Under the pieces are notes generated by a model, which saw only the letters and a list, made by a program, of their open reading frames with translations, had not been told where the DNA came from and did no database searches. This document shows, one piece after another, positions 1 to 60,921 of a stretch of 60,921 nt of DNA (positions are counted from its first letter, which is position 1; each line of letters opens with the position of its first letter). The stretch is from positions 1 through 60,921 of the IMG/VR virus record IMGVR_UViG_3300044491_001212. The stretch is one strand, 5' to 3'. A program made the translations under genes and the position numbers. The DNA comes from a virus.

Positions 1-1
1 T

Positions 2-1030
2 GGTGTTCTTGATTGTACCAAACTTCATACTTACAAGTACAATGAAGATCTCTTTAGAAAGGTGAATATTATTCCTGATGGTAAGAATCATGGTCTAGTG
101 TTCATTCTTGATTGGTCTGGATCTATGTGTGATTCTCTCTTGGATACAATCAAACAACTCTATAACTTGGTTTGGTTCTGTAGTAAAGTGAATATCCCCT
201 TTGAGGTTTACGCATTTACCAATAGTTATAATCGTAGGCATGAAGTTGCTCAGCATCAAAATGAACCAGAGAAAGGTAAGTTTATAGTTACTGGAGACTT
301 TAACTTGATGAACCTTCTTACTAGTAAGGTGAATAAGAAAACACTTGACAACCAACTCCTCAATATCTGGAGAGTTGCTCGTCAGTTCCGTACTTACTCT
401 CAATACAATTGTCCAATTCAGGTATCACTTTCTGGAACTCCTTTGAATGAGAGTTTGGTTGCCTTACATACTATTCTCCCTAAGTTCAAAAGAGAGAACC
501 AACTTCAAAAGGTTCAGTGTGTAATCCTTACTGATGGAGAATCAGGTCAACTCAATCACTTTGATTACTACACTGATTACAAAGGTGTAGAAAGGATGGG
601 TGGTCGTCAGTGTAGAGGTGAAAGTGGTTACCTTCGTAATCGTAAGACTGGTCACACCTATAAGATTGGTTATCACTATTGGAACTTTACTGATGTTCTC
701 CTTGAGGATCTGAAACAATCATTTCCTGATACAAACTTCATTGGTATTCGACTTGTTTCTCCTCGTGATCTCTCTCACTTCATCAGAAGGTACGGTTTTG
801 TAAGTGAACAAGACCTTAAGAAAGCTCGTAAGGAGAAGAGTTATACTATTCAAGGATCTGGATACCACGCATACTTTGCAATGATTCAGAACGCTCTTTC
901 CTCAGACACAGAGTTTGAGGTTGAAGATGAAGCGAGTAAGAGTAAAATCAAATCAGCATTCATGAAGTCACTTAAAGCTAAGTCTCTAAATAAGAAGGTT
1001 CTTAGTCAGTTCATGGATCTGGTTTGTTAA
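2..1030 (+). CDS. CobT-like von Willebrand A domain protein (5' partial)
   Basis: The frame is open to the left window edge, so the true start lies outside; a GTG at 62 is only an internal candidate. The product has a VWA fold with the metal-binding MIDAS motif DWSGSM near the visible N-terminus, a following SGTPLNES segment and an LTDGE strand, which are the usual VWA positions. It resembles the C-terminal VWA part of cobaltochelatase CobT. The MoxR-type ATPase called cobS follows 47 bp downstream. In CobNST and Mg-chelatase systems such AAA+ and VWA subunits act as a pair, so a joint chelatase-like or remodelling role is inferred. No large CobN-type subunit is present here. Confidence 0.75.
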   Translation, partial: GVLDCTKLHTYKYNEDLFRKVNIIPDGKNHGLVFILDWSGSMCDSLLDTIKQLYNLVWFCSKVNIPFEVYAFTNSYNRRHEVAQHQNEPEKGKFIVTGDFNLMNLLTSKVNKKTLDNQLLNIWRVARQFRTYSQYNCPIQVSLSGTPLNESLVALHTILPKFKRENQLQKVQCVILTDGESGQLNHFDYYTDYKGVERMGGRQCRGESGYLRNRKTGHTYKIGYHYWNFTDVLLEDLKQSFPDTNFIGIRLVSPRDLSHFIRRYGFVSEQDLKKARKEKSYTIQGSGYHAYFAMIQNALSSDTEFEVEDEASKSKIKSAFMKSLKAKSLNKKVLSQFMDLVC

Positions 1031-1077
1031 TGTTACTCACCCCCAAACTGCCCCATTACTGAAGAACTCTTATTATC

Positions 1078-2172
1078 ATGACCCTATCAACCGAATACAT
1101 TGTTTCATCTCTTCAAGCTCTTTATGGAGACACTGTAAAAACAGGTGACATTCGAGCCTGGTGTGCAATGAATGGTTGTTCCTATCCAACCGTAACTAAA
1201 AAGATCTCTGACTATAAGTCAGGTCGTGGTAAGTGGGAACTGACTGTTCAGGATATCAAAGAAGAACTAGAAGAAACATATACAGCACCAGCAGTAGAAA
1301 ACCACATCGAACAAGATCTCGTCCCATCAAAAGATGATAACTTCGTCAGCTTTGGTAACTTTAACGATATTAAAAAGATTATCAAATCCAATCTGTTCTA
1401 CCCTACATTCATTACGGGTCTTTCAGGTAATGGCAAAACGTTGGGTGTCGAACAAGCTTGTGCGGCACTTAAGAGAGAACTGATCCGTGTCAACATTACT
1501 ATCGAGACTGACGAAGACGATCTTATTGGTGGCTTTCGTCTTATTAATGGTGAAACTGTTTGGCATAACGGTCCAGTCATCGAAGCTCTTCAACGTGGAG
1601 CAGTATTACTTCTAGATGAAGTAGATCTGGCATCCAATAAGATCCTGTGTCTTCAATCAATCCTTGAAGGTAAGGGTGTATTCCTCAAGAAGATTGGTAA
1701 GTTTATTCAACCTAAAGATGGATTCACTATCATCGCAACAGCAAACACTAAGGGTAAGGGTTCTGAGGATGGTAGGTTCATTGGCACCAATGTTCTCAAT
1801 GAAGCCTTCCTTGAGAGGTTCTGTGTAACCTTTGAACAGGATTATCCTACTCCCACAGTAGAAACTAAGATCCTCGGTCATCTGTGTGATGATAAGAAGT
1901 TCTGTAAGCACTTGGCTGATTGGGCTGATATCATTCGCAAGACCTTCAATGAAGGTGGTATTGATGAAGTTATTAGCACCCGTCGTTTGGTTCACATCAT
2001 CAAAGCATATTCAATCTTTGATGATAAGACCAAGGCCATTGGAGTTTGTCTCAATCGTTTTGATGATGAAACTAAACAATCCTTCATCGAACTTTATGAT
2101 AAGGTTGATGTAGAATTCCAACTAGAAGAAGCCGAAGACAAAATGTATGTTGAAGAATCCCCCAATTTCTGA
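1078..2172 (+). CDS. cobS: CobS-like AAA+ ATPase (MoxR type)
   Basis: The 364-residue protein has an N-terminal region of about 90 residues, then an AAA_5/MoxR ATPase core with Walker A GLSGNGKT, Walker B LLLDEVD and a sensor-1 IATANT strand. Cyanophage homologues are annotated CobS, the ATPase subunit of aerobic cobaltochelatase, and are a common cyanomyovirus auxiliary gene. The upstream gene supplies a VWA partner. Whether the phage pair really inserts cobalt into corrinoids or remodels another complex cannot be told from sequence. The ATG at 1078 has only a weak AAGAAC-like ribosome site. Confidence 0.85.
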   Translation: MTLSTEYIVSSLQALYGDTVKTGDIRAWCAMNGCSYPTVTKKISDYKSGRGKWELTVQDIKEELEETYTAPAVENHIEQDLVPSKDDNFVSFGNFNDIKKIIKSNLFYPTFITGLSGNGKTLGVEQACAALKRELIRVNITIETDEDDLIGGFRLINGETVWHNGPVIEALQRGAVLLLDEVDLASNKILCLQSILEGKGVFLKKIGKFIQPKDGFTIIATANTKGKGSEDGRFIGTNVLNEAFLERFCVTFEQDYPTPTVETKILGHLCDDKKFCKHLADWADIIRKTFNEGGIDEVISTRRLVHIIKAYSIFDDKTKAIGVCLNRFDDETKQSFIELYDKVDVEFQLEEAEDKMYVEESPNF

Positions 2173-2178
2173 TATACT
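2150..2178 (+). promoter_or_regulatory. sigma70-like promoter with extended -10
   Basis: TTGAAG (2150-2155), a 17-bp spacer and TATACT (2173-2178) preceded by TGA form an extended -10 promoter. Transcription would begin near 2185, just downstream of the ATG at 2184, which argues that the gene starts at 2220 instead. It would launch the gp45 to gp62 replication block. Confidence 0.65.
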
Positions 2179-2219
2179 AAATTATGAACGCATGGTCACT
2201 ACTTTATGAGGAACTTGAA

Positions 2220-2741
2220 ATGAGTAACATTACGTTTGGGAATACCCAAGATTTCTGGGAGGAAGACGGAATCAGTTTGACAGGTAATCCATATATCACT
2301 GGATCACCTTCAGATGATACTATTATCTTCTCATCAACCAGTTATGGTGCAGCAGAACCAGTAGTTATTGGTAGTGGTATCCTAGGAGGAATGGGGGAGG
2401 ATCACATCAGTTTTGATGGTTCAGTCAGTATTCCTGATTTCCCAACAACAAAACCCCGATGGAAGTATGATGAGGAACAGATCCTCAAAGAGTTGTCCGA
2501 TTATATTTCTGGTACATATAACCAACATTATTCTGCTGGTACTGATAAGGTACAGACACTTGATCTCATTGAAGCCTGTGGTGACGGTGAATCATTCTGT
2601 CGATCCAACATCCTAAAGTACGCCTCTCGATATGATAAGAAAGGCACAGCACGACGTGATATCATGAAGATCCTGCACTACGCAGTTCTTCTTCTTCACT
2701 TCAACGACAAAAACGCACAACGAGAAACCTATCCTCAATGA
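2220..2741 (+). CDS. conserved phage protein upstream of gp45, unknown function
   Basis: This 173-residue product is not recognised. It is acidic and Gly/Ser/Thr-rich in its first half, with a charged C-terminal half ending in basic and helical segments. The ATG at 2220 is chosen over an in-frame ATG at 2184 because it has a GAGGA ribosome site about 8 bases upstream and because a promoter just upstream would start transcription near 2185. It overlaps the sliding clamp gene by ATGA coupling, so it is probably co-expressed with replication genes. Confidence 0.6.
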   Translation: MSNITFGNTQDFWEEDGISLTGNPYITGSPSDDTIIFSSTSYGAAEPVVIGSGILGGMGEDHISFDGSVSIPDFPTTKPRWKYDEEQILKELSDYISGTYNQHYSAGTDKVQTLDLIEACGDGESFCRSNILKYASRYDKKGTARRDIMKILHYAVLLLHFNDKNAQRETYPQ

Positions 2742-3409
2742 CAATGAAACTTTCTGAATCAACCGTTAATCTTCTCAAGAACTTTAGTTCTATCAATCAA
2801 TCTATCCTCTTCAAGGAAGGAACTAAACTTCGCACTATTTCAGTGATGAAGAACATCCTGGTTGAAGCAAATGTGGCTGAGGAGTTCCCACGGGACTTTG
2901 GTATCTACGATCTCAATCAGTTCCTTAACGGTCTCTCCCTTCACGCTAACGCTGAACTGAACTTTGATAATCAAGAGTATGTTCTGATCAAAGAAGGTCG
3001 TATGAGGAGTAAGTACTTCTTCGCTGATCCTTCTGTGATTGTTGCACCTCCTGAGAAAGAGATCACTCTTCCCTCTGAAGATGTATCCTTTGAACTGACA
3101 TCTCAACAACTGGAGAAACTGAAGAAAGCATCTTCTGTGTATCAACTCCCTGATGTATCTGTGATTGGTGAGGCTGGTGTAATCAAACTGGTTGCACGAG
3201 ATAAGAAGAATGATACATCAAACAACTTTGAGATTGTTGTTGGTGAGACTGAAGATGAGTTCGTATTCAACTTCAAAGAAGAGAACCTGAAGATTGTTCC
3301 TGGTAACTATGATGTTACAGTATCTTCCAAACTCCTCTCCAAGTTCACCAATCAGAACATCGATGTAGTATACTACATTGCATTGGAACCTGATTCTACC
3401 TTTGGCTGA
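2738..3409 (+). CDS. 45: gp45 sliding clamp
   Basis: The 223-residue protein matches the T4 gp45 processivity clamp family in length and in its N-terminal pattern (KLSESTVNLLKNFSSIN) and its two-domain beta-rich layout. gp45 trimers ring DNA, tether gp43 polymerase and in T4 also activate late transcription with gp55 and gp33. The clamp loader genes gp44 and gp62 follow within 3 kb, and gp55 is at 22.2 kb. The start overlaps the previous stop as ATGA; a second ATG two codons in is also possible. Confidence 0.93.
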   Translation: MTMKLSESTVNLLKNFSSINQSILFKEGTKLRTISVMKNILVEANVAEEFPRDFGIYDLNQFLNGLSLHANAELNFDNQEYVLIKEGRMRSKYFFADPSVIVAPPEKEITLPSEDVSFELTSQQLEKLKKASSVYQLPDVSVIGEAGVIKLVARDKKNDTSNNFEIVVGETEDEFVFNFKEENLKIVPGNYDVTVSSKLLSKFTNQNIDVVYYIALEPDSTFG

Positions 3410-3936
3410 TGAACATCTTCGTTACAAGTTCGTGCCCTATCAAGTCTGCTCAAGTTCTTCCTGACAAACACATTGTCAAGATGCCACTTGAGACCTGTCA
3501 GATGCTTGCTATTGTATGCTCTGACAAATGGGGTCATGGGTTTGGTACCCTTCCTAAAGCTGATGGTACACCATACGCAACTGAGAAGGGTGCCTTCCGT
3601 AATCACCCTTGTACGATTTGGGCTAATGAGTTTGTGATGAATTGGCAATGGCTCCTCCACCACGGTATCGCTCTGTGTGAGGAGTATAAGAACCGATATG
3701 GTAAGGTTCACACTTGTCACCATACTCTAATGGGTGCAAAGGAAATCCTCCCTACAGGAGATCCTACAGGACGGTCTGGTAAAGATACCACACCGTTCGT
3801 TAGAGCTATGCCTGATGAGTTCAAACTAGATACTAGTATCTCAACCTTTGATGCATACAAGATGTACATAGGTTCTAAACCGTGGGTATCTGACAACTAC
3901 CTTCGTATTCCTGAACGTAAACCTGAATGGGTATGA
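3409..3936 (+). CDS. conserved phage protein, pyrimidine-dimer glycosylase-like candidate
   Basis: The 175-residue protein begins MNIFVTSSCPIKSAQVLPDKHIVKM, shown here as motif DKHIVKM followed by a conserved ETCQML helix. This N-terminal pattern (small beta strand, then a DK-hVKM helix with conserved E and Q) occurs in phage proteins sometimes annotated as pyrimidine dimer glycosylase-like (Pyr_excise). I recognise the family only loosely. No T4 DenV-like signature is visible. It lies between gp45 and purC with a one-base overlap, consistent with DNA repair or replication support. Confidence 0.45.
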   Translation: MNIFVTSSCPIKSAQVLPDKHIVKMPLETCQMLAIVCSDKWGHGFGTLPKADGTPYATEKGAFRNHPCTIWANEFVMNWQWLLHHGIALCEEYKNRYGKVHTCHHTLMGAKEILPTGDPTGRSGKDTTPFVRAMPDEFKLDTSISTFDAYKMYIGSKPWVSDNYLRIPERKPEWV

Positions 3937-4625
3937 ATGAAATCTTAAAAGGAAAAGTAAAAACACTTTTCGAAACAGACAATCCTGAAGAAGTATTGAT
4001 TCGTTATGAGGATTGTGTGACTGCTGGAAATGGACAGATGATTGATTACCCAAAAGGAAAGGGTGCGATCTGTTGTTTGATGACAGCAATGTTGTTTGAG
4101 TATCTAGAGAGTAACTCAATCAGAACACACTTTATCGATTGTCCTTCATTGGATACTATGAAGTGTAGAAAACTAAACATTGTTCCTGTGGAAGTTATCT
4201 GTAGGAACATCGCAGCTGGTTCTATTGTGAGAACTACAAACCTCACTGAGGGTATAATGATTCAACCTCCTATTGTTGAGTTCTTCCTCAAAGATGACAG
4301 TAAGAATGATCCTCTACTCACACCAGATCGTGTGAGGTTGATGGGTATCAATACAGAACCATTGATTGAAAAGGCTCGTAATGTCAACGATTTGTTACAA
4401 CCACTCTTCTTATTGTGTGGTATTGATCTAGTTGATTTTAAACTGGAGTTTGGGTATGACGCCCATGGTGACCTTTTTGTGGCTGATGAACTCTCACCAG
4501 ACAACATGAGGTTATGGAGTAAAGACAAAACAGAACGGTTCGATAAGGACTTGTTCCGTAAGGGAGAAGGTGATATAGTAGAAGCCTACAAGATTATTTT
4601 GACAAAACTGAGGCAGTTTGTATGA
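3933..4625 (+). CDS. purC: SAICAR synthetase PurC
   Basis: The 230-residue enzyme matches phosphoribosylaminoimidazole-succinocarboxamide synthase: N-terminal KGKVKTLFE, a long central region with EVICRNIAAGS and a C-terminal DELSPDNMRLW that matches the family's DE(V/I)xTPDxSR(F/L)W signature. It joins aspartate to CAIR in purine synthesis. It is a known cyanophage auxiliary gene, and here purS is also present at 10.3 kb, suggesting purine supply for phage DNA. The ATG at 3933 gives an ATGA overlap with the upstream stop; an in-frame ATG at 3927 is an alternative. Confidence 0.93.
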   Translation: MNEILKGKVKTLFETDNPEEVLIRYEDCVTAGNGQMIDYPKGKGAICCLMTAMLFEYLESNSIRTHFIDCPSLDTMKCRKLNIVPVEVICRNIAAGSIVRTTNLTEGIMIQPPIVEFFLKDDSKNDPLLTPDRVRLMGINTEPLIEKARNVNDLLQPLFLLCGIDLVDFKLEFGYDAHGDLFVADELSPDNMRLWSKDKTERFDKDLFRKGEGDIVEAYKIILTKLRQFV

Positions 4626-5569
4626 GTCGTAATGAATTCGTTTTTGTGGAGAAGTATCGTCCACAGACGATTGATGAATGTATCCTTCCTGATAACATCA
4701 AGAAGACCTTTATTGATTTCCTAGATAAAGGTGAGGTTCCAAACCTTCTGTTGTCTGGACCACCTGGATGTGGTAAAACCACTGTAGCTAAAGCACTTTG
4801 TAACCAATTAGGAGTAGATGTTTATGTCATCAATGGATCCGATGAGGGACGATTCTTGGATACTGTCAGAAACAATGCGAAGAATTTCGCTTCGACCGTC
4901 TCGCTTTCGTCAACTGCTAAACACAAAGTCATCATCATTGACGAGGCAGATAACACAACCCCAGATGTACAACTCGCCTTACGGGCATTTACTGAGGAGT
5001 TTATTGGCAACTGCCGATTCATCTTCACTTGCAACTACAAGAACAAAATCGTTGCTCCCCTCCACTCCAGATGTGCAGTCATCGACTTTGCCATTAAAGG
5101 AAAAGAACGACAAGAACTCGCAGGAAAGTTCTTCAAAAGACTCCAACAAATCTTGGATCAGGAGTCTATTGGATATGACGCAAAAGTCCTTGCAGAACTT
5201 ATCAACAAACATTTCCCAGACTGGAGAAGAGTACTCAACGAAGTTCAAAGGTATTCGGTCGGGGGCAAAATCGACTCAGGAATCCTCGCAAGTTTTTCGG
5301 ATGTAAAGACTAATGATCTCTTTAAAAGACTTAAGTCCAAAGACTTCCCGGCAGTTAGGAAGTGGGTTGTTGATAATCTTGATAACGATCCCACTGTATT
5401 GTTACGTTCTATTTACGATGCAATCTACTCCCATCTTGATGGTCCTGGCATCGCTGCCGCTGTACTTATTATTGCGAAGTATCAGTACCAGAGTGGTTTC
5501 GTTGCTGACCAAGAAATAAATATGTTAGCTTGTTTAACTGAAATTATGGTGGAGGCTGAATTCAAATGA
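4622..5569 (+). CDS. 44: gp44 clamp loader large subunit
   Basis: The 315-residue AAA+ ATPase has Walker A GPPGCGKT, Walker B IIIDEAD and an SRC sensor motif (HSRC), as in T4 gp44 and the RFC small subunits. With gp62 it opens the gp45 ring and loads it on primer-template junctions. It is coupled to purC by an ATGA overlap and to the next small gene by the same arrangement. Codons from about 4870 to 5330 use more C-ending and T/C-rich codons than the flanks, which may mark a mosaic segment. Confidence 0.94.
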   Translation: MSRNEFVFVEKYRPQTIDECILPDNIKKTFIDFLDKGEVPNLLLSGPPGCGKTTVAKALCNQLGVDVYVINGSDEGRFLDTVRNNAKNFASTVSLSSTAKHKVIIIDEADNTTPDVQLALRAFTEEFIGNCRFIFTCNYKNKIVAPLHSRCAVIDFAIKGKERQELAGKFFKRLQQILDQESIGYDAKVLAELINKHFPDWRRVLNEVQRYSVGGKIDSGILASFSDVKTNDLFKRLKSKDFPAVRKWVVDNLDNDPTVLLRSIYDAIYSHLDGPGIAAAVLIIAKYQYQSGFVADQEINMLACLTEIMVEAEFK

Positions 5570-5820
5570 AGAAACTATTACTAGCTTTGGGTGGAGTTCT
5601 CCTACTCTCCTCACCTGCACTAGCCCATAGGAATGGGTATTCACATCATGGACACCATAGTGGTAGTCATAGGCACTGTCATAACCACTATAATAGAGGA
5701 TATAGTCACTGTCATAGACATTCCCATAGACCTGGAAATGGTCATCATGGAACTCAGTATATGCACGGTACTGTCCATCATGGTCATCATGATCCTGGTT
5801 TTCAAATTATTATTCGTTGA
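5566..5820 (+). CDS. exported histidine-rich protein
   Basis: The 84-residue product starts with a clear signal peptide of about 20 residues (KK, a Leu-rich core, SPALA cleavage site). The mature 64 residues contain 20 histidines, mostly in HH and HxH pairs, plus two CH pairs, Arg, Tyr and Gly. That composition suits binding of Zn, Ni, Cu or Co in the periplasm, but no enzyme fold is visible. It sits between the two clamp loader genes with a 4-base overlap to gp44, an odd place for an exported protein. The function is unknown. Confidence 0.75.
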   Translation: MKKLLLALGGVLLLSSPALAHRNGYSHHGHHSGSHRHCHNHYNRGYSHCHRHSHRPGNGHHGTQYMHGTVHHGHHDPGFQIIIR

Positions 5821-5822
5821 TT

Positions 5823-6206
5823 ATGGAACTCAAAGATTGGTTGAATTCTCTTAACTTTACTAAAGAGAATCTTTTAGATGATGAACCCCATCTTGCAAAG
5901 GAGTTCCCTCCCTATATCATTAATCGTTGTATGTCTGGGCATATGGATACAATCATGTATGCCCAAGAGATGAATAAGTATCACTTCCTCGATAAAGATT
6001 TGCAATATAATTTTTATCTAAATACTCTGAGAAAGAGGAAGAGATTCTCTCCTTGGATTCGGAAGGATAAAGTATCAGATCTTGATTATGTAAAACGTTA
6101 CTATGGTTATAGTAATGAGAAAGCATCTCAGGTTATGAAGATTTTGACTCCTGAACAAATTACATACATTAAACAACGACTTGAAACTGGTGGGAGTAAA
6201 AAATGA
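5823..6206 (+). CDS. 62: gp62 clamp loader small subunit
   Basis: The 127-residue protein resembles cyanophage gp62 in size and position directly after gp44 and before regA. It begins MELKDWLNSLN and carries NRCMSGHMDTIM and a basic RKRKRFSPW stretch typical of this divergent family. It completes the 4:1 gp44/gp62 clamp loader. The ATG at 5823 is preferred to an upstream TTG at 5817. It overlaps regA by four bases. Confidence 0.82.
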   Translation: MELKDWLNSLNFTKENLLDDEPHLAKEFPPYIINRCMSGHMDTIMYAQEMNKYHFLDKDLQYNFYLNTLRKRKRFSPWIRKDKVSDLDYVKRYYGYSNEKASQVMKILTPEQITYIKQRLETGGSKK

Positions 6207-6649
6207 GTCAAACTACTGAGCCTCAGGTTCAATGGTCTCAGGATAAGATGATTGAGGTCAGATTGAATGAACCTGATGATTTCCTGAAAGTCCGTGAAAC
6301 CCTGACTAGAATTGGTGTAGCTTCTCGTAAAGAGAAGAAACTATATCAGTCTTGCCATATCCTTCATAAGCAGGGTAAGTATTATATCGTTCACTTCAAA
6401 GAACTATTTGCTCTTGATGGTAAGTATGCAAACCTTACTATCAATGATGTACAACGTAGAAATCGTATCACCAAACTCCTATCTGATTGGGGGTTGATTG
6501 ATGTGTGTATAGAGGATGAGATCATTGATATTGCACCACTGAACCAGATTAAGGTTCTCCCATATAAGGAAAAAGGTGAGTGGGCATTGGAACAGAAGTA
6601 CAATATTGGATCGAAAAAGAATCAGAGTAGTGAAACTCCTTCTCAATAA
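6203..6649 (+). CDS. regA: RegA translational repressor
   Basis: This 148-residue protein matches T4 RegA in length and motifs (MIEVRLNEPDDFLKVRETL, HILHKQGKYYIVHFKELF). RegA binds start regions of early mRNAs, including those for clamp and clamp-loader genes, and blocks translation. It is coupled to gp62 by an ATGA overlap, the same order as in T4 (45-44-62-regA), although here it is interrupted by other genes. Confidence 0.92.
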   Translation: MSQTTEPQVQWSQDKMIEVRLNEPDDFLKVRETLTRIGVASRKEKKLYQSCHILHKQGKYYIVHFKELFALDGKYANLTINDVQRRNRITKLLSDWGLIDVCIEDEIIDIAPLNQIKVLPYKEKGEWALEQKYNIGSKKNQSSETPSQ

Positions 6650-6670
6650 TATGGAATTTGATGATGATTT

Positions 6671-7147
6671 TTGAATGATGATGAGTTCTTTGAGATACAA
6701 AATATTGTTTTCAAAGAAATACCATGGTTCTGGTGTAGTGTTTTTCGAGATGAAGACTTTAATCCAAAGGTAGATTTGAAAAGTAATTTTCAGTTCTACC
6801 ACTGTCTCTATTACAACAACACACCACAAAGTACTTTCTATGATAAGTTTTATCCAATCATCAAAAGGTTGAATATCAGAAGTCTTATTAGGATGAATTT
6901 GAATCCTATGACTGAAGAGATTGTAGAACATGGAATGCATGTTGACTATCCTTATCAGGACAGTAAGACATCTATATTCTATCTAAACACTAATAACGGA
7001 TACACTCGTCTTTTGGATGGTGATGATGAAGTAATCGTGTATTCTGTTGAAAATAGAATTGTTAGTTTTGATTCTCAAACTCGTCATACTGGAACTACAT
7101 GTACAGATGAATCTAGAAGGATTGTTTTGAATATCAATTATTTCTAG
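6671..7147 (+). CDS. 2OG-Fe(II) oxygenase-like protein, uncertain start
   Basis: The 158-residue product has the double-stranded beta-helix iron motif HVD (in HGMHVDYPY) and a distal His (QTRHTG) followed by a conserved Arg segment (SRRIVLNINYF), the layout of phage 2-oxoglutarate-Fe(II) hydroxylases. No ATG begins the frame: a TTG at 6671 is the first start. An ATG at 6651 in another frame encodes only MEFDDDF and stops at 6674, and a -1 shift on the T run at 6668-6672 would fuse it to this frame. The substrate is unknown. Confidence 0.7.
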   Translation: MNDDEFFEIQNIVFKEIPWFWCSVFRDEDFNPKVDLKSNFQFYHCLYYNNTPQSTFYDKFYPIIKRLNIRSLIRMNLNPMTEEIVEHGMHVDYPYQDSKTSIFYLNTNNGYTRLLDGDDEVIVYSVENRIVSFDSQTRHTGTTCTDESRRIVLNINYF

Positions 7148-7172
7148 TGGGTGAAAACCCTAATAAAAGGTA

Positions 7173-7195
7173 GGGAGTTCCGACTCCCCTTTTTT
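7173..7195 (+). terminator. rho-independent terminator
   Basis: GGGAGT (7173-7178) pairs with ACTCCC (7183-7188) around a TCCG loop and is followed by CTTTTTT. It closes the clamp and regA block ahead of hsp20. Confidence 0.8.
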
Positions 7196-7203
7196 ATGCC
7201 TTC

Positions 7204-7214
7204 TGATATATACT
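7204..7214 (+). promoter_or_regulatory. possible hsp20 promoter (-10 only)
   Basis: TGATATATACT offers an extended -10 (TGaTATATA) or TATACT (7209-7214) about 60 bases before hsp20. No convincing -35 is present. A preceding terminator makes a new start likely here. Confidence 0.35.
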
Positions 7215-7273
7215 TTATGAGTGGAGGCCGAAAGGGTCCACACATTTCAAACTCGCTTAATAAGGAGCAACAC

Positions 7274-7714
7274 ATGACACTCGCTAAGTATAACTCAGCA
7301 AACATCAATCAACTGATGGAGCGTTTGCAGCGAAATACCATCGGAATGGATAATTATTTTGATAACATCTTTAGCTACGAAGCACAAAACTATCCCCCAT
7401 ACAACCTCGTTCAAATCTCTGAGGACGAGTCCCGTCTAGAACTGGCCCTGGCAGGTTTTGGTCAGGATGAGGTAAAGGTCTATACCGAGAAGGGTAACCT
7501 GGTTGTAGAGGGTTCTAAGGAGAAGGTGGATGGTCGTGAGTACCTCCATCGTGGTCTGGCAACACGTTCCTTCACCCGTAACTGGTCCATCTCTGAAGAC
7601 ACCGAGGTTACTGATGTGACCTTTGAGAATGGACTTCTGGTAGTAACACTTACACGTATCGTCCCTGAGTCAAGGAAGAGGCGTTTCTTCCTCGGAGGTG
7701 GTGACACTAAATAA
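7274..7714 (+). CDS. hsp20: Hsp20 family small heat shock protein
   Basis: The 146-residue protein carries an alpha-crystallin domain: a LELALAGFGQDEVKVYTEKGNL strand pair (key residues LALAGF and DEVKV) and the ENGLLVVTL signature near the C-terminus. Small heat shock proteins hold unfolding clients; cyanophages commonly carry one, possibly to protect photosystem or virion proteins. The ATG at 7274 is fixed by AAGGAG at 7262-7267. The gene stands alone between two terminators, so it is a monocistronic unit. Confidence 0.92.
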   Translation: MTLAKYNSANINQLMERLQRNTIGMDNYFDNIFSYEAQNYPPYNLVQISEDESRLELALAGFGQDEVKVYTEKGNLVVEGSKEKVDGREYLHRGLATRSFTRNWSISEDTEVTDVTFENGLLVVTLTRIVPESRKRRFFLGGGDTK

Positions 7715-7744
7715 TAGTAGGCTACCCCTCAAATAAGTCGTCGC

Positions 7745-7787
7745 GAGAGGCACCTGGTCAGTATCAGGTTAACCTCTCCCTTTTTTT
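7745..7787 (+). terminator. rho-independent terminator after hsp20
   Basis: GAGAGG (7745-7750) pairs with CCTCTC (7773-7778), with an inner ACCTG/CAGGT stem, followed by CC and seven T (7781-7787). Confidence 0.85.
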
Positions 7788-7797
7788 GCATTATAAT
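7769..7797 (+). promoter_or_regulatory. sigma70-like promoter overlapping the terminator
   Basis: TTAACC (7769-7774), 17 bp, TATAAT (7792-7797). The -35 lies inside the 3' arm of the hsp20 terminator. The start would fall near 7804, giving a leader of only about 13 bases with AGGAG at its 5' end. Confidence 0.55.
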
Positions 7798-7817
7798 AAT
7801 AGGAGATATTATCTAAA

Positions 7818-8180
7818 ATGACTGTAAAAGTAGTACTACTCAAATCAGGTGAAGATATCATTGCTGATGTTGAGGAAATGATTGTAGGTGAACCAGCAAA
7901 GGTGGTTGGATACTTCTTCAACTACCCTTGTTCGGTAAAACTCCTAGGTAATGAACCTGTAAAGGATAGAAATAGTTCTCCCTTCAGGCTTCGTATCACA
8001 CCATGGGCACCACTTTCTAAGGATCAAAAGATTCCTGTGGTGGCAGATTGGGTTGTCAGTATTATGGAACCCATCGATGATCTTCTAGATATGTACACAA
8101 CAAGTATTCAAGACTATGAGCAAAGAAAATCTAAAACTATTAGTTCTACCGACGAATCAAATTCTACTGACTCAGATTGA
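7818..8180 (+). CDS. Sm-like (LSm) cyanophage protein 1
   Basis: The 120-residue protein starts with an LLKSGEDIIADVEE strand pair, then a loop with ITPWAP and a C-terminal SIMEPIDDLLDMY. This small beta-barrel pattern is shared with the next gene and with the gene at 44201. Sm-like proteins of putative cyanophage origin have been described structurally. LSm rings bind RNA, but the role in phages is unknown. AGGAG at 7801 and an upstream promoter open an operon into DNA polymerase. The C-terminal 15 residues are Ser/Thr/Asp-rich and overlap the next gene. Confidence 0.7.
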   Translation: MTVKVVLLKSGEDIIADVEEMIVGEPAKVVGYFFNYPCSVKLLGNEPVKDRNSSPFRLRITPWAPLSKDQKIPVVADWVVSIMEPIDDLLDMYTTSIQDYEQRKSKTISSTDESNSTDSD

Positions 8181-8379
8181 AGAGGCGGGTGGTGATATTG
8201 GTGAACCTGATTGTAGGTTGATTGAACCCTTTGTGGTGAACAATGATGGGACACTCTCTCCATGGTTAGTTTCTCTTACCAATCAGAACTCATTCATGAT
8301 TCATTCTGATAAGATCTTGACCATTGTTGAACCCAATGGTACACTAGTAGATAAGTACAGTGATCTGGTGAAGGAATGA
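8116..8379 (+). CDS. Sm-like (LSm) cyanophage protein 2
   Basis: The 87-residue product repeats the pattern of its upstream neighbour: LLVLPTNQILLTQIEE, then LSPW, then TIVEPNGTLVDKYSDL. It is shorter by one loop and has no acidic tail. It overlaps the preceding gene by 65 bases and the polymerase gene by four. Tandem position suggests duplication, and the two could form a mixed ring, which is inference. No good ribosome site precedes the ATG at 8116, so coupling to the upstream gene is likely. Confidence 0.6.
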   Translation: MSKENLKLLVLPTNQILLTQIEEAGGDIGEPDCRLIEPFVVNNDGTLSPWLVSLTNQNSFMIHSDKILTIVEPNGTLVDKYSDLVKE

Positions 8380-9836
8380 ATTTTTATACCAATGTGATGA
8401 TGGTTGGAAATGATTTCCTCGTTCGTGGTTATGAAAATGGTAAAAGAGTTCAATACAGAGAGAAGTTCCAACCTACCTTGTTTGTTAAATCAAACAGGGA
8501 GAGTGAGTGGAAGACATTAGAAGGTGAGAATGTAGAACCAATTCAACCTGGTTCCGTTCGTGATTGCCGTGAGTTCTTTAAGAAGTATGATGGTGTAGAT
8601 GGTTTTAAGATCTACGGAAATGATCGATACATCTATCAATATATCTCAGAGAAGTTCCCACAGAATGAGATCAAGTGGGACATATCCAAGATCAAACTTG
8701 CGACTATTGATATTGAGGTGAAATCAGAAGATGGATTCCCCTCACCAGATTCATGTTCAGAAGAGATGTTGACCATCTCCATTCAGGATTACAATACCAA
8801 AGAGATTCTTACTTGGGGTCGTAAACCTTATACTCCATCACAGAAGAACGTCACATACTTCCACTACGAAGAAGAAGTGGATATGTTGAGGTCGTTCATT
8901 GATTGGTGGAACCGAGATCCCCCCGAGGTTATCACTGGTTGGAACTGTAGATTTTATGATATCCCATACCTATGTGGACGTATCGATAGGATCATGGGTG
9001 AGAAGGAGATGAAGAGATTATCTCCATGGAATATGATAAAACATGATGAGATGGTTATCATGGGTAGAACTCATAATGTTTATGAGATTGCAGGTGTAAC
9101 CACACTTGACTTTATGGAACTCTATAAGAAGTTCACCTATGTGAACCGAGAGTCATATCGACTGGACTTCATTGCAGAGACAGAACTCGGACAGAAGAAG
9201 TTGGATCACTCAGAGTTCAATACCTTCAAAGAGTTCTATGATGGAGACTGGAAGAAGTTTGTAGACTATAACATCGTTGACGTGGAACTGGTTGATAGGA
9301 TGGAGGATAAACTCCGTCTCATTGAACTTGTTATCACTATGGCATTTGATGCTAAAGTGAACTTTATTGATCCTATGTTCCAAGTTAGGTTGTGGGATAC
9401 AATCATCTATAACTATCTAAAGAAGAGGAATATTGTTGTTCCTCAGATGGATAGAACAGATAAAGATTCAAAGTTTGCAGGTGCGTATGTCAAGGAACCG
9501 ATTCCAGGAGTCTATGATTGGGTTGTTAACTTTGACCTCAACTCTCTGTATCCTCATCTTATTATGCAGTACAATATCAGCCCAGAAACGCTCTTGGATG
9601 AGAAACACCCAACATCAACAGTTGATCGAATCCTCAATGAGGAGGTAAACTTTGAGATGTATAAGGATTATGCTGTGTGTGCCAATGGTGCAATGTATCG
9701 TAAAGATGTGAAAGGTTTCCTCCCAGAACTTATGGAGAAGATGTACGCTGAACGAAAGGCATTCAAGGGTAAGATGTTGAAGAGCAAACAGAAACTCGTT
9801 GATATTGAAGCTGAGATGAAACGGAGGGGATTGTGA
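8376..9836 (+). CDS. 43: gp43 DNA polymerase, N-terminal part (exonuclease and palm motif A)
   Basis: This 486-residue protein is the first half of a family B T4-type polymerase. It holds the 3'-5' exonuclease motifs (TIDIEVKS; GWNCRFYDIPYL; YNIVDVELV) and palm motif A (FDLNSLYPHLIMQYN). It stops in the fingers after KMLKSKQKLVDIEAEMKRRGL, shown here by the end MKRRGL. The rest of the polymerase is encoded 892 bp downstream. Together the parts total 872 residues, near the roughly 900 of T4 gp43. The stop is embedded in a GGAGGGGATTGTGA that serves the next gene. Confidence 0.93.
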   Translation: MNFYTNVMMVGNDFLVRGYENGKRVQYREKFQPTLFVKSNRESEWKTLEGENVEPIQPGSVRDCREFFKKYDGVDGFKIYGNDRYIYQYISEKFPQNEIKWDISKIKLATIDIEVKSEDGFPSPDSCSEEMLTISIQDYNTKEILTWGRKPYTPSQKNVTYFHYEEEVDMLRSFIDWWNRDPPEVITGWNCRFYDIPYLCGRIDRIMGEKEMKRLSPWNMIKHDEMVIMGRTHNVYEIAGVTTLDFMELYKKFTYVNRESYRLDFIAETELGQKKLDHSEFNTFKEFYDGDWKKFVDYNIVDVELVDRMEDKLRLIELVITMAFDAKVNFIDPMFQVRLWDTIIYNYLKKRNIVVPQMDRTDKDSKFAGAYVKEPIPGVYDWVVNFDLNSLYPHLIMQYNISPETLLDEKHPTSTVDRILNEEVNFEMYKDYAVCANGAMYRKDVKGFLPELMEKMYAERKAFKGKMLKSKQKLVDIEAEMKRRGL

Positions 9837-10099
9837 ATCTTCCAGATATTATTAGAAAGAATTCTTTTGATTGTTTCAAAAGTTTGAATGCTGCTGAGAG
9901 AGCAGTTGTTATGTTTGGTGATGAAGCATACCGAGAGTCACTAGATCTTGAGAATGATGATGCTCCCTGTTGGGTTATGCAATCTGGTGAGACTTATGGG
10001 TTTGTTGGTTGGAATACACAGTGTGTTCCGACAATTGATTACATAGTATGGAAACTAGAACGTCGTGAGAAAATTGCGAAAGGAGAAATTCATGAGTAA
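9833..10099 (+). CDS. small protein inside the split polymerase locus, unknown
   Basis: The 88-residue acidic product (NAAERAVVMFGDEAYRESL) is not recognised. It starts at GTG 9833, overlapping the polymerase stop, with a strong GGAGG at 9823-9827 lying inside the last polymerase codons. This suggests the split is an established arrangement with adapted translation signals. No endonuclease motif is visible. Confidence 0.65.
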   Translation: MNLPDIIRKNSFDCFKSLNAAERAVVMFGDEAYRESLDLENDDAPCWVMQSGETYGFVGWNTQCVPTIDYIVWKLERREKIAKGEIHE

Positions 10100-10304
10100 C
10101 AAACTCAATATCACCCCACAAACATACATCGATATGAACAAGGAGTTTGTGGAGGAAGGAATTCCTTTTGAGGTTGTCATTCCAACTCAAGAGAAAATTG
10201 ATGAGTGGTTGGAACAACCATCAGTTCATCACGATCCACCACCTCAAATAGATATGGTACAAGAAATGTGGGACAAAATTGGAGGTAGACCTAATGAAGT
10301 TTAA
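10092..10304 (+). CDS. small protein inside the split polymerase locus, unknown
   Basis: The 70-residue product is acidic with a Pro/His patch (VHHDPPPQ) and is not recognised. ATG 10092 has AAAGGAG directly upstream. It overlaps the previous gene by eight bases and purS by eleven, so it belongs to the same coupled run. Confidence 0.6.
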   Translation: MSNKLNITPQTYIDMNKEFVEEGIPFEVVIPTQEKIDEWLEQPSVHHDPPPQIDMVQEMWDKIGGRPNEV

Positions 10305-10575
10305 AGCACTAGTATTCATCCGTCTAAGGTCACAGGTTGATGACTCTCCTGGTAATGCTGTGAGAGATTGTTGTGGTAGAATGTCTGAGTTGGACATTAA
10401 AAAACTTAGACTTGGTAAGGTGATTGATATTTGGTTGGAAGCAGATACTAGAGAGTATGCTGAGAAGGAACTTGAAATGTTATCTGATAGATTCCTTGCC
10501 AATACAGTCATGGAAGACTGGGATTATGAATTGACTGAGATTGAAAGTTTCCCCAAAGGTATTGAGAATGAGTAA
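10294..10575 (+). CDS. purS: PurS, FGAM synthase small subunit
   Basis: The 93-residue protein matches PurS: an N-terminal VFIRLRSQVDDSPGNAV strand-helix unit, then KLRLGKVIDIWLEAD and a C-terminal LANTVMEDWDYEL. In bacteria PurS joins PurL and PurQ to form phosphoribosylformylglycinamidine synthase, step four of purine synthesis. ATG 10294 has GGAGGT at 10281-10286. With purC at 3.9 kb it gives the phage a partial purine pathway. It lies between the two halves of the DNA polymerase. Confidence 0.85.
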   Translation: MKFKALVFIRLRSQVDDSPGNAVRDCCGRMSELDIKKLRLGKVIDIWLEADTREYAEKELEMLSDRFLANTVMEDWDYELTEIESFPKGIENE

Positions 10576-10729
10576 CAGAGACAAGAAGTATGGTGGTCTT
10601 GTTCGTTATGATCACCATGATAAAATCATCTATCTTCAGAGGAATATGAATCCTCCCACAGCACACGCTCGATTTGTCAAAAAACTCCAGGAAGAGTATC
10701 CTGGTTATAAGGTAGTGAGTAAGAAGTAA
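10568..10729 (+). CDS. small basic protein inside the split polymerase locus
   Basis: The 53-residue basic product (MSNRDKKYGGLVRYDHHDKI start) has no recognised domain. ATG 10568 lies eight bases inside the end of purS, and its TAA shares a base with the ATG of the C-terminal polymerase part, so translation is likely coupled into that gene. Confidence 0.6.
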   Translation: MSNRDKKYGGLVRYDHHDKIIYLQRNMNPPTAHARFVKKLQEEYPGYKVVSKK

Positions 10730-11889
10730 TGGGGTACCTTATTGGTGGAGCCGGAGATGGCGCAGAAGAAGAGATCGTACAATCTGGTAAAGACTACTCC
10801 AAACTGTCTGATAGAGAACTATTGAGTCTCAGAGATCAGACAGTAAAAGATGTTGCCAAGTTCAACAACTTCCAGATGGTTCGTAAGATCTGTTTGAACT
10901 CAGCATATGGTGCCGTTGGTAACCAATACTTTAGATACTTCAAACTTGCTAACGCAGAAGCTATTACTCTTTCCGGTCAAACATCTATCAGGTGGATTGA
11001 AGATCGGTTGAACAAGTATTTGAATGACCTTCTAAAGACCGACAATGATTATGTTATTGCGGTTGATACTGATTCTGTATATCTCAACCTTGGTCCTCTT
11101 GTTGATAAGTTTCTAGCAAAACAAAAGGGTGATAAAGAGAAGGTAGTAAACCTTCTGGATAAGGTATGTCAAGAACAACTAGAACCTTATATTGATAAGT
11201 GTTATGTGAAACTGGCTGACTATGTGAATGCATATGATCAGAAGATGCAGATGAAGAGAGAGAACATCGCTGATCGTGGTATCTGGACGGCCAAGAAGAG
11301 ATACATCCTCAATGTGTGGGATAGTGAGGGTGTTCGTTATGAAGAACCCAAACTCAAGATCATGGGTATTGAGGCTGTCAAATCATCCACACCTGCACCC
11401 TGTAGGAAGATGATTAAGGATGGTCTTCGAGTGATGATGGAAGGGACTGAAGATGAGATGATTAAGTTCATTGATCAGGCTAGGATCAAGTTCAACAAAC
11501 TATCAGTAGAAGAGTTAGCATTTCCCCGTTCTATTTCTGATGTAAATAAACATAAGAGTCACATAACCATCTATGGAAAGGGTTGCCCTATTCATGTGAG
11601 AGGTTCACTACTTCATAATCACTACATCAAAGAGAGAGGTTTGGATAACAAGTATTCTCTTATCAATAATGGTGATAAGATTAAGTTTGTTTATCTAAAG
11701 AAAGCCAATCCTATTCGTGAGAATGTGATTTCATTCTTGAATGATTTCCCCCATGAGTTGGGACTTGATAAGTATATTGATTATGAGTTACAATTTAACA
11801 AAGCCTTCCTTGAACCTGTAAAGGTTATTCTTGATTCCATTGGATGGAATGTTGAAAAAGTTGCAAACCTAGAGTTATTTTTTAGTTAA
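10729..11889 (+). CDS. 43: gp43 DNA polymerase, C-terminal part (fingers, palm motif C, thumb)
   Basis: The 386-residue protein continues the polymerase: motif B KICLNSAYGAVGN, motif C VDTDSVYLN, KKRY (WTAKKRYILNVW), thumb and a C-terminal KVANLELFF clamp-binding tail like that of T4 gp43. The N-terminal 45 residues (MGYLIGGAGDG on) are hydrophilic and not clearly homologous. The catalytic Asp of motif A is on the other polypeptide, so the two must associate to be active. It overlaps the upstream TAA by one base (TAATG) and ends on the A of uvsX. Confidence 0.92.
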   Translation: MGYLIGGAGDGAEEEIVQSGKDYSKLSDRELLSLRDQTVKDVAKFNNFQMVRKICLNSAYGAVGNQYFRYFKLANAEAITLSGQTSIRWIEDRLNKYLNDLLKTDNDYVIAVDTDSVYLNLGPLVDKFLAKQKGDKEKVVNLLDKVCQEQLEPYIDKCYVKLADYVNAYDQKMQMKRENIADRGIWTAKKRYILNVWDSEGVRYEEPKLKIMGIEAVKSSTPAPCRKMIKDGLRVMMEGTEDEMIKFIDQARIKFNKLSVEELAFPRSISDVNKHKSHITIYGKGCPIHVRGSLLHNHYIKERGLDNKYSLINNGDKIKFVYLKKANPIRENVISFLNDFPHELGLDKYIDYELQFNKAFLEPVKVILDSIGWNVEKVANLELFFS

Positions 11890-12899
11890 TGGATTTCCTT
11901 AAAGAGATTGTAAAAGAGATTGGAGATGAGTACACCCAACTGGCAGCCGACATCGACGAAACAGAAACTTACGTGGACACAGGTTCGTACATCTTTAACG
12001 GACTTTGTTCAGGTAGTATATTTGGTGGCGTATCTGGGAATAAGATTACTGCCATTGCTGGGGAGTCTTCTACTGGAAAAACTTTCTTCAGCCTGGCAGT
12101 CGTCAAAAACTTCCTTGATTCTAACCCTGGTGGTTATTGTCTATATTTTGACACTGAAGCCGCTGTTAACAAGTCTCTTCTCACAAGTAGGGGGATTGAC
12201 TTAGATCGTTTCGTTGTAGTGAATGTAGTCACTGTTGAACAGTTCAGACAGAAGGCACTACAGGCTGTTGATATCTACCTCAAAACACCAGAGGAAGATA
12301 GGAAACCCTGTATGTTTGTGTTAGACTCTCTGGGTATGTTATCTACAGAGAAAGAGATTCGTGATGCTCTTGATGATAAACAGGTTCGGGACATGACCAA
12401 ATCACAGTTGGTCAAAGGAGCCTTCAGAATGTTAACCCTGAAGTTGGGACAGGCTAAAATCCCAATGATTGTTACTAACCACACTTACGATGTTATCGGA
12501 TCTTATGTCCCGACTAAAGAGATGGGAGGAGGCAGTGGCCTCAAGTATGCCGCCTCTACGATCATTTATCTCACAAAGAAAAAAGAAAAGGATGGAACGG
12601 CTATTGTCGGAAACCTTATCAAAGCTAAAACAGCAAAGTCAAGACTTAGTAAAGAAAATAAAGACGTAACAGTTCGTCTCTATTATGATGAGAGAGGTCT
12701 TGACAAATACTATGGTCTCCTTGAGTTGGGAGAAGTTGGTGGTATGTGGAAGAACGTAGCAGGCCGTTATGAGATGGATGGTAAGAAGGTATACGCAAAA
12801 GAGATATTGAAGAACCCAGACAAGTACTTTACGCAGGAAGTTTTAGAACAGTTAGATGAAATCGCGAAAGAACAATTCTCCTATGGTTCAAGTATTTGA
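11889..12899 (+). CDS. uvsX: UvsX RecA-like recombinase
   Basis: The 336-residue ATPase has Walker A GESSTGKT, Walker B FVLDSLGML and the RecA-type loop segment TKEMGGGSGLKYAAS. UvsX forms filaments on single-stranded DNA for strand exchange and recombination-dependent replication. It follows the polymerase directly (TAATG overlap) and is followed by the helicase gp41 after one small gene, matching a replication operon. Confidence 0.94.
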   Translation: MDFLKEIVKEIGDEYTQLAADIDETETYVDTGSYIFNGLCSGSIFGGVSGNKITAIAGESSTGKTFFSLAVVKNFLDSNPGGYCLYFDTEAAVNKSLLTSRGIDLDRFVVVNVVTVEQFRQKALQAVDIYLKTPEEDRKPCMFVLDSLGMLSTEKEIRDALDDKQVRDMTKSQLVKGAFRMLTLKLGQAKIPMIVTNHTYDVIGSYVPTKEMGGGSGLKYAASTIIYLTKKKEKDGTAIVGNLIKAKTAKSRLSKENKDVTVRLYYDERGLDKYYGLLELGEVGGMWKNVAGRYEMDGKKVYAKEILKNPDKYFTQEVLEQLDEIAKEQFSYGSSI

Positions 12900-13401
12900 A
12901 CATATTCTTCCTGAGGACTTGTGTCACAATCTCATAGATCTATTTGAAGACTCTGAGAAGAATCACGAATACTTTAATGAAGATTATAAACCCTGTTTCA
13001 CACAACTGAACATCAATCAACATAATCCAGAACTAGTGAAGATTCTGGTTGGGTATGTTCAGAAAGCATATGGGATGTATTCAGTTGAAGTGCAGAAAAA
13101 ACATCTACCAAGATTGAGATCTCTTGAAGAGTTTAGACTCAAGAGATATCTTTCTGGTGGAGAACAGAGGTTTGATGAACATGTAGATGTTGTTGATCAT
13201 CCCTCTGCAAAAAGATGTATTGCATTCTTGTTCTACCTGAACGATAGTGATGGAGAAACATATTTTCCTGAACACGACGTGACAATCCATCCAAAGTGTG
13301 GTAGAGTATTAGTGTTCCCTCCAACATGGGAGTACCCACATGCTGGGTTACCACCCACAAATACAAAGTATATTTTGAGTACATACATTCATTATGAATA
13401 A
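12883..13401 (+). CDS. 2OG-Fe(II) oxygenase family protein
   Basis: The 172-residue protein shows the prolyl-hydroxylase-like iron triad: HVD (DEHVDVV), then a distal His in EYPHAGLP, after strands FLFYLNDSDGETYF and GRVLVFP. Phages often carry such enzymes; targets may be proteins or nucleic acid bases. ATG 12883 (MVQVFEHILPEDLC) overlaps uvsX by 17 bases; an upstream in-frame ATG at 12856 would overlap more. It is one of two such enzymes in the replication region. Confidence 0.82.
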   Translation: MVQVFEHILPEDLCHNLIDLFEDSEKNHEYFNEDYKPCFTQLNINQHNPELVKILVGYVQKAYGMYSVEVQKKHLPRLRSLEEFRLKRYLSGGEQRFDEHVDVVDHPSAKRCIAFLFYLNDSDGETYFPEHDVTIHPKCGRVLVFPPTWEYPHAGLPPTNTKYILSTYIHYE

Positions 13402-14767
13402 GGTTGAGTTTCTAATCCTGAGAAGTCTTCTTCACAACGAAGAATACCTGCGTAAGGCTCTACCCTTCCTTAAAGGTGAATACTTTGAGGATGAGGATCA
13501 GAAGGTTGTATATCAGGAGATTCTTAACTTTACATCTGAGTATAATGATCTTCCTACAAAGGAGGTTCTTTCTATTGAGGTTGAGAAACGAAAAGATATC
13601 AATGAGGATCAGTTTAAAAAGATTGCCCATCTGATTTCACATTTAGATGATGAACCAGCAGAGTTTGAATGGTTACTAAACACTACTGAGAAGTGGTGTC
13701 GTGAACGTGCCATCTATCTGGCATTGATTGAGTCTATTGGTATTGCAGATGGTCAGAGTAAGGATAAGACACCTGACTCGATTCCTTCTATTCTCTCTGA
13801 TGCATTAGCTGTTAGTTTTGATAATCATGTAGGACACGATTACCTGGAGGATTACCTTGAACGATATGAAGCCTACAATAGAAAGGAAAACAGAATACCA
13901 TTTGACCTTGAATACTTTAACAAGATCACAAAAGGTGGTCTTCCTAACAAAACTCTTAATATCGCTCTGGCAGGAACTGGTGTTGGTAAGTCTCTCTTTA
14001 TGTGCCACATGGCTTCAGGAGTTCTTCTACAAGGTAAGAACGTTCTCTATATCACAATGGAGATGGCTGAAGAGAAAATTGCAGAGAGGATCGACGCCAA
14101 CCTGCTCAATATCAACATTCAGGACGTTGCTGATATGCCCAAACAATTGTTCGAAACCAAAGTAAATAACCTAGCAAAGAAGACTCAGGGAACCCTGATT
14201 ATCAAAGAATACCCCACAGCATCGGCACATAGTGGACACTTTACATCACTTCTTAACGAGCTTGCACTTAAGAAATCATTTAAGCCTGATATTATTTTCA
14301 TTGATTACCTTAATATATGTGCTTCCAGCAGGTATCGCGGAGGCAGCAATGTCAATTCATATACGGTTATTAAGTCTATTGCTGAGGAGCTTAGAGGACT
14401 GGCTGTTGAAGCAAACGTCCCTATCGTTTCTGCCACGCAGACCACTCGTTCTGGTTATGGTAGCTCTGATGTTGAGCTTACTGATACTAGTGAATCCTTT
14501 GGTCTCCCTGCTACTGCTGATCTTATGTTTGCCCTTATTTCAACTGATGAGCTTGAGGGGCTCGGACAGATACTGGTGAAACAACTCAAGAACAGATACA
14601 ATGACGCTAATGTGTATAAGAGATTTGTGATTGGTATTGACAGATCCAAGATGAGGTTGTATGATTGTGAACAATCAGCTCAGGATGATCTCCTTGAAAG
14701 TAAGACTGATGAGGAGTATAATTATGAGGAGAAACCTAAGAAATCATTTGATGGATTTAAATTCTAA
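13394..14767 (+). CDS. 41: gp41 replicative DNA helicase
   Basis: The 457-residue protein is a DnaB-family hexameric helicase like T4 gp41. The N-terminal helical domain is followed by a RecA-like core with Walker A GTGVGKS, Walker B IIFIDYLNI and ATQTTRSGYG. It unwinds duplex ahead of the fork and works with gp61 primase (27655). It overlaps the oxygenase by eight bases. Between about 14050 and 14560 codon choice shifts to more G/C-rich forms, as in gp44. Confidence 0.94.
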   Translation: MNKVEFLILRSLLHNEEYLRKALPFLKGEYFEDEDQKVVYQEILNFTSEYNDLPTKEVLSIEVEKRKDINEDQFKKIAHLISHLDDEPAEFEWLLNTTEKWCRERAIYLALIESIGIADGQSKDKTPDSIPSILSDALAVSFDNHVGHDYLEDYLERYEAYNRKENRIPFDLEYFNKITKGGLPNKTLNIALAGTGVGKSLFMCHMASGVLLQGKNVLYITMEMAEEKIAERIDANLLNINIQDVADMPKQLFETKVNNLAKKTQGTLIIKEYPTASAHSGHFTSLLNELALKKSFKPDIIFIDYLNICASSRYRGGSNVNSYTVIKSIAEELRGLAVEANVPIVSATQTTRSGYGSSDVELTDTSESFGLPATADLMFALISTDELEGLGQILVKQLKNRYNDANVYKRFVIGIDRSKMRLYDCEQSAQDDLLESKTDEEYNYEEKPKKSFDGFKF

Positions 14768-15057
14768 TGGGACTAACTACTAAGAAATTACAAACACAAC
14801 TTGTGGCTCAGGATGCCCCACATTTGTGGGAGGTGAAGATCCCTAATCATCCTAATTGTATTTCACAGATGCACTGTGGTAATATCAAAGATGCTGAAAG
14901 GATTCTGGAAACCTATCCAGGTTCAACTATTACAAAGATCTATCTGCCACATCCACCAACAACAGTGGATGTTCCTCATACTATTATGGATCCTGATTTG
15001 GAACTCCCTGAACAAAAGATCCTACCTCAATCTGAACTAGAAACTTTAGAATTATGA
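14767..15057 (+). CDS. conserved small protein after gp41, unknown
   Basis: The 96-residue product is not recognised. It has a first half with HLWEVKIPNHP and IKDAERILETYPG and a Pro-rich acidic tail. It shares one base with the gp41 stop and overlaps mazG by four, so it is in the replication operon. Confidence 0.6.
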   Translation: MGLTTKKLQTQLVAQDAPHLWEVKIPNHPNCISQMHCGNIKDAERILETYPGSTITKIYLPHPPTTVDVPHTIMDPDLELPEQKILPQSELETLEL

Positions 15058-15458
15058 CTGTAAACACTGAACGATACAACGAATTTGTAGATGGCGTTAC
15101 CTCACAACCGAGTAAAGATCACCAAGCTTTTATCTATCGTCTCCAAGAGCTTGAGGGGCAGGGATTTCATTCCGAGCGACTGCTTACTGCTGCTGTAGGA
15201 TTATGTGCAGAGTCTGGTGAGTTTACTGAGATTGTCAAGAAGATTGTATTTCAAGGTAAGCCTGTGAATGAAGAGAACCTCTTCCACTTGAAGAGGGAGT
15301 TAAGTGACGTGTGTTGGTATCTGGCTAACGCTTGTATCGCTCTTGATACAACTATCGATGAAGTTATTGAAATGAATGTAGAGAAACTTGAGAAACGATA
15401 CCCTGGTGGATCGTTTGATGTTCACTACTCTGAAAACCGTAAACAAGGAGATGTATGA
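15054..15458 (+). CDS. mazG: MazG nucleotide pyrophosphohydrolase
   Basis: The 134-residue protein has the all-alpha MazG metal site: AESGEFTEIVKK with paired acids, then KRELSDVCWYLA (E..D). Cyanophages carry MazG widely; it hydrolyses NTPs or dNTPs and was once proposed to alter ppGpp. It likely helps balance nucleotides for AT-rich phage DNA. It overlaps both neighbours by four bases. Confidence 0.9.
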   Translation: MTVNTERYNEFVDGVTSQPSKDHQAFIYRLQELEGQGFHSERLLTAAVGLCAESGEFTEIVKKIVFQGKPVNEENLFHLKRELSDVCWYLANACIALDTTIDEVIEMNVEKLEKRYPGGSFDVHYSENRKQGDV

Positions 15459-15673
15459 TTAAGATTGAACTAGACGTGAGAGCAGCTGCAGCAGTTCGTG
15501 AATCTCTATTCCGTGATACGAAAGAGTATACATATGATCCAACCTGTTGTCCTCAACGAGTTGCTGATATCCGTAAAGCAATTGTAGATTTGGATACACA
15601 AATCGAAGCAGAGATCCAAAAAGTAATTGAAGCACAAACTAAGGAGACATCTAATGAAACTACTGACTCTTGA
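15455..15673 (+). CDS. small acidic/helical protein, unknown
   Basis: The 72-residue product (LDVRAAAAVRESLF start) is predicted helical, with a Lys/Glu/Thr-rich tail. It contains a CC pair in the middle (DPTCCPQ). No family is recognised. It is ATGA-coupled to mazG. Confidence 0.55.
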   Translation: MIKIELDVRAAAAVRESLFRDTKEYTYDPTCCPQRVADIRKAIVDLDTQIEAEIQKVIEAQTKETSNETTDS

Positions 15674-15869
15674 AGATTATGAGAAGGCTGGTGAACATTT
15701 CTGGTCAAAGTATTGGTATGTTGCCAAAGAACTTGGTGAAGGTGCTAAGACAGAAGACATCCTCAGAGTTATGGAAACACTTGGTGGTGTAGCCCTACAA
15801 TTCAAAAACGAGGAAGATAAAGAAGGCCCCTTTGGATTTAACAAAAAGAAAGATGACAAGGAAGAATGA
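15654..15869 (+). CDS. small charged protein, unknown
   Basis: The 71-residue product (MKLLTLEDYEKAGEHFW) ends in a Lys/Asp-rich tail. ATG 15654 has AAGGAG upstream at 15641-15646 and lies within the end of the previous gene. No domain is recognised. Confidence 0.6.
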   Translation: MKLLTLEDYEKAGEHFWSKYWYVAKELGEGAKTEDILRVMETLGGVALQFKNEEDKEGPFGFNKKKDDKEE

Positions 15870-16086
15870 AACTCTAGTTGATGATACATTCTATGTCTGG
15901 GAGACCAGATTTGGACTATGGTCAACACAAACTATTGATGGGTATCAACATAACCTAGGACTGACAGGATTGACTAGAGACGCCGTCGTAGAGATGACAC
16001 GTTGGCATCTCCAACATCTCCAAGAAGGTGATTTAGATCAATATACAAAAGTGATAGGTAGTTCTGTAGTAGATGGTAAGTTGTGA
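15853..16086 (+). CDS. small conserved protein, unknown
   Basis: The 77-residue product (DDTFYVWETRFGLWSTQTIDGY) looks like a short beta-sheet with aromatic strands and a C-terminal helix. ATG 15853 sits inside the Lys-rich end of the preceding gene; a TTG at 15832 is the alternative. Function unknown. Confidence 0.5.
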   Translation: MTRKNETLVDDTFYVWETRFGLWSTQTIDGYQHNLGLTGLTRDAVVEMTRWHLQHLQEGDLDQYTKVIGSSVVDGKL

Positions 16087-16292
16087 TTGATCAGTTCTTA
16101 ATACTGTTGTCAATGTTTATCATGTTGTTTAACATCTGTAATCAAAGTGATTTCAATAGACAACAGTGTCTGAAGGACTGGGATGTATGGTTGATCCCTG
16201 AACTTCAAAAGGGATGGGATTTATATACTGGAGAAAAAACACCATACCAAGAGGAGAAGGAGAAGTTAGATGAGAACAATTCAAAGAACTAA
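16083..16292 (+). CDS. small single-pass membrane protein
   Basis: The 69-residue product has an N-terminal hydrophobic segment (FLILLSMFIMLFNI) and a soluble acidic tail. The start is GTG 16083 with a GTGA overlap to the previous stop; ATG 16113 is possible but would remove part of the membrane segment. Function unknown. Confidence 0.5.
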   Translation: MIDQFLILLSMFIMLFNICNQSDFNRQQCLKDWDVWLIPELQKGWDLYTGEKTPYQEEKEKLDENNSKN

Positions 16293-16614
16293 ACTGGTCC
16301 TGATGAAGTTTTCCCAAGCTTGGGTGGCTTGTCTTATTGCTATGGGTGGTGGTGTGAGTATCTACCATATGACAGTTGCAGCAAAGACTGGTTTTGTAAG
16401 TAGTGTTGGTGTTCTGGTAACATCATACCTTCCTGATGCATACAGAACACCAAAAAGTAATGTTGTATTCACCTTCTTCACCACATTCTTTGGAGATATT
16501 CTTATAGTTCCAACACACTATGGTCCAGTATGGATGGAAGCAGTAGTAACTGGTTTGTTGGCATCATTGTTTTCTTTGATCTCCTTTGGTGTTAAGAAGT
16601 TTATAAATAACTAA
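16270..16614 (+). CDS. multi-pass membrane protein, unknown
   Basis: The 114-residue product has three to four hydrophobic segments (SQAWVACLIAMGGGVSIY; VVFTFFTTFFGDILIV; VVTGLLASLFSLISFGV). Size and topology would also fit a holin, but nothing specific supports that. ATG 16270 overlaps the previous gene by 23 bases; ATG 16303 is an alternative. Its last codons contain the late promoter of the next gene. Confidence 0.55.
   Translation: MRTIQRTKLVLMKFSQAWVACLIAMGGGVSIYHMTVAAKTGFVSSVGVLVTSYLPDAYRTPKSNVVFTFFTTFFGDILIVPTHYGPVWMEAVVTGLLASLFSLISFGVKKFINN
16602..16609 (+). promoter_or_regulatory. late promoter box TATAAATA
   Basis: A perfect T4-type late box lies 28 bases before the ATG of the virion-protein gene at 16637. 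It would be read by gp55 with the gp45 clamp. Confidence 0.75.
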
Positions 16615-16636
16615 TAATAGATTCGTTGCTAGAACC

Positions 16637-18058
16637 ATGCAAGATATGAGAGATCTGTACAGAGCATATTCTGCTGTACATGATACTACTATTAAGGAAG
16701 AGCTCGATACCTCCAAAGATCAGATCTCTGCAATGAACTTTGGTCAGTTGACTGAAGGTGATTTGATTGAAGTTTGTGAAGAGATTGTAGAAGGTTTGTT
16801 CCAGTATGGTTGTGACCTGGATGTAGCATATGAAGTTGTTGGTTCTATGATGGAAGCAACAACAGAGGGAGAACTTCCCGCACACAGACAACAGAAGATC
16901 GTTCGTATCTCTGAAGCATTTGATAAGACATTTGAAAAGGTAGCTGAGAGAGCTGAGAGAAACTGTGAAGAAGAGTTCCTCAAGTATCGTACTAACAAAC
17001 CTCTGAATGAGAAGTGGAATAGTAGAGTTAATAATGAAGTTGGTAACGAGAAACTTCATGCAGCTTTGATTCATGAAGATAGGGAAACCATCAAAGGTGG
17101 TTTGATTGAGATGATCTCTGACGTTATTGAATCCAGAAAGCCAGGTGAAGAACCTCAGGATTATGCTGATAGAATGAAGAAGAAGTTTAGTGGTGGTAAG
17201 TCGAAGACTTATGATCCTATGAAGGACAAGAACTTTGATCATGATAAGGCTGAGAGAACTCGTGGTTCTATGAAAGAAGGAGATTCTTCTTATCTTGAGA
17301 CAGATATGAAGAAGAGAGAGAAGAATAACGAGAAGGCTCGTAAGGACATGGACAAGGTTCCTGGTCAAAAGAACCCTCACTTTGAAGAAGTATCTGCTCT
17401 GAGAAAGGGTTGGACTAACGCTTATGCTTCCATCTATGAGAAGAAAATGGATCCCGTAGGTCAGGAAGATGGTGACATCGATAATGACGGTGACAAGGAT
17501 TCTTCTGATGAGTATCTGAAGAAGAAACGTAAGGCCATTGGTAACGCTATGAAGAAGGAGGAAGTATACCTATATGTTGACTTCCTTATTTCTGAAGGGT
17601 ATGATTGTTCTGATCTTACTTGGGATGATATGAGTGAAGAGTATCAATCCTTGGATGAAGGTTTGCGTTCTGCAGTAATGGGTTTTCTGGGTAAAAAGAA
17701 AGAAGAACCAGCAAAACCCATGAGTAGGGGTGATCAACTTCGTAAGAAGTATAATGTTGGTCCAGAAAGGTCTGATACTTCTGCTAAGGCTCAAATTCTT
17801 AAGAAGACTCGTGCAAAAGCAGATAGTGATCAAAAAGAATTTGGTGGTTCACGTTATTCTAAAGGTGTTGCAGATAGATCAAAAGCAGCACATGAACGTC
17901 AATTGAAAGGTGGTTATAGTAAGTATGGTGCTGATGACGCGAGAGGGAAGGGAAACAAAGCTCGTAAACGTGCTGAAGCTTTGAAGAAAGAAGAAGTAAC
18001 TTTCTCTGAAACTGAACTCAAGGCGTTTGAACAGATTGTTAATTCCTGGGAAGATTGA
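16637..18058 (+). CDS. probable virion structural protein, charged
   Basis: The 473-residue protein is highly charged, mostly helical and low in Cys. It contains an acidic calcium-like motif DGDIDNDGDKDSSDEY followed by KKKRKAIGNAMKKEE, a module that recurs in cyanophage structural proteins. Family function is not defined. A perfect late promoter precedes it and related structural genes follow, so a role in the particle or its assembly is inferred. ATG 16646 is an alternative start. Confidence 0.65.
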   Translation: MQDMRDLYRAYSAVHDTTIKEELDTSKDQISAMNFGQLTEGDLIEVCEEIVEGLFQYGCDLDVAYEVVGSMMEATTEGELPAHRQQKIVRISEAFDKTFEKVAERAERNCEEEFLKYRTNKPLNEKWNSRVNNEVGNEKLHAALIHEDRETIKGGLIEMISDVIESRKPGEEPQDYADRMKKKFSGGKSKTYDPMKDKNFDHDKAERTRGSMKEGDSSYLETDMKKREKNNEKARKDMDKVPGQKNPHFEEVSALRKGWTNAYASIYEKKMDPVGQEDGDIDNDGDKDSSDEYLKKKRKAIGNAMKKEEVYLYVDFLISEGYDCSDLTWDDMSEEYQSLDEGLRSAVMGFLGKKKEEPAKPMSRGDQLRKKYNVGPERSDTSAKAQILKKTRAKADSDQKEFGGSRYSKGVADRSKAAHERQLKGGYSKYGADDARGKGNKARKRAEALKKEEVTFSETELKAFEQIVNSWED

Positions 18059-18066
18059 GGTAAGTT

Positions 18067-18819
18067 GTGAAAGAATTGGATAAGGCTTTTATTAAAAGAG
18101 CAACAAGAATAACTTCTTTCAACCTAACCTCTGGTGATTTTACCTCTCTCAAAAATAAGAAAGAAATACAAACACTATATCAACAGCATATGTTCCCATC
18201 CTTCTCACCAGAGATGGCTCTGGGAAATATTACTGTAAGTGGATATAATAAACTTGTATCTTTGTTGAAGAAGGATGATGCATCTCAGTATGAGAAGTTA
18301 CATAATCTTTCATTGAAAGGTGTTGGGCCCGGAGAGGCTGTGATGTATCTTCTTACCAAACAAGGCCATCTTGGTGGTGGCTCTAGTGCTGGAGTTGATC
18401 TTGTGAATGGATCATCTAAGTATGAAGTGAAGGCAGCTAAATGGAAGAGTAAATCTTCTAAGGATGCTGTATCTGATTTCAAACTTGGTGGCGGTTTGAG
18501 TGGAATGACTCAGATTGAAACTGATATTCAGAACCTAGCATATGAACTTGGATTGAAACCAAAAGGTGCTGCTGAGATCTCAGGTAAGATCTTTGCAGAA
18601 ATGAAACAGAAAGCTCCCGATAAATACAATAGCATTGAGAGTAGATACCAACAACTAGCTGGTAAATACTTCGGTAATCATGAAACTATCTTCCTACAAA
18701 CAGAAAGAAACCAACCAGATTTTGGTGAGATTCTTGGTATAAAGAAGGTAAAACCTTCTGATATTACCATGGAAAGATTTACTAGCAAATCTATTAAACC
18801 TATTGTAAAAATAAAATGA
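18067..18819 (+). CDS. late protein with PD-(D/E)XK-like nuclease motif
   Basis: The 250-residue basic protein contains GGGSSAGVDLVNGSSKYEVKAAKW, reduced here to GVDLV...YEVKAAK, where Asp and E-x-K are spaced as in PD-(D/E)XK nucleases. The rest is helical with no known domain. The GTG start at 18067 is supported by GAGGT six bases upstream. It sits between two virion-like genes and overlaps the next by four bases. It could be a packaged nuclease or a structural protein that only mimics the motif. Confidence 0.5.
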   Translation: MKELDKAFIKRATRITSFNLTSGDFTSLKNKKEIQTLYQQHMFPSFSPEMALGNITVSGYNKLVSLLKKDDASQYEKLHNLSLKGVGPGEAVMYLLTKQGHLGGGSSAGVDLVNGSSKYEVKAAKWKSKSSKDAVSDFKLGGGLSGMTQIETDIQNLAYELGLKPKGAAEISGKIFAEMKQKAPDKYNSIESRYQQLAGKYFGNHETIFLQTERNQPDFGEILGIKKVKPSDITMERFTSKSIKPIVKIK

Positions 18820-21275
18820 GAGATGTATTTAAGTATTTCAAATATGTAAGATCTCTCCAAGAAGATAAAGGGGCCGAAAAGGCAGCAGAGCTTGGTTATC
18901 AACACCAGGCTCGTGGTGTATACATCGATCCTAAAACTCAGAAGAAATATAAGAACGTTGGTGATAAGTTAGAACCTATTATTGATGAACCATCTGCCGA
19001 GAAAGGTGGTGGAGCAGCTGCAACAGAAAGACCTGAAAAGAAATCACTTGGCCAGTTCCAACAGGATGCTACTGGTGGTGCAGAACAAGATGCAAAGAGA
19101 GGAGATATTGATCCCAATAATGTAGAAGGTGGTATACCAGACCAAAAGAAAGTAGAGATACTTGCTAAGGGTATGTCTGGTGGCCGTTGGGATCAACTCG
19201 ATGCATCGAGAAGAAAACTTTTGATGCAAGCTGCCACCGAGAAGTTAGCACAGATCCAGGCACAACAGGCAGCTGCTGTGGAACCTGAGCCAGAACCTGA
19301 ACCCGAACCGGCCAAGGAACCGGCCAAGGCACCTGAAGATTTCCCTACCCTTGATGATAAGGTAAAGGAAGTTGAAAAGGCTGAGGAAAAGCCTAAACCC
19401 ACTTTGTCACAGTTCAAGAAGAAAACCGAAAAGAAACCTAAGAAAGGAAAGGCTCCATCCATCGCTGAGAAGAGAGAGATGGAAGCCGAGATGAATCTCG
19501 ACGATCTTTTGGATTCTATTAGAAAGGATGATTCTAATATTCAAGTTGATCATAAAGATCCTGATAGTATCTTCGTTCCTCAACCTGTTCCTGATGGTAA
19601 ACTGAAGGCTGCTGCTGTTAGTTCAACCACACCATCTCCAGTTCCACCTGAACCAGGTGAAGGTATTGAAGAGTATGATAATAGAAAGGATGATGGATAT
19701 GCAAAATCCATTTATAATGCTCCTGTTAAAGTTCCTGATGGTGAAAGAAGAGCTGATGTGATCTTTGGTGATTCTAAGAAAACTGATTTGATTGGTGAGA
19801 GTGCTTATATGGAAGCTGCCTTGAAGATCTTTGATGGTTCCTATGATACTGATGTTCTTGAAATGGTAGGACAGAAGAACTTGAAACCCGAAGATCAAAA
19901 GAAGGTTGATGATTTGCTCTCTGACATTAGAGACGCAATTCCCTCTAAAGGATTGGGTAAAGGGTGGGAAGAATCTGCTGCAAGAATGGTGAAACTCACC
20001 ACTCAACACATGGATCCATCCAGAAAATATAAGTTTGGTAAATCTGGTGATGGTAGAGAAGGTATGAGACTCACTACTGTTCCTGATGATATGCAGGATT
20101 TTACCTATGATCTTGCTAATGCAACTATTGAAAATAAGATTGGCAAAACAAAACTAAAAGAACTTCTTGGTAATGATACCGCTGGTATCATGGATCACTA
20201 TGATCCAACTGATGTTGTGTTCTTTGCTGAAGATGCAATCGAACCATTCATGAATCAGGTTCAAAGTTTGAGTGATGCCTATGATGATGGTGATCCTAAA
20301 ACAAGAGATCAAGATCTTCTCAATGGTATGAGAAAACTCAAACAAAAATTCATGGAAGATAGATCACTTCTTCCAATTTCACTCAAGAAACCTAAGAAAG
20401 GTAGTGATCCTCACTTCATCCCTCGTAATGTATCGGGTGATTATGATGAAGAAACCATGAATGGTGTGAGTTTCGATCTCATGACTGAGGGTAAGGATGG
20501 TATCAGTTGGGGATTTGATGGATCAAGGATGGGTGATCTTACCGATAACTTCTCCATGAACTTCAATATGAAGGATGATGTATATTCTGGTAACAAGTTC
20601 TCCATGCCTGTGATCAATCACCCTGGAGCTGGTCCTCATTCTAATGATCCATTTTCTAGAGTTGCAAATATTAAATCAGAACCTTCACTGAAAGGAGGAG
20701 CTGAGGCTAAACTTGGGATGCTTGATACTAAGTGGATTGGTAATAAGAAGGTGAATGAGATTCTTGGATATAACTTTGAAGAGAAGTATGGTAATAGGGA
20801 TGATAATCTTGGAATTAACTCTAAGAATAAAGCTGAACGATTTACTGATGAAGATAGAAAGGTACTTAAGAACCTTGTGAAAGAAGTTGCTGAACATGAA
20901 GGATCATCAAAGGTGAATATGAAACTCCCTAAGGGGATGGATGCAGAACAGTTCGTAGATGCTTTGATTGATGCTGATGATTTGATTCATGGTGAACTCG
21001 AAGGCAAGAGTATCAAGAAGGGTAAACGTGGCCAAGATGCCATGGATATCAACCTGGATGATGAACAGAAGAAAAGGATTAAAGAAAAGTTAGGTAGTAT
21101 TCCTGATGCAAACTTTAGATCTAAGATTAGAACTAAGTTCAGGCAACTGAGATATGCAAAACTCCTTCAAGAACTGGAGAAATCAGGTAAGTTGGGTGAT
21201 TTTGGTAAGGAATATATCTATAAGAACACCATGAAGATTGGTGACGAGTACAGTCCTTTCATCCTTCTGGGTTGA
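18816..21275 (+). CDS. large probable virion structural protein
   Basis: The 819-residue protein begins with a module AEKAAELGYQHQARGVYIDPKT followed by a GDKL strand that is also at the N-terminus of the protein at 22940. A Pro/Glu linker (EPEPEPEPEPAKEPAK) follows at about residues 155-170, then a long charged region with many Asp-Gly turns. This is typical of cyanophage virion proteins. Its exact place in the particle is unknown. Its upstream overlap places it in the late operon that starts at 16602. Confidence 0.65.
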   Translation: MRDVFKYFKYVRSLQEDKGAEKAAELGYQHQARGVYIDPKTQKKYKNVGDKLEPIIDEPSAEKGGGAAATERPEKKSLGQFQQDATGGAEQDAKRGDIDPNNVEGGIPDQKKVEILAKGMSGGRWDQLDASRRKLLMQAATEKLAQIQAQQAAAVEPEPEPEPEPAKEPAKAPEDFPTLDDKVKEVEKAEEKPKPTLSQFKKKTEKKPKKGKAPSIAEKREMEAEMNLDDLLDSIRKDDSNIQVDHKDPDSIFVPQPVPDGKLKAAAVSSTTPSPVPPEPGEGIEEYDNRKDDGYAKSIYNAPVKVPDGERRADVIFGDSKKTDLIGESAYMEAALKIFDGSYDTDVLEMVGQKNLKPEDQKKVDDLLSDIRDAIPSKGLGKGWEESAARMVKLTTQHMDPSRKYKFGKSGDGREGMRLTTVPDDMQDFTYDLANATIENKIGKTKLKELLGNDTAGIMDHYDPTDVVFFAEDAIEPFMNQVQSLSDAYDDGDPKTRDQDLLNGMRKLKQKFMEDRSLLPISLKKPKKGSDPHFIPRNVSGDYDEETMNGVSFDLMTEGKDGISWGFDGSRMGDLTDNFSMNFNMKDDVYSGNKFSMPVINHPGAGPHSNDPFSRVANIKSEPSLKGGAEAKLGMLDTKWIGNKKVNEILGYNFEEKYGNRDDNLGINSKNKAERFTDEDRKVLKNLVKEVAEHEGSSKVNMKLPKGMDAEQFVDALIDADDLIHGELEGKSIKKGKRGQDAMDINLDDEQKKRIKEKLGSIPDANFRSKIRTKFRQLRYAKLLQELEKSGKLGDFGKEYIYKNTMKIGDEYSPFILLG

Positions 21276-21300
21276 TAAACCACACAGGATATGGTATACT
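21272..21300 (+). promoter_or_regulatory. sigma70-like promoter with extended -10
   Basis: TTGATA (21272-21277), a 17-bp spacer and TGgTATACT (-10 at 21295-21300). It would express the methyltransferase and gp55 from host-type polymerase before late transcription. Confidence 0.75.
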
Positions 21301-21327
21301 ATGGAAGTAAAGTGTTTATGATTTTCG

Positions 21328-22233
21328 ATGTCGATTGATTTTGAAAACAAACTGGTTGTATCTGATAATATTGAGTATCTGAAAACTCTCCCTGATGAGA
21401 GTATTGATATGTTCATTGGTTCACCACCATATGACAATCTTCGTGATTATAGTGGGGATGGTTATACTCTAAACATCCATGGATTGGGTGTAGAGATGCT
21501 TCGTACCCTGAAACCTGGTGGTGTATGTGTATGGGTAGTACAAGATGCCTGTGTGAAAGGTACTAGAACTGGTAGTAGTTTCCGTACAGCCCTTGATTTT
21601 ATGGATATTGGGTTTGGTTTGTGGGAAACATTGATCTATCAACGCCGTGGTGTGTGGAATCATAAAACCAGATTCCGTATGGATCATGAGTATATCTTTG
21701 TGTTCTCTAAGGGTAGTAAGTTAGCTTACTTTGATAAAGAACACATGAAAGTTCCATGCAAACACCCTAATGCTGTATACCATGGAACTACAAACATTGG
21801 CAAAGATGGTAAAAGAACTAAAGCTGGCGTAATTAGAGCAGGAGAAAAGAAGTGTAACGGTACAATCTTTAACTATAACTTCGGTGGAGATGGTAGTAAA
21901 CTGAAGAGTAAGCACCCGGCAGTGTTTCCTAACTTACTTGCACTTGATTTTATCGAGTGTTTCTGTCCTCCTGATGGTATAGTGTGTGATCCATATAGTG
22001 GTTCCGGTACCTCAGCAGTGGCCGCTAAATCAAGTGGTCGTCGCTACCTTGGAATTGATATCAGTGAGGAGTATACTGAGATTGGTAGAGAGCGGGTTGC
22101 TACTGAGTTCATTCAACGACCTGTTGAACGTAAACTTCCTGATACACCAAATGGTAAATCTATGGAAGATACAGAAGAAAATGATCTAAGTGAAGATCTA
22201 GAACCCAACACACTCGATAACTTTTTTTCCTAA
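21328..22233 (+). CDS. DNA methyltransferase (N4-cytosine or N6-adenine type)
   Basis: The 301-residue enzyme has catalytic motif SPPY (residues about 32-35) before the SAM motif DPYSGSGTSAVAA (about 213-225), the order of beta-class amino-methyltransferases. It probably methylates specific DNA sites, either to evade restriction or to mark phage DNA. No endonuclease partner is next to it. The C-terminal 40 residues are acidic. The gene has its own promoter and abuts the gp55 gene with no gap. Confidence 0.88.
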   Translation: MSIDFENKLVVSDNIEYLKTLPDESIDMFIGSPPYDNLRDYSGDGYTLNIHGLGVEMLRTLKPGGVCVWVVQDACVKGTRTGSSFRTALDFMDIGFGLWETLIYQRRGVWNHKTRFRMDHEYIFVFSKGSKLAYFDKEHMKVPCKHPNAVYHGTTNIGKDGKRTKAGVIRAGEKKCNGTIFNYNFGGDGSKLKSKHPAVFPNLLALDFIECFCPPDGIVCDPYSGSGTSAVAAKSSGRRYLGIDISEEYTEIGRERVATEFIQRPVERKLPDTPNGKSMEDTEENDLSEDLEPNTLDNFFS

Positions 22234-22911
22234 ATGAAAACTAAACGACTTTCTCATGTTGAAGAGATTGAACTCTGTAAAGAGGCTCAGAATGGTTCTG
22301 AGAAAGCCTTAGAAAGAATGGTTACTCATAATCTTGGTTTAGTTTCTAAACTTACCAAGAAGATGTACTATAAGAATGAACAATTCTCCTATGAGGATAT
22401 GTTCCAAGAAGGTGTGATTGGTTTGATGAAAGCCATTCGTAAGTTTGATCCAAAAGAAGGTTGTAGGTTCTCCACTTACTCCTACTATTGGATCTATTGT
22501 TTTGTAAGTAAGTTTCACACCAACCACTATGGTAGGGTTCGTGTTCCCTCTCATGTAAAAGAGAAACTCCGTAAGTTGGAGAAGAGTGATATCAAAGGTT
22601 TTACAACACTGAAGAATTCACTTCCTTATGTTGTATCCATGAACTCATCTATTGGTGAAGGTTCAACCCTAGAAGATCTGGTATCAGATGATTACTACAA
22701 AGAACTTGATTGTGAAGTAGAAGTGGTTATTGATCAGATGAGAAAGGTTCTAAATGAACGTGAATTTGATGTGATGTGTTATCGTTACGGGTTGGATGGT
22801 AAAGATCAACTCACACAACGTGAATGTGGTAAGGTGTTTGGTGTAAGTTACGCTATGATTCATCTGATTGAGAAAAAATCATTGGCCAAACTCAGGAGAT
22901 ATTTCAACTGA
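22234..22911 (+). CDS. 55: gp55 late sigma factor (sigma70 family)
   Basis: The 225-residue protein has sigma region 2 (LVSKLTKKMYYKNEQFSYEDMFQEG reduced to FSYEDMFQEGVIGLMKAI; FSTYSYYWI) and a region 4 helix-turn-helix (LTQRECGKVFGVSYAMIHLIE). Cyanophage gp55 is more sigma70-like than T4 gp55. It directs polymerase to late boxes like those found here at 16602, 22910, 24184 and 26048. It is the second gene of a unit with the methyltransferase. Confidence 0.9.
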   Translation: MKTKRLSHVEEIELCKEAQNGSEKALERMVTHNLGLVSKLTKKMYYKNEQFSYEDMFQEGVIGLMKAIRKFDPKEGCRFSTYSYYWIYCFVSKFHTNHYGRVRVPSHVKEKLRKLEKSDIKGFTTLKNSLPYVVSMNSSIGEGSTLEDLVSDDYYKELDCEVEVVIDQMRKVLNEREFDVMCYRYGLDGKDQLTQRECGKVFGVSYAMIHLIEKKSLAKLRRYFN

Positions 22912-22917
22912 TAAATA
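22910..22917 (+). promoter_or_regulatory. late promoter box GATAAATA
   Basis: A one-mismatch late box overlapping the gp55 stop, 23 bases before the gene at 22940. Confidence 0.6.
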
Positions 22918-22939
22918 CTTTTATGGTTGTATATAGAAG

Positions 22940-24208
22940 ATGAAAGATTTTTTCAACTTCCTCTCTGAGGCTAGAGTATTTAAAGCTGCCGAAAAGGCAA
23001 AGAAACTTGGCCTCACTAGTGATGGATCAGGTGGATGGGTAGATAGACAAGGTAATGTTCAGGCTAGAACTGTAGGTGGAGAACTAGTATTCACTCAGAA
23101 GAAAGGATCAACTGCAGAAAGAGAAACAACAGGAAGAGTTGCTGCAGGTCAGGAAGATCCTAGGGCAAGAACTCAACAACAGACAGAACCTGAGGTTGAG
23201 AAGGGTGGAGATGAAGAAACTGATGGTGATATGAAGAATGGGGAGACAATCACCCTAGTCTTCGGTAGGTTTAACCCACCAACAGTTGGTCATGAGAAAC
23301 TACTTGATGCTGCAAAGACTGTTGCAGGTAGTGGAGAACTGAGGATCTATCCTTCAAGATCTTCTGACCCTAAGAAGAATCCTCTGGAACCAGATGAAAA
23401 GACTAACATGATGAAGAAGATGTTCCCTGATCATGCAGAGAACATTGTCAATGATGAAAATGTAAAGACTATCTTTGATGCCCTTAAGTTGGCATCCGAA
23501 GAAGGATATTCTAATGTAAATATCGTAGTTGGATCTGATAGAGTTGCTGAGTTTGATAGTTTGGCTCAGAAATACAATGGTAAGTTGTATAACTTTGATG
23601 AGATTGAAACCATTTCTGCTGGTGAAAGGGATGCAGAAGGTGAAGGTGTAGAAGGAATGTCAGCCTCTAAGATGAGAAAGGCTGCAACAGAGAATGATTT
23701 TGAGGCATTTAGACAGGGTATTCCATCATCACTGGATGGTAAAACTGCAAAACAGTTGATGAATACTGTTCGTAAGAGAATGAAAGTCACTACAGAGTCT
23801 TGGAGTCTGTGGGAGATTGCACCTAAGTTTGATTGGAGAAACCTCCGTGAGAACTATGTAACTGGTAAGATCTTTAACATCAGTTCATTGGTTGAGAACC
23901 TAAACACTGGTTTGGTTGGTAAAGTTATCCGTAGAGGAACCAACTATCTGATCTGTGTAACAGAAGATGACATCATGTTCAAGTCTTGGGTAAGAGATCT
24001 CAAGGAGTATCAAGAGAAAGATGTTCCTAGTAAAATGAGAGCACCTGGTAAACCAAACACTTTAGTTGGTACATCTGGTTATTTCAAACATGTTGCTGAT
24101 GTTACACCTGGGTTTGAGAAAGGTGATAAAACTAATCTTCAACCTGGTGGAAAACCATATAAGGGGTATGATATCAAAGCATTCATAAATAAGAATAAGA
24201 AAAAGTAG
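22940..24208 (+). CDS. virion-associated protein with nucleotidyltransferase fold
   Basis: The 422-residue protein starts with the module FKAAEKAKKLGLTSDGSGGW shared with the 819-residue protein. After an acidic linker comes a cytidylyltransferase/NadM-like domain: FGRFNPPTVGH (T/HxGH motif), VGSDRVAEF and MSASKMRKA, an ISxTxxR-like element. Such enzymes transfer nucleotides to NMN or phosphorylated alcohols. The C-terminal 150 residues are unrecognised. A late promoter precedes it, so the enzyme is made late and may travel in the virion. Confidence 0.7.
   Translation: MKDFFNFLSEARVFKAAEKAKKLGLTSDGSGGWVDRQGNVQARTVGGELVFTQKKGSTAERETTGRVAAGQEDPRARTQQQTEPEVEKGGDEETDGDMKNGETITLVFGRFNPPTVGHEKLLDAAKTVAGSGELRIYPSRSSDPKKNPLEPDEKTNMMKKMFPDHAENIVNDENVKTIFDALKLASEEGYSNVNIVVGSDRVAEFDSLAQKYNGKLYNFDEIETISAGERDAEGEGVEGMSASKMRKAATENDFEAFRQGIPSSLDGKTAKQLMNTVRKRMKVTTESWSLWEIAPKFDWRNLRENYVTGKIFNISSLVENLNTGLVGKVIRRGTNYLICVTEDDIMFKSWVRDLKEYQEKDVPSKMRAPGKPNTLVGTSGYFKHVADVTPGFEKGDKTNLQPGGKPYKGYDIKAFINKNKKK
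24184..24191 (+). promoter_or_regulatory. late promoter box CATAAATA
   Basis: A one-mismatch late box in the end of the upstream gene, 25 bases before the gene at 24217. Confidence 0.6.
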
Positions 24209-24216
24209 TCAGAGAA

Positions 24217-25593
24217 ATGATTAATCCTCTTAATGAACTATCTTCTGTGTATCTGCAGAACATTGCTGAAGATTGTGGCAAGTGTTCTTGTGGTGGAAAG
24301 GGGTGTTCTAAGTGTGATAAAAAGAGAACACTAGAGATCAAGGGTTCTGGTAGTGTAGATGGTGGAGATGAGGCCAAACCTGGTAAGGATAAGAACTATG
24401 TGAAGCCTATGGCTACTGAGGAAAAGAAAGAAGAGGAACGTTCAGATTCAATGCCTAAGGGTGATGTTGGTTATGATATTCATAAACGTGCAATCAAACA
24501 ATACAACAAACAAAACCCTAGCAAAAAGGTAGCAGAGGAGAAGGAAGAATCTAAGATTGGTGGTGGCAATCTGAAGAAGTTGGCAACAAAAGCCAATAAG
24601 AGAATTGATGCAGATGTTGATGGTGATGTAGATACTGATGATCCCAAATCAACTGAGATGGGTGAGTTCATTCCTTCCGCAGATGGTAAGAAAAAGGTTA
24701 AAACTAAGGCACGTTTTGAATCTGCTTATTCGAACTGGAAAGATGAATCACAAGATCTTCTAGAATATGTTGGTAGTTTGGCCGGTGTTGATGGTGAAAA
24801 CAATCTTCAGAACCCCAAGGCCAAGACTGATACTAAGGCTGGTGAGAAGATCACTGAGAAGAATGTGAAGAACAAAATCTTAATCAATCCTCCTCAAGGT
24901 ATGGTTGAAGCCTTTGCTGAATTTGGTGGTGTGATTACAGAGATGTATGAGATCAGTGAGAAGATTGATATCGCAAAGGCTGATATGGGTGATGTTGTAA
25001 AGGATTTCCGTAAGTCTGATGCCCCTCAGTTCAAAGGTAAGTCAGATAAGAAGAAACAACAGATGGCCGTTGCAGCTAAATTGGCTACGGAAGAGACTGA
25101 TGAAGACAAGAAGAAGAGGGATCTAGAGACTAAAACCAAGGAACATGATGATAAGAGATCTGGTAAATTAGCTGAGGCTGATATGACTGGAGCTCCTTCT
25201 ATCAAAGATGCCAAACCAGCAAAGAAAACCAATGTGAAGTATGATCCTCACATGAAAGTTATGGCTCCTACCATTAAGAAAGAGGGTAGAGCATTGGCTG
25301 GTGTTCTTTCTACTATCAGAGCCAAGAATGGTATGGGAACTGTAACAGCCAAGGGAGCTGATAAACTACAGGATAAGAAAGATAAGGCTATGGGTGAAGA
25401 GATGTCTGTGAAAGATCAGATGGCAGACACTATTAAGTACAACAAAATGAATCCTCGTAACCCTAATCCTGATCACAGGGCAATCCGTGGTAAGATGTTG
25501 AAGAAACCCCTTCCTAAAGATACTAGACCTGATGACAAGAAGATGACTGATGCTACTGGACCCAGACCTGGATCTAACTACAGAGGAGACTGA
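24217..25593 (+). CDS. probable virion structural protein with Cys-rich N-terminus
   Basis: The 458-residue protein is Lys/Glu/Asp-rich and mostly disordered-looking. Residues about 20-34 form a tight cysteine cluster (CGKCSCGGKGCSKC) that could bind zinc or a metal cluster. A later DADVDGDVDTDDP is a calcium-like acidic repeat. It ends GPRPGSNYRGD. A late box precedes it. No enzymatic domain is visible; a structural or scaffold-like role is inferred. Confidence 0.6.
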   Translation: MINPLNELSSVYLQNIAEDCGKCSCGGKGCSKCDKKRTLEIKGSGSVDGGDEAKPGKDKNYVKPMATEEKKEEERSDSMPKGDVGYDIHKRAIKQYNKQNPSKKVAEEKEESKIGGGNLKKLATKANKRIDADVDGDVDTDDPKSTEMGEFIPSADGKKKVKTKARFESAYSNWKDESQDLLEYVGSLAGVDGENNLQNPKAKTDTKAGEKITEKNVKNKILINPPQGMVEAFAEFGGVITEMYEISEKIDIAKADMGDVVKDFRKSDAPQFKGKSDKKKQQMAVAAKLATEETDEDKKKRDLETKTKEHDDKRSGKLAEADMTGAPSIKDAKPAKKTNVKYDPHMKVMAPTIKKEGRALAGVLSTIRAKNGMGTVTAKGADKLQDKKDKAMGEEMSVKDQMADTIKYNKMNPRNPNPDHRAIRGKMLKKPLPKDTRPDDKKMTDATGPRPGSNYRGD

Positions 25594-25784
25594 TTTATCA
25601 TTTAGAACAATCTGATTATGATAGATACGACAAACAGGAGAAACAATTCAAGAAGGATGATGCCAGAATGAAGTATGGTAGAAACTTTAAAGACTTTATG
25701 TCTGGTAAAGAGAAACCCCTGAAACCTGGTGAAGTTAAAAGGTATGACAAGATGGAGAAAAAGTGGGTCTCAAATAAAGATTGA
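25593..25784 (+). CDS. small basic protein with non-canonical start (candidate)
   Basis: An open frame after a stop runs to TGA at 25782-25784 and encodes charged sequence (YDKQEKQFKKDDARMKYGRNFK, here YDKQEK...MKYGRNF) with the look of a real phage protein. It has no ATG, GTG or TTG before the conserved-looking part. An ATT at 25593 stands five bases after GAGGAG and is the best initiation site; ATG 25671 would leave 37 residues. It overlaps the last base of the previous gene. Confidence 0.45.
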   Translation: MYHLEQSDYDRYDKQEKQFKKDDARMKYGRNFKDFMSGKEKPLKPGEVKRYDKMEKKWVSNKD

Positions 25785-25791
25785 TTCATAT

Positions 25792-25817
25792 ATAGTGTAG
25801 TTATGAACTATCACTAT
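25792..25817 (+). promoter_or_regulatory. hairpin that sequesters a start codon
   Basis: ATAGTGTAGTT (25792-25802) pairs with AACTA-T-CACTAT (25806-25817) over a three-base ATG loop, 11 bp with one bulged T. The last two stem bases are the A and T of the ATG at 25816, so the start codon is partly closed. Confidence 0.55.
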
Positions 25818-26016
25818 GCTATCCTTTCTACTACCACTAGCATCCAAAATTATCTCTGATGCAGTTGCAAAGATTCCCGAGAATGAAGAACTCGGTGAGA
25901 AGATGGTTGAGATCTGTCTTACTATTCTTTCTAAAGCAGTTAAGCTGACCAAGACTGATATGGATGATCAACTTCTTGAAGTTGTCACCAAGGCAATCAA
26001 AAACAGAGAAGAGTGA
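25816..26016 (+). CDS. small helical protein, unknown
   Basis: The 66-residue product begins with a hydrophobic helix (MLSFLLPLASKIISDAVAKI) and continues as two amphipathic helices. It is a plausible small membrane-associated protein. The ATG lies at the edge of a strong hairpin, with no clear ribosome site, so translation may be controlled. A terminator follows five bases after the stop. Confidence 0.55.
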   Translation: MLSFLLPLASKIISDAVAKIPENEELGEKMVEICLTILSKAVKLTKTDMDDQLLEVVTKAIKNREE

Positions 26017-26020
26017 CATT

Positions 26021-26048
26021 AGAACCCCTATAGGGGTTCTATTTTTTT
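26021..26048 (+). terminator. rho-independent terminator
   Basis: AGAACCCC (26021-26028), loop TATA, GGGGTTCT (26033-26040), then A and seven T. The final T is also the first base of the next late promoter. Confidence 0.9.
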
Positions 26049-26055
26049 ATAAATA
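26048..26055 (+). promoter_or_regulatory. late promoter box TATAAATA
   Basis: A perfect late box, 36 bases before the structural gene at 26091, fused to the T tract of the upstream terminator. Confidence 0.8.
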
Positions 26056-26090
26056 TTTACTAACATAACAAAGTTTATTAAGGCAAAAAC

Positions 26091-26606
26091 ATGGCACTTT
26101 GGGGAAATAACGACGCAGTGGGCTCTGTTGGAGCCGTTGTATTGGATTATGATACTGGTGTAGTCACTGGAACTGGTACAACCTTTGGTCAGGTTGGTGC
26201 AGCTCAAGAAGGTGATGTTATTCGTTTCGGTACAAAAGCAACTACTTACTTTGGTGATGCTGTAATCGTTTCAATTGCAGGTACTGACTCACTTACTATT
26301 GGATCTACCGCAGGTCTTAGTGGGGCAGCAATTGCTGGTGTTACATATGGAATCAGTCAACTTCCAAAATACACTGTTCTTGATTCAACCTATTCCGAGA
26401 AGGGAACACCATCTGGTGATTCGTTCGTATATGGTGTGAACGGTGCAGAAGGTGTTTCAACCAAGTATCAAGTCACTCATGAAGGTTGGGTTGGTGTTAC
26501 TACATACATTGACACTAGCGGAGAACTGAGAGTCAAGAAAGAGACTCTAGTTGCAATGTCCGGTATTACTACTGGTGGAACTGCTTATCCGACACCTGCA
26601 GAATAA
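26091..26606 (+). CDS. conserved cyanophage virion protein
   Basis: The 171-residue beta-rich protein (MALWGNNDAVGSVGAVVLDY; VVTGTGTTFGQVGAAQEGDVIRFG, reduced to GTGTTFGQVG) is of a type widely conserved in cyanomyoviruses and assigned to the virion. Gly, Val, Thr and Ser dominate and there is no Cys, fitting a capsid decoration or tail sheet-type surface protein. A perfect late promoter and the AAGG ribosome-site-like element near 26081 suggest strong late expression. The exact role is unknown. Confidence 0.7.
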   Translation: MALWGNNDAVGSVGAVVLDYDTGVVTGTGTTFGQVGAAQEGDVIRFGTKATTYFGDAVIVSIAGTDSLTIGSTAGLSGAAIAGVTYGISQLPKYTVLDSTYSEKGTPSGDSFVYGVNGAEGVSTKYQVTHEGWVGVTTYIDTSGELRVKKETLVAMSGITTGGTAYPTPAE

Positions 26607-26610
26607 TTAG

Positions 26611-27003
26611 ATGAGATTTAATGAATTGAACGCAGATAACTTTCTGCTATTTGCCATTAAAAATTATGAGAATCCTCAGGCAGTCAGTGTTGATGATTTT
26701 GAAAAAGATTTAAACATCTTTCGATACATCAAACGACTCCTGAGGAAATATAAGAATGGTTCAGATCTGAAGGTTCATCTCCTGATAAATCATTTTATTA
26801 TTCTTTATAACATTTTTGGAGATGCTGCAACTCCTATGCTTTTCTTTAAGCTAGATGAGGACTTGTGGCCATCTCTTAAGGCTTTTGTTTTGATTTTGAA
26901 TAGGTTACCGGATTATCCAAGAACAGCTATACATGATCTTGAGATTGATGAATATTGTTTAAACGAACTCCGAGGTATTACTGATGGAAAGGGAGAAGAT
27001 TGA
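26611..27003 (+). CDS. conserved cyanophage protein, unknown
   Basis: The 130-residue protein is helical with a characteristic FRYIKRLLRKYKNGSDLKVHLL, reduced to IKRLLRKY...LINHFIILYNIFGDAATPML. It is conserved in cyanomyoviruses next to the following two genes. Function unknown. It overlaps the next gene by 20 bases. Confidence 0.65.
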   Translation: MRFNELNADNFLLFAIKNYENPQAVSVDDFEKDLNIFRYIKRLLRKYKNGSDLKVHLLINHFIILYNIFGDAATPMLFFKLDEDLWPSLKAFVLILNRLPDYPRTAIHDLEIDEYCLNELRGITDGKGED

Positions 27004-27295
27004 TAGGGTTATTAATGCATTTCGTACTGCAATGTATAATGAGTTCAGTGTCAATGAGGAAGGCATGGTGGCAAATCCTCCTGGGGGATCTGGCGGATTT
27101 AGTGGCTCCTCCGCTGCTGCTGGTCCTACTGCTGGTTACGACTCCACTATGAAACTCGATGGTCGTAATAAGTTTGTGAGAAAGGCCATCAGTGATCTGA
27201 TGAGTAGGAAAGAAAAAAGAGAAAAAAGAAAAGCCAAAAAGAAATCCTTAGACTTCAATCCCTACTTCAAACATCAAGATGGACGATCAAGTTAA
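26984..27295 (+). CDS. conserved cyanophage protein, unknown
   Basis: The 103-residue protein has a short N-terminal helix, a Gly/Ser/Ala linker (GGSGGFSGSSAAAG) and a strongly basic C-terminal helix (RKEKREKRKAKKK). The basic end could bind DNA or an acidic partner. No enzymatic domain. It overlaps both neighbours by about 20 bases. Confidence 0.6.
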   Translation: MEREKIDRVINAFRTAMYNEFSVNEEGMVANPPGGSGGFSGSSAAAGPTAGYDSTMKLDGRNKFVRKAISDLMSRKEKREKRKAKKKSLDFNPYFKHQDGRSS

Positions 27296-27653
27296 GTTGG
27301 CCATACTACAACAGAGGGTAGATGATATCAAACCTCTTTTAGATAAACTAGATCAAACTATTGAAAAGTTATCTGAGGTAAATACAACAGTTAGCAGAAT
27401 GCTTGCTGTTCATGAAGAAAGATTATCAAAGTCAGAAGAAGTTGACTCCGTATTATTTGCTAAAATTGACGAACTCCGTGATAAAATGGACTCAGATCAT
27501 CACAGTGTCTTGTCAAGAATACAGGATCTAGAGAAAAAAGTGTGGGTAGGTATTGGGTGTGTCGTAGCTGTGTCGATTATAATTCAAACTGGGTGGATCG
27601 ATTTGACTCCCAGATCAGTATCAGATACAATAGTCAGTAGTTATTCTAAGTGA
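27279..27653 (+). CDS. coiled-coil protein with C-terminal membrane segment
   Basis: The 124-residue product has about 85 residues of heptad-like coiled coil and then a hydrophobic segment (VGIGCVVAVSIIIQTGWI) near the C-terminus. This layout (N-terminal coiled coil, C-terminal anchor) resembles spanin-like or tail-anchored proteins, but nothing decides the role. It precedes the primase gene by one base. Confidence 0.55.
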   Translation: MDDQVKLAILQQRVDDIKPLLDKLDQTIEKLSEVNTTVSRMLAVHEERLSKSEEVDSVLFAKIDELRDKMDSDHHSVLSRIQDLEKKVWVGIGCVVAVSIIIQTGWIDLTPRSVSDTIVSSYSK

Positions 27654-27654
27654 T

Positions 27655-28647
27655 ATGGATTTCATTGATGTCAAATACATCAATCTGATCTCCTCCAGAC
27701 TTCAAAAGTTCAAAAGGGTAAAACCAAAGCTTTATAACTTCAGGTGTCCTATCTGTGGTGACTCACAGAAAAATAAGAACAAAGCTAGGGGTTTTCTATA
27801 CCAGGTTAAGAACAATACTAATTTCAAATGCCACAACTGTGGTATCAGTGTTTCGTTTGCCAACTTTCTGAAGGATTTGGATCCTCAGACTTACAAACAA
27901 TATACCTTTGAGAAGTTCAAAGAAGGTAATACCGGTAAGAACTTTGTAACAGAAACGCCTGAGGATATATTCAGTAAGATGAGAAATACTAAACCAACAT
28001 TCAAGAAGAAGATTGTTATCGATCTTCCTTCTGCATTTAGTGTTCCATTATCCAAATACTATTTGGAATCTAGGGCCATCTTGAGTGGTAACTTTTACTA
28101 CGCAGAGAACTTCCAAGAGTTTGTTAATAGTATTAAACCAGGTTCTTTTGAACATCCAAAGTTTGGTGAAGCTAGAATTGTAATTCCTCTTGTTAGGAAT
28201 GAGATACTTATAGGGTTACAGGGCAGAGCCCTATCTACAAACCCTGTTAAATACTTAACCGTTATGTTGGATGAGGATGCCCCAAAGATCTATGGAACTG
28301 ATGAGATTGATAAATCCCTTCCAGTCTATATCACAGAAGGACCATTCGACTCCACGTTCATTCGCAACTCGGTTGCTATGTGCGGAGCTGATGTTGATGT
28401 TGTCAGTTGTGGGATTAGTAATCCCGTTTGGATATACGATAACGAACCTCGTAATGTTCAGATCACTCGAAGAATCGAACAAACAATTGATCAAGGAGGT
28501 ACAGTCGTTATCTGGCCCTCCAATGTTCGGGAAAAGGACATAAATGATATGGTCTTGAATGGACATAAAGTTCAAGAGATCATAGACAAAAACACCTACA
28601 AAGGATTAGAAGCAAAACTAAAATTTACTAGTTGGAAAAAAGTATGA
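27655..28647 (+). CDS. 61: gp61 DNA primase
   Basis: The 330-residue protein has an N-terminal zinc ribbon (CPICGD ... CHNCG, about residues 31-65) and a TOPRIM domain (VYITEGPFDSTFI with the catalytic Glu; later DND-like acidic positions). It makes RNA primers for lagging-strand synthesis with gp41. Its ATGA overlap with nrdA links priming and deoxynucleotide supply. Confidence 0.9.
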   Translation: MDFIDVKYINLISSRLQKFKRVKPKLYNFRCPICGDSQKNKNKARGFLYQVKNNTNFKCHNCGISVSFANFLKDLDPQTYKQYTFEKFKEGNTGKNFVTETPEDIFSKMRNTKPTFKKKIVIDLPSAFSVPLSKYYLESRAILSGNFYYAENFQEFVNSIKPGSFEHPKFGEARIVIPLVRNEILIGLQGRALSTNPVKYLTVMLDEDAPKIYGTDEIDKSLPVYITEGPFDSTFIRNSVAMCGADVDVVSCGISNPVWIYDNEPRNVQITRRIEQTIDQGGTVVIWPSNVREKDINDMVLNGHKVQEIIDKNTYKGLEAKLKFTSWKKV

Positions 28648-30941
28648 GTAACGGTACAAAGGTTCAGAAGAGAGATGGTCGTGTTGAATCACTTGATCTG
28701 GATAAGATGCATCTTATGGTTGAGGAGGCGTGTGATGGTCTATCAAATGTATCTGCTAGTCAGGTAGAGATGACATCTGGTATTCAGTTCTATGATGGTA
28801 TTACTACTGCTGAGATCCAAGAGATTCTTATTAAGAGTGCTAGTGACCTGATTGATTTGGATCACCCCAACTATCAGTTTGTAGCTGCAAGACTTCTCCT
28901 GTTCTCTCTCAGGAAACAATTGTATGGTGGTAGAAGAGAGATGCCTTCTTTGATTGATCACATCACCAAACTGGCATATGAAGATCACTACGATAGAGAT
29001 ATCTTCACAAAGTATTCTCAGGAAGAGATTGAGAAGGTAGAATCATTCATCGATCATGATCGTGATTTCTTGTTTACATACGCTGGATTGAGACAGGTTG
29101 TAGATAAATATCTAGTGCAAGACAGGAGTCTTGGAAAGGTACACGAAACTCCTCAGTTCATGTATATAATGATTGCATTGACAATCTTCCGTGAGTATCC
29201 AAAAGAAACAAGACTTTCCTACGTTAAGAGATACTACGATGCAATCTCAAAGCACAGACTCAACATCCCCACACCAATCATGGCGGGTGTCAGAACTCCC
29301 CTACGCCAGTTTGCGTCTTGTGTTCTGGTTGATGTTGATGACACCTTGGATAGTATTTTTAGTTCTGATATGGCCATTGGCCGTTATGTCGCACAAAGGG
29401 CTGGAATCGGCATCAACGCTGGCAGAATCCGCGGCATCAACAGTAAGATCAGGGGCGGAGAAGTACAGCACACTGGCGTTGTTCCTTTCCTTAAGAAGTT
29501 TGAATCAACTGTACGATGCTGTACACAAAATGGGATTCGTGGTGGCTCAGCAACAGTCCACTTCCCAATCTGGCACCAAGAAATCCAAGACATCATCGTT
29601 CTAAAGAACAACAAAGGTACAGAAGACAACAGGGTACGGAAACTTGACTACTCAATCCAAATTTCAAAGATTTTCTACGAACGTTTCATTGCGAATGGAG
29701 AGATTAGCTTGTTCTCACCGCACGACGTACCGGGTCTGTATGATGCCTTTGGTACTGACGGGTTCGATGATCTATATGTTGGTTTTGAACGAGATGAGTC
29801 TGTTCCAAGAAAGACTGTCAAGGCACAAGAACTGATTCTAGACATCCTCAAAGAGAGGGCAGAGACAGGTCGTCTGTATCTGATGAATATCGATCATTGT
29901 AACTCTCACTCTTCCTTCAAAGATAAGGTTGAGATGAGTAATCTGTGTCAAGAGATCACTCTCCCCACATATCCTCTATCACATATTGATGATCAGGTTG
30001 GTGAGATTGCATTGTGTATTCTCTCAGCAGTTAATGTTGGTAAGATTAGATCGAATGAGGAACTAGAAGACCTCTGTGACCTCGCTGTGAGGGGCCTGGA
30101 CGAGTTGATTGACTATCAGAACTATCCTATCATCGCAGCTGAAATTGCAACCAAGGCAAGAAGGTCTCTGGGTGTTGGTTACATTGGATTGGCACACTAC
30201 CTGGCAAAGTTGGGATACTCCTATGATTCACAAGAGGCATGGGATGCTGTTCATGAACTCTCTGAGTCCTTCCAATATTATCTCCTAAGGGCTTCTAATC
30301 AACTGGCTAAGGAGAAGGGTCATTGTGAATACTTTGGACGTACCAAGTACTCCAGTGGAACACTTCCTATTGACACATATAAGAAAGATGTAGATGAACT
30401 AGTTACGACGGAGTTGAAACATGATTGGGATATGCTTAGGAATGATATCCTCGAATACGGCCTTAGGAACTCAACACTGTCCGCACAAATGCCATCGGAA
30501 AGTAGTTCCGTTGTGTCAAACGCAACCAATGGAATCGAACCTCCTCGCGGATACTTGTCCATTAAGAAGTCCAAGAAAGGGCCTCTTAAACAGATTGTTC
30601 CACAGTATGCCTCATTGAAGAATAACTATACTCTTCTATGGGATATGAAAGATAACGGTGGATACATTAGAATAGTATCTGTAATGCAGAAGTTCTTCGA
30701 CCAGGCAATTTCTGGTAACTGGAGTTATAATCCAGAGAACTATCCTGACAATGAGGTTCCTGTTTCTGAAATGGCAAAGGATTTTCTTACAACTTATAAA
30801 TATGGTTGGAAGACATCCTACTATCAGAACACTCACGACTTAAAGTCTGATGAAGTGGATGAAGAACCGTCAAAGTTAGATAATTTGTTAGAAGAACTAT
30901 CACAAGCCGAGGAGGGAGAGTGTGAATCCTGTGCAATTTAA
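28644..30941 (+). CDS. nrdA: ribonucleotide reductase class Ia alpha subunit
   Basis: The 765-residue protein matches NrdA. It has an N-terminal ATP-cone-like start (VQKRDGRVESLDLDKM), the active-site NLCQEI loop, a Cys in FASCVLV, a SSVVSNATNGIEPPRG region and a C-terminal redox pair CESC. With NrdB it converts ribonucleoside diphosphates to deoxy forms. ATG 28644 overlaps the primase stop as ATGA; a TTG at 28632 is less likely. Codon bias turns C-rich near 29200-29750 and 30480-30620. Confidence 0.95.
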   Translation: MSNGTKVQKRDGRVESLDLDKMHLMVEEACDGLSNVSASQVEMTSGIQFYDGITTAEIQEILIKSASDLIDLDHPNYQFVAARLLLFSLRKQLYGGRREMPSLIDHITKLAYEDHYDRDIFTKYSQEEIEKVESFIDHDRDFLFTYAGLRQVVDKYLVQDRSLGKVHETPQFMYIMIALTIFREYPKETRLSYVKRYYDAISKHRLNIPTPIMAGVRTPLRQFASCVLVDVDDTLDSIFSSDMAIGRYVAQRAGIGINAGRIRGINSKIRGGEVQHTGVVPFLKKFESTVRCCTQNGIRGGSATVHFPIWHQEIQDIIVLKNNKGTEDNRVRKLDYSIQISKIFYERFIANGEISLFSPHDVPGLYDAFGTDGFDDLYVGFERDESVPRKTVKAQELILDILKERAETGRLYLMNIDHCNSHSSFKDKVEMSNLCQEITLPTYPLSHIDDQVGEIALCILSAVNVGKIRSNEELEDLCDLAVRGLDELIDYQNYPIIAAEIATKARRSLGVGYIGLAHYLAKLGYSYDSQEAWDAVHELSESFQYYLLRASNQLAKEKGHCEYFGRTKYSSGTLPIDTYKKDVDELVTTELKHDWDMLRNDILEYGLRNSTLSAQMPSESSSVVSNATNGIEPPRGYLSIKKSKKGPLKQIVPQYASLKNNYTLLWDMKDNGGYIRIVSVMQKFFDQAISGNWSYNPENYPDNEVPVSEMAKDFLTTYKYGWKTSYYQNTHDLKSDEVDEEPSKLDNLLEELSQAEEGECESCAI

Positions 30942-32118
30942 GGTTTCGCCAGTCAATGGGAAGAATGTAATGAATGAAGTGAAAGGTATGACGGTGTTTA
31001 ACACCGAGGTACATGATGTTAAGAAACAACCAATGTTCTTTGGGAAACCTCTGGGAGTCCAGAGGTATGATTCCTATAAGTATCCTGTGTTTGAAAAACT
31101 CACTACACAACAGTTGGGATACTTCTGGAGACCAGAAGAAGTTTCACTACAGAAAGATCGTGGAGATTATCAGTCGCTTCGTCCAGAACAAAAGCATATC
31201 TATACCAGTAACCTCAAGTACCAGATTATGCTTGACTCCATTCAAGGGCGTGGTCCTGGGATGGCTTTTATACCATACTGTTCTCTACCTGAACTAGAGG
31301 CATGTATGGAAGTGTGGGGATTTATGGAGATGATCCATAGTCGTTCCTACACATATATCATTAAGAACATCTATCCCAACCCAGCTGATGTGTTGGATAA
31401 GATTGTCACAGATCAAAAGATCCTAGATCGTGCCAAGAGTGTTACAGAGTCATATGATGACTTCATCAACACTGCACAGGTCTGGGGAACTGGTAGCATG
31501 TGGCAAGATGATTTTAGAGGATCCCCATCAACCGCTTATGAGATCAAGGAAGTTAAACGAAAACTCTATAGGGCTGTTGCGAATGTCAACATCCTGGAAG
31601 GCATTCGTTTCTATGTCAGTTTTGCTTGTTCTTTTGCTTTCGGTGAGCTCAAACTCATGGAAGGGTCGGCGAAGATCATTAGTCTTATCGCCCGTGACGA
31701 GAATCAGCATCTTGCAATCACTCAGAATATCCTGAACAAGTGGAAGAGTGGTGATGATCCTATGATGAAACAGATCGCCAAGGAAGAAGAGGAGTGGGTC
31801 TATGCAATGTTTGATAGAGCAGTGAACGAGGAGAAGGCTTGGGCTGACTACCTGTTCAAGGACGGTTCTATGATTGGTCTTAATGACACTTTGTTACAAA
31901 GTTATGTAGAATGGATTGCCAACCGTAGAATGAAGGGTATAGGACTGAAACCGGTCTATGATGTTCCTGCCAAGAACAACCCCCTACCCTGGACCCAACA
32001 CTGGATCTCCTCGAAGGGACTACAAGTTGCACCCCAAGAGACAGAGGTCGAGAGTTATGTAGTTGGAGGTATTAAACAAGATGTACAAAAAGACACTTTC
32101 TCAGACTTTAAACTCTGA
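30922..32118 (+). CDS. nrdB: ribonucleotide reductase class Ia beta subunit
   Basis: The 398-residue protein matches the diiron-tyrosyl radical subunit: helices with E (LPELEACMEVWGFMEMIHSRSY) and later FGELKLMEGSAKIISLIARDENQHL, reduced to ARDENQHL, supply Glu and His metal ligands. The start is GTG 30922, with AGGAGG six bases upstream (30910-30915) inside the end of nrdA. The 20-base overlap ties the two subunits together in translation. Confidence 0.95.
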   Translation: MNPVQFKVSPVNGKNVMNEVKGMTVFNTEVHDVKKQPMFFGKPLGVQRYDSYKYPVFEKLTTQQLGYFWRPEEVSLQKDRGDYQSLRPEQKHIYTSNLKYQIMLDSIQGRGPGMAFIPYCSLPELEACMEVWGFMEMIHSRSYTYIIKNIYPNPADVLDKIVTDQKILDRAKSVTESYDDFINTAQVWGTGSMWQDDFRGSPSTAYEIKEVKRKLYRAVANVNILEGIRFYVSFACSFAFGELKLMEGSAKIISLIARDENQHLAITQNILNKWKSGDDPMMKQIAKEEEEWVYAMFDRAVNEEKAWADYLFKDGSMIGLNDTLLQSYVEWIANRRMKGIGLKPVYDVPAKNNPLPWTQHWISSKGLQVAPQETEVESYVVGGIKQDVQKDTFSDFKL

Positions 32119-32386
32119 GATAGATAAACTATCTCCTAGAAACAAATCTCTAGTGTCCTATAAGAGGTGGTCTGATACTCTCAGGCCACCTTTTCGTGGT
32201 ATGGCACATGAGGTATTGAAGAGATCTTTAGAGTGGTGGTATGAGAAACCCATCTATCTTCACTCTCTACCCATAGAAGAACAGGTGGAGAATGTAAGGA
32301 AGGTATATGGTACCCACAATAACAAACCAACTCCTGATAGGGCTACCACTTATGTGTGGGAAGGTGATGAAGACTGGCACCGATAA
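32081..32386 (+). CDS. conserved cyanophage protein, unknown
   Basis: The 101-residue basic product (KSLVSYKRWSDTLRPPFRG; HEVLKRSLEWWYEKPIYLHSLP) is helical with aromatic patches and follows nrdB with a 38-base overlap. Similar small proteins occur after nrdB in cyanomyoviruses. Function unknown. ATG 32081 chosen; a TTG/ATG a few codons upstream is possible. Confidence 0.55.
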   Translation: MYKKTLSQTLNSEIDKLSPRNKSLVSYKRWSDTLRPPFRGMAHEVLKRSLEWWYEKPIYLHSLPIEEQVENVRKVYGTHNNKPTPDRATTYVWEGDEDWHR

Positions 32387-32389
32387 ATA
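32382..32389 (+). promoter_or_regulatory. late promoter box GATAAATA
   Basis: A one-mismatch late box that overlaps the previous stop and lies 20 bases before the gene at 32409. Confidence 0.5.
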
Positions 32390-32408
32390 TCCCAGATGAC
32401 AATATTAT

Positions 32409-32837
32409 GTGTGTGACTACGAGAACCCATGGACCTATCTGGAGAGACCTTTTACTAGTGATGATGTTCGGGACTTTTATGGTTTTGTGTATCTCATTAC
32501 CAATCTCACCAACCAACGACTCTACATTGGGAGAAAGGTCTTCTGGTTTCATAGGAAACCTCCTGGAAAGAAACGAAGAGTAAAGAAAGAGTCAGATTGG
32601 AAACTGTACTACGGTTCATGTGACGAACTGAAACAAGATGTTAAACTCCTCGGAACTCACATGTTCAAGAGGGAGATTCTTTCATTGCACAAAACAAAAG
32701 GTAAGACAAACTTTGGTGAGACAGAGGCTCTATTCAAGAACAATGTTCTTACAGAGGCTATGGATGATGGAACCCCTAAATATTACAACTCTAATATCAT
32801 GAATAGATATTACAGGAAAGATTATTTTGGGACTTGA
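32409..32837 (+). CDS. GIY-YIG-like endonuclease family protein
   Basis: The 142-residue protein has FYGFVYLITNLTNQRLYIGRK, reduced to GFVYLI..YIGRK, matching the GIY-YIG core, then a basic KKRRVKKESDWKLYYGS segment and a conserved Glu in FGETEALF. Such proteins are common in cyanophages and may be nicking enzymes or domesticated homing nucleases. No intron is near. The start is GTG 32409; the ATG at 32407 is out of frame. Confidence 0.7.
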   Translation: MCDYENPWTYLERPFTSDDVRDFYGFVYLITNLTNQRLYIGRKVFWFHRKPPGKKRRVKKESDWKLYYGSCDELKQDVKLLGTHMFKREILSLHKTKGKTNFGETEALFKNNVLTEAMDDGTPKYYNSNIMNRYYRKDYFGT

Positions 32838-32882
32838 ATGATACCGATGATACACATACAATATAAGAAATATTTAAGAAGT

Positions 32883-33476
32883 ATGAAAAGAATCTTAGGA
32901 TTTGTTGCAGTACCTGTGTTTATGGCTTCTATGGTGAAAGCCATACCTACTCAAGAACCAGTTGAGTTGTCAGAAGAAGTAACCGAGTCAGTCACTGAAG
33001 AACCAACACCAAAAGCAAAGAGATGGGTATGTGAGGGTTGTACAGAGAATGAGAGAGTAGTTCTTGAGTTCCTACAAGATAGAGGTATTGAAGACAAAGT
33101 TGCTCTATCAGTCGTCATGGGTAACATCAAACAAGAGAGTAAGTTTTATTCAGACATCTGTGAAGGTGGATCCAGAGTTCCATATCATCATTGTCACAGA
33201 GGTGGGTTTGGACTTATTCAGTGGACAACACATGGAAGATATACCGGGTTAGGACAGTTTGCAAGGAGGTATGGTGGAGACCCTACAGACCTGAATACTC
33301 AGTTGAGATGGATGGTGAATGAGAGGGAGTGGACTAAAGTAGAACATGTATTCAAGACACCTGGTCTATCAGTTGACAGATACATGAATGCAGCGTATCG
33401 TTGGTTGGGTTGGGGAGTTCATGGTCAGAGAACCAACTACTCCAACCAATATCTGAACCGTCTGGTTCAGGTTTGA
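32883..33476 (+). CDS. exported lysozyme-like protein (endolysin candidate)
   Basis: The 197-residue protein has a signal-like N-terminus (KRILGFVAVPVFMASMVKA), a Glu/Pro/Thr linker, then a phage lysozyme domain: VALSVVMGNIKQESKF with the probable catalytic Glu, and GGFGLIQWTTHGRYTGL, reduced to GFGLIQWT. It probably cleaves peptidoglycan at lysis and reaches the periplasm by secretion instead of needing a holin. An in-frame ATG at 32838 would add 15 residues. Its stop overlaps a strong promoter. Confidence 0.75.
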   Translation: MKRILGFVAVPVFMASMVKAIPTQEPVELSEEVTESVTEEPTPKAKRWVCEGCTENERVVLEFLQDRGIEDKVALSVVMGNIKQESKFYSDICEGGSRVPYHHCHRGGFGLIQWTTHGRYTGLGQFARRYGGDPTDLNTQLRWMVNEREWTKVEHVFKTPGLSVDRYMNAAYRWLGWGVHGQRTNYSNQYLNRLVQV

Positions 33477-33500
33477 CACCTCACTCAAAAGGTGTATAAT
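33473..33500 (+). promoter_or_regulatory. consensus sigma70 promoter for the tRNA region
   Basis: TTGACA (33473-33478), a 16-bp spacer, TATAAT (33495-33500). Both boxes are perfect. Transcription would start near 33507. Confidence 0.88.
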
Positions 33501-33506
33501 ATAAGA

Positions 33507-33580
33507 GTTGAGAGGGAAACCACTCAACTGCGGTGATCCCCTTGGTGGTTCAGGGTTAGCGGCGATAGGAACCACCATAA
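33507..33580 (+). ncRNA. structured leader or small RNA before tRNA-Arg (candidate)
   Basis: Between the promoter start and tRNA-Arg lie two stems: GTTGAG (33507-33512) with CTCAAC, and a perfect eight-base GGTGGTTC (33544-33551) with GAACCACC (33569-33576). No open frame is present. It may be a processed leader, a degenerate tRNA or a small RNA. Confidence 0.4.
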
Positions 33581-33654
33581 GGGTTAGTAGCTCAGCTGGA
33601 TAGAGCACGTCACTTCTAATGATGCGGTCGGGGGTTCGAATCCCTCCTAACCCG
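33581..33654 (+). tRNA. tRNA-Arg(TCT)
   Basis: A full cloverleaf: acceptor GGGTTAG/CTAACCC, D stem GCTC/GAGC, anticodon stem CGTCA/TGATG with loop CTTCTAA (anticodon TCT at 33615-33617), T stem GGGGG/CCCTC with TTCGAAT, discriminator G. CCA is not encoded. It reads AGA, a codon favoured by phage over GC-richer hosts. Confidence 0.95.
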
Positions 33655-33726
33655 TTTCCAAAGTGTCACACGGTTCTCCCGTTACCTTTGGATCCACCTT
33701 ATACTATTCATAGTTAAACAAACATT

Positions 33727-34056
33727 ATGTCTCTCGATCTTGATTTGAATCAAATCATTCCCAGTGTTGTTCGTAGTGTAGCTGTTGGAGTTGTAGCACT
33801 TCCTCTAGCACTCTCTGTGAGTGGTACACTAAACGCTGGTAGTTCATTCCTTCGAGCACAAGCTGAAGTGGCTAGTTCTGAGAACACAGCTACTCTCGCT
33901 CAGAACGATGTTAAGGGAGATCTTACTCGTGTCTGTCTCGACTACCTCCTTTCTAAAGGTGATAGTAAGGCAGAACGAACAGCTAAAGATGAGATTGATA
34001 CATACTTCGGTGGTGAGATGAACTACGCAGAAGTCTGTAAGTGGGTCTATCGTTGA
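33727..34056 (+). CDS. small protein with N-terminal membrane segment, unknown
   Basis: The 109-residue product has a hydrophobic segment (VAVGVVALPLALSVSGTL) and a soluble C-terminal half with two Cys. It lies inside the tRNA cluster between Arg and Thr. A TATACT element at 33700-33705 may be its -10. A UUCG-loop hairpin (34063-34078) follows the stop. Function unknown. Confidence 0.6.
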   Translation: MSLDLDLNQIIPSVVRSVAVGVVALPLALSVSGTLNAGSSFLRAQAEVASSENTATLAQNDVKGDLTRVCLDYLLSKGDSKAERTAKDEIDTYFGGEMNYAEVCKWVYR

Positions 34057-34062
34057 TCCCAC

Positions 34063-34078
34063 AGCCTCTTCGGGGGCT
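34063..34078 (+). other. UUCG hairpin between a coding gene and tRNA-Thr
   Basis: AGCCTC and GGGGCT pair around TTCG with one G-T pair. No T tract follows. It may protect or mark the mRNA end before tRNA processing. Confidence 0.4.
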
Positions 34079-34082
34079 ACTA

Positions 34083-34153
34083 GCCTCTAAAGCATTATGG
34101 TGATGCACCTGTTTTGTAATCAGGAGATCTCAGTTCAATTCTGGGTAGGGGCT
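34083..34153 (+). tRNA. tRNA-Thr(TGT)
   Basis: Acceptor GCCTCTA/TAGGGGC, D stem GCAT/ATGC, anticodon loop TTTGTAA with anticodon TGT at 34115-34117, T stem CTCAG/CTGGG. The closing pair of the anticodon stem is T-T and the D arm is unusual. CCA is not encoded. Confidence 0.85.
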
Positions 34154-34155
34154 CC

Positions 34156-34229
34156 GCGGAATTAGTTTAGAGGCAAAACTAAAGGTTTCCAACCTTTCGT
34201 CACCAGTTCGATTCTGGTATTCCGCTCCA
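34156..34229 (+). tRNA. tRNA-Gly(TCC)
   Basis: Acceptor GCGGAAT/ATTCCGC, D stem GTTT/AAAC, anticodon stem AAAGG/CCTTT with TCC at 34188-34190, T stem ACCAG/CTGGT. T73 is followed by an encoded CCA (34227-34229). Confidence 0.93.
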
Positions 34230-34230
34230 A

Positions 34231-34248
34231 TCCTCTATAGCTCAGTTG
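34231..34248 (+). pseudogene. truncated tRNA 5' stub (Asn-like)
   Basis: TCCTCTATAGCTCAGTTG looks like the acceptor strand, positions 8-9, D stem and start of the D loop of a tRNA and then stops before the HNH gene. It closely resembles the 5' end of the intact tRNA-Asn at 34606 (TCCCCTGTAGCTCAATCA). Confidence 0.6.
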
Positions 34249-34261
34249 AAAAAGGTTCGTT

Positions 34262-34269
34262 TATAAATA
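34262..34269 (+). promoter_or_regulatory. late promoter box TATAAATA
   Basis: A perfect late box 22 bases before the HNH gene, just after the tRNA stub. It would express the HNH gene late. Confidence 0.65.
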
Positions 34270-34291
34270 TAAATGAACCCATAATAAAACT

Positions 34292-34615
34292 ATGCCATAT
34301 AAGGATAAAGAAAAACAAAAGGAATTCCAGAGAGAGTGGGCTCGTAACAAAGGTCCAAACTCCTGGTTAATCAGAAAGATAGAACTTCTTCGTGCTGCTA
34401 AAGATATTCCTTGTCAATCCTGTGGGGAAGTTCATCCACCCTGTTGTATGGACTTACATCATGTAGACCCAACGGATAAAAAGTATGAGATATCATTTTT
34501 AAAAAAGAATGGATCCATACGACTTCTAGAAGAAGAATTAGAAAAATGTGTTTGCTTATGTGCCCTGTGCCATAGAAAGATACATGCTAATCTTATAGAA
34601 CTCATTCCCCTGTAG
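34292..34615 (+). CDS. HNH endonuclease
   Basis: The 107-residue basic protein has two zinc-binding CxxC-type pairs (CQSCG and CALCHRKIH) around the HNH core DLHHVDP with a distal His, and a basic N-terminus (MPYKDKEKQKEFQREW) typical of small phage homing nucleases. Its last codons and TAG overlap the first ten bases of tRNA-Asn, and a tRNA stub lies upstream. This suggests a mobile gene inserted in a tRNA gene that has kept one functional copy. Confidence 0.85.
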   Translation: MPYKDKEKQKEFQREWARNKGPNSWLIRKIELLRAAKDIPCQSCGEVHPPCCMDLHHVDPTDKKYEISFLKKNGSIRLLEEELEKCVCLCALCHRKIHANLIELIPL

Positions 34616-34682
34616 CTCAATCAGGCAGAGCGCCAAACTGTTAATTTGGATGTTACTGGTTCGATTCCAGTCGGGGGAGCCA
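34606..34682 (+). tRNA. tRNA-Asn(GTT)
   Basis: Acceptor TCCCCTG/CGGGGGA, D stem GCTC/GAGC, anticodon stem CCAAA/TTTGG with GTT at 34640-34642, T stem ACTGG/CCAGT, G73 and encoded CCA. Its 5' end overlaps the HNH stop codon. Confidence 0.95.
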
Positions 34683-34683
34683 C

Positions 34684-34755
34684 GCTCGAATAGTTCAGAG
34701 GTAGAACACTTGATTTACATTCAAGTTGTCGGGGGTTCGATCCCCTCTTCGAGCA
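34684..34755 (+). tRNA. tRNA-Val(TAC)
   Basis: Acceptor GCTCGAA/TTCGAGC, D stem GTTC/GAAC, anticodon stem CTTGA/TCAAG with TAC at 34716-34718, T stem GGGGG/CCCTC. No encoded CCA. It follows tRNA-Asn by one base. Confidence 0.95.
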
Positions 34756-34758
34756 TAT

Positions 34759-34766
34759 AATAAATA
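34759..34766 (+). promoter_or_regulatory. late promoter box AATAAATA
   Basis: A one-mismatch late box right after tRNA-Val, 20 bases before the antitoxin-like gene. Confidence 0.45.
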
Positions 34767-34785
34767 AACCAACTACAACAGATTG

Positions 34786-34956
34786 ATGGAAGTTTTTTCT
34801 GTAGAAGAATTTCAAGAGCGATGGGATGAATTGATAATTAGAGTAGAGGAAGGAGAGTCATTAGGAGTGGTGAATGAGAATGGGAATGCAGCTGTGATGG
34901 TTTCCGTTGATGATCCAATATACAAATTGTATACAGATCACAACGAGGCTAGTTGA
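34786..34956 (+). CDS. Phd/YefM-like antitoxin domain protein
   Basis: The 56-residue protein (FSVEEFQERWDELI start, then VEEGESLGVVNENGNAAVMV, reduced to GESLGVV.ENGNAAVM) has the beta-alpha pattern of Phd/YefM antitoxin DNA-binding domains and ends YTDHNEAS. No toxin gene is adjacent; the next gene is a methyltransferase. It may neutralise a host toxin or act as a small repressor. Confidence 0.65.
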   Translation: MEVFSVEEFQERWDELIIRVEEGESLGVVNENGNAAVMVSVDDPIYKLYTDHNEAS

Positions 34957-34958
34957 TA

Positions 34959-35612
34959 ATGTATGTGTATACTAGTGATATTGGTGGAGACCTATTACTG
35001 AATACCGAAAACAACTATCAAGTTATGATGGAGTGGGAAAAACAATACATGGTGGATTTGATTAAAAAATTAAATCCTTCAGGAAAAGTTTTAGAGATTG
35101 GTTTTGGATTAGGTATATCTGCATCTGAGATACAAAAGTATGATATTGAATCTCATACAATTATCGAATACGATGAAACAGTGCTAGAGAGATTGGAAGA
35201 GTGGGCCTCGAAACAAAAACATAAAGTTAATATTGTTAGAGGTAAGTGGCAAGATGTTTTAAAAACTCTAGGAAAGTTTGATAGTATTTTTAGTGATGAT
35301 AGTCCAGATCATATTAGTGATCTGGAAGAGTTGAGAGGATATAGATTGTTTTATGATATTCTACGACATCATGCCAATGTTGGATGTAAGTACAGTTATT
35401 ATCTCTCAGAGTTTACTTTTACAATTATGAATCCATTAGTCACATACGATGTGGATATTAAGAAATATGATATTCCAGAACACTGTAAATATACAAGTGG
35501 ATCAGAGATGTACTTACCACTCATAACATTTAAACTAGGAACATGTAATCTAATGAATGAAGTTTCAATGGATTACAATTTAAACTGTATCAATGAAGAG
35601 TTCCTGTGTTAG
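34959..35612 (+). CDS. class I SAM-dependent methyltransferase
   Basis: The 217-residue enzyme has SAM motif VLEIGFGLGISASE (about residues 47-60), the acidic motif IIEYDE and an SDDSPDH motif IV region. The pattern resembles guanidinoacetate or small-molecule N-methyltransferases. The substrate is unknown. ATG 34959 follows the antitoxin stop by two bases. Confidence 0.75.
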   Translation: MYVYTSDIGGDLLLNTENNYQVMMEWEKQYMVDLIKKLNPSGKVLEIGFGLGISASEIQKYDIESHTIIEYDETVLERLEEWASKQKHKVNIVRGKWQDVLKTLGKFDSIFSDDSPDHISDLEELRGYRLFYDILRHHANVGCKYSYYLSEFTFTIMNPLVTYDVDIKKYDIPEHCKYTSGSEMYLPLITFKLGTCNLMNEVSMDYNLNCINEEFLC

Positions 35613-35639
35613 GACACTTTTCATTCCGTCCATTCACTT

Positions 35640-35667
35640 AACCCTACGGGGTTTGTTCCACTATAAT
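35640..35667 (+). promoter_or_regulatory. small hairpin and -10 element
   Basis: AACCC/GGGTT with TACG loop and TTTGTT may terminate the methyltransferase transcript weakly; TATAAT follows at 35662-35667, 23 bases before the next ATG. No -35 is convincing. Confidence 0.4.
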
Positions 35668-35689
35668 ATTAGAGTAATCAAACAGAACA

Positions 35690-35905
35690 ATGACTGTTAC
35701 TTCAAAGTTTAAAAAGGATCTTCCTACTCTTCGCTCTGCTGCGAATGGTGAATTCTACCTTGATGTAAAGAATCCGAAACTTTTCAAAAAGGTTCGTAAG
35801 TATTACGAGAACGATGGTGTTGAATTCTCAGGTGATCCACTGGATGACTATGATATTTTGATCGATTGTTTGAATGAAGACCTCGAAGTTGTTGAGGTTG
35901 GTTGA
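35690..35905 (+). CDS. small conserved protein, unknown
   Basis: The 71-residue product (KFKKDLPTLRSAANGEFYLDV) has a mixed alpha/beta look and an acidic C-terminus. No domain is recognised. It is coupled by one base overlap to the next gene. Confidence 0.55.
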   Translation: MTVTSKFKKDLPTLRSAANGEFYLDVKNPKLFKKVRKYYENDGVEFSGDPLDDYDILIDCLNEDLEVVEVG

Positions 35906-36135
35906 TGAAAGTTCTACTAGAACGTGGACCTTTTAGGTTTGTTGAAAAGGGTATCATTGAACTCAATGGTATGCCTGATTACAGATTACAGGAACAAGAC
36001 TACTACAATCGTAGATGGTTTGATGTTTATCTGTTCGACAACCAGGCACAATGCCTTCTAGCAATGGAAGATGCAGAGTATCCTAAGTGGTTGACGGGTA
36101 AATCCTGTTATGTTAAAGACTCGGTAAGTCGATAA
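35905..36135 (+). CDS. small protein, unknown
   Basis: The 76-residue product (MKVLLERGPFRFVEKGIIEL) has several aromatic strands (YYNRRWFDVYLF) and is not recognised. ATG 35905 overlaps the previous stop as TGATG. Confidence 0.55.
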   Translation: MKVLLERGPFRFVEKGIIELNGMPDYRLQEQDYYNRRWFDVYLFDNQAQCLLAMEDAEYPKWLTGKSCYVKDSVSR

Positions 36136-36213
36136 ACTAGCCCTGGTCGGGATCTGAGACTTAGTTATTACTCAGAAATAAAAATAACTTGGCGCGGCAT
36201 GTGTAACCCCATC

Positions 36214-36237
36214 AAAGAGACCTTCGGGTCTCTTTTT
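36214..36237 (+). terminator. rho-independent terminator
   Basis: AAGAGACC and GGTCTCTT pair around a TTCG tetraloop, followed by TTTTT. The 78 bases before it hold a CTGAG/CTCAG stem and no gene. Confidence 0.88.
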
Positions 36238-36241
36238 AATG

Positions 36242-36249
36242 CATAAATA
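36242..36249 (+). promoter_or_regulatory. late promoter box CATAAATA
   Basis: A one-mismatch late box 22 bases before the small coiled-coil gene at 36271. Confidence 0.6.
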
Positions 36250-36270
36250 TCAGCAGTTATTTTTAATCAC

Positions 36271-36477
36271 ATGTCAGCAGCAGGATCAGCAGATAAGTCT
36301 GCTAGTGGAGCAGCAATGTCCAAGTATGATGTTGAAGTAGAAGCAAGACTGAAGGCACTTGAAGCCGCAGTTGAAGAACTCAAGAGTCACTCACATGAAT
36401 CATCAGGTGGTGGTGGAGATGTGGAAGCCAGGTTGGATGACCTCATCAAGAGACTTGGTAAAAAGATGAAGTTCTGA
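36271..36477 (+). CDS. small coiled-coil protein, probable late protein
   Basis: The 68-residue product has a Ser/Ala-rich N-terminus and two related heptad segments (DVEVEARLKALE and DVEARLDDLIKRL) separated by HSHESSGGGG. It could oligomerise. A late promoter precedes it, so it may be a minor virion component. Its end carries the promoter of the glycan cluster. Confidence 0.6.
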   Translation: MSAAGSADKSASGAAMSKYDVEVEARLKALEAAVEELKSHSHESSGGGGDVEARLDDLIKRLGKKMKF

Positions 36478-36483
36478 TATAAT
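36455..36483 (+). promoter_or_regulatory. extended -10 promoter of the glycan cluster
   Basis: TTGGTA (36455-36460), a 17-bp spacer and TGaTATAAT (-10 at 36478-36483). It is the only clear promoter before about 16.5 kb of overlapping genes. Confidence 0.75.
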
Positions 36484-36503
36484 AAAAACAACTACACTAT
36501 AAC

Positions 36504-37559
36504 ATGGCACAATATATTAAGAAGGCACTTGTTCTAGGTGCTGGTGGATTCATTGGTTCTCATATGGTCAAGAGACTTAAGTCTGAAGGCTACTGGGTTC
36601 GTGGTGTTGACATCAAAGCTCCTGAGTTCTCTGCAACTGAAGCAGATGAATTCGTCTATGGTGACTTGAGAGATGCACCTTTTGTGAAACGTGTTCTCGA
36701 ATATAAGGGAGATAGAGGAAACTTCTACAATGAAGTTCCCTATCGATACATCCATTCTTTTGATGAGATTTATCAGTTCGCTGCTGATATGGGAGGAGCA
36801 GGGTTTGTATTCTCTGGTGAGAACGATGCAGACATCATGCACAACTCTGTAACTATCAACCTCAATGTTCTAGAAGAACAGAGAAAGAGAAACGAAGCTA
36901 CTGGTAGAAACTATACCAAGATCTTCTACTCTGGATCTGCTTGCATGTATCCAGAACATAATCAATTAGATCCTGATAACCCAGATTGTAGTGAAGACTC
37001 AGCATACCCAGCAAACCCAGACTCAGAGTATGGATGGGAGAAACTCTTCTCCGAGCGTCTGTACTTTGCTTATCATCGTAATCACGGTATCCCTGTTCGG
37101 GTTACTCGATATCATAACATCTTTGGACCTGAGGGAACCTGGGACGGGGGTAGAGAGAAGGCCCCAGCAGCAATCTGTAGAAAGGTAGCACAACTACCTG
37201 CTGTTGGTGGACACATTGAAGTGTGGGGTGATGGTGAACAGACACGTTCATTCCTTTATATTGATGAGTGTATTGAAGCCTCCCGTCGTTTGATGGATAG
37301 TGACTTCATTGGTCCTGTGAATATTGGTTCAGAGGAGATGGTGACTATCAATAAACTAACAGATATTGCTTCTAAGGTTGCAGGCAAACCTATCAAGAGA
37401 AACCACAAACTAGATGCACCTCTTGGTGTTCGTGGTAGGAATAGTAACAATGATATAGTTCGTCGTGAGTTAGGATGGGACTACGAACAAACCCTTGAAG
37501 AAGGGATTCGTAAAACTTATGAATGGATTGAGGCAAGAGTCTATGAACAGAATCAGTGA
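36504..37559 (+). CDS. GDP-mannose 3,5-epimerase-like SDR enzyme
   Basis: The 351-residue enzyme is an extended SDR with NAD motif GAGGFIGSH, a SGSACMYP serine region and the YGWEK catalytic pair, as well as the QTRSFLYIDEC segment found in GDP-mannose 3',5'-epimerases. Those convert GDP-mannose to GDP-galactose or GDP-gulose. It opens the surface-glycan cluster. Related dTDP/UDP-sugar epimerases are the alternative. Confidence 0.85.
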   Translation: MAQYIKKALVLGAGGFIGSHMVKRLKSEGYWVRGVDIKAPEFSATEADEFVYGDLRDAPFVKRVLEYKGDRGNFYNEVPYRYIHSFDEIYQFAADMGGAGFVFSGENDADIMHNSVTINLNVLEEQRKRNEATGRNYTKIFYSGSACMYPEHNQLDPDNPDCSEDSAYPANPDSEYGWEKLFSERLYFAYHRNHGIPVRVTRYHNIFGPEGTWDGGREKAPAAICRKVAQLPAVGGHIEVWGDGEQTRSFLYIDECIEASRRLMDSDFIGPVNIGSEEMVTINKLTDIASKVAGKPIKRNHKLDAPLGVRGRNSNNDIVRRELGWDYEQTLEEGIRKTYEWIEARVYEQNQ

Positions 37560-38283
37560 TTATTCACAACTCCGAGATCGTATTGTATCTTGGTTGAGAA
37601 CCTATCGTAGAGATAGTGGTATGGATAGTTGGGTAGTTGGTGTATCAGGTGGTATTGATTCCGCTGTTGTATCAACCCTAGCAGCATGTACAGGTGAACC
37701 AGTGTTCGCTGTGGGTATGCCTATCCATCAAGATGAGGGACAGAAAGAACTATCAGAGAGACATCTGGTATGGTTGGAAAGAAACTTCACCAATGTTGTT
37801 GTGTTGAGGTTTGATCTGACTGATACATTTGAAACCTTTAAGACAGCATTGAAACGACATGGTAAAGGTGATCATGCCTTGGCTAATACTCGTTCAAGAC
37901 TTCGTATGGTTACCTTGTATCAAGTTGCAGGTAACAACAAAGGTTTGGTAGTTGGAACTGGTAACAAGGTAGAAGATTATGGTGTAGGATTCTACACTAA
38001 ATATGGTGACGGCGGGGTGGACATTGCTCCTATCGCTGATCTTTATAAGACTGAAGTATGGGAACTTGGTAAATTCTTGGGAGTTGACTCAGGAATTATT
38101 GAAGCTAAACCAACTGATGGATTATGGGATGATGGACGAACAGATGAGGATCAACTTGGTGCCTCCTATGCTGAACTAGAAGAAGCAATGGAGAATGGTA
38201 CTGGTCCTGGTTTGGAAGTTCTACAAAGGTTCAATAAGATGAACCAACACAAGATGCAACCTATTCCTACATTCACACTATGA
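37543..38283 (+). CDS. nadE: NAD synthetase NadE
   Basis: The 246-residue enzyme has the PP-loop SGGIDSA, VVGTGNKVEDYGVGF and KTEVWELGKFLG, the adenylation and binding segments of ammonia-dependent NAD+ synthetase. There is no glutaminase domain. It turns nicotinate adenine dinucleotide into NAD+. Several NAD-using enzymes of the cluster surround it, and refilling NAD+ could also blunt NAD-depleting defence; both are inferences. ATG 37543 overlaps the previous gene by 17 bases. Confidence 0.9.
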   Translation: MNRISDYSQLRDRIVSWLRTYRRDSGMDSWVVGVSGGIDSAVVSTLAACTGEPVFAVGMPIHQDEGQKELSERHLVWLERNFTNVVVLRFDLTDTFETFKTALKRHGKGDHALANTRSRLRMVTLYQVAGNNKGLVVGTGNKVEDYGVGFYTKYGDGGVDIAPIADLYKTEVWELGKFLGVDSGIIEAKPTDGLWDDGRTDEDQLGASYAELEEAMENGTGPGLEVLQRFNKMNQHKMQPIPTFTL

Positions 38284-39434
38284 AAATCGGAGTTATTGGG
38301 GCAGGCAGATTAGGTATCTGTTTTGCCCTCCTTTGTGAACAAGCTGGTTACGATGTTCTGGTATCAGATATTCGTGAGGATTATGTAAACGATCTGAACC
38401 ACAAGAAGATCACAACTAATGAACCTGAAGTAGAAGATCTACTCAGAGTATCAAGAAACTTTAGAGCAACAACTAACAACAAAGAAGTGATTGATGAGTG
38501 TGATCTCATCTATACTCTTGTGCAAACTCCATCTAATGATGATGGATCATATGATGTATCAGCTGTCTGGCAGGTTGTAGAAGAATTTAGTGATGTGAAG
38601 AAGAGAAAGTATCTGGTGATTGGTTGTACTACCAACCCTGGTGATTGTGATCAATTCTCCTCACAACTTCCTAGTAATGTGAAGGTACTTTACAATCCTG
38701 AGTTTATTGCACAGGGTAGTATTGTGAGTGATCTGAAGAAGGCTGATATGGTTCTTCTTGGTATAGATTCAACTATGGAGAATGATAAGACTGTCAAGGA
38801 TATTAACGATCTCTATAAGAAGATTCAAACTACAAGGGCTATTGTTTGTACCATGAGTACAAAGTCTGCAGAGATCACCAAGATTGCAGTCAATTGTTTC
38901 CTCACAACTAAGATCAGTTACGCTAATATGTTGGGTGATGTTCTCAACATGGCAGGATGTGGTGATGAGATTACTACAGTTCTGAGAGCAGTTGGTGCTG
39001 ATAGTCGTATCGGTAAGAAGTATCTTGGTTGGGGTTTGGGTTATGGTGGCCCATGTCTTCCTAGAGATAACAGAGCCTTTGCACACTTTGCTAAGGGTGT
39101 AGGACTGGAGTACAACCTAGGTTATGTGACAGATGGTTTCAATAATGAACATGCAAAAATCATCTGTGATTATTGGGATACAATGAACTCAAGCAAACTC
39201 CCATATTACTTCGAATACATCACCTATAAGAAAGGAACTGATATTCTCACAGAGAGTCAACAGTATCGTTTGGCTCTAGACCTCCTAGAAAGAGGACACA
39301 AGGTATACATTCAGAACGACAGAAGGGTAACACCTCAAGTCTCTGAGTATCTTGACAAAACCTATGGTGATAGGGTAAGGTTTGTAGATAACAAGTTCAA
39401 TATTACTGAAGGTACCTTCACTGTAAACTTATGA
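38280..39434 (+). CDS. UDP-sugar / GDP-mannose 6-dehydrogenase family
   Basis: The 384-residue enzyme has a Rossmann GAGRLGICFA motif, a central domain with TKSAEITKIAVNCFL and the catalytic Cys in GYGGPCLPRD. It matches the nucleotide-sugar dehydrogenase family that oxidises UDP-glucose or GDP-mannose to uronic acids. The C-terminal domain is shorter than usual. It supplies an acidic sugar to the glycan. Confidence 0.9.
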   Translation: MKIGVIGAGRLGICFALLCEQAGYDVLVSDIREDYVNDLNHKKITTNEPEVEDLLRVSRNFRATTNNKEVIDECDLIYTLVQTPSNDDGSYDVSAVWQVVEEFSDVKKRKYLVIGCTTNPGDCDQFSSQLPSNVKVLYNPEFIAQGSIVSDLKKADMVLLGIDSTMENDKTVKDINDLYKKIQTTRAIVCTMSTKSAEITKIAVNCFLTTKISYANMLGDVLNMAGCGDEITTVLRAVGADSRIGKKYLGWGLGYGGPCLPRDNRAFAHFAKGVGLEYNLGYVTDGFNNEHAKIICDYWDTMNSSKLPYYFEYITYKKGTDILTESQQYRLALDLLERGHKVYIQNDRRVTPQVSEYLDKTYGDRVRFVDNKFNITEGTFTVNL

Positions 39435-40339
39435 TTGGATATGATCGCCTCGGAACGAACGGAAGGTTCGGTAATCAACTCTTTCAGTATGCATCACTGA
39501 GAGGTATTGCATCACATCATGGATATGATTGGTGTATTCCTCCTGATAGTCATGACACTTATGCTAACTATGGGATGCATCATCCCTTTGAGTTAGCTGG
39601 GTTGAAGGATAAGAACATTGGGTTTGTCAATGAGAATGTCTCACCACAATCTATGTTCTCATTTGGTGCTCTCAAGGATACTAATCCTAATACTAAGAAT
39701 GCAACTGAGAGCCAGTATTGTTTTGATGAAGAACTCTTCAATAACTTTGAGGATGGTACAAACCTAGATGGTTATCTTCAAACTGAGAGATACTTCAAAC
39801 ATATTGAAGATGAGATTCGTGCAGACTTCGCATTCAAACCAGAAATCCTAGAACCTTGTAATGAGTTTATCAGTAATTTTGAGAATATTAATTTTCTCCA
39901 TGTTCGCCGCGGAGATAACGTGGGCCGTGAAGATTATTATCGGATGATGACCTTCGACTACTACACAAGAGCTCTGGAACTATTTCCTGACTCTCATGTA
40001 TTGGTTTGTTCTGATGATCCTCAGTGGTGTTCTGAACAAGAATTCTTTGATGATGAAAGGTTCTTGATCAACACCGATGTTCCTGAGTATGATCACATGT
40101 GTCTAGAAGGTGATGGTGGTCGTCGTCGTTCCAAGGTTCCATATACTGATCTGTGTCTGATGTCCCTATGTAATGGAGCCATCCTCTCCTCCTCCTCTCT
40201 GGGTTGGTGGGGAGCTTGGCTACAGAAGGGTAGGACTAACCCTGTAGTGGTTCCTGAACACTGGTATGGACCTGTTCTAGAGGCTGTGAACGACTGTAGA
40301 GACCTCTACCCTGAAGAGTGGACCGTTATCCCGAACTAA
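39431..40339 (+). CDS. GT11 fucosyltransferase-like glycosyltransferase
   Basis: The 302-residue enzyme has the N-terminal RFGNQLFQYASLRG and the GDP-fucose-binding HVRRGD motif, then SSSSLGWWGAWL near the C-terminus, the three landmarks of alpha-1,2-fucosyltransferases (GT11). The donor may be a GDP-sugar made by the cluster. A paralogue lies at 41159. Confidence 0.88.
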   Translation: MIGYDRLGTNGRFGNQLFQYASLRGIASHHGYDWCIPPDSHDTYANYGMHHPFELAGLKDKNIGFVNENVSPQSMFSFGALKDTNPNTKNATESQYCFDEELFNNFEDGTNLDGYLQTERYFKHIEDEIRADFAFKPEILEPCNEFISNFENINFLHVRRGDNVGREDYYRMMTFDYYTRALELFPDSHVLVCSDDPQWCSEQEFFDDERFLINTDVPEYDHMCLEGDGGRRRSKVPYTDLCLMSLCNGAILSSSSLGWWGAWLQKGRTNPVVVPEHWYGPVLEAVNDCRDLYPEEWTVIPN

Positions 40340-40340
40340 T

Positions 40341-41162
40341 ATGAGACACGATCTAAAAGACACTACCTTCATCATTCCCATTCGCATCGAATCAGAAGAT
40401 CGAATGAGGAATGTGATCACCTCATTGTGTTACCTCCTAGAGAACTTTGATACAAAGGTTATTCTCAAGGAGGTTGATACACAATCAGTATTTCAACAAC
40501 AGTGTCTCCCTCAGATCTCTGAGTATGTGGAGGATGGGATTGAGAACTTAACTCATATCTTTGAGAAGAGTGATCCCATTGATAATATGTTCTACCGTAT
40601 GAGATATCTCAATGAGATGTTGAATATGTGTGAGACAGAAGTAGTTGCTAACTATGATTGTGATGTTCTTCTACCTATCAACACATATCTACAGGCACAG
40701 AAGTTCATTACTGAAGGAGGATATGATGTCATCTACCCTTATGGCCATGGTCCATGGCAGAAGAAAGTATATGCTACCGATGATATGGTATCTAAATTTC
40801 TATCTAACGATTGTGAGTTCTCACATCTAGAGAAGAAGGTAGAGATTGATAACGCAGAGAGTGGACACGCACAGTTCATTCGTAGATCCACATACATTGA
40901 AGCTGGTATGGAGAATGAGAACTTTATCTCATACTCACCAGAAGATAAGGAGAGGTTACATAGATTTAATTTACTAGGATATAATGTAGGTAGGATTGAG
41001 AACTGGGTATATCACCTAGAACATATGAGAACCCACAACTCATGGTTAAATAATCCACACATGCAAAACAACTTTGCCCTGTGGGAGTTTCTCAAACCTT
41101 TGAGTGAAGAAGAACTTAGGCAATATTATAAAGAACAAAAGTATCTCAAGAAGTATACATGA
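40341..41162 (+). CDS. glycosyltransferase, GT2-like
   Basis: The 273-residue protein opens TTFIIPIRIESEDR and has a metal-binding-type motif NYDCDVLLP (DxD) with later ESGHAQFIRRSTYIEAG, reduced to GHAQFIRRS. This matches glycosyltransferases of the GT2/galactosyltransferase C-like type. Its donor is unknown. It sits between the two GT11 genes. Confidence 0.75.
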   Translation: MRHDLKDTTFIIPIRIESEDRMRNVITSLCYLLENFDTKVILKEVDTQSVFQQQCLPQISEYVEDGIENLTHIFEKSDPIDNMFYRMRYLNEMLNMCETEVVANYDCDVLLPINTYLQAQKFITEGGYDVIYPYGHGPWQKKVYATDDMVSKFLSNDCEFSHLEKKVEIDNAESGHAQFIRRSTYIEAGMENENFISYSPEDKERLHRFNLLGYNVGRIENWVYHLEHMRTHNSWLNNPHMQNNFALWEFLKPLSEEELRQYYKEQKYLKKYT

Positions 41163-41965
41163 TTGGTTTTAACTACCTAGGAAAACTAGGACAACTTGGT
41201 AATCAGATGTTCCAATATGCATCACTCATTGGTGTTGCAGATAAAATTGGAACATCTTTTTGTATCCCACATCATCATGAAGTGATGGTTGACAACCTAG
41301 GGAATAGACTTAGGATTGAATTGTTTGATGCATTTGATATCAAACCAGATAGGGTTGGGTTTATTCCTACTGATAAGAACTATCAAGAAGGAGAATTCAC
41401 CTTTGAAGAAGGAGCATTTCAGATTGATACTGAACATGACACATGTCTGATTGGTTTCTTCCAAACAGAGAGATACTTCAAACATATTCAAGATCGTATC
41501 AGATCAGAGTTTGCATTTAAGAATGAAATTAAAGAGGAGTGCCAGGACATCGTGGATTGTTTTGACAATCCTATTGCTTTGCATATTCGTAGAGGTGATT
41601 ATCTCATCAATAGTGGTAATCATCACAACCTTTCTGATGATTATTATGAACATGCACTGAAAGAGTTTGATGAAGATCGACAAGTAGTGATCTTTACTGA
41701 TGATCCTGAGTGGGCATTGAACAACCCTCTCTTTGGAAGTGATAGGTTCATCGTATCAGAAGGTAATGGTCCTTATCATGACCTCTATATGATGACTCAG
41801 TGTAGTGATTTTATTATATCTAACTCTACATTCTCATGGTGGGGAGCTTGGTTAGCAGATACAGGTAAGGTGGTAGCACCTAAGGCTTGGTTTGGTCCTA
41901 ACAACTCACATAAATCTACAAGGGATCTCTATCCCGAACATTGGACAATTATTCCTCAATCATAA
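41159..41965 (+). CDS. GT11 fucosyltransferase-like glycosyltransferase (paralogue)
   Basis: The 268-residue enzyme repeats the GT11 pattern: LGNQMFQYASLIG, HIRRGDY and NSTFSWWGAWLAD. Blocks such as FFQTERYFKHIQDRIRSEFAFK match the upstream enzyme's LQTERYFKHIEDEIRADFAFK, pointing to duplication within this lineage. It overlaps the flanking genes by four and one bases. Confidence 0.88.
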   Translation: MIGFNYLGKLGQLGNQMFQYASLIGVADKIGTSFCIPHHHEVMVDNLGNRLRIELFDAFDIKPDRVGFIPTDKNYQEGEFTFEEGAFQIDTEHDTCLIGFFQTERYFKHIQDRIRSEFAFKNEIKEECQDIVDCFDNPIALHIRRGDYLINSGNHHNLSDDYYEHALKEFDEDRQVVIFTDDPEWALNNPLFGSDRFIVSEGNGPYHDLYMMTQCSDFIISNSTFSWWGAWLADTGKVVAPKAWFGPNNSHKSTRDLYPEHWTIIPQS

Positions 41966-43566
41966 TGACTTGGAACCTACTTACAGTATCATTTGGTAAT
42001 AATAAGTATCAGAGAGGACAATCTTTTCTACACAAACTGGCAACAAAGGTAGGAGTAAATCACTTTTCTATTAGTGAAGACTCACTCTTCAATTCAGATC
42101 TTTATAAAGATAATAAGAAGTGGTTCTCAAAGAAGAATAACTATGGGCACTTTGCCTGGAAACCATACTTTCTCCTGAAGACTATGGAGAAGTTGGAAGA
42201 GGGAGATAAGATTCTAGCACTTGATGCACTTGATATCTTTCACCCTGAAATCTTTCAGGCTGTAGATGATTTATGGGAAAATGATCCATGTATTCTCCCT
42301 CTGGGTAACTCAGTTCAGGGTGAATACACTAAGAGAGATTGTTTTCACTACATGGATTGTGATGAAGAAGACTACTGGGAATCTAAACAACTCGAAGCTG
42401 GTTTCACATTCTGGAGAGTTTGTGATGAATCAAAGAGAATTCTCGAAGAGTGGTTAAAGTGGTGTCTGGATGAGAGGACAAATGGAGAAGTTACTACATT
42501 CTCTGGTAAGGAAGAGTTGGATGGATTCCAAGAGGTTCGTCATGATCAAAGTATCCTTACTAACATTGCTGTTCGTGATGGACTCTCAGTAATTGGTAAT
42601 GATATTCGTAACTTCATTGAGTGTAATGCTGACTACTGGTATGAGAGATACAACAAAGGTACTGTTTCAGTCTATCGTCCTATCGATCAGTTCCTTGTAA
42701 GTATCAAAGACCAGGTTGATTATCTAAAACCAGCCCCTAAGGATAGTATTATCCTCACAGTACATAACCAGGAAGGATTGATTCCTACAGTGTTGAAAGG
42801 TATTGAAGATAACACTGAGGGTAACTATGAATTGATTGTAGTTGTAGATGGTTGTACTGATGATTCGGAGGGTGTTATCTTTAGATATCTCAAGGACTCA
42901 ACCATTGAGAATAAAACTCTGATCAAAACTGATGACATCTATGAGAACAAGGCCAACAATGTTGGATTGAAAATTGCTCAAGGAACATACGCCACTATCA
43001 TTCAAGATGATCAGGTGATTACGGAGAAGGGTTGGAACACAAGGATGCACAAACCCTTTGAGTCATTCGATGATGTATTTGCAGTCACAGCTAGAACGGC
43101 ACACAATCTTATCCTGAACCCTAACTCCAAACACCTTGGAGAGAAGGAAGATAGAGATGATTGTTGGTGTGATATTCTGGATAATGTAGATGTATCTGAG
43201 GAGAGAAATCAATCCAGAGATGTGTTTGCTATCCGTGGTAGTGTAAACCGTGGACCTCTCATGGTAAACATGGCAGATATGAGGAAGTTGAGTTACTTTG
43301 ATGAAGAGTATGCACCTCAACAACTTGATGATCATGATCTCATGTTTAGAATGAGAAAGAAACTTAAGAAGGTATGTGGTTGTTATTGGATTGGATTTGA
43401 ATCAGATCCATCCTGGGGAGCCAGTCGTAAGGAAACTACAGGGTTCAGTGAAGCTAACCCAGTAAACGCCAAGTCACATCATAAGAACAGTAAACTCTTT
43501 CATAAGAGATATGAAAAGTATTATGATGAGTACAGAATCATTGAAGAACGGGAGTTACCAGAATGA
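41965..43566 (+). CDS. two-domain glycosyltransferase
   Basis: The 533-residue protein joins two units. Residues 1-265 look like a nucleotide-diphospho-sugar transferase-type domain with DALDIF (DxD) and a Trp-rich pattern. From about 270 a GT2 domain follows: SIILTVHNQEG, ELIVVVDGCTDDS, then IIQDDQ (DxD) and DDHDLMFRMR. It may add two sugars. It begins with a TAATG overlap. Confidence 0.8.
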   Translation: MTWNLLTVSFGNNKYQRGQSFLHKLATKVGVNHFSISEDSLFNSDLYKDNKKWFSKKNNYGHFAWKPYFLLKTMEKLEEGDKILALDALDIFHPEIFQAVDDLWENDPCILPLGNSVQGEYTKRDCFHYMDCDEEDYWESKQLEAGFTFWRVCDESKRILEEWLKWCLDERTNGEVTTFSGKEELDGFQEVRHDQSILTNIAVRDGLSVIGNDIRNFIECNADYWYERYNKGTVSVYRPIDQFLVSIKDQVDYLKPAPKDSIILTVHNQEGLIPTVLKGIEDNTEGNYELIVVVDGCTDDSEGVIFRYLKDSTIENKTLIKTDDIYENKANNVGLKIAQGTYATIIQDDQVITEKGWNTRMHKPFESFDDVFAVTARTAHNLILNPNSKHLGEKEDRDDCWCDILDNVDVSEERNQSRDVFAIRGSVNRGPLMVNMADMRKLSYFDEEYAPQQLDDHDLMFRMRKKLKKVCGCYWIGFESDPSWGASRKETTGFSEANPVNAKSHHKNSKLFHKRYEKYYDEYRIIEERELPE

Positions 43567-44204
43567 CATACAGTAAAAGATTTAGTAGTAAGTTCTTTTC
43601 AAAGATGTTACAACCAGCAGGACCAACTAGTCCTGTAAGAGATAGAGCAACTTCCCTGTCTATGGTGTTTGAGATCCTAGATCAGAAGAAGAATAAAGAC
43701 TTCTTCATTGTAGAGACAGGATGTATGAGGGCAGACCATGGACAACTTGCCCTTGGTGATGATGGAGCAAGTACATACATCTTTGATGACTTCATCAACT
43801 TCTATGATGGTGAAGTAGTATCAGTGGATATCAACCCTGACAATGTGAGACATGCACAGAAGATGGTTTCAGATAGAACCACTGTGTATTGTAGTGATAG
43901 TGTAGAATTCTTGTGGAATATCCCTGAGAAGAGAAAGATTGATCTGTTGTATCTGGATTCATATGACTTTGAACCAGATAACCCTATCCCCTCACAGAAA
44001 CATCACCTTAAGGAACTTACCGCAGTGATGAAAAACTTGAGGAAAGGTAGTATAATTATGGTTGATGATAACGCCAACACTCCTGAGTTTGAATGGTTTA
44101 CCAAGATTGCACAGGGTGGTAAGGCAGGTTTCGTTAAAGAGTTCATGAAAGATGTGGGAGCAGAACTCCTCCTAGACGAGTATCAAATTATTTGGAGACT
44201 ATGA
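43563..44204 (+). CDS. class I SAM methyltransferase of glycan cluster
   Basis: The 213-residue protein resembles Methyltransf_24: FFIVETGCMRADHGQL, VVSVDINPDN (acidic loop), a LLYLDSYDFE strand and a final IIMVDDNAN. It may methylate a sugar or amino sugar. It overlaps the glycosyltransferase by four bases. Confidence 0.72.
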   Translation: MTYSKRFSSKFFSKMLQPAGPTSPVRDRATSLSMVFEILDQKKNKDFFIVETGCMRADHGQLALGDDGASTYIFDDFINFYDGEVVSVDINPDNVRHAQKMVSDRTTVYCSDSVEFLWNIPEKRKIDLLYLDSYDFEPDNPIPSQKHHLKELTAVMKNLRKGSIIMVDDNANTPEFEWFTKIAQGGKAGFVKEFMKDVGAELLLDEYQIIWRL

Positions 44205-44497
44205 TGGACGTAAGACTGTTTCGTATTGTTACTGGTGAAGAAGTAATCGCAGAAGTAGTTGATGAGAATGAATCTACTGTTACTGTAAGGAATGGATTGG
44301 TTGTTCTTCCAACAGCACAGAACATTGGGTTTGCACCTTGGGCTACTGTGGTTAGTAAGGAGAAACCAGAACTTGAAGTTTCTCGTACACACATTGTGTA
44401 TATTGGTGAGGTGGAACATTCAATTAGAGAGAAGTATGATTCTATCTACGGTAGTAAGTTGGTGACACCTGAACCTAAGAGTTTGATTCTCTCATGA
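44201..44497 (+). CDS. Sm-like (LSm) cyanophage protein 3
   Basis: The 98-residue protein has VRLFRIVTGEEVIAEVVDE, then FAPWATVV and IVYIGEVEHSIREKYDSI, reduced to matching blocks. The order of these blocks matches the two Sm-like proteins at 7818 and 8116. Its place inside a sugar cluster is odd for an RNA-binding fold and may be incidental. The start is ATGATG at 44201-44206. Confidence 0.6.
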   Translation: MMDVRLFRIVTGEEVIAEVVDENESTVTVRNGLVVLPTAQNIGFAPWATVVSKEKPELEVSRTHIVYIGEVEHSIREKYDSIYGSKLVTPEPKSLILS

Positions 44498-45144
44498 GTT
44501 ATTTTCAATTTGCTAAGAACTACTATTCTGCCAATGGTGAGGATGGTATCACAGAACAACTATTCAAAGATCTCAACATCAATGATGGTGTAGTGTGTGA
44601 GTTTGGTGCATGGGATGGGTTTGATGATAGTAACACAGCATACTTCTGGTTTACCAAAGACTTCTCAGCTATTCTGATTGAGGGATTGGAAAGTAGGTTC
44701 GATCAACTTGTATACAATACCAAGGGATTTGATGCCACCTGTATCAAGAACATGGTACAGGAGTCTGGTGATGATAGTATCGACAACATTCTTGATCGAT
44801 CTATGGTAAAGTTGACTGATGATAACTTTGCTTTGATGTCTATTGACATTGACTCCTTTGACTACTATGTCTTTGGTAGTATCAAAAAGTATCGTCCTAA
44901 GGTTTGTATTGTAGAAACCAGTAGTGGATATACACCAGACAGAGACTTTGTTTCTCGTGACTCTGGTTGTTCCCTGAAGTCTGTAGCAGAACTAGGAGAG
45001 ACTATTGGATACAAGTGTGTGATTCATACTGGTAATGCATACTTTGTTCGTGATGATCTAGTTCATCTGTTGCCAGACTATGATTATAGTTTGGATGCAA
45101 TCTATAGTTCTCCAGCTGATATTGATTCAAGACAAGGAAAATGA
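44494..45144 (+). CDS. FkbM-like class I methyltransferase
   Basis: The 216-residue protein has VVCEFGAWDGFDDSNTAYF (SAM loop), AILIEGLESRF (acidic residue after strand two) and ALMSIDIDSFDYYVF (motif IV), the layout of FkbM-type O-methyltransferases. It probably caps a sugar hydroxyl. Confidence 0.72.
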   Translation: MSYFQFAKNYYSANGEDGITEQLFKDLNINDGVVCEFGAWDGFDDSNTAYFWFTKDFSAILIEGLESRFDQLVYNTKGFDATCIKNMVQESGDDSIDNILDRSMVKLTDDNFALMSIDIDSFDYYVFGSIKKYRPKVCIVETSSGYTPDRDFVSRDSGCSLKSVAELGETIGYKCVIHTGNAYFVRDDLVHLLPDYDYSLDAIYSSPADIDSRQGK

Positions 45145-45890
45145 GTGATGTAATCTTAGGAGCATACTTTGGGGGACTGGGGGATCAACTCCAGTTCTCT
45201 ACACTGCCTGAAGAGTTCTATAAACAACAGGGTAGGGAAACCTACCTGGCAGATGGTAGCAACTTTAGGAACAAAGAGATCTATGATTTGGTGTGGGGAG
45301 AGAACCCATACATCAAAGGTGTAGTGGAAGGCGAAAGAACAGCAGGAGACCTGGAGAGTATTGAAGTAAAGAACCATACTGGTAATTGGATCAGTAATTG
45401 GGAGTACCTCCATGGTTTAGAACCAACAAACATTCGACCAAAGATTTATTATGAGCCACTACAAATTGACGGCCTATCCGACACTATACTTGTCGATCTT
45501 TCTAGTATCACTATCAATCACAATGATACTGGGTATGGATATAACCTAAAACATGTTCACAAAACCTACATGGATCTCCTAGAAAGGTATCCAAAGAAGA
45601 AGTTTGTAGGTGTGAACTTCAAACAAGATATAGAATCATCCAAGTTCAATCCTGATGTGGATGAAACCATTGATGTGGAATCCATATACCACTATTGTGA
45701 TCTCATGAGATCTTCTTATGGTATCTGTTGCTTCTATAGTGGTAGTATGGCCCTAGCCGCAGCAATACAAAGATTTAATACAGATCTCAAGATCTTGTGT
45801 ATCACCCCTCCTAGCGTGTATAATAGTCCTAGAACCCAAGACCTTGGGATTTTCTATTTTGATTACGTCGATTACCTGGTTACCGAATGA
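45141..45890 (+). CDS. GT9-like glycosyltransferase candidate
   Basis: The 249-residue protein opens AYFGGLGDQLQFSTLPEEF, where GLGDQLQFSTLP is the N-terminal signature of heptosyltransferase/GT9-type proteins (GxLGD). The C-terminal half has FYSGSMALAAAIQRF, like the nucleotide-sugar site of that group. If it is a heptosyltransferase, it would use the ADP-heptose expected from genes at 49689-51614. Confidence 0.65.
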   Translation: MSDVILGAYFGGLGDQLQFSTLPEEFYKQQGRETYLADGSNFRNKEIYDLVWGENPYIKGVVEGERTAGDLESIEVKNHTGNWISNWEYLHGLEPTNIRPKIYYEPLQIDGLSDTILVDLSSITINHNDTGYGYNLKHVHKTYMDLLERYPKKKFVGVNFKQDIESSKFNPDVDETIDVESIYHYCDLMRSSYGICCFYSGSMALAAAIQRFNTDLKILCITPPSVYNSPRTQDLGIFYFDYVDYLVTE

Positions 45891-46549
45891 GTAGGATTCT
45901 TATTACTGGATGTGGAGGTGGCCTCGGTGAGGCCATGTTGAATGAGTGTCTGAAACGAGGACACAAAGTATTCCCTCACTATCGTAAAGGTGAGGTGGAT
46001 AAAGTATTCAGTGGTAGACTCACAGGAGATACTACTGACTTCAACTTCCCTGAAAAGTTTAATGAGTACATGCAGATCCATAACATTGATGTATTCATCA
46101 ATAACGCAGCTCAGTATATCGGTGGTCCTATTGAGGAGACATCAGATAATCTTATCAAGAGAGCCATTGATGTGAATATAACATCACAGATTCTTCTCTT
46201 GAAGAAGGCATTCCGTAGGTTCAAATCTATGAAGAGTGGGTTGATTATCAATATCAATTCCCTCTCATATCAACAACCTTCGAAGAATGAAACTATATAT
46301 TGTGCCACCAAATTTGCACTGAAGGGTTTCTCAAAGGCACTTCAGATGGAAGCGATTGGTACAGGTGTGGAAATCATTGATGTTCATCCTGGTGGTATTC
46401 AAACAGGCATGACGAGTGGTAGACCCAACTATGATTCGTTGATGGCCAGAGAAGATGTTGCCTCACAAGTAGTGAACTTGATTGGTAGGGGTAGCAGTTA
46501 TACTAATGAAATTATTCTGAGGAAGAGAAATGAAAGCAGCCGTTCTTGA
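45887..46549 (+). CDS. short-chain dehydrogenase/reductase
   Basis: The 220-residue enzyme has TGCGGGLGEA (TGxxxGxG), FINNAAQ, INSLSYQ with the catalytic Ser and YCATK (Y-x3-K). It is a classical SDR, probably for a keto-sugar or nucleotide sugar. It overlaps the next gene by 20 bases. Confidence 0.85.
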   Translation: MSRILITGCGGGLGEAMLNECLKRGHKVFPHYRKGEVDKVFSGRLTGDTTDFNFPEKFNEYMQIHNIDVFINNAAQYIGGPIEETSDNLIKRAIDVNITSQILLLKKAFRRFKSMKSGLIININSLSYQQPSKNETIYCATKFALKGFSKALQMEAIGTGVEIIDVHPGGIQTGMTSGRPNYDSLMAREDVASQVVNLIGRGSSYTNEIILRKRNESSRS

Positions 46550-47543
46550 AGAACTGAATCAACCTCTTGCACTTAGAGAAGTAGGATTGACTGAACTTAA
46601 GTTTGGTCAGGTATTAGTAAAGGTATTGGTAAGTGGATTGTGTGGAGCACAACTTCATGAGATCAAAGGACATAAAGGCAACGGAAAGTTTCTACCTCAC
46701 TTGATGGGTCACGAAGGTTGTGGTATTGTTGAGAGTGTAGGTATTGGTGTTACTACTGTGAAACCTGGAGACAAGGTGGTTATGCACTGGCGTCCTGGTT
46801 CTGGTGTAGAGTCACCCTTCCCTTCATATACTTTGGATGGTAAGACTATCTCTAGTGGAAAGGTTACTACCCTAAGTGAGTTCTCTATCGTATCTGAAAA
46901 TCGTGTTACTAAAATTAGTTCGAACACCCCTTCTGTTCTCGCTGCTATGCTTGGTTGTAGTCTCACCACTGCTCTGGGTATTATTGACAATGAGTGTGAA
47001 CTGAAGTTTGGTGAATCTGTTGCTGTCATTGGCTGTGGTGGTGTGGGTCTAAACCTTATCCAGGCAGCCAAGATGAAGAGTGCATCACCCATCTATGGTG
47101 TGGATGTGAATCAAAATATGTTTGAGTTATCTTCACAGTTGGGAGCAAACTGTTTCGTATATGATATCGAGTATCTTCCAGAGAAGTGTGATGTTATCAT
47201 TGATACTACTGGTGTTCCTGATGTCATCTCTAAGGCATTTGAAAGATTGAATCCTGGTGGTCGTTTGATAATGGTTGGCCAACCCGCACCAGATCGTATT
47301 GTATGTCTCCCTAACGCTGTCTCTATGTTTGATGGTAGTGGTAAGTCTATTCGTGCCACACAGGGTGGTAGAACAGATCCTGAGAAGGATATTCCTCGAT
47401 ACATTGATCTTGCTATGAAAGGTGTACTGGATTATGAGACACTACATACTCATACATTTACACTCGATGAAGTCAATGAAGCTTTTGATTTGTTGAGAAG
47501 TGGAAATGCTGGTAGAATTATGGTGAAGATTAACGAATCATGA
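46530..47543 (+). CDS. zinc-dependent alcohol dehydrogenase family (MDR)
   Basis: The 337-residue enzyme has a catalytic-zinc set (SGLCGAQLHE, GHEGCG) and an NAD loop VIGCGGVGLN. The structural zinc lobe with four Cys is missing, as in sorbitol or threonine dehydrogenase-like subsets. It likely oxidises a sugar alcohol or a related intermediate and may pair with the SDR upstream. Confidence 0.85.
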   Translation: MKAAVLEELNQPLALREVGLTELKFGQVLVKVLVSGLCGAQLHEIKGHKGNGKFLPHLMGHEGCGIVESVGIGVTTVKPGDKVVMHWRPGSGVESPFPSYTLDGKTISSGKVTTLSEFSIVSENRVTKISSNTPSVLAAMLGCSLTTALGIIDNECELKFGESVAVIGCGGVGLNLIQAAKMKSASPIYGVDVNQNMFELSSQLGANCFVYDIEYLPEKCDVIIDTTGVPDVISKAFERLNPGGRLIMVGQPAPDRIVCLPNAVSMFDGSGKSIRATQGGRTDPEKDIPRYIDLAMKGVLDYETLHTHTFTLDEVNEAFDLLRSGNAGRIMVKINES

Positions 47544-47698
47544 AACGACTGGACAAAGAAACAGGTAAACTCATGACACAGTTGAACATCAGTAATCTGG
47601 TGTCATGTCTTGAAGCTGAAGTAACTTACCTTACCTGTTGGGATCACAACGGTAAGAAAACTAAGAAAATTGTATTTGAGTACACTGAAGATGAATGA
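47540..47698 (+). CDS. 52-residue small protein
   Basis: A short frame starts ATGA at the previous stop and encodes a 52-residue product (ISNLVSCLEAEVTYLTCWD) with two Cys and a Lys-rich end. It overlaps the transketolase start by eight bases. No family is recognised. The tight coupling suggests it is real. Confidence 0.6.
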   Translation: MKRLDKETGKLMTQLNISNLVSCLEAEVTYLTCWDHNGKKTKKIVFEYTEDE

Positions 47699-48443
47699 AG
47701 TATTATCAGAAAGATCTAAACAAGTAAGGAGGGATGCAATTGATCTATCTCTTGCTAATGGTGGGTATCATTATGGTGGTTCATTTAGTTGTGCCGACAT
47801 TCTGGTCAACTTGTTTGACAGAGTTATGGATCCGGCTGACAGATTCATCCTTAGTAAGGGTCATGGGTGTTGGGTTTATTACGTTCTACTGCGCGAACTT
47901 GGATTTAATCCACTACTTGAAGGACACCCACACTACGATCCGTCGAATGGTGTATACTGCACCGCAGGTAGTATGGGTCATGGATTTCCCACTGCTATTG
48001 GACAAGCCCTCGCTAGGAAACTGAAAGGTGAACCTGGTAATGTGTATGTTCTCATTGGAGATGGTGAAGCACAAGAAGGAACTACCTGGGAATCACTTCT
48101 AATTGCAGGTCATCTGAAACTAGATAACCTGGTTGTGATTGTGGATAGTAATAATATCCAAGGTAGTGGGTATGTGAAAGACATTATGCCTGTGATTGAT
48201 CCTTTGATTGGTGCAGCACTCAACTCTGGTTGGGTTGTTCATGAGATTGATGGACACAGTGATGATGCATGGGAACAATGGAAGACTACGGATGGTTATT
48301 ACATTGCACACAACTCACCCACACTGATTGTGGCTCATACTATTAAAGGTAAGGGTGTATCGTTTATGGAGAACCAACCTAAGTGGCATTCAAACTGGTT
48401 AGGTGGTGATATGTTAGCAAAAGCAAGAGAGGAGTTGTCATGA
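47691..48443 (+). CDS. transketolase N-terminal subunit
   Basis: The 250-residue protein is the thiamine-diphosphate binding half of a split transketolase: ILSKGHG (about residues 53-59), GSMGHG and GDGEAQEG (about 123-130) with Asn some 25 residues later. It pairs with the next gene. Split transketolases are frequent in archaea and in sugar clusters. It makes ketose phosphates such as sedoheptulose 7-phosphate, the entry to the heptose path encoded nearby. Confidence 0.9.
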   Translation: MNEVLSERSKQVRRDAIDLSLANGGYHYGGSFSCADILVNLFDRVMDPADRFILSKGHGCWVYYVLLRELGFNPLLEGHPHYDPSNGVYCTAGSMGHGFPTAIGQALARKLKGEPGNVYVLIGDGEAQEGTTWESLLIAGHLKLDNLVVIVDSNNIQGSGYVKDIMPVIDPLIGAALNSGWVVHEIDGHSDDAWEQWKTTDGYYIAHNSPTLIVAHTIKGKGVSFMENQPKWHSNWLGGDMLAKAREELS

Positions 48444-48922
48444 GAAAGGCATTTGGTGAAACACTAATGAAGTTGGCAGATAAGGATGAACGTATTGTTC
48501 TCCTTACTGGTGATGTAGAACAAGAGATGGAACCATTCAAGGAGAAGTATCCTGATAGGTTCTTCAACCTTGGTCTCACTGAACAATCAATCACTAGTAT
48601 GGCTGCAGGTCTTGCCATTGAAGGTATGAGACCTATTGTGTATTCAATCTCTCCCTTTGTGATTGAACGTCCATACGAACAGGTGAAGATTGATATTGAT
48701 GAACAGAACCTCCCTGTGATGTTGATTGGTTATTCTGATTATCCCTCACATGGTCCTACTCATCGTCCTCTGAACCCTGAACGATTGGCTCTGGTGTTTA
48801 AGAACGTGAAGAGTTTCTTCCCTACTGATCAACAATCAGCCACTAAGGCTATGTTGGATTCATACATCATGAAGATCCCTTCTATGATCTATCTACATAA
48901 AGACGGACTACCTTTCTTCTAA
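48440..48922 (+). CDS. transketolase C-terminal subunit (pyrimidine-binding half, short)
   Basis: The 160-residue protein holds the pyrimidine domain: LLTGDVEQ, NLGLTEQSITSMAAGLA with the catalytic Glu and SHGPTHR. The usual third C-terminal transketolase domain is missing, so it is about half of a typical C-subunit. It overlaps its partner by four bases. It should still form the active-site interface, by family knowledge. Confidence 0.85.
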   Translation: MRKAFGETLMKLADKDERIVLLTGDVEQEMEPFKEKYPDRFFNLGLTEQSITSMAAGLAIEGMRPIVYSISPFVIERPYEQVKIDIDEQNLPVMLIGYSDYPSHGPTHRPLNPERLALVFKNVKSFFPTDQQSATKAMLDSYIMKIPSMIYLHKDGLPFF

Positions 48923-49692
48923 TGAGTTTTCTAGATAATATCCTGATATTTGATACTGAGTATACAAAGGTTAGAGTTGGTGATAAGAAGGACGGTGGTT
49001 ATGTCGTCCTTGAAGAAGTCTCTCTAGATACTGAGACTCTCTACTCCTATGGTGTAGAAACTAACTCTTCCTTTGAGTCTGAGTTTGTGAGAAGGTTTGA
49101 CTGTAATGCAGTTCTATTTGATCACACTGTAGATAATGCAGCAGAAAACAATGATAGGTTCACCTTTGTAAAGGAGGGTCTATCAGATCATAAACATGAT
49201 CAGTTTGATTGTCTTCCTAATCACCTGTCTAGATTTGGTGATCCAGATCGTAAGACACTCAAGATGGATGTTGAGTGGTGTGAGTGGGATGTGTTTGATA
49301 CACTCTCAGACTTTACTATTGGAGACTTTGATCAGATCCTGTGTGAGATTCACATGATTCCTGTGGACTACAATGGTTCTCATACACCATACTTCACTGA
49401 CTTTCATAAGTTTGTGTATGATGGTGTGAATAACATGTTGTTCAATAAGTATCAAAGGGTATTAGATAGACTCCAACAACATTATTATGTGTATCATGTA
49501 CACATTAACAACTCCATTCCATGTAACCAGTATCGTGGTGAAGACATCCCACCACTGGTAGAACTTAGTTTGGTGAACAAGTCCCTTGTAAAGAACCCCA
49601 CATACTGTGTTGACAACTTCCCTGTGGATGGGTTAGACTATCCAAATAAGACCGATCGTCCTGACATTACTCACATCAAATGGAATCAATGA
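48922..49692 (+). CDS. SAM methyltransferase (Methyltransf_22-like)
   Basis: The 256-residue protein has VRVGDKKDGGYVVLEE, TLYSYGVETNSSFE and LKMDVEWCEWDVFDTL, a pattern seen in the Methyltransf_22/METTL24 type. It probably acts on a sugar or lipid. It follows transketolase by one base overlap. Confidence 0.68.
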   Translation: MSFLDNILIFDTEYTKVRVGDKKDGGYVVLEEVSLDTETLYSYGVETNSSFESEFVRRFDCNAVLFDHTVDNAAENNDRFTFVKEGLSDHKHDQFDCLPNHLSRFGDPDRKTLKMDVEWCEWDVFDTLSDFTIGDFDQILCEIHMIPVDYNGSHTPYFTDFHKFVYDGVNNMLFNKYQRVLDRLQQHYYVYHVHINNSIPCNQYRGEDIPPLVELSLVNKSLVKNPTYCVDNFPVDGLDYPNKTDRPDITHIKWNQ

Positions 49693-50420
49693 TTGACATC
49701 CTAATAATAGGAGACGGGTGTATGGATTCATATACCTATTGTGATACTCATAGACTTGCACCTGAGGCACCTGTTCCTGTATTGGATGTAGTTAGTGTTG
49801 AGGAAATGCCTGGAATGGCAATGAATGTATATGAGAATGTATGTGCATTCAACCCATCATGTCACTATGTGACGAATGAGAACTGGGCAGAGGTTATAAA
49901 GAATAGATATGTTCATACCAAATCCAATCAACACTTTGTGAGGATTGATAGTGGATCTATCGATGAAAGAGTTGATCTCAATTCATTAGAGTTGGATAGG
50001 TATCAAACTGTAATCATTTCTGATTACGATAAAGGATTTTTACATCGTGATGATATTGAGTATATATGCACTAATCATCCACAGGTATTTCTCGACACTA
50101 AGAAGGTGTTGGATACCTGGTCTTTTAATGCAAAGTTCATCAAGATCAATCAACACGAGTATGAAAAGTCACAGAACTATGTGGACAGTATAGGAAAAGA
50201 CCAAGTTATCAAGACCATGGGTGGACAAGGTTGTGTGTTCCGTGATAAAATATATCCTGTTGATAAGGTAGAGGTTCTGGACGTGTCTGGTGCTGGTGAC
50301 ACATTCATTGCATCATTGGCTCACAGATACACAACGATGAATGACATCGAGAAGGCTATCAACTTTGCAAACTACTGTGCATCACAAGTCGTACAAATGA
50401 GAGGAACAACTACACTATGA
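49689..50420 (+). CDS. PfkB-type kinase, HldE kinase-like
   Basis: The 243-residue protein has DGCMDSYTYCDTHRLAPEAPVPVL at its start, close to the HldE/RfaE kinase opening (RLxPEAPVPV), and the C-terminal VSGAGDTFIA signature of PfkB kinases. It would phosphorylate heptose 7-phosphate to the 1,7-bisphosphate. It is shorter than HldE kinase (about 310). ATG 49689 gives an ATGA overlap; 49680 is an alternative. Confidence 0.82.
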   Translation: MIDILIIGDGCMDSYTYCDTHRLAPEAPVPVLDVVSVEEMPGMAMNVYENVCAFNPSCHYVTNENWAEVIKNRYVHTKSNQHFVRIDSGSIDERVDLNSLELDRYQTVIISDYDKGFLHRDDIEYICTNHPQVFLDTKKVLDTWSFNAKFIKINQHEYEKSQNYVDSIGKDQVIKTMGGQGCVFRDKIYPVDKVEVLDVSGAGDTFIASLAHRYTTMNDIEKAINFANYCASQVVQMRGTTTL

Positions 50421-51226
50421 AGGTTATTCTTACAGGATCAGAAGGTTTCATTGGTAAGAACTTAAAGAAGGTTCTTGAACAGGTGTGGGAAGTTATTGAG
50501 ATTGATAAGAATAATTGTTGGGAAGTGTTCTCTTGGGAACGTGAACAATGGAATGATGTGGAATGTATCTTCCACATGGGTGCCCTCTCTGATACCACTG
50601 AGACGGATCCTATGAGGGTCAATGATATGAATGTGAAGTATACACTATGTTTATTTCAGATTGCAATTGCAAAGGGTATTCCAGTCAAGTATGCATCCTC
50701 TGCTAGTGTATATGGAAACAACATGTTTGGTAGTCCCAGTCCACTAAACTTCTATGCACTTTCTAAACTCACTGTTGATTACTGGGTAGAAGATCACTTG
50801 GATGAGTTTTCACATATCCAAGGGTTTAGGTTCTTCAATGTATATGGTGATGGTGAAGAGGATAAGTTGAAGAGAAACCAATCTTCTCCTGTATCTAAGT
50901 TCATTGATCAGGCCAAAACAACTGGTAAGATCAAAGTGTTTGAACGTTCTGATGATTTCTTACGTGACTTTATTTGTGTAGATGATGTGATCGAAATCAT
51001 GATGGATAATGATAAACCATCTGGTGTGTATGATCTGGGTACATGTAATCCTATCTCATTCCAAGAAGTTGCAGAGATTGTTGCAGAAGAATATCATGCA
51101 GAGATTGAAGAGATCCCATTCCCTGCTCACCTTGTAGGAAAGTATCAAGTATATACTTGTTCTTCAGAAGATTGGGAACACGAATATAAATCAGTAAGAG
51201 ATTATGTCAAAAATAGTTTGGGTTAA
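50417..51226 (+). CDS. HldD-like ADP-heptose epimerase (extended SDR)
   Basis: The 269-residue enzyme has GSEGFIGKN (NAD loop), SSASVYG, FYALSKLTVD (Y-x3-K), the DFLRDFICVDDV segment and a C-terminal IEEIPFPAHLVGKYQVYTCS, which closely follows ADP-L-glycero-D-manno-heptose 6-epimerase (HldD). It inverts the 6-position of ADP-heptose. It lies between the kinase and nucleotidyltransferase. Confidence 0.85.
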   Translation: MKVILTGSEGFIGKNLKKVLEQVWEVIEIDKNNCWEVFSWEREQWNDVECIFHMGALSDTTETDPMRVNDMNVKYTLCLFQIAIAKGIPVKYASSASVYGNNMFGSPSPLNFYALSKLTVDYWVEDHLDEFSHIQGFRFFNVYGDGEEDKLKRNQSSPVSKFIDQAKTTGKIKVFERSDDFLRDFICVDDVIEIMMDNDKPSGVYDLGTCNPISFQEVAEIVAEEYHAEIEEIPFPAHLVGKYQVYTCSSEDWEHEYKSVRDYVKNSLG

Positions 51227-51614
51227 TGGTTGTTACGATCTTATTCATCCTGGTCACATCGAACTTCTCAAAGTCGGAAAGTCCCTCTCTGAAGGGGGAC
51301 AACTCATTGTTGGTCTCGACTCCGATCGAAAGATTAGAGAGGACAAAGGTGAAACACGTCCTATAAATACCTTCAAAGATCGTAAGGTATTGTTAGAGTC
51401 CATACGATACGTGGATCTTGTGTTAGAATTTGATACAAGGACTGAGTTAGAACAACTCATCGAATTATACAACCCTGATATTTTATTAGATGGAGGAGAC
51501 TGGCGTGAACATGAAGGGGTGGGAAGAAACTTTGCGAAAGAAGTTCGGTTCTTCAACAGAGTCGGGGGATACTCATCAACAGAAATCATCAGAAGGTGCA
51601 AACAATCCAATTAA
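51204..51614 (+). CDS. HldE nucleotidyltransferase-like protein
   Basis: The 136-residue protein has NGCYDLIHPGHIELL (HxGH), GLDSDRKIREDKG, RPINTFKDRKVLLE and the final GGYSSTEIIRR. This is the HldE C-terminal/RfaE2 type that attaches a nucleotide to heptose 1-phosphate. It is separate from the kinase, as in split RfaE1/RfaE2 systems. It overlaps HldD-like by 23 bases. Confidence 0.85.
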   Translation: MSKIVWVNGCYDLIHPGHIELLKVGKSLSEGGQLIVGLDSDRKIREDKGETRPINTFKDRKVLLESIRYVDLVLEFDTRTELEQLIELYNPDILLDGGDWREHEGVGRNFAKEVRFFNRVGGYSSTEIIRRCKQSN

Positions 51615-51951
51615 GTTTGTTCCTAAAGGATGGGGCTGGGAGAAGTGGTTGGTAAACTGCCCATTGTATTGTGGAAAGATTCTCTTCTTTGCTCAGGGTA
51701 AGAAGTGTTCATGGCACTACCATGAAAAGAAGGATGAGGTATTCTATGTCCACAAAGGTGCAATAGATGTTCTCTATTCCTATCAGGATAACCCAGAGAT
51801 TGCTGACACACTTCTCTTAGTTGAAGGAGATAAGTTTCATGTTCCTACTGGTATGAGACATCAAATGTATGCATTGAAAGACACAGAGTTGTTTGAGTTC
51901 TCGACAGAGCACTTCGACTCTGATAGTATTCGTTTAAAGAAAGGAGACTGA
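51505..51951 (+). CDS. cupin domain protein
   Basis: The 148-residue protein has a cupin core: WHYHEKKDEVFYVHKG and HVPTGMRHQMYA supply the His and Glu metal ligands. The conserved part begins near KGWGWEKWL. Upstream residues are read out of frame from the overlapping gene and look non-conserved. GTG 51505, six bases after GAGGAG, is chosen; ATG 51511 and 51490 are options. It may be a sugar isomerase or epimerase-type cupin. Confidence 0.75.
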   Translation: MNMKGWEETLRKKFGSSTESGDTHQQKSSEGANNPIKFVPKGWGWEKWLVNCPLYCGKILFFAQGKKCSWHYHEKKDEVFYVHKGAIDVLYSYQDNPEIADTLLLVEGDKFHVPTGMRHQMYALKDTELFEFSTEHFDSDSIRLKKGD

Positions 51952-52283
51952 TGAGGTATTGTTTTGACATTGATGGAACTATCTGTGATACTCCTATGAC
52001 AGATGATCCAAGATTCCCTGGTTATCTAACTGCAGAACCACGTAGGAAGGTGATCAAAAAGATCAATGAGTTATATGATGAAGGACACTATATCATCCTA
52101 CAAACTGCAAGAGGTTCCAAGTCTGGTATTGATTGGGGTGATCTAACTCTTTCACAACTTGACGATTGGGGGGTAAAATATAATCATCTGATGCCTATGT
52201 TTAGTAAGCCAGATGCTGATATCTTTATCGATGATAAAGGTTTGAATGCTTATGATTGGATTGAGAAGGAAGGACTTCAGTAA
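51951..52283 (+). CDS. short HAD-family phosphatase
   Basis: The 110-residue protein has the catalytic FDIDGTICDT, a Thr in LQTARG and IDDKGLNAYDW for metal binding. It is shorter than GmhB (about 190), so it belongs to small capsular-polysaccharide phosphatases, but it could do the heptose bisphosphate step. It overlaps both neighbours by one base. Confidence 0.82.
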   Translation: MRYCFDIDGTICDTPMTDDPRFPGYLTAEPRRKVIKKINELYDEGHYIILQTARGSKSGIDWGDLTLSQLDDWGVKYNHLMPMFSKPDADIFIDDKGLNAYDWIEKEGLQ

Positions 52284-53077
52284 TGGATAAGAATAAGTCA
52301 GTATTCAAGACCAAGGGTATGGGCCCTATCTACTACATCAATCTGGATGATCAACCAGAGAGACGTGAGTTTATGGAGAACCAGTTTAAGTACTGGGAGA
52401 TAGAGAACTACACCAGAGTGTCTGCCTATGATGGTAGAGAAGATGATCTAAGTGATATCATCAAGGGTAGGTATCCTGAGATGATGTCATCTGGTGAGAT
52501 TGGTTGCACTACATCACATCTCAAAGCTATCAAACAATTCTATGATAGTGGAGAACCATATGCAATTATGATGGAAGATGATTGTAGTTTAGATCTCATC
52601 AAGTATTGGAACTTTAGTTGGAGGGATTTCTATTGCAAACTACCCTATGATTGGGATGTATGTCAGATTGCAATCATCTGTACTGGTGATATTAATATCA
52701 AGGTTCATAAGAGATTTGTGAATGAGTTCTCCACTGCCTGTTATCTAATCACAAGACACCATGCAGAGAAGATGATTCGTCTTCATTGTCGTGGTGAGAA
52801 ATACAAACTAGACAATGGTGTAAGACCACGACCAGTTGCAGATGACCTCCTGTATAACTCAGGTAATACCTACGCTCTCCCTCTTCTCTTGTATCACATC
52901 CCATTGGGTAGTAGTATCCATCCAGAACACGTTGATGCCTTTCACAAGGGAAACTATGATGCTCAGTGGAACTTCTGGACACAGAAGGGAGCACAACTAG
53001 GTATTGATGAACTGATGGATTATGATCCATATCTTGGTAGAGTATCAGCATCTTCTAACCAACCGAACCAAAGTTGA
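52283..53077 (+). CDS. GT25 family glycosyltransferase
   Basis: The 264-residue protein has GPIYYINLDDQPERREFMENQF, reduced to YYINLDDQPERR, SSGEIGCTTSHLKA and IMMEDDCSL, the landmarks of GT25 lipooligosaccharide galactosyltransferases. It ends the glycan cluster. Its C-terminus is Ser/Asn-rich. Confidence 0.88.
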   Translation: MDKNKSVFKTKGMGPIYYINLDDQPERREFMENQFKYWEIENYTRVSAYDGREDDLSDIIKGRYPEMMSSGEIGCTTSHLKAIKQFYDSGEPYAIMMEDDCSLDLIKYWNFSWRDFYCKLPYDWDVCQIAIICTGDINIKVHKRFVNEFSTACYLITRHHAEKMIRLHCRGEKYKLDNGVRPRPVADDLLYNSGNTYALPLLLYHIPLGSSIHPEHVDAFHKGNYDAQWNFWTQKGAQLGIDELMDYDPYLGRVSASSNQPNQS

Positions 53078-53100
53078 TCGGTTTAGTGATTTAATACTAT

Positions 53101-53108
53101 AATAAATA
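53101..53108 (+). promoter_or_regulatory. late promoter box AATAAATA
   Basis: A one-mismatch late box after the glycan cluster, about 145 bases before the exported protein at 53253. Confidence 0.4.
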
Positions 53109-53115
53109 AAACAGA

Positions 53116-53144
53116 TTTACGTTAAGTAATAATATTTGTATAAT
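53116..53144 (+). promoter_or_regulatory. sigma70-like promoter
   Basis: TTTACG (53116-53121), a 17-bp spacer, TATAAT (53139-53144) with TG just upstream. Transcription would start near 53151. Confidence 0.6.
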
Positions 53145-53188
53145 GCCCTACCCTCGCGTCACTTAGGTTTGGGGCATTTAGTTCAAAC

Positions 53189-53210
53189 AGAGACAAGTCG
53201 AGTCTCTTTT
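53189..53210 (+). terminator. short hairpin with T tract (attenuator or sRNA terminator)
   Basis: AGAGAC (53189-53194) pairs with GTCTCT (53202-53207) and TTTT follows. It lies between the promoter and the gene at 53253, so it may end a roughly 60-base RNA or attenuate the gene. Confidence 0.5.
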
Positions 53211-53252
53211 CATCCGTGGGTTAAACTCTACGAGACAAAAAGGTAAACAAAC

Positions 53253-53624
53253 ATGTTCAAATCAACAATCGCTGCAGCTGGTCTGGCTGTTGTCGCTCTC
53301 GCCCCTACTGCCGCATTTGCTGGTCCCTATGTAAACATCGAATCCAATTCTGGTTTCGTTGGTTCTGATTACGGTTCGACCGTAACGGACGCTCACGTAG
53401 GTTATGAAGGATCCGCTGGAGATAACGCTGGTTATTACGTTCAGGCTGGACCTGCACTCGTAAGCATCGATGGTGAAGACCTCGAAACCGAACTGTCCGG
53501 TAAGGCTGGTATTGGTTTTGACGTTTCTGAGTCCGTCAATGTCTATGGTGAGGTTTCTTTCCTGACCGATGGTAGTGATGACGCTAACTATGGCACCAAG
53601 CTTGGTGTTAAGTTCACGTTCTGA
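53253..53624 (+). CDS. exported beta-rich protein (porin-like)
   Basis: The 123-residue protein has a signal peptide (MFKSTIAAAGLAVVALAPTAAFA) and a mature chain of alternating short strands with Gly/Asp turns that ends in Phe (GVKFTF), typical of outer-membrane beta proteins. It is too short for a full porin, so it may be a small barrel or surface protein. Its C/G-rich codons differ from the flanks and suggest strong expression or host origin. A terminator follows. Confidence 0.68.
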   Translation: MFKSTIAAAGLAVVALAPTAAFAGPYVNIESNSGFVGSDYGSTVTDAHVGYEGSAGDNAGYYVQAGPALVSIDGEDLETELSGKAGIGFDVSESVNVYGEVSFLTDGSDDANYGTKLGVKFTF

Positions 53625-53646
53625 TCAACTTATATCTAATATAACT

Positions 53647-53672
53647 AGAGGGTCGTGAGACCCTCTTTTTTT
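53647..53672 (+). terminator. rho-independent terminator
   Basis: AGAGGGTC (53647-53654), GTGA loop, GACCCTCT (53659-53666) and a run of T. Confidence 0.92.
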
Positions 53673-53879
53673 ATGAAAAGTTATATTATAAAACTTATAT
53701 CACATCCAATAACACACTTCAATATTCTTACTATTGGAATGCTTATTATAGTGGGTATGTCACACAACCATGCTCACTTCACAATGAATCAAGATGCGGA
53801 TTCTTATGTTAAACAATGGTGTAGATCATCATCAGAAAACAAAAAGATTTGTGTTCGTTATGGCACAAACGATGATTGA
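53673..53879 (+). CDS. small membrane protein, uncertain
   Basis: The 68-residue frame (MKSYIIKLISHPITHFNILT) has one hydrophobic segment (ILTIGMLIIVGM) and a polar tail with two Cys. It begins right at the T tract of a terminator and has no ribosome site, so expression is doubtful. The next promoter starts right after it. Confidence 0.4.
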   Translation: MKSYIIKLISHPITHFNILTIGMLIIVGMSHNHAHFTMNQDADSYVKQWCRSSSENKKICVRYGTNDD

Positions 53880-53883
53880 TGAT

Positions 53884-53912
53884 TTGACAAATGTTAAGAA
53901 AACATATATAAT
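53884..53912 (+). promoter_or_regulatory. perfect consensus sigma70 promoter for hli
   Basis: TTGACA (53884-53889), exactly 17 bp, TATAAT (53907-53912). It drives the hli micro-operon in the early phase. Confidence 0.92.
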
Positions 53913-53944
53913 ACAACATAACATAACTTAACACAAAGGAGATT

Positions 53945-54154
53945 ATGACTGTAACTACTAATGAGAGAGGACAGAATAATCTGTTCGCTAAGGAGCCTAC
54001 AATGTATGTTTCTAAGACTGATGCTGAAAGATACGGTTATGAATCCTATGCAGAAAAGGCAGAGAAACTCAATGGTCGTGCCGCGATGGTTGGTTTCTTC
54101 TTCGCTATCTTCTCATACTCACTGACTGGCAATCTTTTCTTCGGTCTTATCTAA
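53945..54154 (+). CDS. hli: high-light-inducible protein (HLIP) 1
   Basis: The 69-residue protein has the chlorophyll-binding helix motif AEKLNGRAAMVGFFFA and a C-terminal LTGNLFFGLI. HLIPs bind chlorophyll and carotenoid in thylakoids and protect photosystems under excess light. AAAGGAG stands six bases before the ATG. Its polar N-terminus (about 35 residues) is longer than in HLIP 2. Confidence 0.93.
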   Translation: MTVTTNERGQNNLFAKEPTMYVSKTDAERYGYESYAEKAEKLNGRAAMVGFFFAIFSYSLTGNLFFGLI

Positions 54155-54237
54155 TGGCATTACTGGCATTATCTGGTATACTATTAGCCACCTTCGCAGG
54201 TGCAGCTCTACTCACACAAACAGGAGACGAATCATGA
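54154..54237 (+). CDS. 27-residue membrane microprotein
   Basis: A TAATG overlap with hli 1 opens a frame of one hydrophobic helix (LLALSGILLATFAGAALL) and a short tail. Its size and single helix resemble small photosystem subunits, but no known one matches. It shares four bases with the next hli. Translation coupling supports it as a gene. Confidence 0.6.
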   Translation: MALLALSGILLATFAGAALLTQTGDES

Positions 54238-54341
54238 ACGAAAACGCAGAACGCATCAACGGTTGGGCAGCAATGCTCGGTATCATTGCAGCTATTGGAG
54301 CCTATGCTACCACGGGCCAGCTAATTCCGGGAATCTGGTGA
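54234..54341 (+). CDS. hli: minimal high-light-inducible protein (HLIP) 2
   Basis: The 35-residue protein is an HLIP stripped to its pigment helix: NAERINGWAAMLGIIAA then GAYATTGQLIPGIW. The charged Glu, Asn and Arg-replaced-by-Gly/Trp positions match cyanophage HLIPs with the TTGQ-IPGIW ending. It begins at the ATGA of the previous stop. Confidence 0.88.
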   Translation: MNENAERINGWAAMLGIIAAIGAYATTGQLIPGIW

Positions 54342-54460
54342 GAATTTACCTGGGACTATTAGTAGGATTCGTCATCGCATACTTATTATTAGATGTTACA
54401 GATGACGATGATGACATGGACGGGGGCATGATGGTTCCCGCATATCAAGGATCCCAATAA
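54338..54460 (+). CDS. 40-residue membrane microprotein with Asp run
   Basis: GTG 54338 overlaps the HLIP 2 stop (GTGA). The product has one helix (YLGLLVGFVIAYLLL) then DVTDDDDDMDGGMMVPAY. Similar small proteins follow hli genes in cyanophages. The Asp run may bind cations. Its last codons lie in the terminator stem. Confidence 0.7.
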   Translation: MRIYLGLLVGFVIAYLLLDVTDDDDDMDGGMMVPAYQGSQ

Positions 54461-54475
54461 GGGATCCTTTTTTTC
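54447..54475 (+). terminator. rho-independent terminator of the hli operon
   Basis: AAGGATCCC (54447-54455), AATAA loop, GGGATCCTT (54461-54469) and a T run. Its 5' arm is in the last codons of the 40-residue gene. Confidence 0.92.
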
Positions 54476-54481
54476 TAAATA
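54474..54481 (+). promoter_or_regulatory. possible late promoter box TCTAAATA
   Basis: A one-mismatch TATAAATA at the T tract, 22 bases before the gene at 54503. A CTGGT/ACCAG hairpin lies between. Confidence 0.4.
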
Positions 54482-54502
54482 CTGGTGCCACACCAGCACA
54501 CC

Positions 54503-54958
54503 ATGGAAGAAAAGAAACTTGAAGAGAAGAAGAAAGGTCTTCTTGGTAAGATTAAAGAAGCAACAGATGACAAGGAAGAACAACTAGCCATCCTATCTAC
54601 ATTTGTGAGATTGGGTATTCTGGTTTGGTCAGGTGGTATTCTCACGTTGGCTTACATACAACTCCCCCCAGCTCTTGGTATTCCCGAACAAAAACTAGAT
54701 CCAACTTTTATTGCCAGTGTCTTCACTGGAGTTTTAGCTACCTTCGGCGTTCAGGCAGCTAAGAAGAATGGAGATGGAACCTATAAATCACAAGCTGCAG
54801 CTGTTGGTGGCATCACCAAGGCTGATCTACAAGAACTCATCAATGTTGCCAAAGAGACAGCACCAGCACAAGTGATTAGAGTAGAACAAGCTCCACTAGT
54901 AATCTCTGCAGTTCAACCTAAAGATGCCAAGACAGATAAGGGAAATCAGAACACCTAG
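54503..54958 (+). CDS. membrane protein, possibly virion or lysis related
   Basis: The 151-residue protein has a charged helical N-terminus (KKLEEKKKGLLGKIKEATDDKEE), two hydrophobic segments (LGILVWSGGILTLAYIQLP; FIASVFTGVLATFGVQAA) and an Ala/Val/Lys-rich tail. The two-helix shape would allow a holin, but no family is clear. ATG 54503 has no strong ribosome site. Confidence 0.6.
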   Translation: MEEKKLEEKKKGLLGKIKEATDDKEEQLAILSTFVRLGILVWSGGILTLAYIQLPPALGIPEQKLDPTFIASVFTGVLATFGVQAAKKNGDGTYKSQAAAVGGITKADLQELINVAKETAPAQVIRVEQAPLVISAVQPKDAKTDKGNQNT

Positions 54959-55703
54959 GAATGTAGTATCAGAGTTACCAAAGCCTGTAACTAGTAGAAT
55001 AGAAGTTCCAATACCTGTTGTAAGAGGTTCACAATCCTCTGTAGTGAGAGGTATATCACCACCAGTTGTGAGTATACCTGATACTACTATTGGGTATCCT
55101 ACAATAGATGTTCCAACAGAAGAACAGTTTCAAGGTGATATGTCACCTCAACAACCACAAACTCCTACACCTACTCCTGATACTAGAGACTTACCAACAA
55201 CACCATCACCAGCAATACCTACACAACCTTCCATTGAGGTTGGTGGTGTAGATATTCCTCTTCCTGATCCTGGACCACTAGTTGCAGCAGGTTCTCTTGC
55301 AGTAGTGACTACTGTGGTAACACTTGGTGCAACTATTGCAGTAAGTCAGGCTAAGACTGCCTTAGAACCTATGCTGAAGAAGATGGTACAACCTAAGAAG
55401 AAAAAGATCAAAATTAAACAAGTCAAACCTGTTCTACATTACATACCTAATGAGAATGGAACTGTTGAATGTATTCAATATTCACAGAAGGGTATGAAAG
55501 TATTAGAGGGTGGCATAGAAAAGTTTGAGCAACATCTCAGAGATCAAGTAGAGATAGATGCTCTATGGGAGTATGATAATAAAATCATCATTGATGAGGA
55601 ACTATCAAAGAACCTCACCAAAGAAGGTCAGAAGAGATTCAAAAAGTATTTTGCTTCTCCGAAGGTGATTGCAAAGAAACTTGGGGCAAAGTTATCTTTC
55701 TAG
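54924..55703 (+). CDS. Pro-rich structural protein with membrane segment
   Basis: The 259-residue protein has a Pro/Thr/Ser-rich first half, a hydrophobic stretch (LVAAGSLAVVTTVVTLGATIAV) and a Lys-rich KKKKIKIKQVK followed by an alpha/beta C-terminus. It overlaps the previous gene by 35 bases. Its stop (TAG) interlocks with the stop of a minus-strand gene. A virion role is inferred from similar cyanophage proteins. Confidence 0.6.
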   Translation: MPRQIREIRTPRNVVSELPKPVTSRIEVPIPVVRGSQSSVVRGISPPVVSIPDTTIGYPTIDVPTEEQFQGDMSPQQPQTPTPTPDTRDLPTTPSPAIPTQPSIEVGGVDIPLPDPGPLVAAGSLAVVTTVVTLGATIAVSQAKTALEPMLKKMVQPKKKKIKIKQVKPVLHYIPNENGTVECIQYSQKGMKVLEGGIEKFEQHLRDQVEIDALWEYDNKIIIDEELSKNLTKEGQKRFKKYFASPKVIAKKLGAKLSF

Positions 55704-55834
55704 TCATTATCCATTAAGTTAGCAATAATAATAATGGTTGGTAGCCAGGTGATTATATTCCAAATAGATTGAGTGATCCCAGCTAGGATTACCGAATTTC
55801 TTGGTTTCCTTCTGATCTTTGTCCTTTTCCTCAA
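55700..55834 (-). CDS. 44-residue membrane peptide (candidate, minus strand)
   Basis: Directly after the nuclease TGA a TTG-started frame encodes a basic start (RKRTKIRRKPR) and one hydrophobic helix (SIWNIITWLPTIIIIANL). Its stop CTAG interlocks with the plus-strand gene. The alternative frame from ATG 55838 gives a 39-residue HYYYC ending and looks like a shadow. Confidence 0.4.
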   Translation of the reverse strand: MRKRTKIRRKPRNSVILAGITQSIWNIITWLPTIIIIANLMDND

Positions 55835-56293
55835 TCATACAAGTGTACCATGTGATCTTCTAATCTCTCTTAGAACTTCTAAATCCATATTCTTAGTTCC
55901 TCCGTCATATGCATGAGCATATCCTTCAGTAATCATTTGTTCGTTGAGGGACACATCCGAGTCCCCAACGTATAACCACCCAAGAAGACGACCATATTTA
56001 CCGACCCCACCAACAAGTTCAGTCCTAACAGACAACTCATCATCACCAGCGATAGTACTCTCCAGTTTCTCTTTGAGCCAGTTGGTTGCGTCGATTCCAA
56101 GTGCCTTTTCCTCTAGGTTTTTAGTACGTTTCTCTGGAGTATCTACTCCAGCAACTCTCACTCTTTCTTTCTTATAGAGATCAAACCCTAGATCTATTGT
56201 TACATCAATGGTGTCTCCATCAACTACTCTGTCAATGTTCGTGACTCGGAAGTTGTAACAACTTTTCCGACTTGGTGGTGTCATTGGTGCCAT
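55835..56293 (-). CDS. staphylococcal-nuclease-like (TNase) protein
   Basis: The 152-residue protein has VVDGDTIDVTIDLGF, then VRVAGVDTPEK with the catalytic Arg/Asp pattern, LEEKALG (Glu) and KYGRLLGWLYV (second Arg), the layout of SNase/TNase domains. No signal peptide is visible. The same minus-strand unit includes small membrane proteins. It may degrade host DNA or RNA. Confidence 0.85.
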   Translation of the reverse strand: MAPMTPPSRKSCYNFRVTNIDRVVDGDTIDVTIDLGFDLYKKERVRVAGVDTPEKRTKNLEEKALGIDATNWLKEKLESTIAGDDELSVRTELVGGVGKYGRLLGWLYVGDSDVSLNEQMITEGYAHAYDGGTKNMDLEVLREIRRSHGTLV

Positions 56294-56429
56294 GTTCTAA
56301 CTCATAGAAGGCGGTTCTCATTATGTATAAAATGTAGTAACCAACTCCTATTAGGAGAATAAGGATACACCAGATAACACTCCAAACTGGATCGTTGAAG
56401 TTCTCATGAGTTCTTAGTATTAAATTCAT
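56232..56429 (-). CDS. small membrane protein (minus strand)
   Basis: The 65-residue product has one hydrophobic helix (VIWCILILLIGVGYYILYI) after a short polar start. It overlaps the nuclease gene by 62 bases and the upstream 46-residue gene by ATGA. Function unknown. Confidence 0.6.
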   Translation of the reverse strand: MNLILRTHENFNDPVWSVIWCILILLIGVGYYILYIMRTAFYELEHGTNDTTKSEKLLQLPSHEH

Positions 56430-56566
56430 TTGTGTCCCTTAGTGAAGGGTTCCCAGTGTTGCCATCCATGTTCATGAATTAGTTGCATTCCTATCACTGG
56501 TACAACTATCAGGGCATAACAAAGACCTCCTAAAAAGAGGCCATTATTCATTAGTGAAGAGATCAT
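56426..56566 (-). CDS. 46-residue membrane microprotein (minus strand)
   Basis: The frame encodes one hydrophobic segment (LFLGGLCYALIVVPVIGM) and a His/Trp-rich tail (HEHGWQHWEPF). ATG 56566 is chosen; ATG 56551 is internal. Its ATGA end couples to the next gene. A promoter lies about 25 bases upstream. Function unknown. Confidence 0.55.
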   Translation of the reverse strand: MISSLMNNGLFLGGLCYALIVVPVIGMQLIHEHGWQHWEPFTKGHK

Positions 56567-56576
56567 AATTCTCTTA

Positions 56577-56611
56577 AAACTCTCTTACTATATTAGATAC
56601 AAAGAGAGTTT
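56577..56611. repeat. 10-bp inverted repeat over a promoter (operator-like)
   Basis: AAACTCTCTT (56577-56586) and AAGAGAGTTT (56602-56611) are perfect inverted copies with a 15-base spacer that contains the -10 of a minus-strand promoter. The geometry fits a repressor operator; a hairpin in the mRNA is the other reading. Confidence 0.55.
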
Positions 56612-56618
56612 AAAACAA
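56590..56618 (-). promoter_or_regulatory. minus-strand sigma70-like promoter
   Basis: On the minus strand TTGTTT (56618-56613), 17 bp and TAATAT (56595-56590). It would transcribe the small membrane genes and nuclease toward lower coordinates. The IR above lies on both sides of its -10. Confidence 0.55.
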
Positions 56619-56694
56619 CTATTTGTCAGGGTTTTAAAGTAGAATTGCACCAATCAAAAGACCCTTGGCAAATGATAACCAAAGGAGTTGATAA

Positions 56695-57318
56695 TCAGTC
56701 AAGTTGAGTCGGTCTTGTACCTCTCTGATTTTTCTTTTGTGCCACTGTTTGATTTTCATTGTTCTTTAGTACGGGTTTAGGTTCAGGTTGAGGTGGAGCT
56801 GGTGATTGAACAATCACGATGTCTGCACATATACCTGCGTATGGGCTATCAGGATGGAAACGAACTCCCATTCTCATAGCTTCTCCACATTTTAACATAC
56901 GAACTAGTTCAAAGTCAAGTCTAGCTTTATCTGCCTCTGCTTGTTGTCTGGCTATTTCTGTTCTGGCTCTTTCTTTACAGAGTTCAACAGCACCACCATC
57001 AAGAGGAACACTCACTCCTAATGTGATACCAAGGTTACGATTACCTGTAACGTATGCTTCTGGATCCCAGTTGTAATTATTGTTTCCTGTAGCAAAGGTG
57101 GACACACTCATTGTTGGTCCTTGACAGACAACACCTGATCCATAAGATGTTGTTGAATATGGTCCCTGCAACACCTGCACGGCTTGGTTGGTGACGTTGC
57201 CAGTAGCAGATGCTGAGGGTCCAGCTATGTTTGTATTCTGAGGAGCTTCCGCCAGTGCTTTACTGGGTAAACACACTGATGCTAGTAGTATAACTCTCAG
57301 TAGTCGTTGTCCTATCAA
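56695..57318 (-). CDS. exported protein with Pro-rich tail (minus strand)
   Basis: The 207-residue protein has a signal peptide (LLRVILLASVCLPSKALA), a Ser/Thr/Gly/Asn-rich middle, a charged coiled helix (KERARTEIARQQAEADKARLDFELV, key ARTEIARQQAEAD) and a Pro/Glu-rich tail. It has five Cys in the mature part that may form disulfides. It ends a three-gene minus-strand unit with exported paralogues upstream. Function unknown. Confidence 0.68.
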   Translation of the reverse strand: MIGQRLLRVILLASVCLPSKALAEAPQNTNIAGPSASATGNVTNQAVQVLQGPYSTTSYGSGVVCQGPTMSVSTFATGNNNYNWDPEAYVTGNRNLGITLGVSVPLDGGAVELCKERARTEIARQQAEADKARLDFELVRMLKCGEAMRMGVRFHPDSPYAGICADIVIVQSPAPPQPEPKPVLKNNENQTVAQKKNQRGTRPTQLD

Positions 57319-57625
57319 TTTGAGTCTCCGTTGCTATACCTGGACCAAGAAATGTTTCACTGAACTGGAACGGAGCTCCAGGATCAATTTGTGTATAGTT
57401 GGTATCTGGTGTAGGGTTTGTTGGAATGTTTATATTAGTTCCACTCACGGTATAGGATGTACCAGTTGTGTATTCAATTTGTCGAATAGTTTCGACTATG
57501 GTTTGTGAGCTTGTGGTTTCAGAAGTTACTGTACCTCTGGTGAAGTTTGGAACTACACTGGCTGTATGTCCTGGAAGTTCAAAAAGAACTCCCACCAGCA
57601 AAGCCAGTGAGAGTTTTTTTATCAT
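57260..57625 (-). CDS. exported beta-rich protein, paralogue A (minus strand)
   Basis: The 121-residue protein has a signal-like start (MIKKLSLALLVGVLFELPGHTA) and a Thr-rich mature chain with TSYTVSGTNINIP and GAPFQFSETF, both matched in the upstream gene by SSYTVSGSNISV and GEPFAFSESS. It is shorter by one insert. It overlaps the next gene by 59 bases. Function unknown. Confidence 0.68.
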   Translation of the reverse strand: MIKKLSLALLVGVLFELPGHTASVVPNFTRGTVTSETTSSQTIVETIRQIEYTTGTSYTVSGTNINIPTNPTPDTNYTQIDPGAPFQFSETFLGPGIATETQIDRTTTTESYTTSISVFTQ

Positions 57626-58125
57626 TGGAATACAGTTAGCTCCAAAGTACGTTGACCAACAGCTGTAGTACCAGTTCCACCAGCGGTCACTGTAGGAACA
57701 CTAGTAGCTGATAGAGCACCAGCAAGATCTCCTGCTGTACCTCCAGCGCTGGTAGTTGATGAACCGTAGATGTTGGCATCAGCAAATCTTCCATTAGTAG
57801 AAAGATCATTTTGTCCGGCTGTAATTACAGTGTCTCCAGTGAATGAAGACTCTGAGAAAGCAAATGGTTCACCTGCAGAGGCTACATCATAATCTCCTGC
57901 GGTAATTGTAGATGGTGCTGTTGCTGATCCAGAAGTCAAACCACCCAGTGTCGTTACTGAAATATTAGAACCCGATACGGTATAGCTAGATCCAATTCTT
58001 GTAGAATGAATAGCTGGACCTTCAACTGTTAGTTGAACTGAATCGGTAATTCTAGAAGTTATTTCTGATGCACTTACTGGTGATACAAGAAATAAAGCAG
58101 AAGTTAAAAGAAGAAGTTTCTTCAT
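57622..58125 (-). CDS. exported beta-rich protein, paralogue B (minus strand)
   Basis: The 167-residue protein has a clean signal peptide (KKLLLLTSALFLVSPVSA) and a Ser/Thr/Gly/Ala-rich chain of short strands. The shared blocks with paralogue A define a repeat family. A Gly/Ala/Thr insert precedes the ending TLELTVFQ, mirrored by SISVFTQ in A. It is the first gene of the minus-strand trio. It could be a secreted fibre or matrix protein. Confidence 0.7.
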   Translation of the reverse strand: MKKLLLLTSALFLVSPVSASEITSRITDSVQLTVEGPAIHSTRIGSSYTVSGSNISVTTLGGLTSGSATAPSTITAGDYDVASAGEPFAFSESSFTGDTVITAGQNDLSTNGRFADANIYGSSTTSAGGTAGDLAGALSATSVPTVTAGGTGTTAVGQRTLELTVFQ

Positions 58126-58203
58126 TTTCTTACCTTATTAGTGCTACTCTATTTAGAAATATTAAAATCCTCTGAGAATATATACATTAGTCTCAAAAAT
58201 CTC
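58126..58203. other. divergent intergenic region
   Basis: This 78-base A/T-rich spacer separates the minus trio from a plus-strand gene. Ribosome-site-like AAGGTAAG serves the minus gene. No promoter of certain quality is visible on either strand. Confidence 0.5.
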
Positions 58204-58443
58204 ATGCAAAAACTTATCAATGTATTATCAGTTGTATCCTTCGCTGTTGCTGCGGGTATTGTAGCAGGTGGTACATATGTTTACTTAGAGAAAGATAACC
58301 TAATTGAGTCAGTAAAAGAAAACATTACTAAGGAAATTGAAGGAATTGTTGGCAACGCCTTGGTTGATGGGTTAAATAGTGGTGTACCGGAAGTTCCTGG
58401 TGTGGAATCAGGAGGTACAGATTTACCTTCCCTTCCATTCTAA
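58204..58443 (+). CDS. small exported or anchored protein, unknown
   Basis: The 79-residue protein has an N-terminal hydrophobic helix (VLSVVSFAVAAGIVAGGTYVYL) and a Glu/Lys helix and Pro/Val/Gly-rich end (VPEVPGVESGG). ATG 58204 follows a Lys-rich frame start; a much longer start at 58141 would be unlikely. It is conserved-looking but not assigned. Confidence 0.6.
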   Translation: MQKLINVLSVVSFAVAAGIVAGGTYVYLEKDNLIESVKENITKEIEGIVGNALVDGLNSGVPEVPGVESGGTDLPSLPF

Positions 58444-58446
58444 TAT

Positions 58447-58713
58447 ATGACTGAGAAACAAGTATCTGACTTTTCTATTAAACGTGATGAGTGTTCTGTG
58501 TGTGGGGCAATATGGTTAAATGGCCAACACACATGGAGCACAGGTCAACGAGGTGATGAGGAAACTCTAAGTAACCTTGTCTGTGGTATCAAAGACGACC
58601 CAAAGTGTATCAACTCGAAACACAAAGTAGGTCATGTCTATGGTGAAAAAGATACTTGGGAAAAGAGAAGTAAGTTTGTTAAACAAAAATTGAAGGAGAT
58701 TGACGATGCCTAG
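58447..58713 (+). CDS. conserved small protein with Cys pairs
   Basis: The 88-residue protein has CSVCGAIWLNGQHTWSTG, a CxxC with later CGIKDDPKC. These four Cys could bind one zinc ion. No larger domain is recognised. It ends inside the ribosome site of the next gene. Confidence 0.6.
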   Translation: MTEKQVSDFSIKRDECSVCGAIWLNGQHTWSTGQRGDEETLSNLVCGIKDDPKCINSKHKVGHVYGEKDTWEKRSKFVKQKLKEIDDA

Positions 58714-58861
58714 AGGACAAGTGACTAAGTATGAGCTTGAGTCTCATCTTTATAAATTGAAAGATGAGCTATCAAAGAGAACAATTATGTGTGAGTCTAA
58801 AGGTCTAGCCAATGAGTATCTCAATAAGGTACTAGATAAACTTCAAGAGTTTAGATACTAA
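58706..58861 (+). CDS. 51-residue helical protein
   Basis: AAGGAG seven bases before ATG 58706 starts a 51-residue frame (MPRGQVTKYELESHLYKL) that is one long amphipathic helix pair. It overlaps the prior stop by eight bases. Not recognised; the signals support a real gene. Confidence 0.65.
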   Translation: MPRGQVTKYELESHLYKLKDELSKRTIMCESKGLANEYLNKVLDKLQEFRY

Positions 58862-58916
58862 AGCTAAGCCCAACCTTTATCGGTAACAAACCTATTCTAA
58901 TAAAAAACAATACTCT

Positions 58917-58969
58917 TGTTAAGTCCCAGTTCCCAAAGTGGCCACTGACTTAACAGGGGTTTTCTTTTT
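58917..58969 (+). terminator. rho-independent terminator before psbA
   Basis: TGTTAAGT (58917-58924) pairs with ACTTAACA (58948-58955), with an inner CAGT/ACTG stem, followed by GGGGTTTTCTTTTT. Confidence 0.85.
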
Positions 58970-58979
58970 GGGTTATAAT
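58950..58979 (+). promoter_or_regulatory. sigma70-like psbA promoter
   Basis: TTAACA (58950-58955), an 18-bp spacer, TATAAT (58974-58979). The -35 is part of the 3' arm of the terminator. Confidence 0.6.
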
Positions 58980-59000
58980 AATTGGGTAAACAAAACTTTA

Positions 59001-59008
59001 CATAAATA
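59001..59008 (+). promoter_or_regulatory. late promoter box CATAAATA before psbA
   Basis: A one-mismatch late box, about 165 bases before psbA. With the sigma70-like promoter it would allow early and late psbA transcription. Confidence 0.55.
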
Positions 59009-59052
59009 AACCAGTTACTTGTGTTGGTTTCACAACATAAGTGTTTATACTC

Positions 59053-59152
59053 ACTCCCCTCAAACCAAGACCTATAGGGAGTTTAAAAACGTCTTTCATA
59101 CCTGTATCTAAGGGTGATACAGGAATAGTAAAACCATCATTTCCCTGATGAT
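59053..59152 (+). promoter_or_regulatory. multi-hairpin psbA 5' leader
   Basis: Three stems occur in order: ACTCCC/GGGAGT (59053-59058 with 59077-59082), a perfect eight-base CCTGTATC/GATACAGG (59101-59108 with 59116-59123) and ATCAT/ATGAT (59136-59140 with 59148-59152). The gap of 311 bases before psbA has no gene; this structure and the promoters fill it. Confidence 0.55.
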
Positions 59153-59172
59153 CTTACTTTTAGTACATTACA

Positions 59173-60249
59173 ATGGCAACACTTTCAAGACAACAATCCC
59201 AATCTACATGGAATAATTTCTGTGATTGGGTAACCTCCACCAACAATCGTCTCTATGTCGGTTGGTTCGGTGTACTGATGATCCCAACTCTGTTGGCGGC
59301 TACCATCTGTTTCATTATTGCATTCGTAGGTGCTCCCCCTGTGGACATCGACGGCATCCGTGAACCCGTTGCTGGTTCACTCATGTACGGAAACAACATC
59401 ATCTCTGGTGCAGTTGTTCCTTCCTCAAATGCAATTGGTCTACATTTCTACCCCATCTGGGAAGCAGCCTCACTCGATGAGTGGCTTTACAATGGTGGTC
59501 CTTTCCAACTCGTAGTCTTCCACTTCCTTATCGGCATCTACGCTTATATGGGACGTGAGTGGGAACTCTCTTATCGTTTGGGTATGAGACCCTGGATCTG
59601 TGTGGCATATTCCGCACCTGTAGCTGCAGCGAGTGCAGTATTCCTGGTCTATCCTTTTGGTCAAGGTTCTTTCTCTGACGCGATGCCCTTGGGTATCTCT
59701 GGCACATTCAACTACATGTTGGTCTTCCAAGCAGAACATAACATCCTGATGCACCCCTTCCACATGTTGGGAGTCGCTGGTGTCTTCGGTGGTTCACTCT
59801 TCTCGGCAATGCATGGTTCACTGGTTACTTCTTCTTTGGTTCGTGAAACCACAGAGCAAGAGTCACAGAACTATGGTTATAAGTTCGGACAAGAGGAAGA
59901 GACCTATAACATCGTTGCAGCTCATGGCTACTTCGGTCGTTTGATCTTCCAATACGCTTCTTTCAACAACTCTAGAAGTCTTCACTTCTTTCTCGCCGCA
60001 TGGCCAGTAGTTGGCATCTGGTTCACCGCACTTGGTGTTTCCACAATGGCCTTCAACTTAAACGGCTTTAACTTCAACCAGTCTATTGTTGATAGTCAGT
60101 CCCGTGTTCTTAACACCTGGGCAGACGTTCTGAACAGAGCTGGTCTCGGGATGGAGGTAATGCACGAAAGAAACGCACACAATTTCCCCCTGGATTTGGC
60201 AGCAGTTGAGTCTACACCTGTAGCACTCACCGCTCCTTCCATCGGTTGA
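59173..60249 (+). CDS. psbA: photosystem II D1 protein
   Basis: The 358-residue protein is a full-length D1 with five membrane helices; recognisable blocks are [33 protein letters not shown] (His ligand region), [13 protein letters not shown] and the C-terminal processing end. It replaces damaged D1 in the infected host and keeps electron transfer running for phage growth. The C-rich codons hint at host origin and selection for expression. The psbD gene follows after one small gene. Confidence 0.98.
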
Positions 60250-60274
60250 TTTAACACACAATAAGTGTTACAAT

Positions 60275-60299
60275 AAGAGGGGCTTCGGTCCCTCTTTTT
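60275..60299 (+). terminator. rho-independent terminator after psbA
   Basis: AAGAGGG (60275-60281) and CCCTCTT (60290-60296) with T run. An AACAC/GTGTT stem lies just before it. Confidence 0.88.
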
Positions 60300-60326
60300 C
60301 TTTATTCTTTAATGTGAAGTTTTATT

Positions 60327-60533
60327 ATGATTGAACTCTTAACTTATTACGTGATCGGTGGAGCCCTATTAGTCGGAGCTCCTGCTGTGTTTTTCCTCAT
60401 TGCTTTTATGCCAGCCCTTCAGAATACGAAAGGTCGTATGGTTGGATATAAAGATCACAAAACATACGGTGACATCTCTTCTTATGAGAACTCGTCCACT
60501 GATCAAACAAAATTCTTTTTAGAATTAAACTAA
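60327..60533 (+). CDS. small membrane protein of the psbA-psbD cassette
   Basis: The 68-residue protein has one long hydrophobic helix (GGALLVGAPAVFFLIAFMPAL) and a polar tail (GRMVGYKDHKTYGD). It sits between psbA and psbD, where cyanophages often carry a small gene, so a photosystem-related role is inferred. Not a known photosystem subunit by eye. Confidence 0.6.
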   Translation: MIELLTYYVIGGALLVGAPAVFFLIAFMPALQNTKGRMVGYKDHKTYGDISSYENSSTDQTKFFLELN

Positions 60534-60548
60534 TCCATACTCAAAACA

Positions 60549-60921
60549 ATGACAACATCCACACTTTCACCTCCCACTAGGGGGTGGTTCGATCTTTTAG
60601 ACGATTGGCTCAAACGCGACAGATTTGTATTCATAGGATGGTCCGGTGTTCTTCTTCTACCTACTGCTTACCTTGCAATTGGGGGCTGGCTTACTGGCAC
60701 AACTTTCGTTACGAGCTGGTATACCCATGGACTCGCTAGTTCCTATCTTGAGGGTGCTAACTTTCTTACGGCAGCTGTTAGTACTCCAGCTGATGCTATG
60801 GGTCATTCTCTTCTTCTTCTCTGGGGTCCTGAGGCTCAGGGGGATTTCGTCCGCTGGGTCCAACTTGGGGGACTCTGGAATTTTGTGGCACTCCACGGAG
60901 CATTTGCCCTCATTGGTTTCA
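60549..60921 (+). CDS. psbD: photosystem II D2 protein (3' partial)
   Basis: The frame runs off the window. The visible 124 residues match D2: [23 protein letters not shown], reduced to [34 protein letters not shown], reduced to [14 protein letters not shown], and [13 protein letters not shown]. It partners D1 in the photosystem II core. Both genes together are typical of cyanomyoviruses of marine cyanobacteria. Confidence 0.97.

Follow-up and report, generated by a model that had tools for sequence, protein, structure and literature searches.

A T4-like DNA polymerase encoded in two pieces around a purS cassette in a cyanophage

The window considered here, that is, the whole stretch of 60,921 bases that was analysed, is an IMG/VR fragment carrying a replication cluster of the T4-like cyanophage type, with genes for a gp44-like clamp loader, RegA, Hsp20, the gp43 DNA polymerase, UvsX, a gp41-like helicase and MazG. 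The original prediction read gp43 as two open reading frames of 486 and 386 residues separated by four genes in 892 bp, one of them purS, and every coordinate has been confirmed. The first frame, gp43N (8376..9836, + strand, 486 aa), comprises the exonuclease, palm motif A and the first fingers helix, while the second, gp43C (10729..11889, + strand, 386 aa), opens with a split-specific head (MGYLIGG...) and continues with the second fingers helix, motif B, motif C (DTDS) and the thumb. Both match DNA polymerase profiles of PHROGs and Pfam (phrog_262, phrog_2062, PF03104 and PF00136 for gp43N; phrog_262, phrog_1918 and PF00136 for gp43C), gp43N covering positions 7-495 of phrog_262 and gp43C positions 498-851, and both align to RB69 gp43. 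The two frames are adjacent cistrons with no fused copy and no second, intact gp43 within the 60.9 kb record, which is part of the phage genome. The complete split isolates ACG-2014f, S-CREM2, S-H34 and MA01 each have a single N and a single C match, which together make up their sole polymerase.

The 892 bp from the gp43N stop to the gp43C start hold four + strand genes. Insert ORF 1 (9833..10099, 88 aa, GTG start) belongs to phrog_1132 (PHROGs E 1.5e-48), a family that adjoins purM in phage S-RIM12, and insert ORF 2 (10095..10304, 69 aa) to phrog_2067 (PHROGs E 3.5e-21). Insert ORF 3 (10297..10575, 92 aa) encodes PurS, the small subunit of FGAM synthase, with matches to PF02700 (E 3e-16, above the gathering score), phrog_1282 and TIGR00302 (51.6 bits, cut-off 39). 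Insert ORF 4 (10571..10729, 52 aa) matches phrog_3538 of PHROGs, a family of 46 phage records found in isolates almost exclusively at the split site, the matches listed being those of ACG-2014f at its split. The gap of the window has neither a mobile endonuclease, as had been noticed, nor an untranslated spacer; such elements, typical but not defining for a split gp43, occur in phages 25 and 44RR and not in phage 133.

These genes overlap each other and both gp43 halves by a few bases, and the ribosome sites previously pointed out (GGAGG, AAAGGAG and GGAGGT) are indeed present. The end of gp43N itself (9811..9836, + strand, finishing in EMKRRGL and the stop) also serves the next gene as its Shine-Dalgarno sequence, CGGAGGGG, with an anti-SD pairing of -10.0 kcal/mol. 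The KRRG codons provide this sequence before whichever gene comes next, and across 34 tip-split loci the mean pairing is -8.4 kcal/mol at the gp43N end versus -3.4 kcal/mol inside gp43N. Together with the overlaps at every junction of the window, this built-in site points to stop-start coupling of translation. No convincing + strand terminator was found within the operon, where the matches stay near the shuffle level.

In the alignment to RB69 gp43, gp43N reaches residue 494 and gp43C restarts at residue 531, with residues 495 to 530 covered by neither half. The break, which had been placed in the fingers, lies more exactly at the fingers tip, the same place as in phages 25 and 133 and the one that characterizes the T4-related split gp43 proteins (43A/43B). 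The same alignment bears out the placement of the exonuclease motifs and palm motif A on the first part and of motifs B and C on the second. The catalytic residues of a T4-type family B DNA polymerase are thus all distributed between the halves: the exonuclease D112 and E114, the palm D387 and the nucleotide-binding R460 and K464 on gp43N; K53, N57, Y60 and the DTDS aspartates D113 and D115 on gp43C. Every exonuclease and polymerase residue checked is kept, and nothing essential is absent.

The combined halves are in fact longer than an intact cyanophage gp43 (872 versus about 830 or 845 residues), and the surplus consists of the gp43N tail, LVDIEAEMKRRGL, and the gp43C head, MGYLIGGAGDGAEEEIVQSG. 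This head (10729..10809, + strand), an N-terminal extension of about 27 aa that intact gp43 does not have, is conserved across 27 aligned split loci, in which G2, L4, I5, G6 and G7 are invariant. Because its codons vary at synonymous sites, the head is under constraint as a peptide, and one guess would be that it serves to dock the two halves.

Relatives were collected through scans of IMG/VR and of GenBank phages, and about 55 cyanophage loci were found with a gp43 ending at the fingers tip; since they were selected for their resemblance to the window, their frequencies are not prevalences, and most of the contigs are short. An independent contig (L022), 96-97% identical in gp43, and several relatives at 85-96% identity share the split, so that an assembly artefact, or a chimeric contig, can be rejected. 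In 19 loci the gap is bare, with the gp43N stop overlapping the gp43C start as TAATG, and therefore the purS cassette does not define the split. Other loci carry in the gap either an HNH endonuclease (L011/L257, L031, L254 and L258; phrog_374, E 1e-56 for L011) or a Vsr/DUF559-like endonuclease (L098 and L099). The contrast originally drawn with endonuclease-split polymerases consequently holds no further than the window, as near relatives have one or the other endonuclease at the same base position. Between L011 and the bare locus L013 the flanks are 83-95% identical, and the difference is the HNH insertion at TAATG. Further gaps contain purM alone (L006) or a thioredoxin-like gene (L007), that of L018 has nothing but a terminator and promoter-like pair, and in others (L022, L086, L088, L089, L090 and L091) there are mixtures of phrog_1132, purM, purS, phrog_2067, phrog_3538 and a small lipoprotein-like ORF. 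Three loci (L075, L079 and L082) show a different split at the same tip, with a phrog_655 endonuclease and without the GYLIGG head.

The suggestion that purS arrived as cargo or by rearrangement agrees with the placement of purine genes in other cyanophages, which indicates relocation. In S-RIM12, phrog_1132 and purM are neighbours beside purC, downstream of psbD; S-CAM8 keeps purS, purC and purM together; in ACG-2014e, as in S-CAM8, purS occupies a site other than the gp43 gap; and three loci with an intact gp43 (L058, L059 and L065) have phrog_1132 and purM outside gp43. The arrangements of S-RIM12, S-CAM8 and these three loci likely reveal the source of the insert genes. Even between close relatives the contents differ, purM and the lipoprotein-like ORF being present only in the gap of L022 and phrog_2067 only in that of the window. 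The dS values between these two are 0.54-0.82 for the shared insert genes, which are short and give rough values, and 0.22-0.24 for the gp43 halves, which suggests that the insert and its flanks have had different histories.

On a gp43 tree built with the junction columns left out, split and intact rows are interleaved, with at least six split/intact changes, five of them forced by well supported branches; as the trees are quick maximum-likelihood reconstructions of a recombining gene, these counts are approximate. The AU test rejects a single clade of split alleles (p 3e-9), but it presupposes one tree, and this gene probably undergoes recombination. The interleaving argues that the split either moved between lineages by recombination or was repeatedly replaced by intact alleles. 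Segment trees give 5-6 changes near the junction versus 8-9 far from it, a difference so weak that co-conversion tracts are not clearly shown; neither these trees nor best-match identities reveal a sharp tract, and the gradient is suggestive only.

Taken together, we consider it probable that these phages use a two-chain T4-type family B DNA polymerase, split at an exchange site at the fingers tip, with endonucleases spreading the split allele. The operon would produce separately gp43N, with the exonuclease and half of the palm and fingers, and gp43C, with the remaining fingers and palm and the thumb, translation probably running along the operon by stop-start overlap with the aid of the Shine-Dalgarno sequence in the last gp43N codons. 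Both chains would then associate through their shared palm and paired fingers helices into one active enzyme, the break being at the fingers tip, away from the active site, in a place that has been cut in at least three T4-like lineages. The gap would work as an exchange site because conserved essential sequence flanks it: free-standing homing endonucleases would enter it and spread the split allele by recombination, and their later loss would leave either TAATG alone or genes carried in as cargo, among them phrog_1132, purM and purS.

A different history has some claim to attention, although we regard it as less likely. The split could have arisen once, by a simple mutation to TAATG, and have been reversed on several occasions when recombination brought back an intact allele, the endonucleases and cargo being late and passive arrivals. 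The bare, endonuclease-free junction occurs in more loci (19) than any other single form, the MGYLIGG head is homologous in all 19 of these loci, and parsimony counts on the gp43 tree do not tell gain from loss. Against a single origin, endonucleases of two unrelated families occupy precisely this junction and those of a third family a different tip split (L075 and L082), as a homing site predicts, and outside the split loci intact short-finger alleles are the common form. Homing would be the more economical reading of these sequences, given that unrelated endonuclease families share one base position. The single origin and the homing-driven spread differ in history only, and the two-chain enzyme is common to both.

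Whether a continuous polymerase is restored despite the gap was considered in two forms. In the bare-junction relatives, gp43C lies in the -1 frame with respect to gp43N and stop and start overlap by one base only, a geometry in which programmed frameshifting could yield some full-length polymerase; we find this very improbable, as no conserved slippery site was seen around the junction, and it cannot apply to the window because four genes intervene. Also very improbable is the removal of the 892 bp, either as a self-splicing mRNA intron or through a split intein that joins both proteins. There are precedents for it, since Rfam finds group I introns in gp43 of phage 25, and PolB of phage MIJ3 is interrupted by a split intein and an endonuclease. 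However, no group I or group II intron was detected by Rfam in the gap of the window (E-value threshold 1) or, at the gathering threshold, in the endonuclease-bearing relatives, while the known group I intron of Aeromonas phage 25 (L164) was recovered in the same run as a positive control; the sole match, a sub-threshold Ocean-VII, was disregarded. Likewise, Pfam (E 0.1) detects no intein domain in gp43N or gp43C; with gp43N ending in KRRGL and gp43C starting with MGYLIGG, the tails are too short for the intein-N and intein-C of a fractured gene, and there is neither an intein-N of about 100 aa nor an HN splice motif. The 19 bare loci leave nothing for such a removal, because stop and start overlap by one base, and their two frames differ.

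That the split gp43 is dead or decaying while the phage replicates with another enzyme, which could sit outside the fragment represented by the window, is hardly tenable against the strong purifying selection on both halves (dN/dS 0.06-0.09 for gp43N and 0.04-0.07 for gp43C; the values for the small insert genes are noisy), the retention of every catalytic residue, the conservation of the split over tens of loci and its single copy in the complete isolates. These observations, and the reported activity of the phage 25 counterpart, uphold the earlier impression of a stable split.

The reassembly of the two parts into an active enzyme, as had been proposed, is well supported, if indirectly. AlphaFold models gp43N alone with a mean pLDDT of 76.6 and a match to RB69 gp43 (TM 0.77, Foldseek E 3e-35), the region of motif A being unsure. 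For gp43C alone, the thumb is confident, the palm is of low confidence (residues 57-81 and 166-217), global matches reach a TM of 0.4 only, and the head is disordered, with pLDDT below 50 in its first 15 residues. The half-models fit, without proving it, a predicted arrangement in which two chains complete one palm and gp43C needs its partner. In Aeromonas phage 25, 43A and 43B co-purify and polymerise, according to a review (PMC2988022).

Phage 25 resembles the window in having two cistrons with the same fingers-tip break, adjacent in the replication cluster and annotated as a split PolB, but it has a GIY-YIG endonuclease between 43A and 43B and a group I intron in 43B, is about 30% identical, and lacks both the GYLIGG head and metabolic cargo. 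Acinetobacter phage 133, with the same tip break, has eight unrelated ORFs (one for a phosphatase) between gp43A and gp43B and no endonuclease named there; it differs in belonging to the Straboviridae, in its identity of about 31%, in its cargo and in the absence of an overlap-coupled junction to 43B. Closer to the window, Synechococcus phage ACG-2014f shows a homologous split with the GYLIGG head and phrog_3538 in a gap of about 380 bp, without purS; its gp43C likely starts at an ATT upstream of the annotated start. The complete genomes of S-CREM2, S-H34 and MA01 have two gp43 CDS at the fingers tip with one small gene between them, but their gp43C head is MDLSKLS... instead of GYLIGG, which probably means that the break arose independently or that the head was lost.

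A split gp43, even with cargo, was therefore already known from phages 25 and 133, and two gp43 CDS are annotated in GenBank for ACG-2014f and for S-CREM2, in the latter as subunits A and B. The text of the S-CREM2 paper does not mention the split, and a search of the open literature found no paper on a split gp43 in cyanophages. What is new is the breadth of the split in cyanophages, the series of bare, endonuclease and cargo states at one base, the conserved head, the built-in ribosome site and the incongruence between the split and the gp43 tree; above all, the new part would be a cassette-exchange site. We propose tentatively, as an idea with less than an even chance, that this junction, within an essential replication gene, is permanently open to exchange: homing endonucleases would make and spread the split and later give way to cassettes for host metabolism (purM, purS and others). 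The broken polymerase would then offer auxiliary metabolic genes a place to land, and would be maintained by the GYLIGG head, which may be a docking peptide, and by the ribosome site encoded at the end of gp43N. A parallel can be drawn with HEG-islands, in which free-standing homing endonucleases lie at phage exchange boundaries, with essential genes beside the exchanged endonucleases and cargo alongside (PMC10448857); in the cyanophages, by contrast, it is the essential gene itself that is split and has the cargo within it, and the endonuclease has mostly disappeared.

A replicative polymerase is here stably encoded in two pieces over many marine cyanophage lineages. As the three states, bare, endonuclease and cargo, occur in one set of relatives, two questions become testable: how free-standing homing endonucleases are domesticated or replaced, and how purine genes are moved by cyanophages. 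The fingers tip further appears to be a place where family B polymerases naturally tolerate being split, which is of use for enzyme design and structural work.

A second natural break in cyanophage gp43, the family B DNA polymerase, lies 3′ of palm motif A and was found in five related loci (L042, L053, L054, L083 and L036), where the N-terminal part, gp43N, ends in ...NNRIAELEK or ...AELEKML. At this site the two parts are separated by an HNH endonuclease in L042, L053 and L054 and by a remnant in L083, and no such endonuclease was seen between them in L036; in the sister loci L040 and L047, gp43 is intact.

Among loci broken at the fingers tip, what lies between the halves differs. In the distant loci L170 and L238 the gap spans 1.6-4.6 kb and opens with a protein of about 180 aa (L170 2829-3368; L238 397-945); these two proteins are related to each other and, judged by eye, resemble a SpoU-type RNA methyltransferase. 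In L018, no genes occupy the gap, which instead contains a hairpin resembling a terminator together with a promoter-like site (1059-1117), and thus the C-terminal half, gp43C, may be a separate transcription unit.

In Synechococcus phage ACG-2014f (L001, 6842-7028), the start of gp43C annotated in GenBank (CDS 165) falls 186 nt 3′ of its conserved N-terminal extension, the GYLIGG head. The true start is probably an upstream ATT, and ATT or ATC likewise occupies this position in endonuclease-bearing relatives.

Elsewhere, the window carries genes for five tRNAs (Arg, Thr, Gly, Asn and Val; 33581-34755). Its purC (3927-4625; 58% identity to PurC of cyanophage S-CAM8) lies upstream of the split gp43 within the same replication cluster, so that purine genes are scattered across the replication operon.
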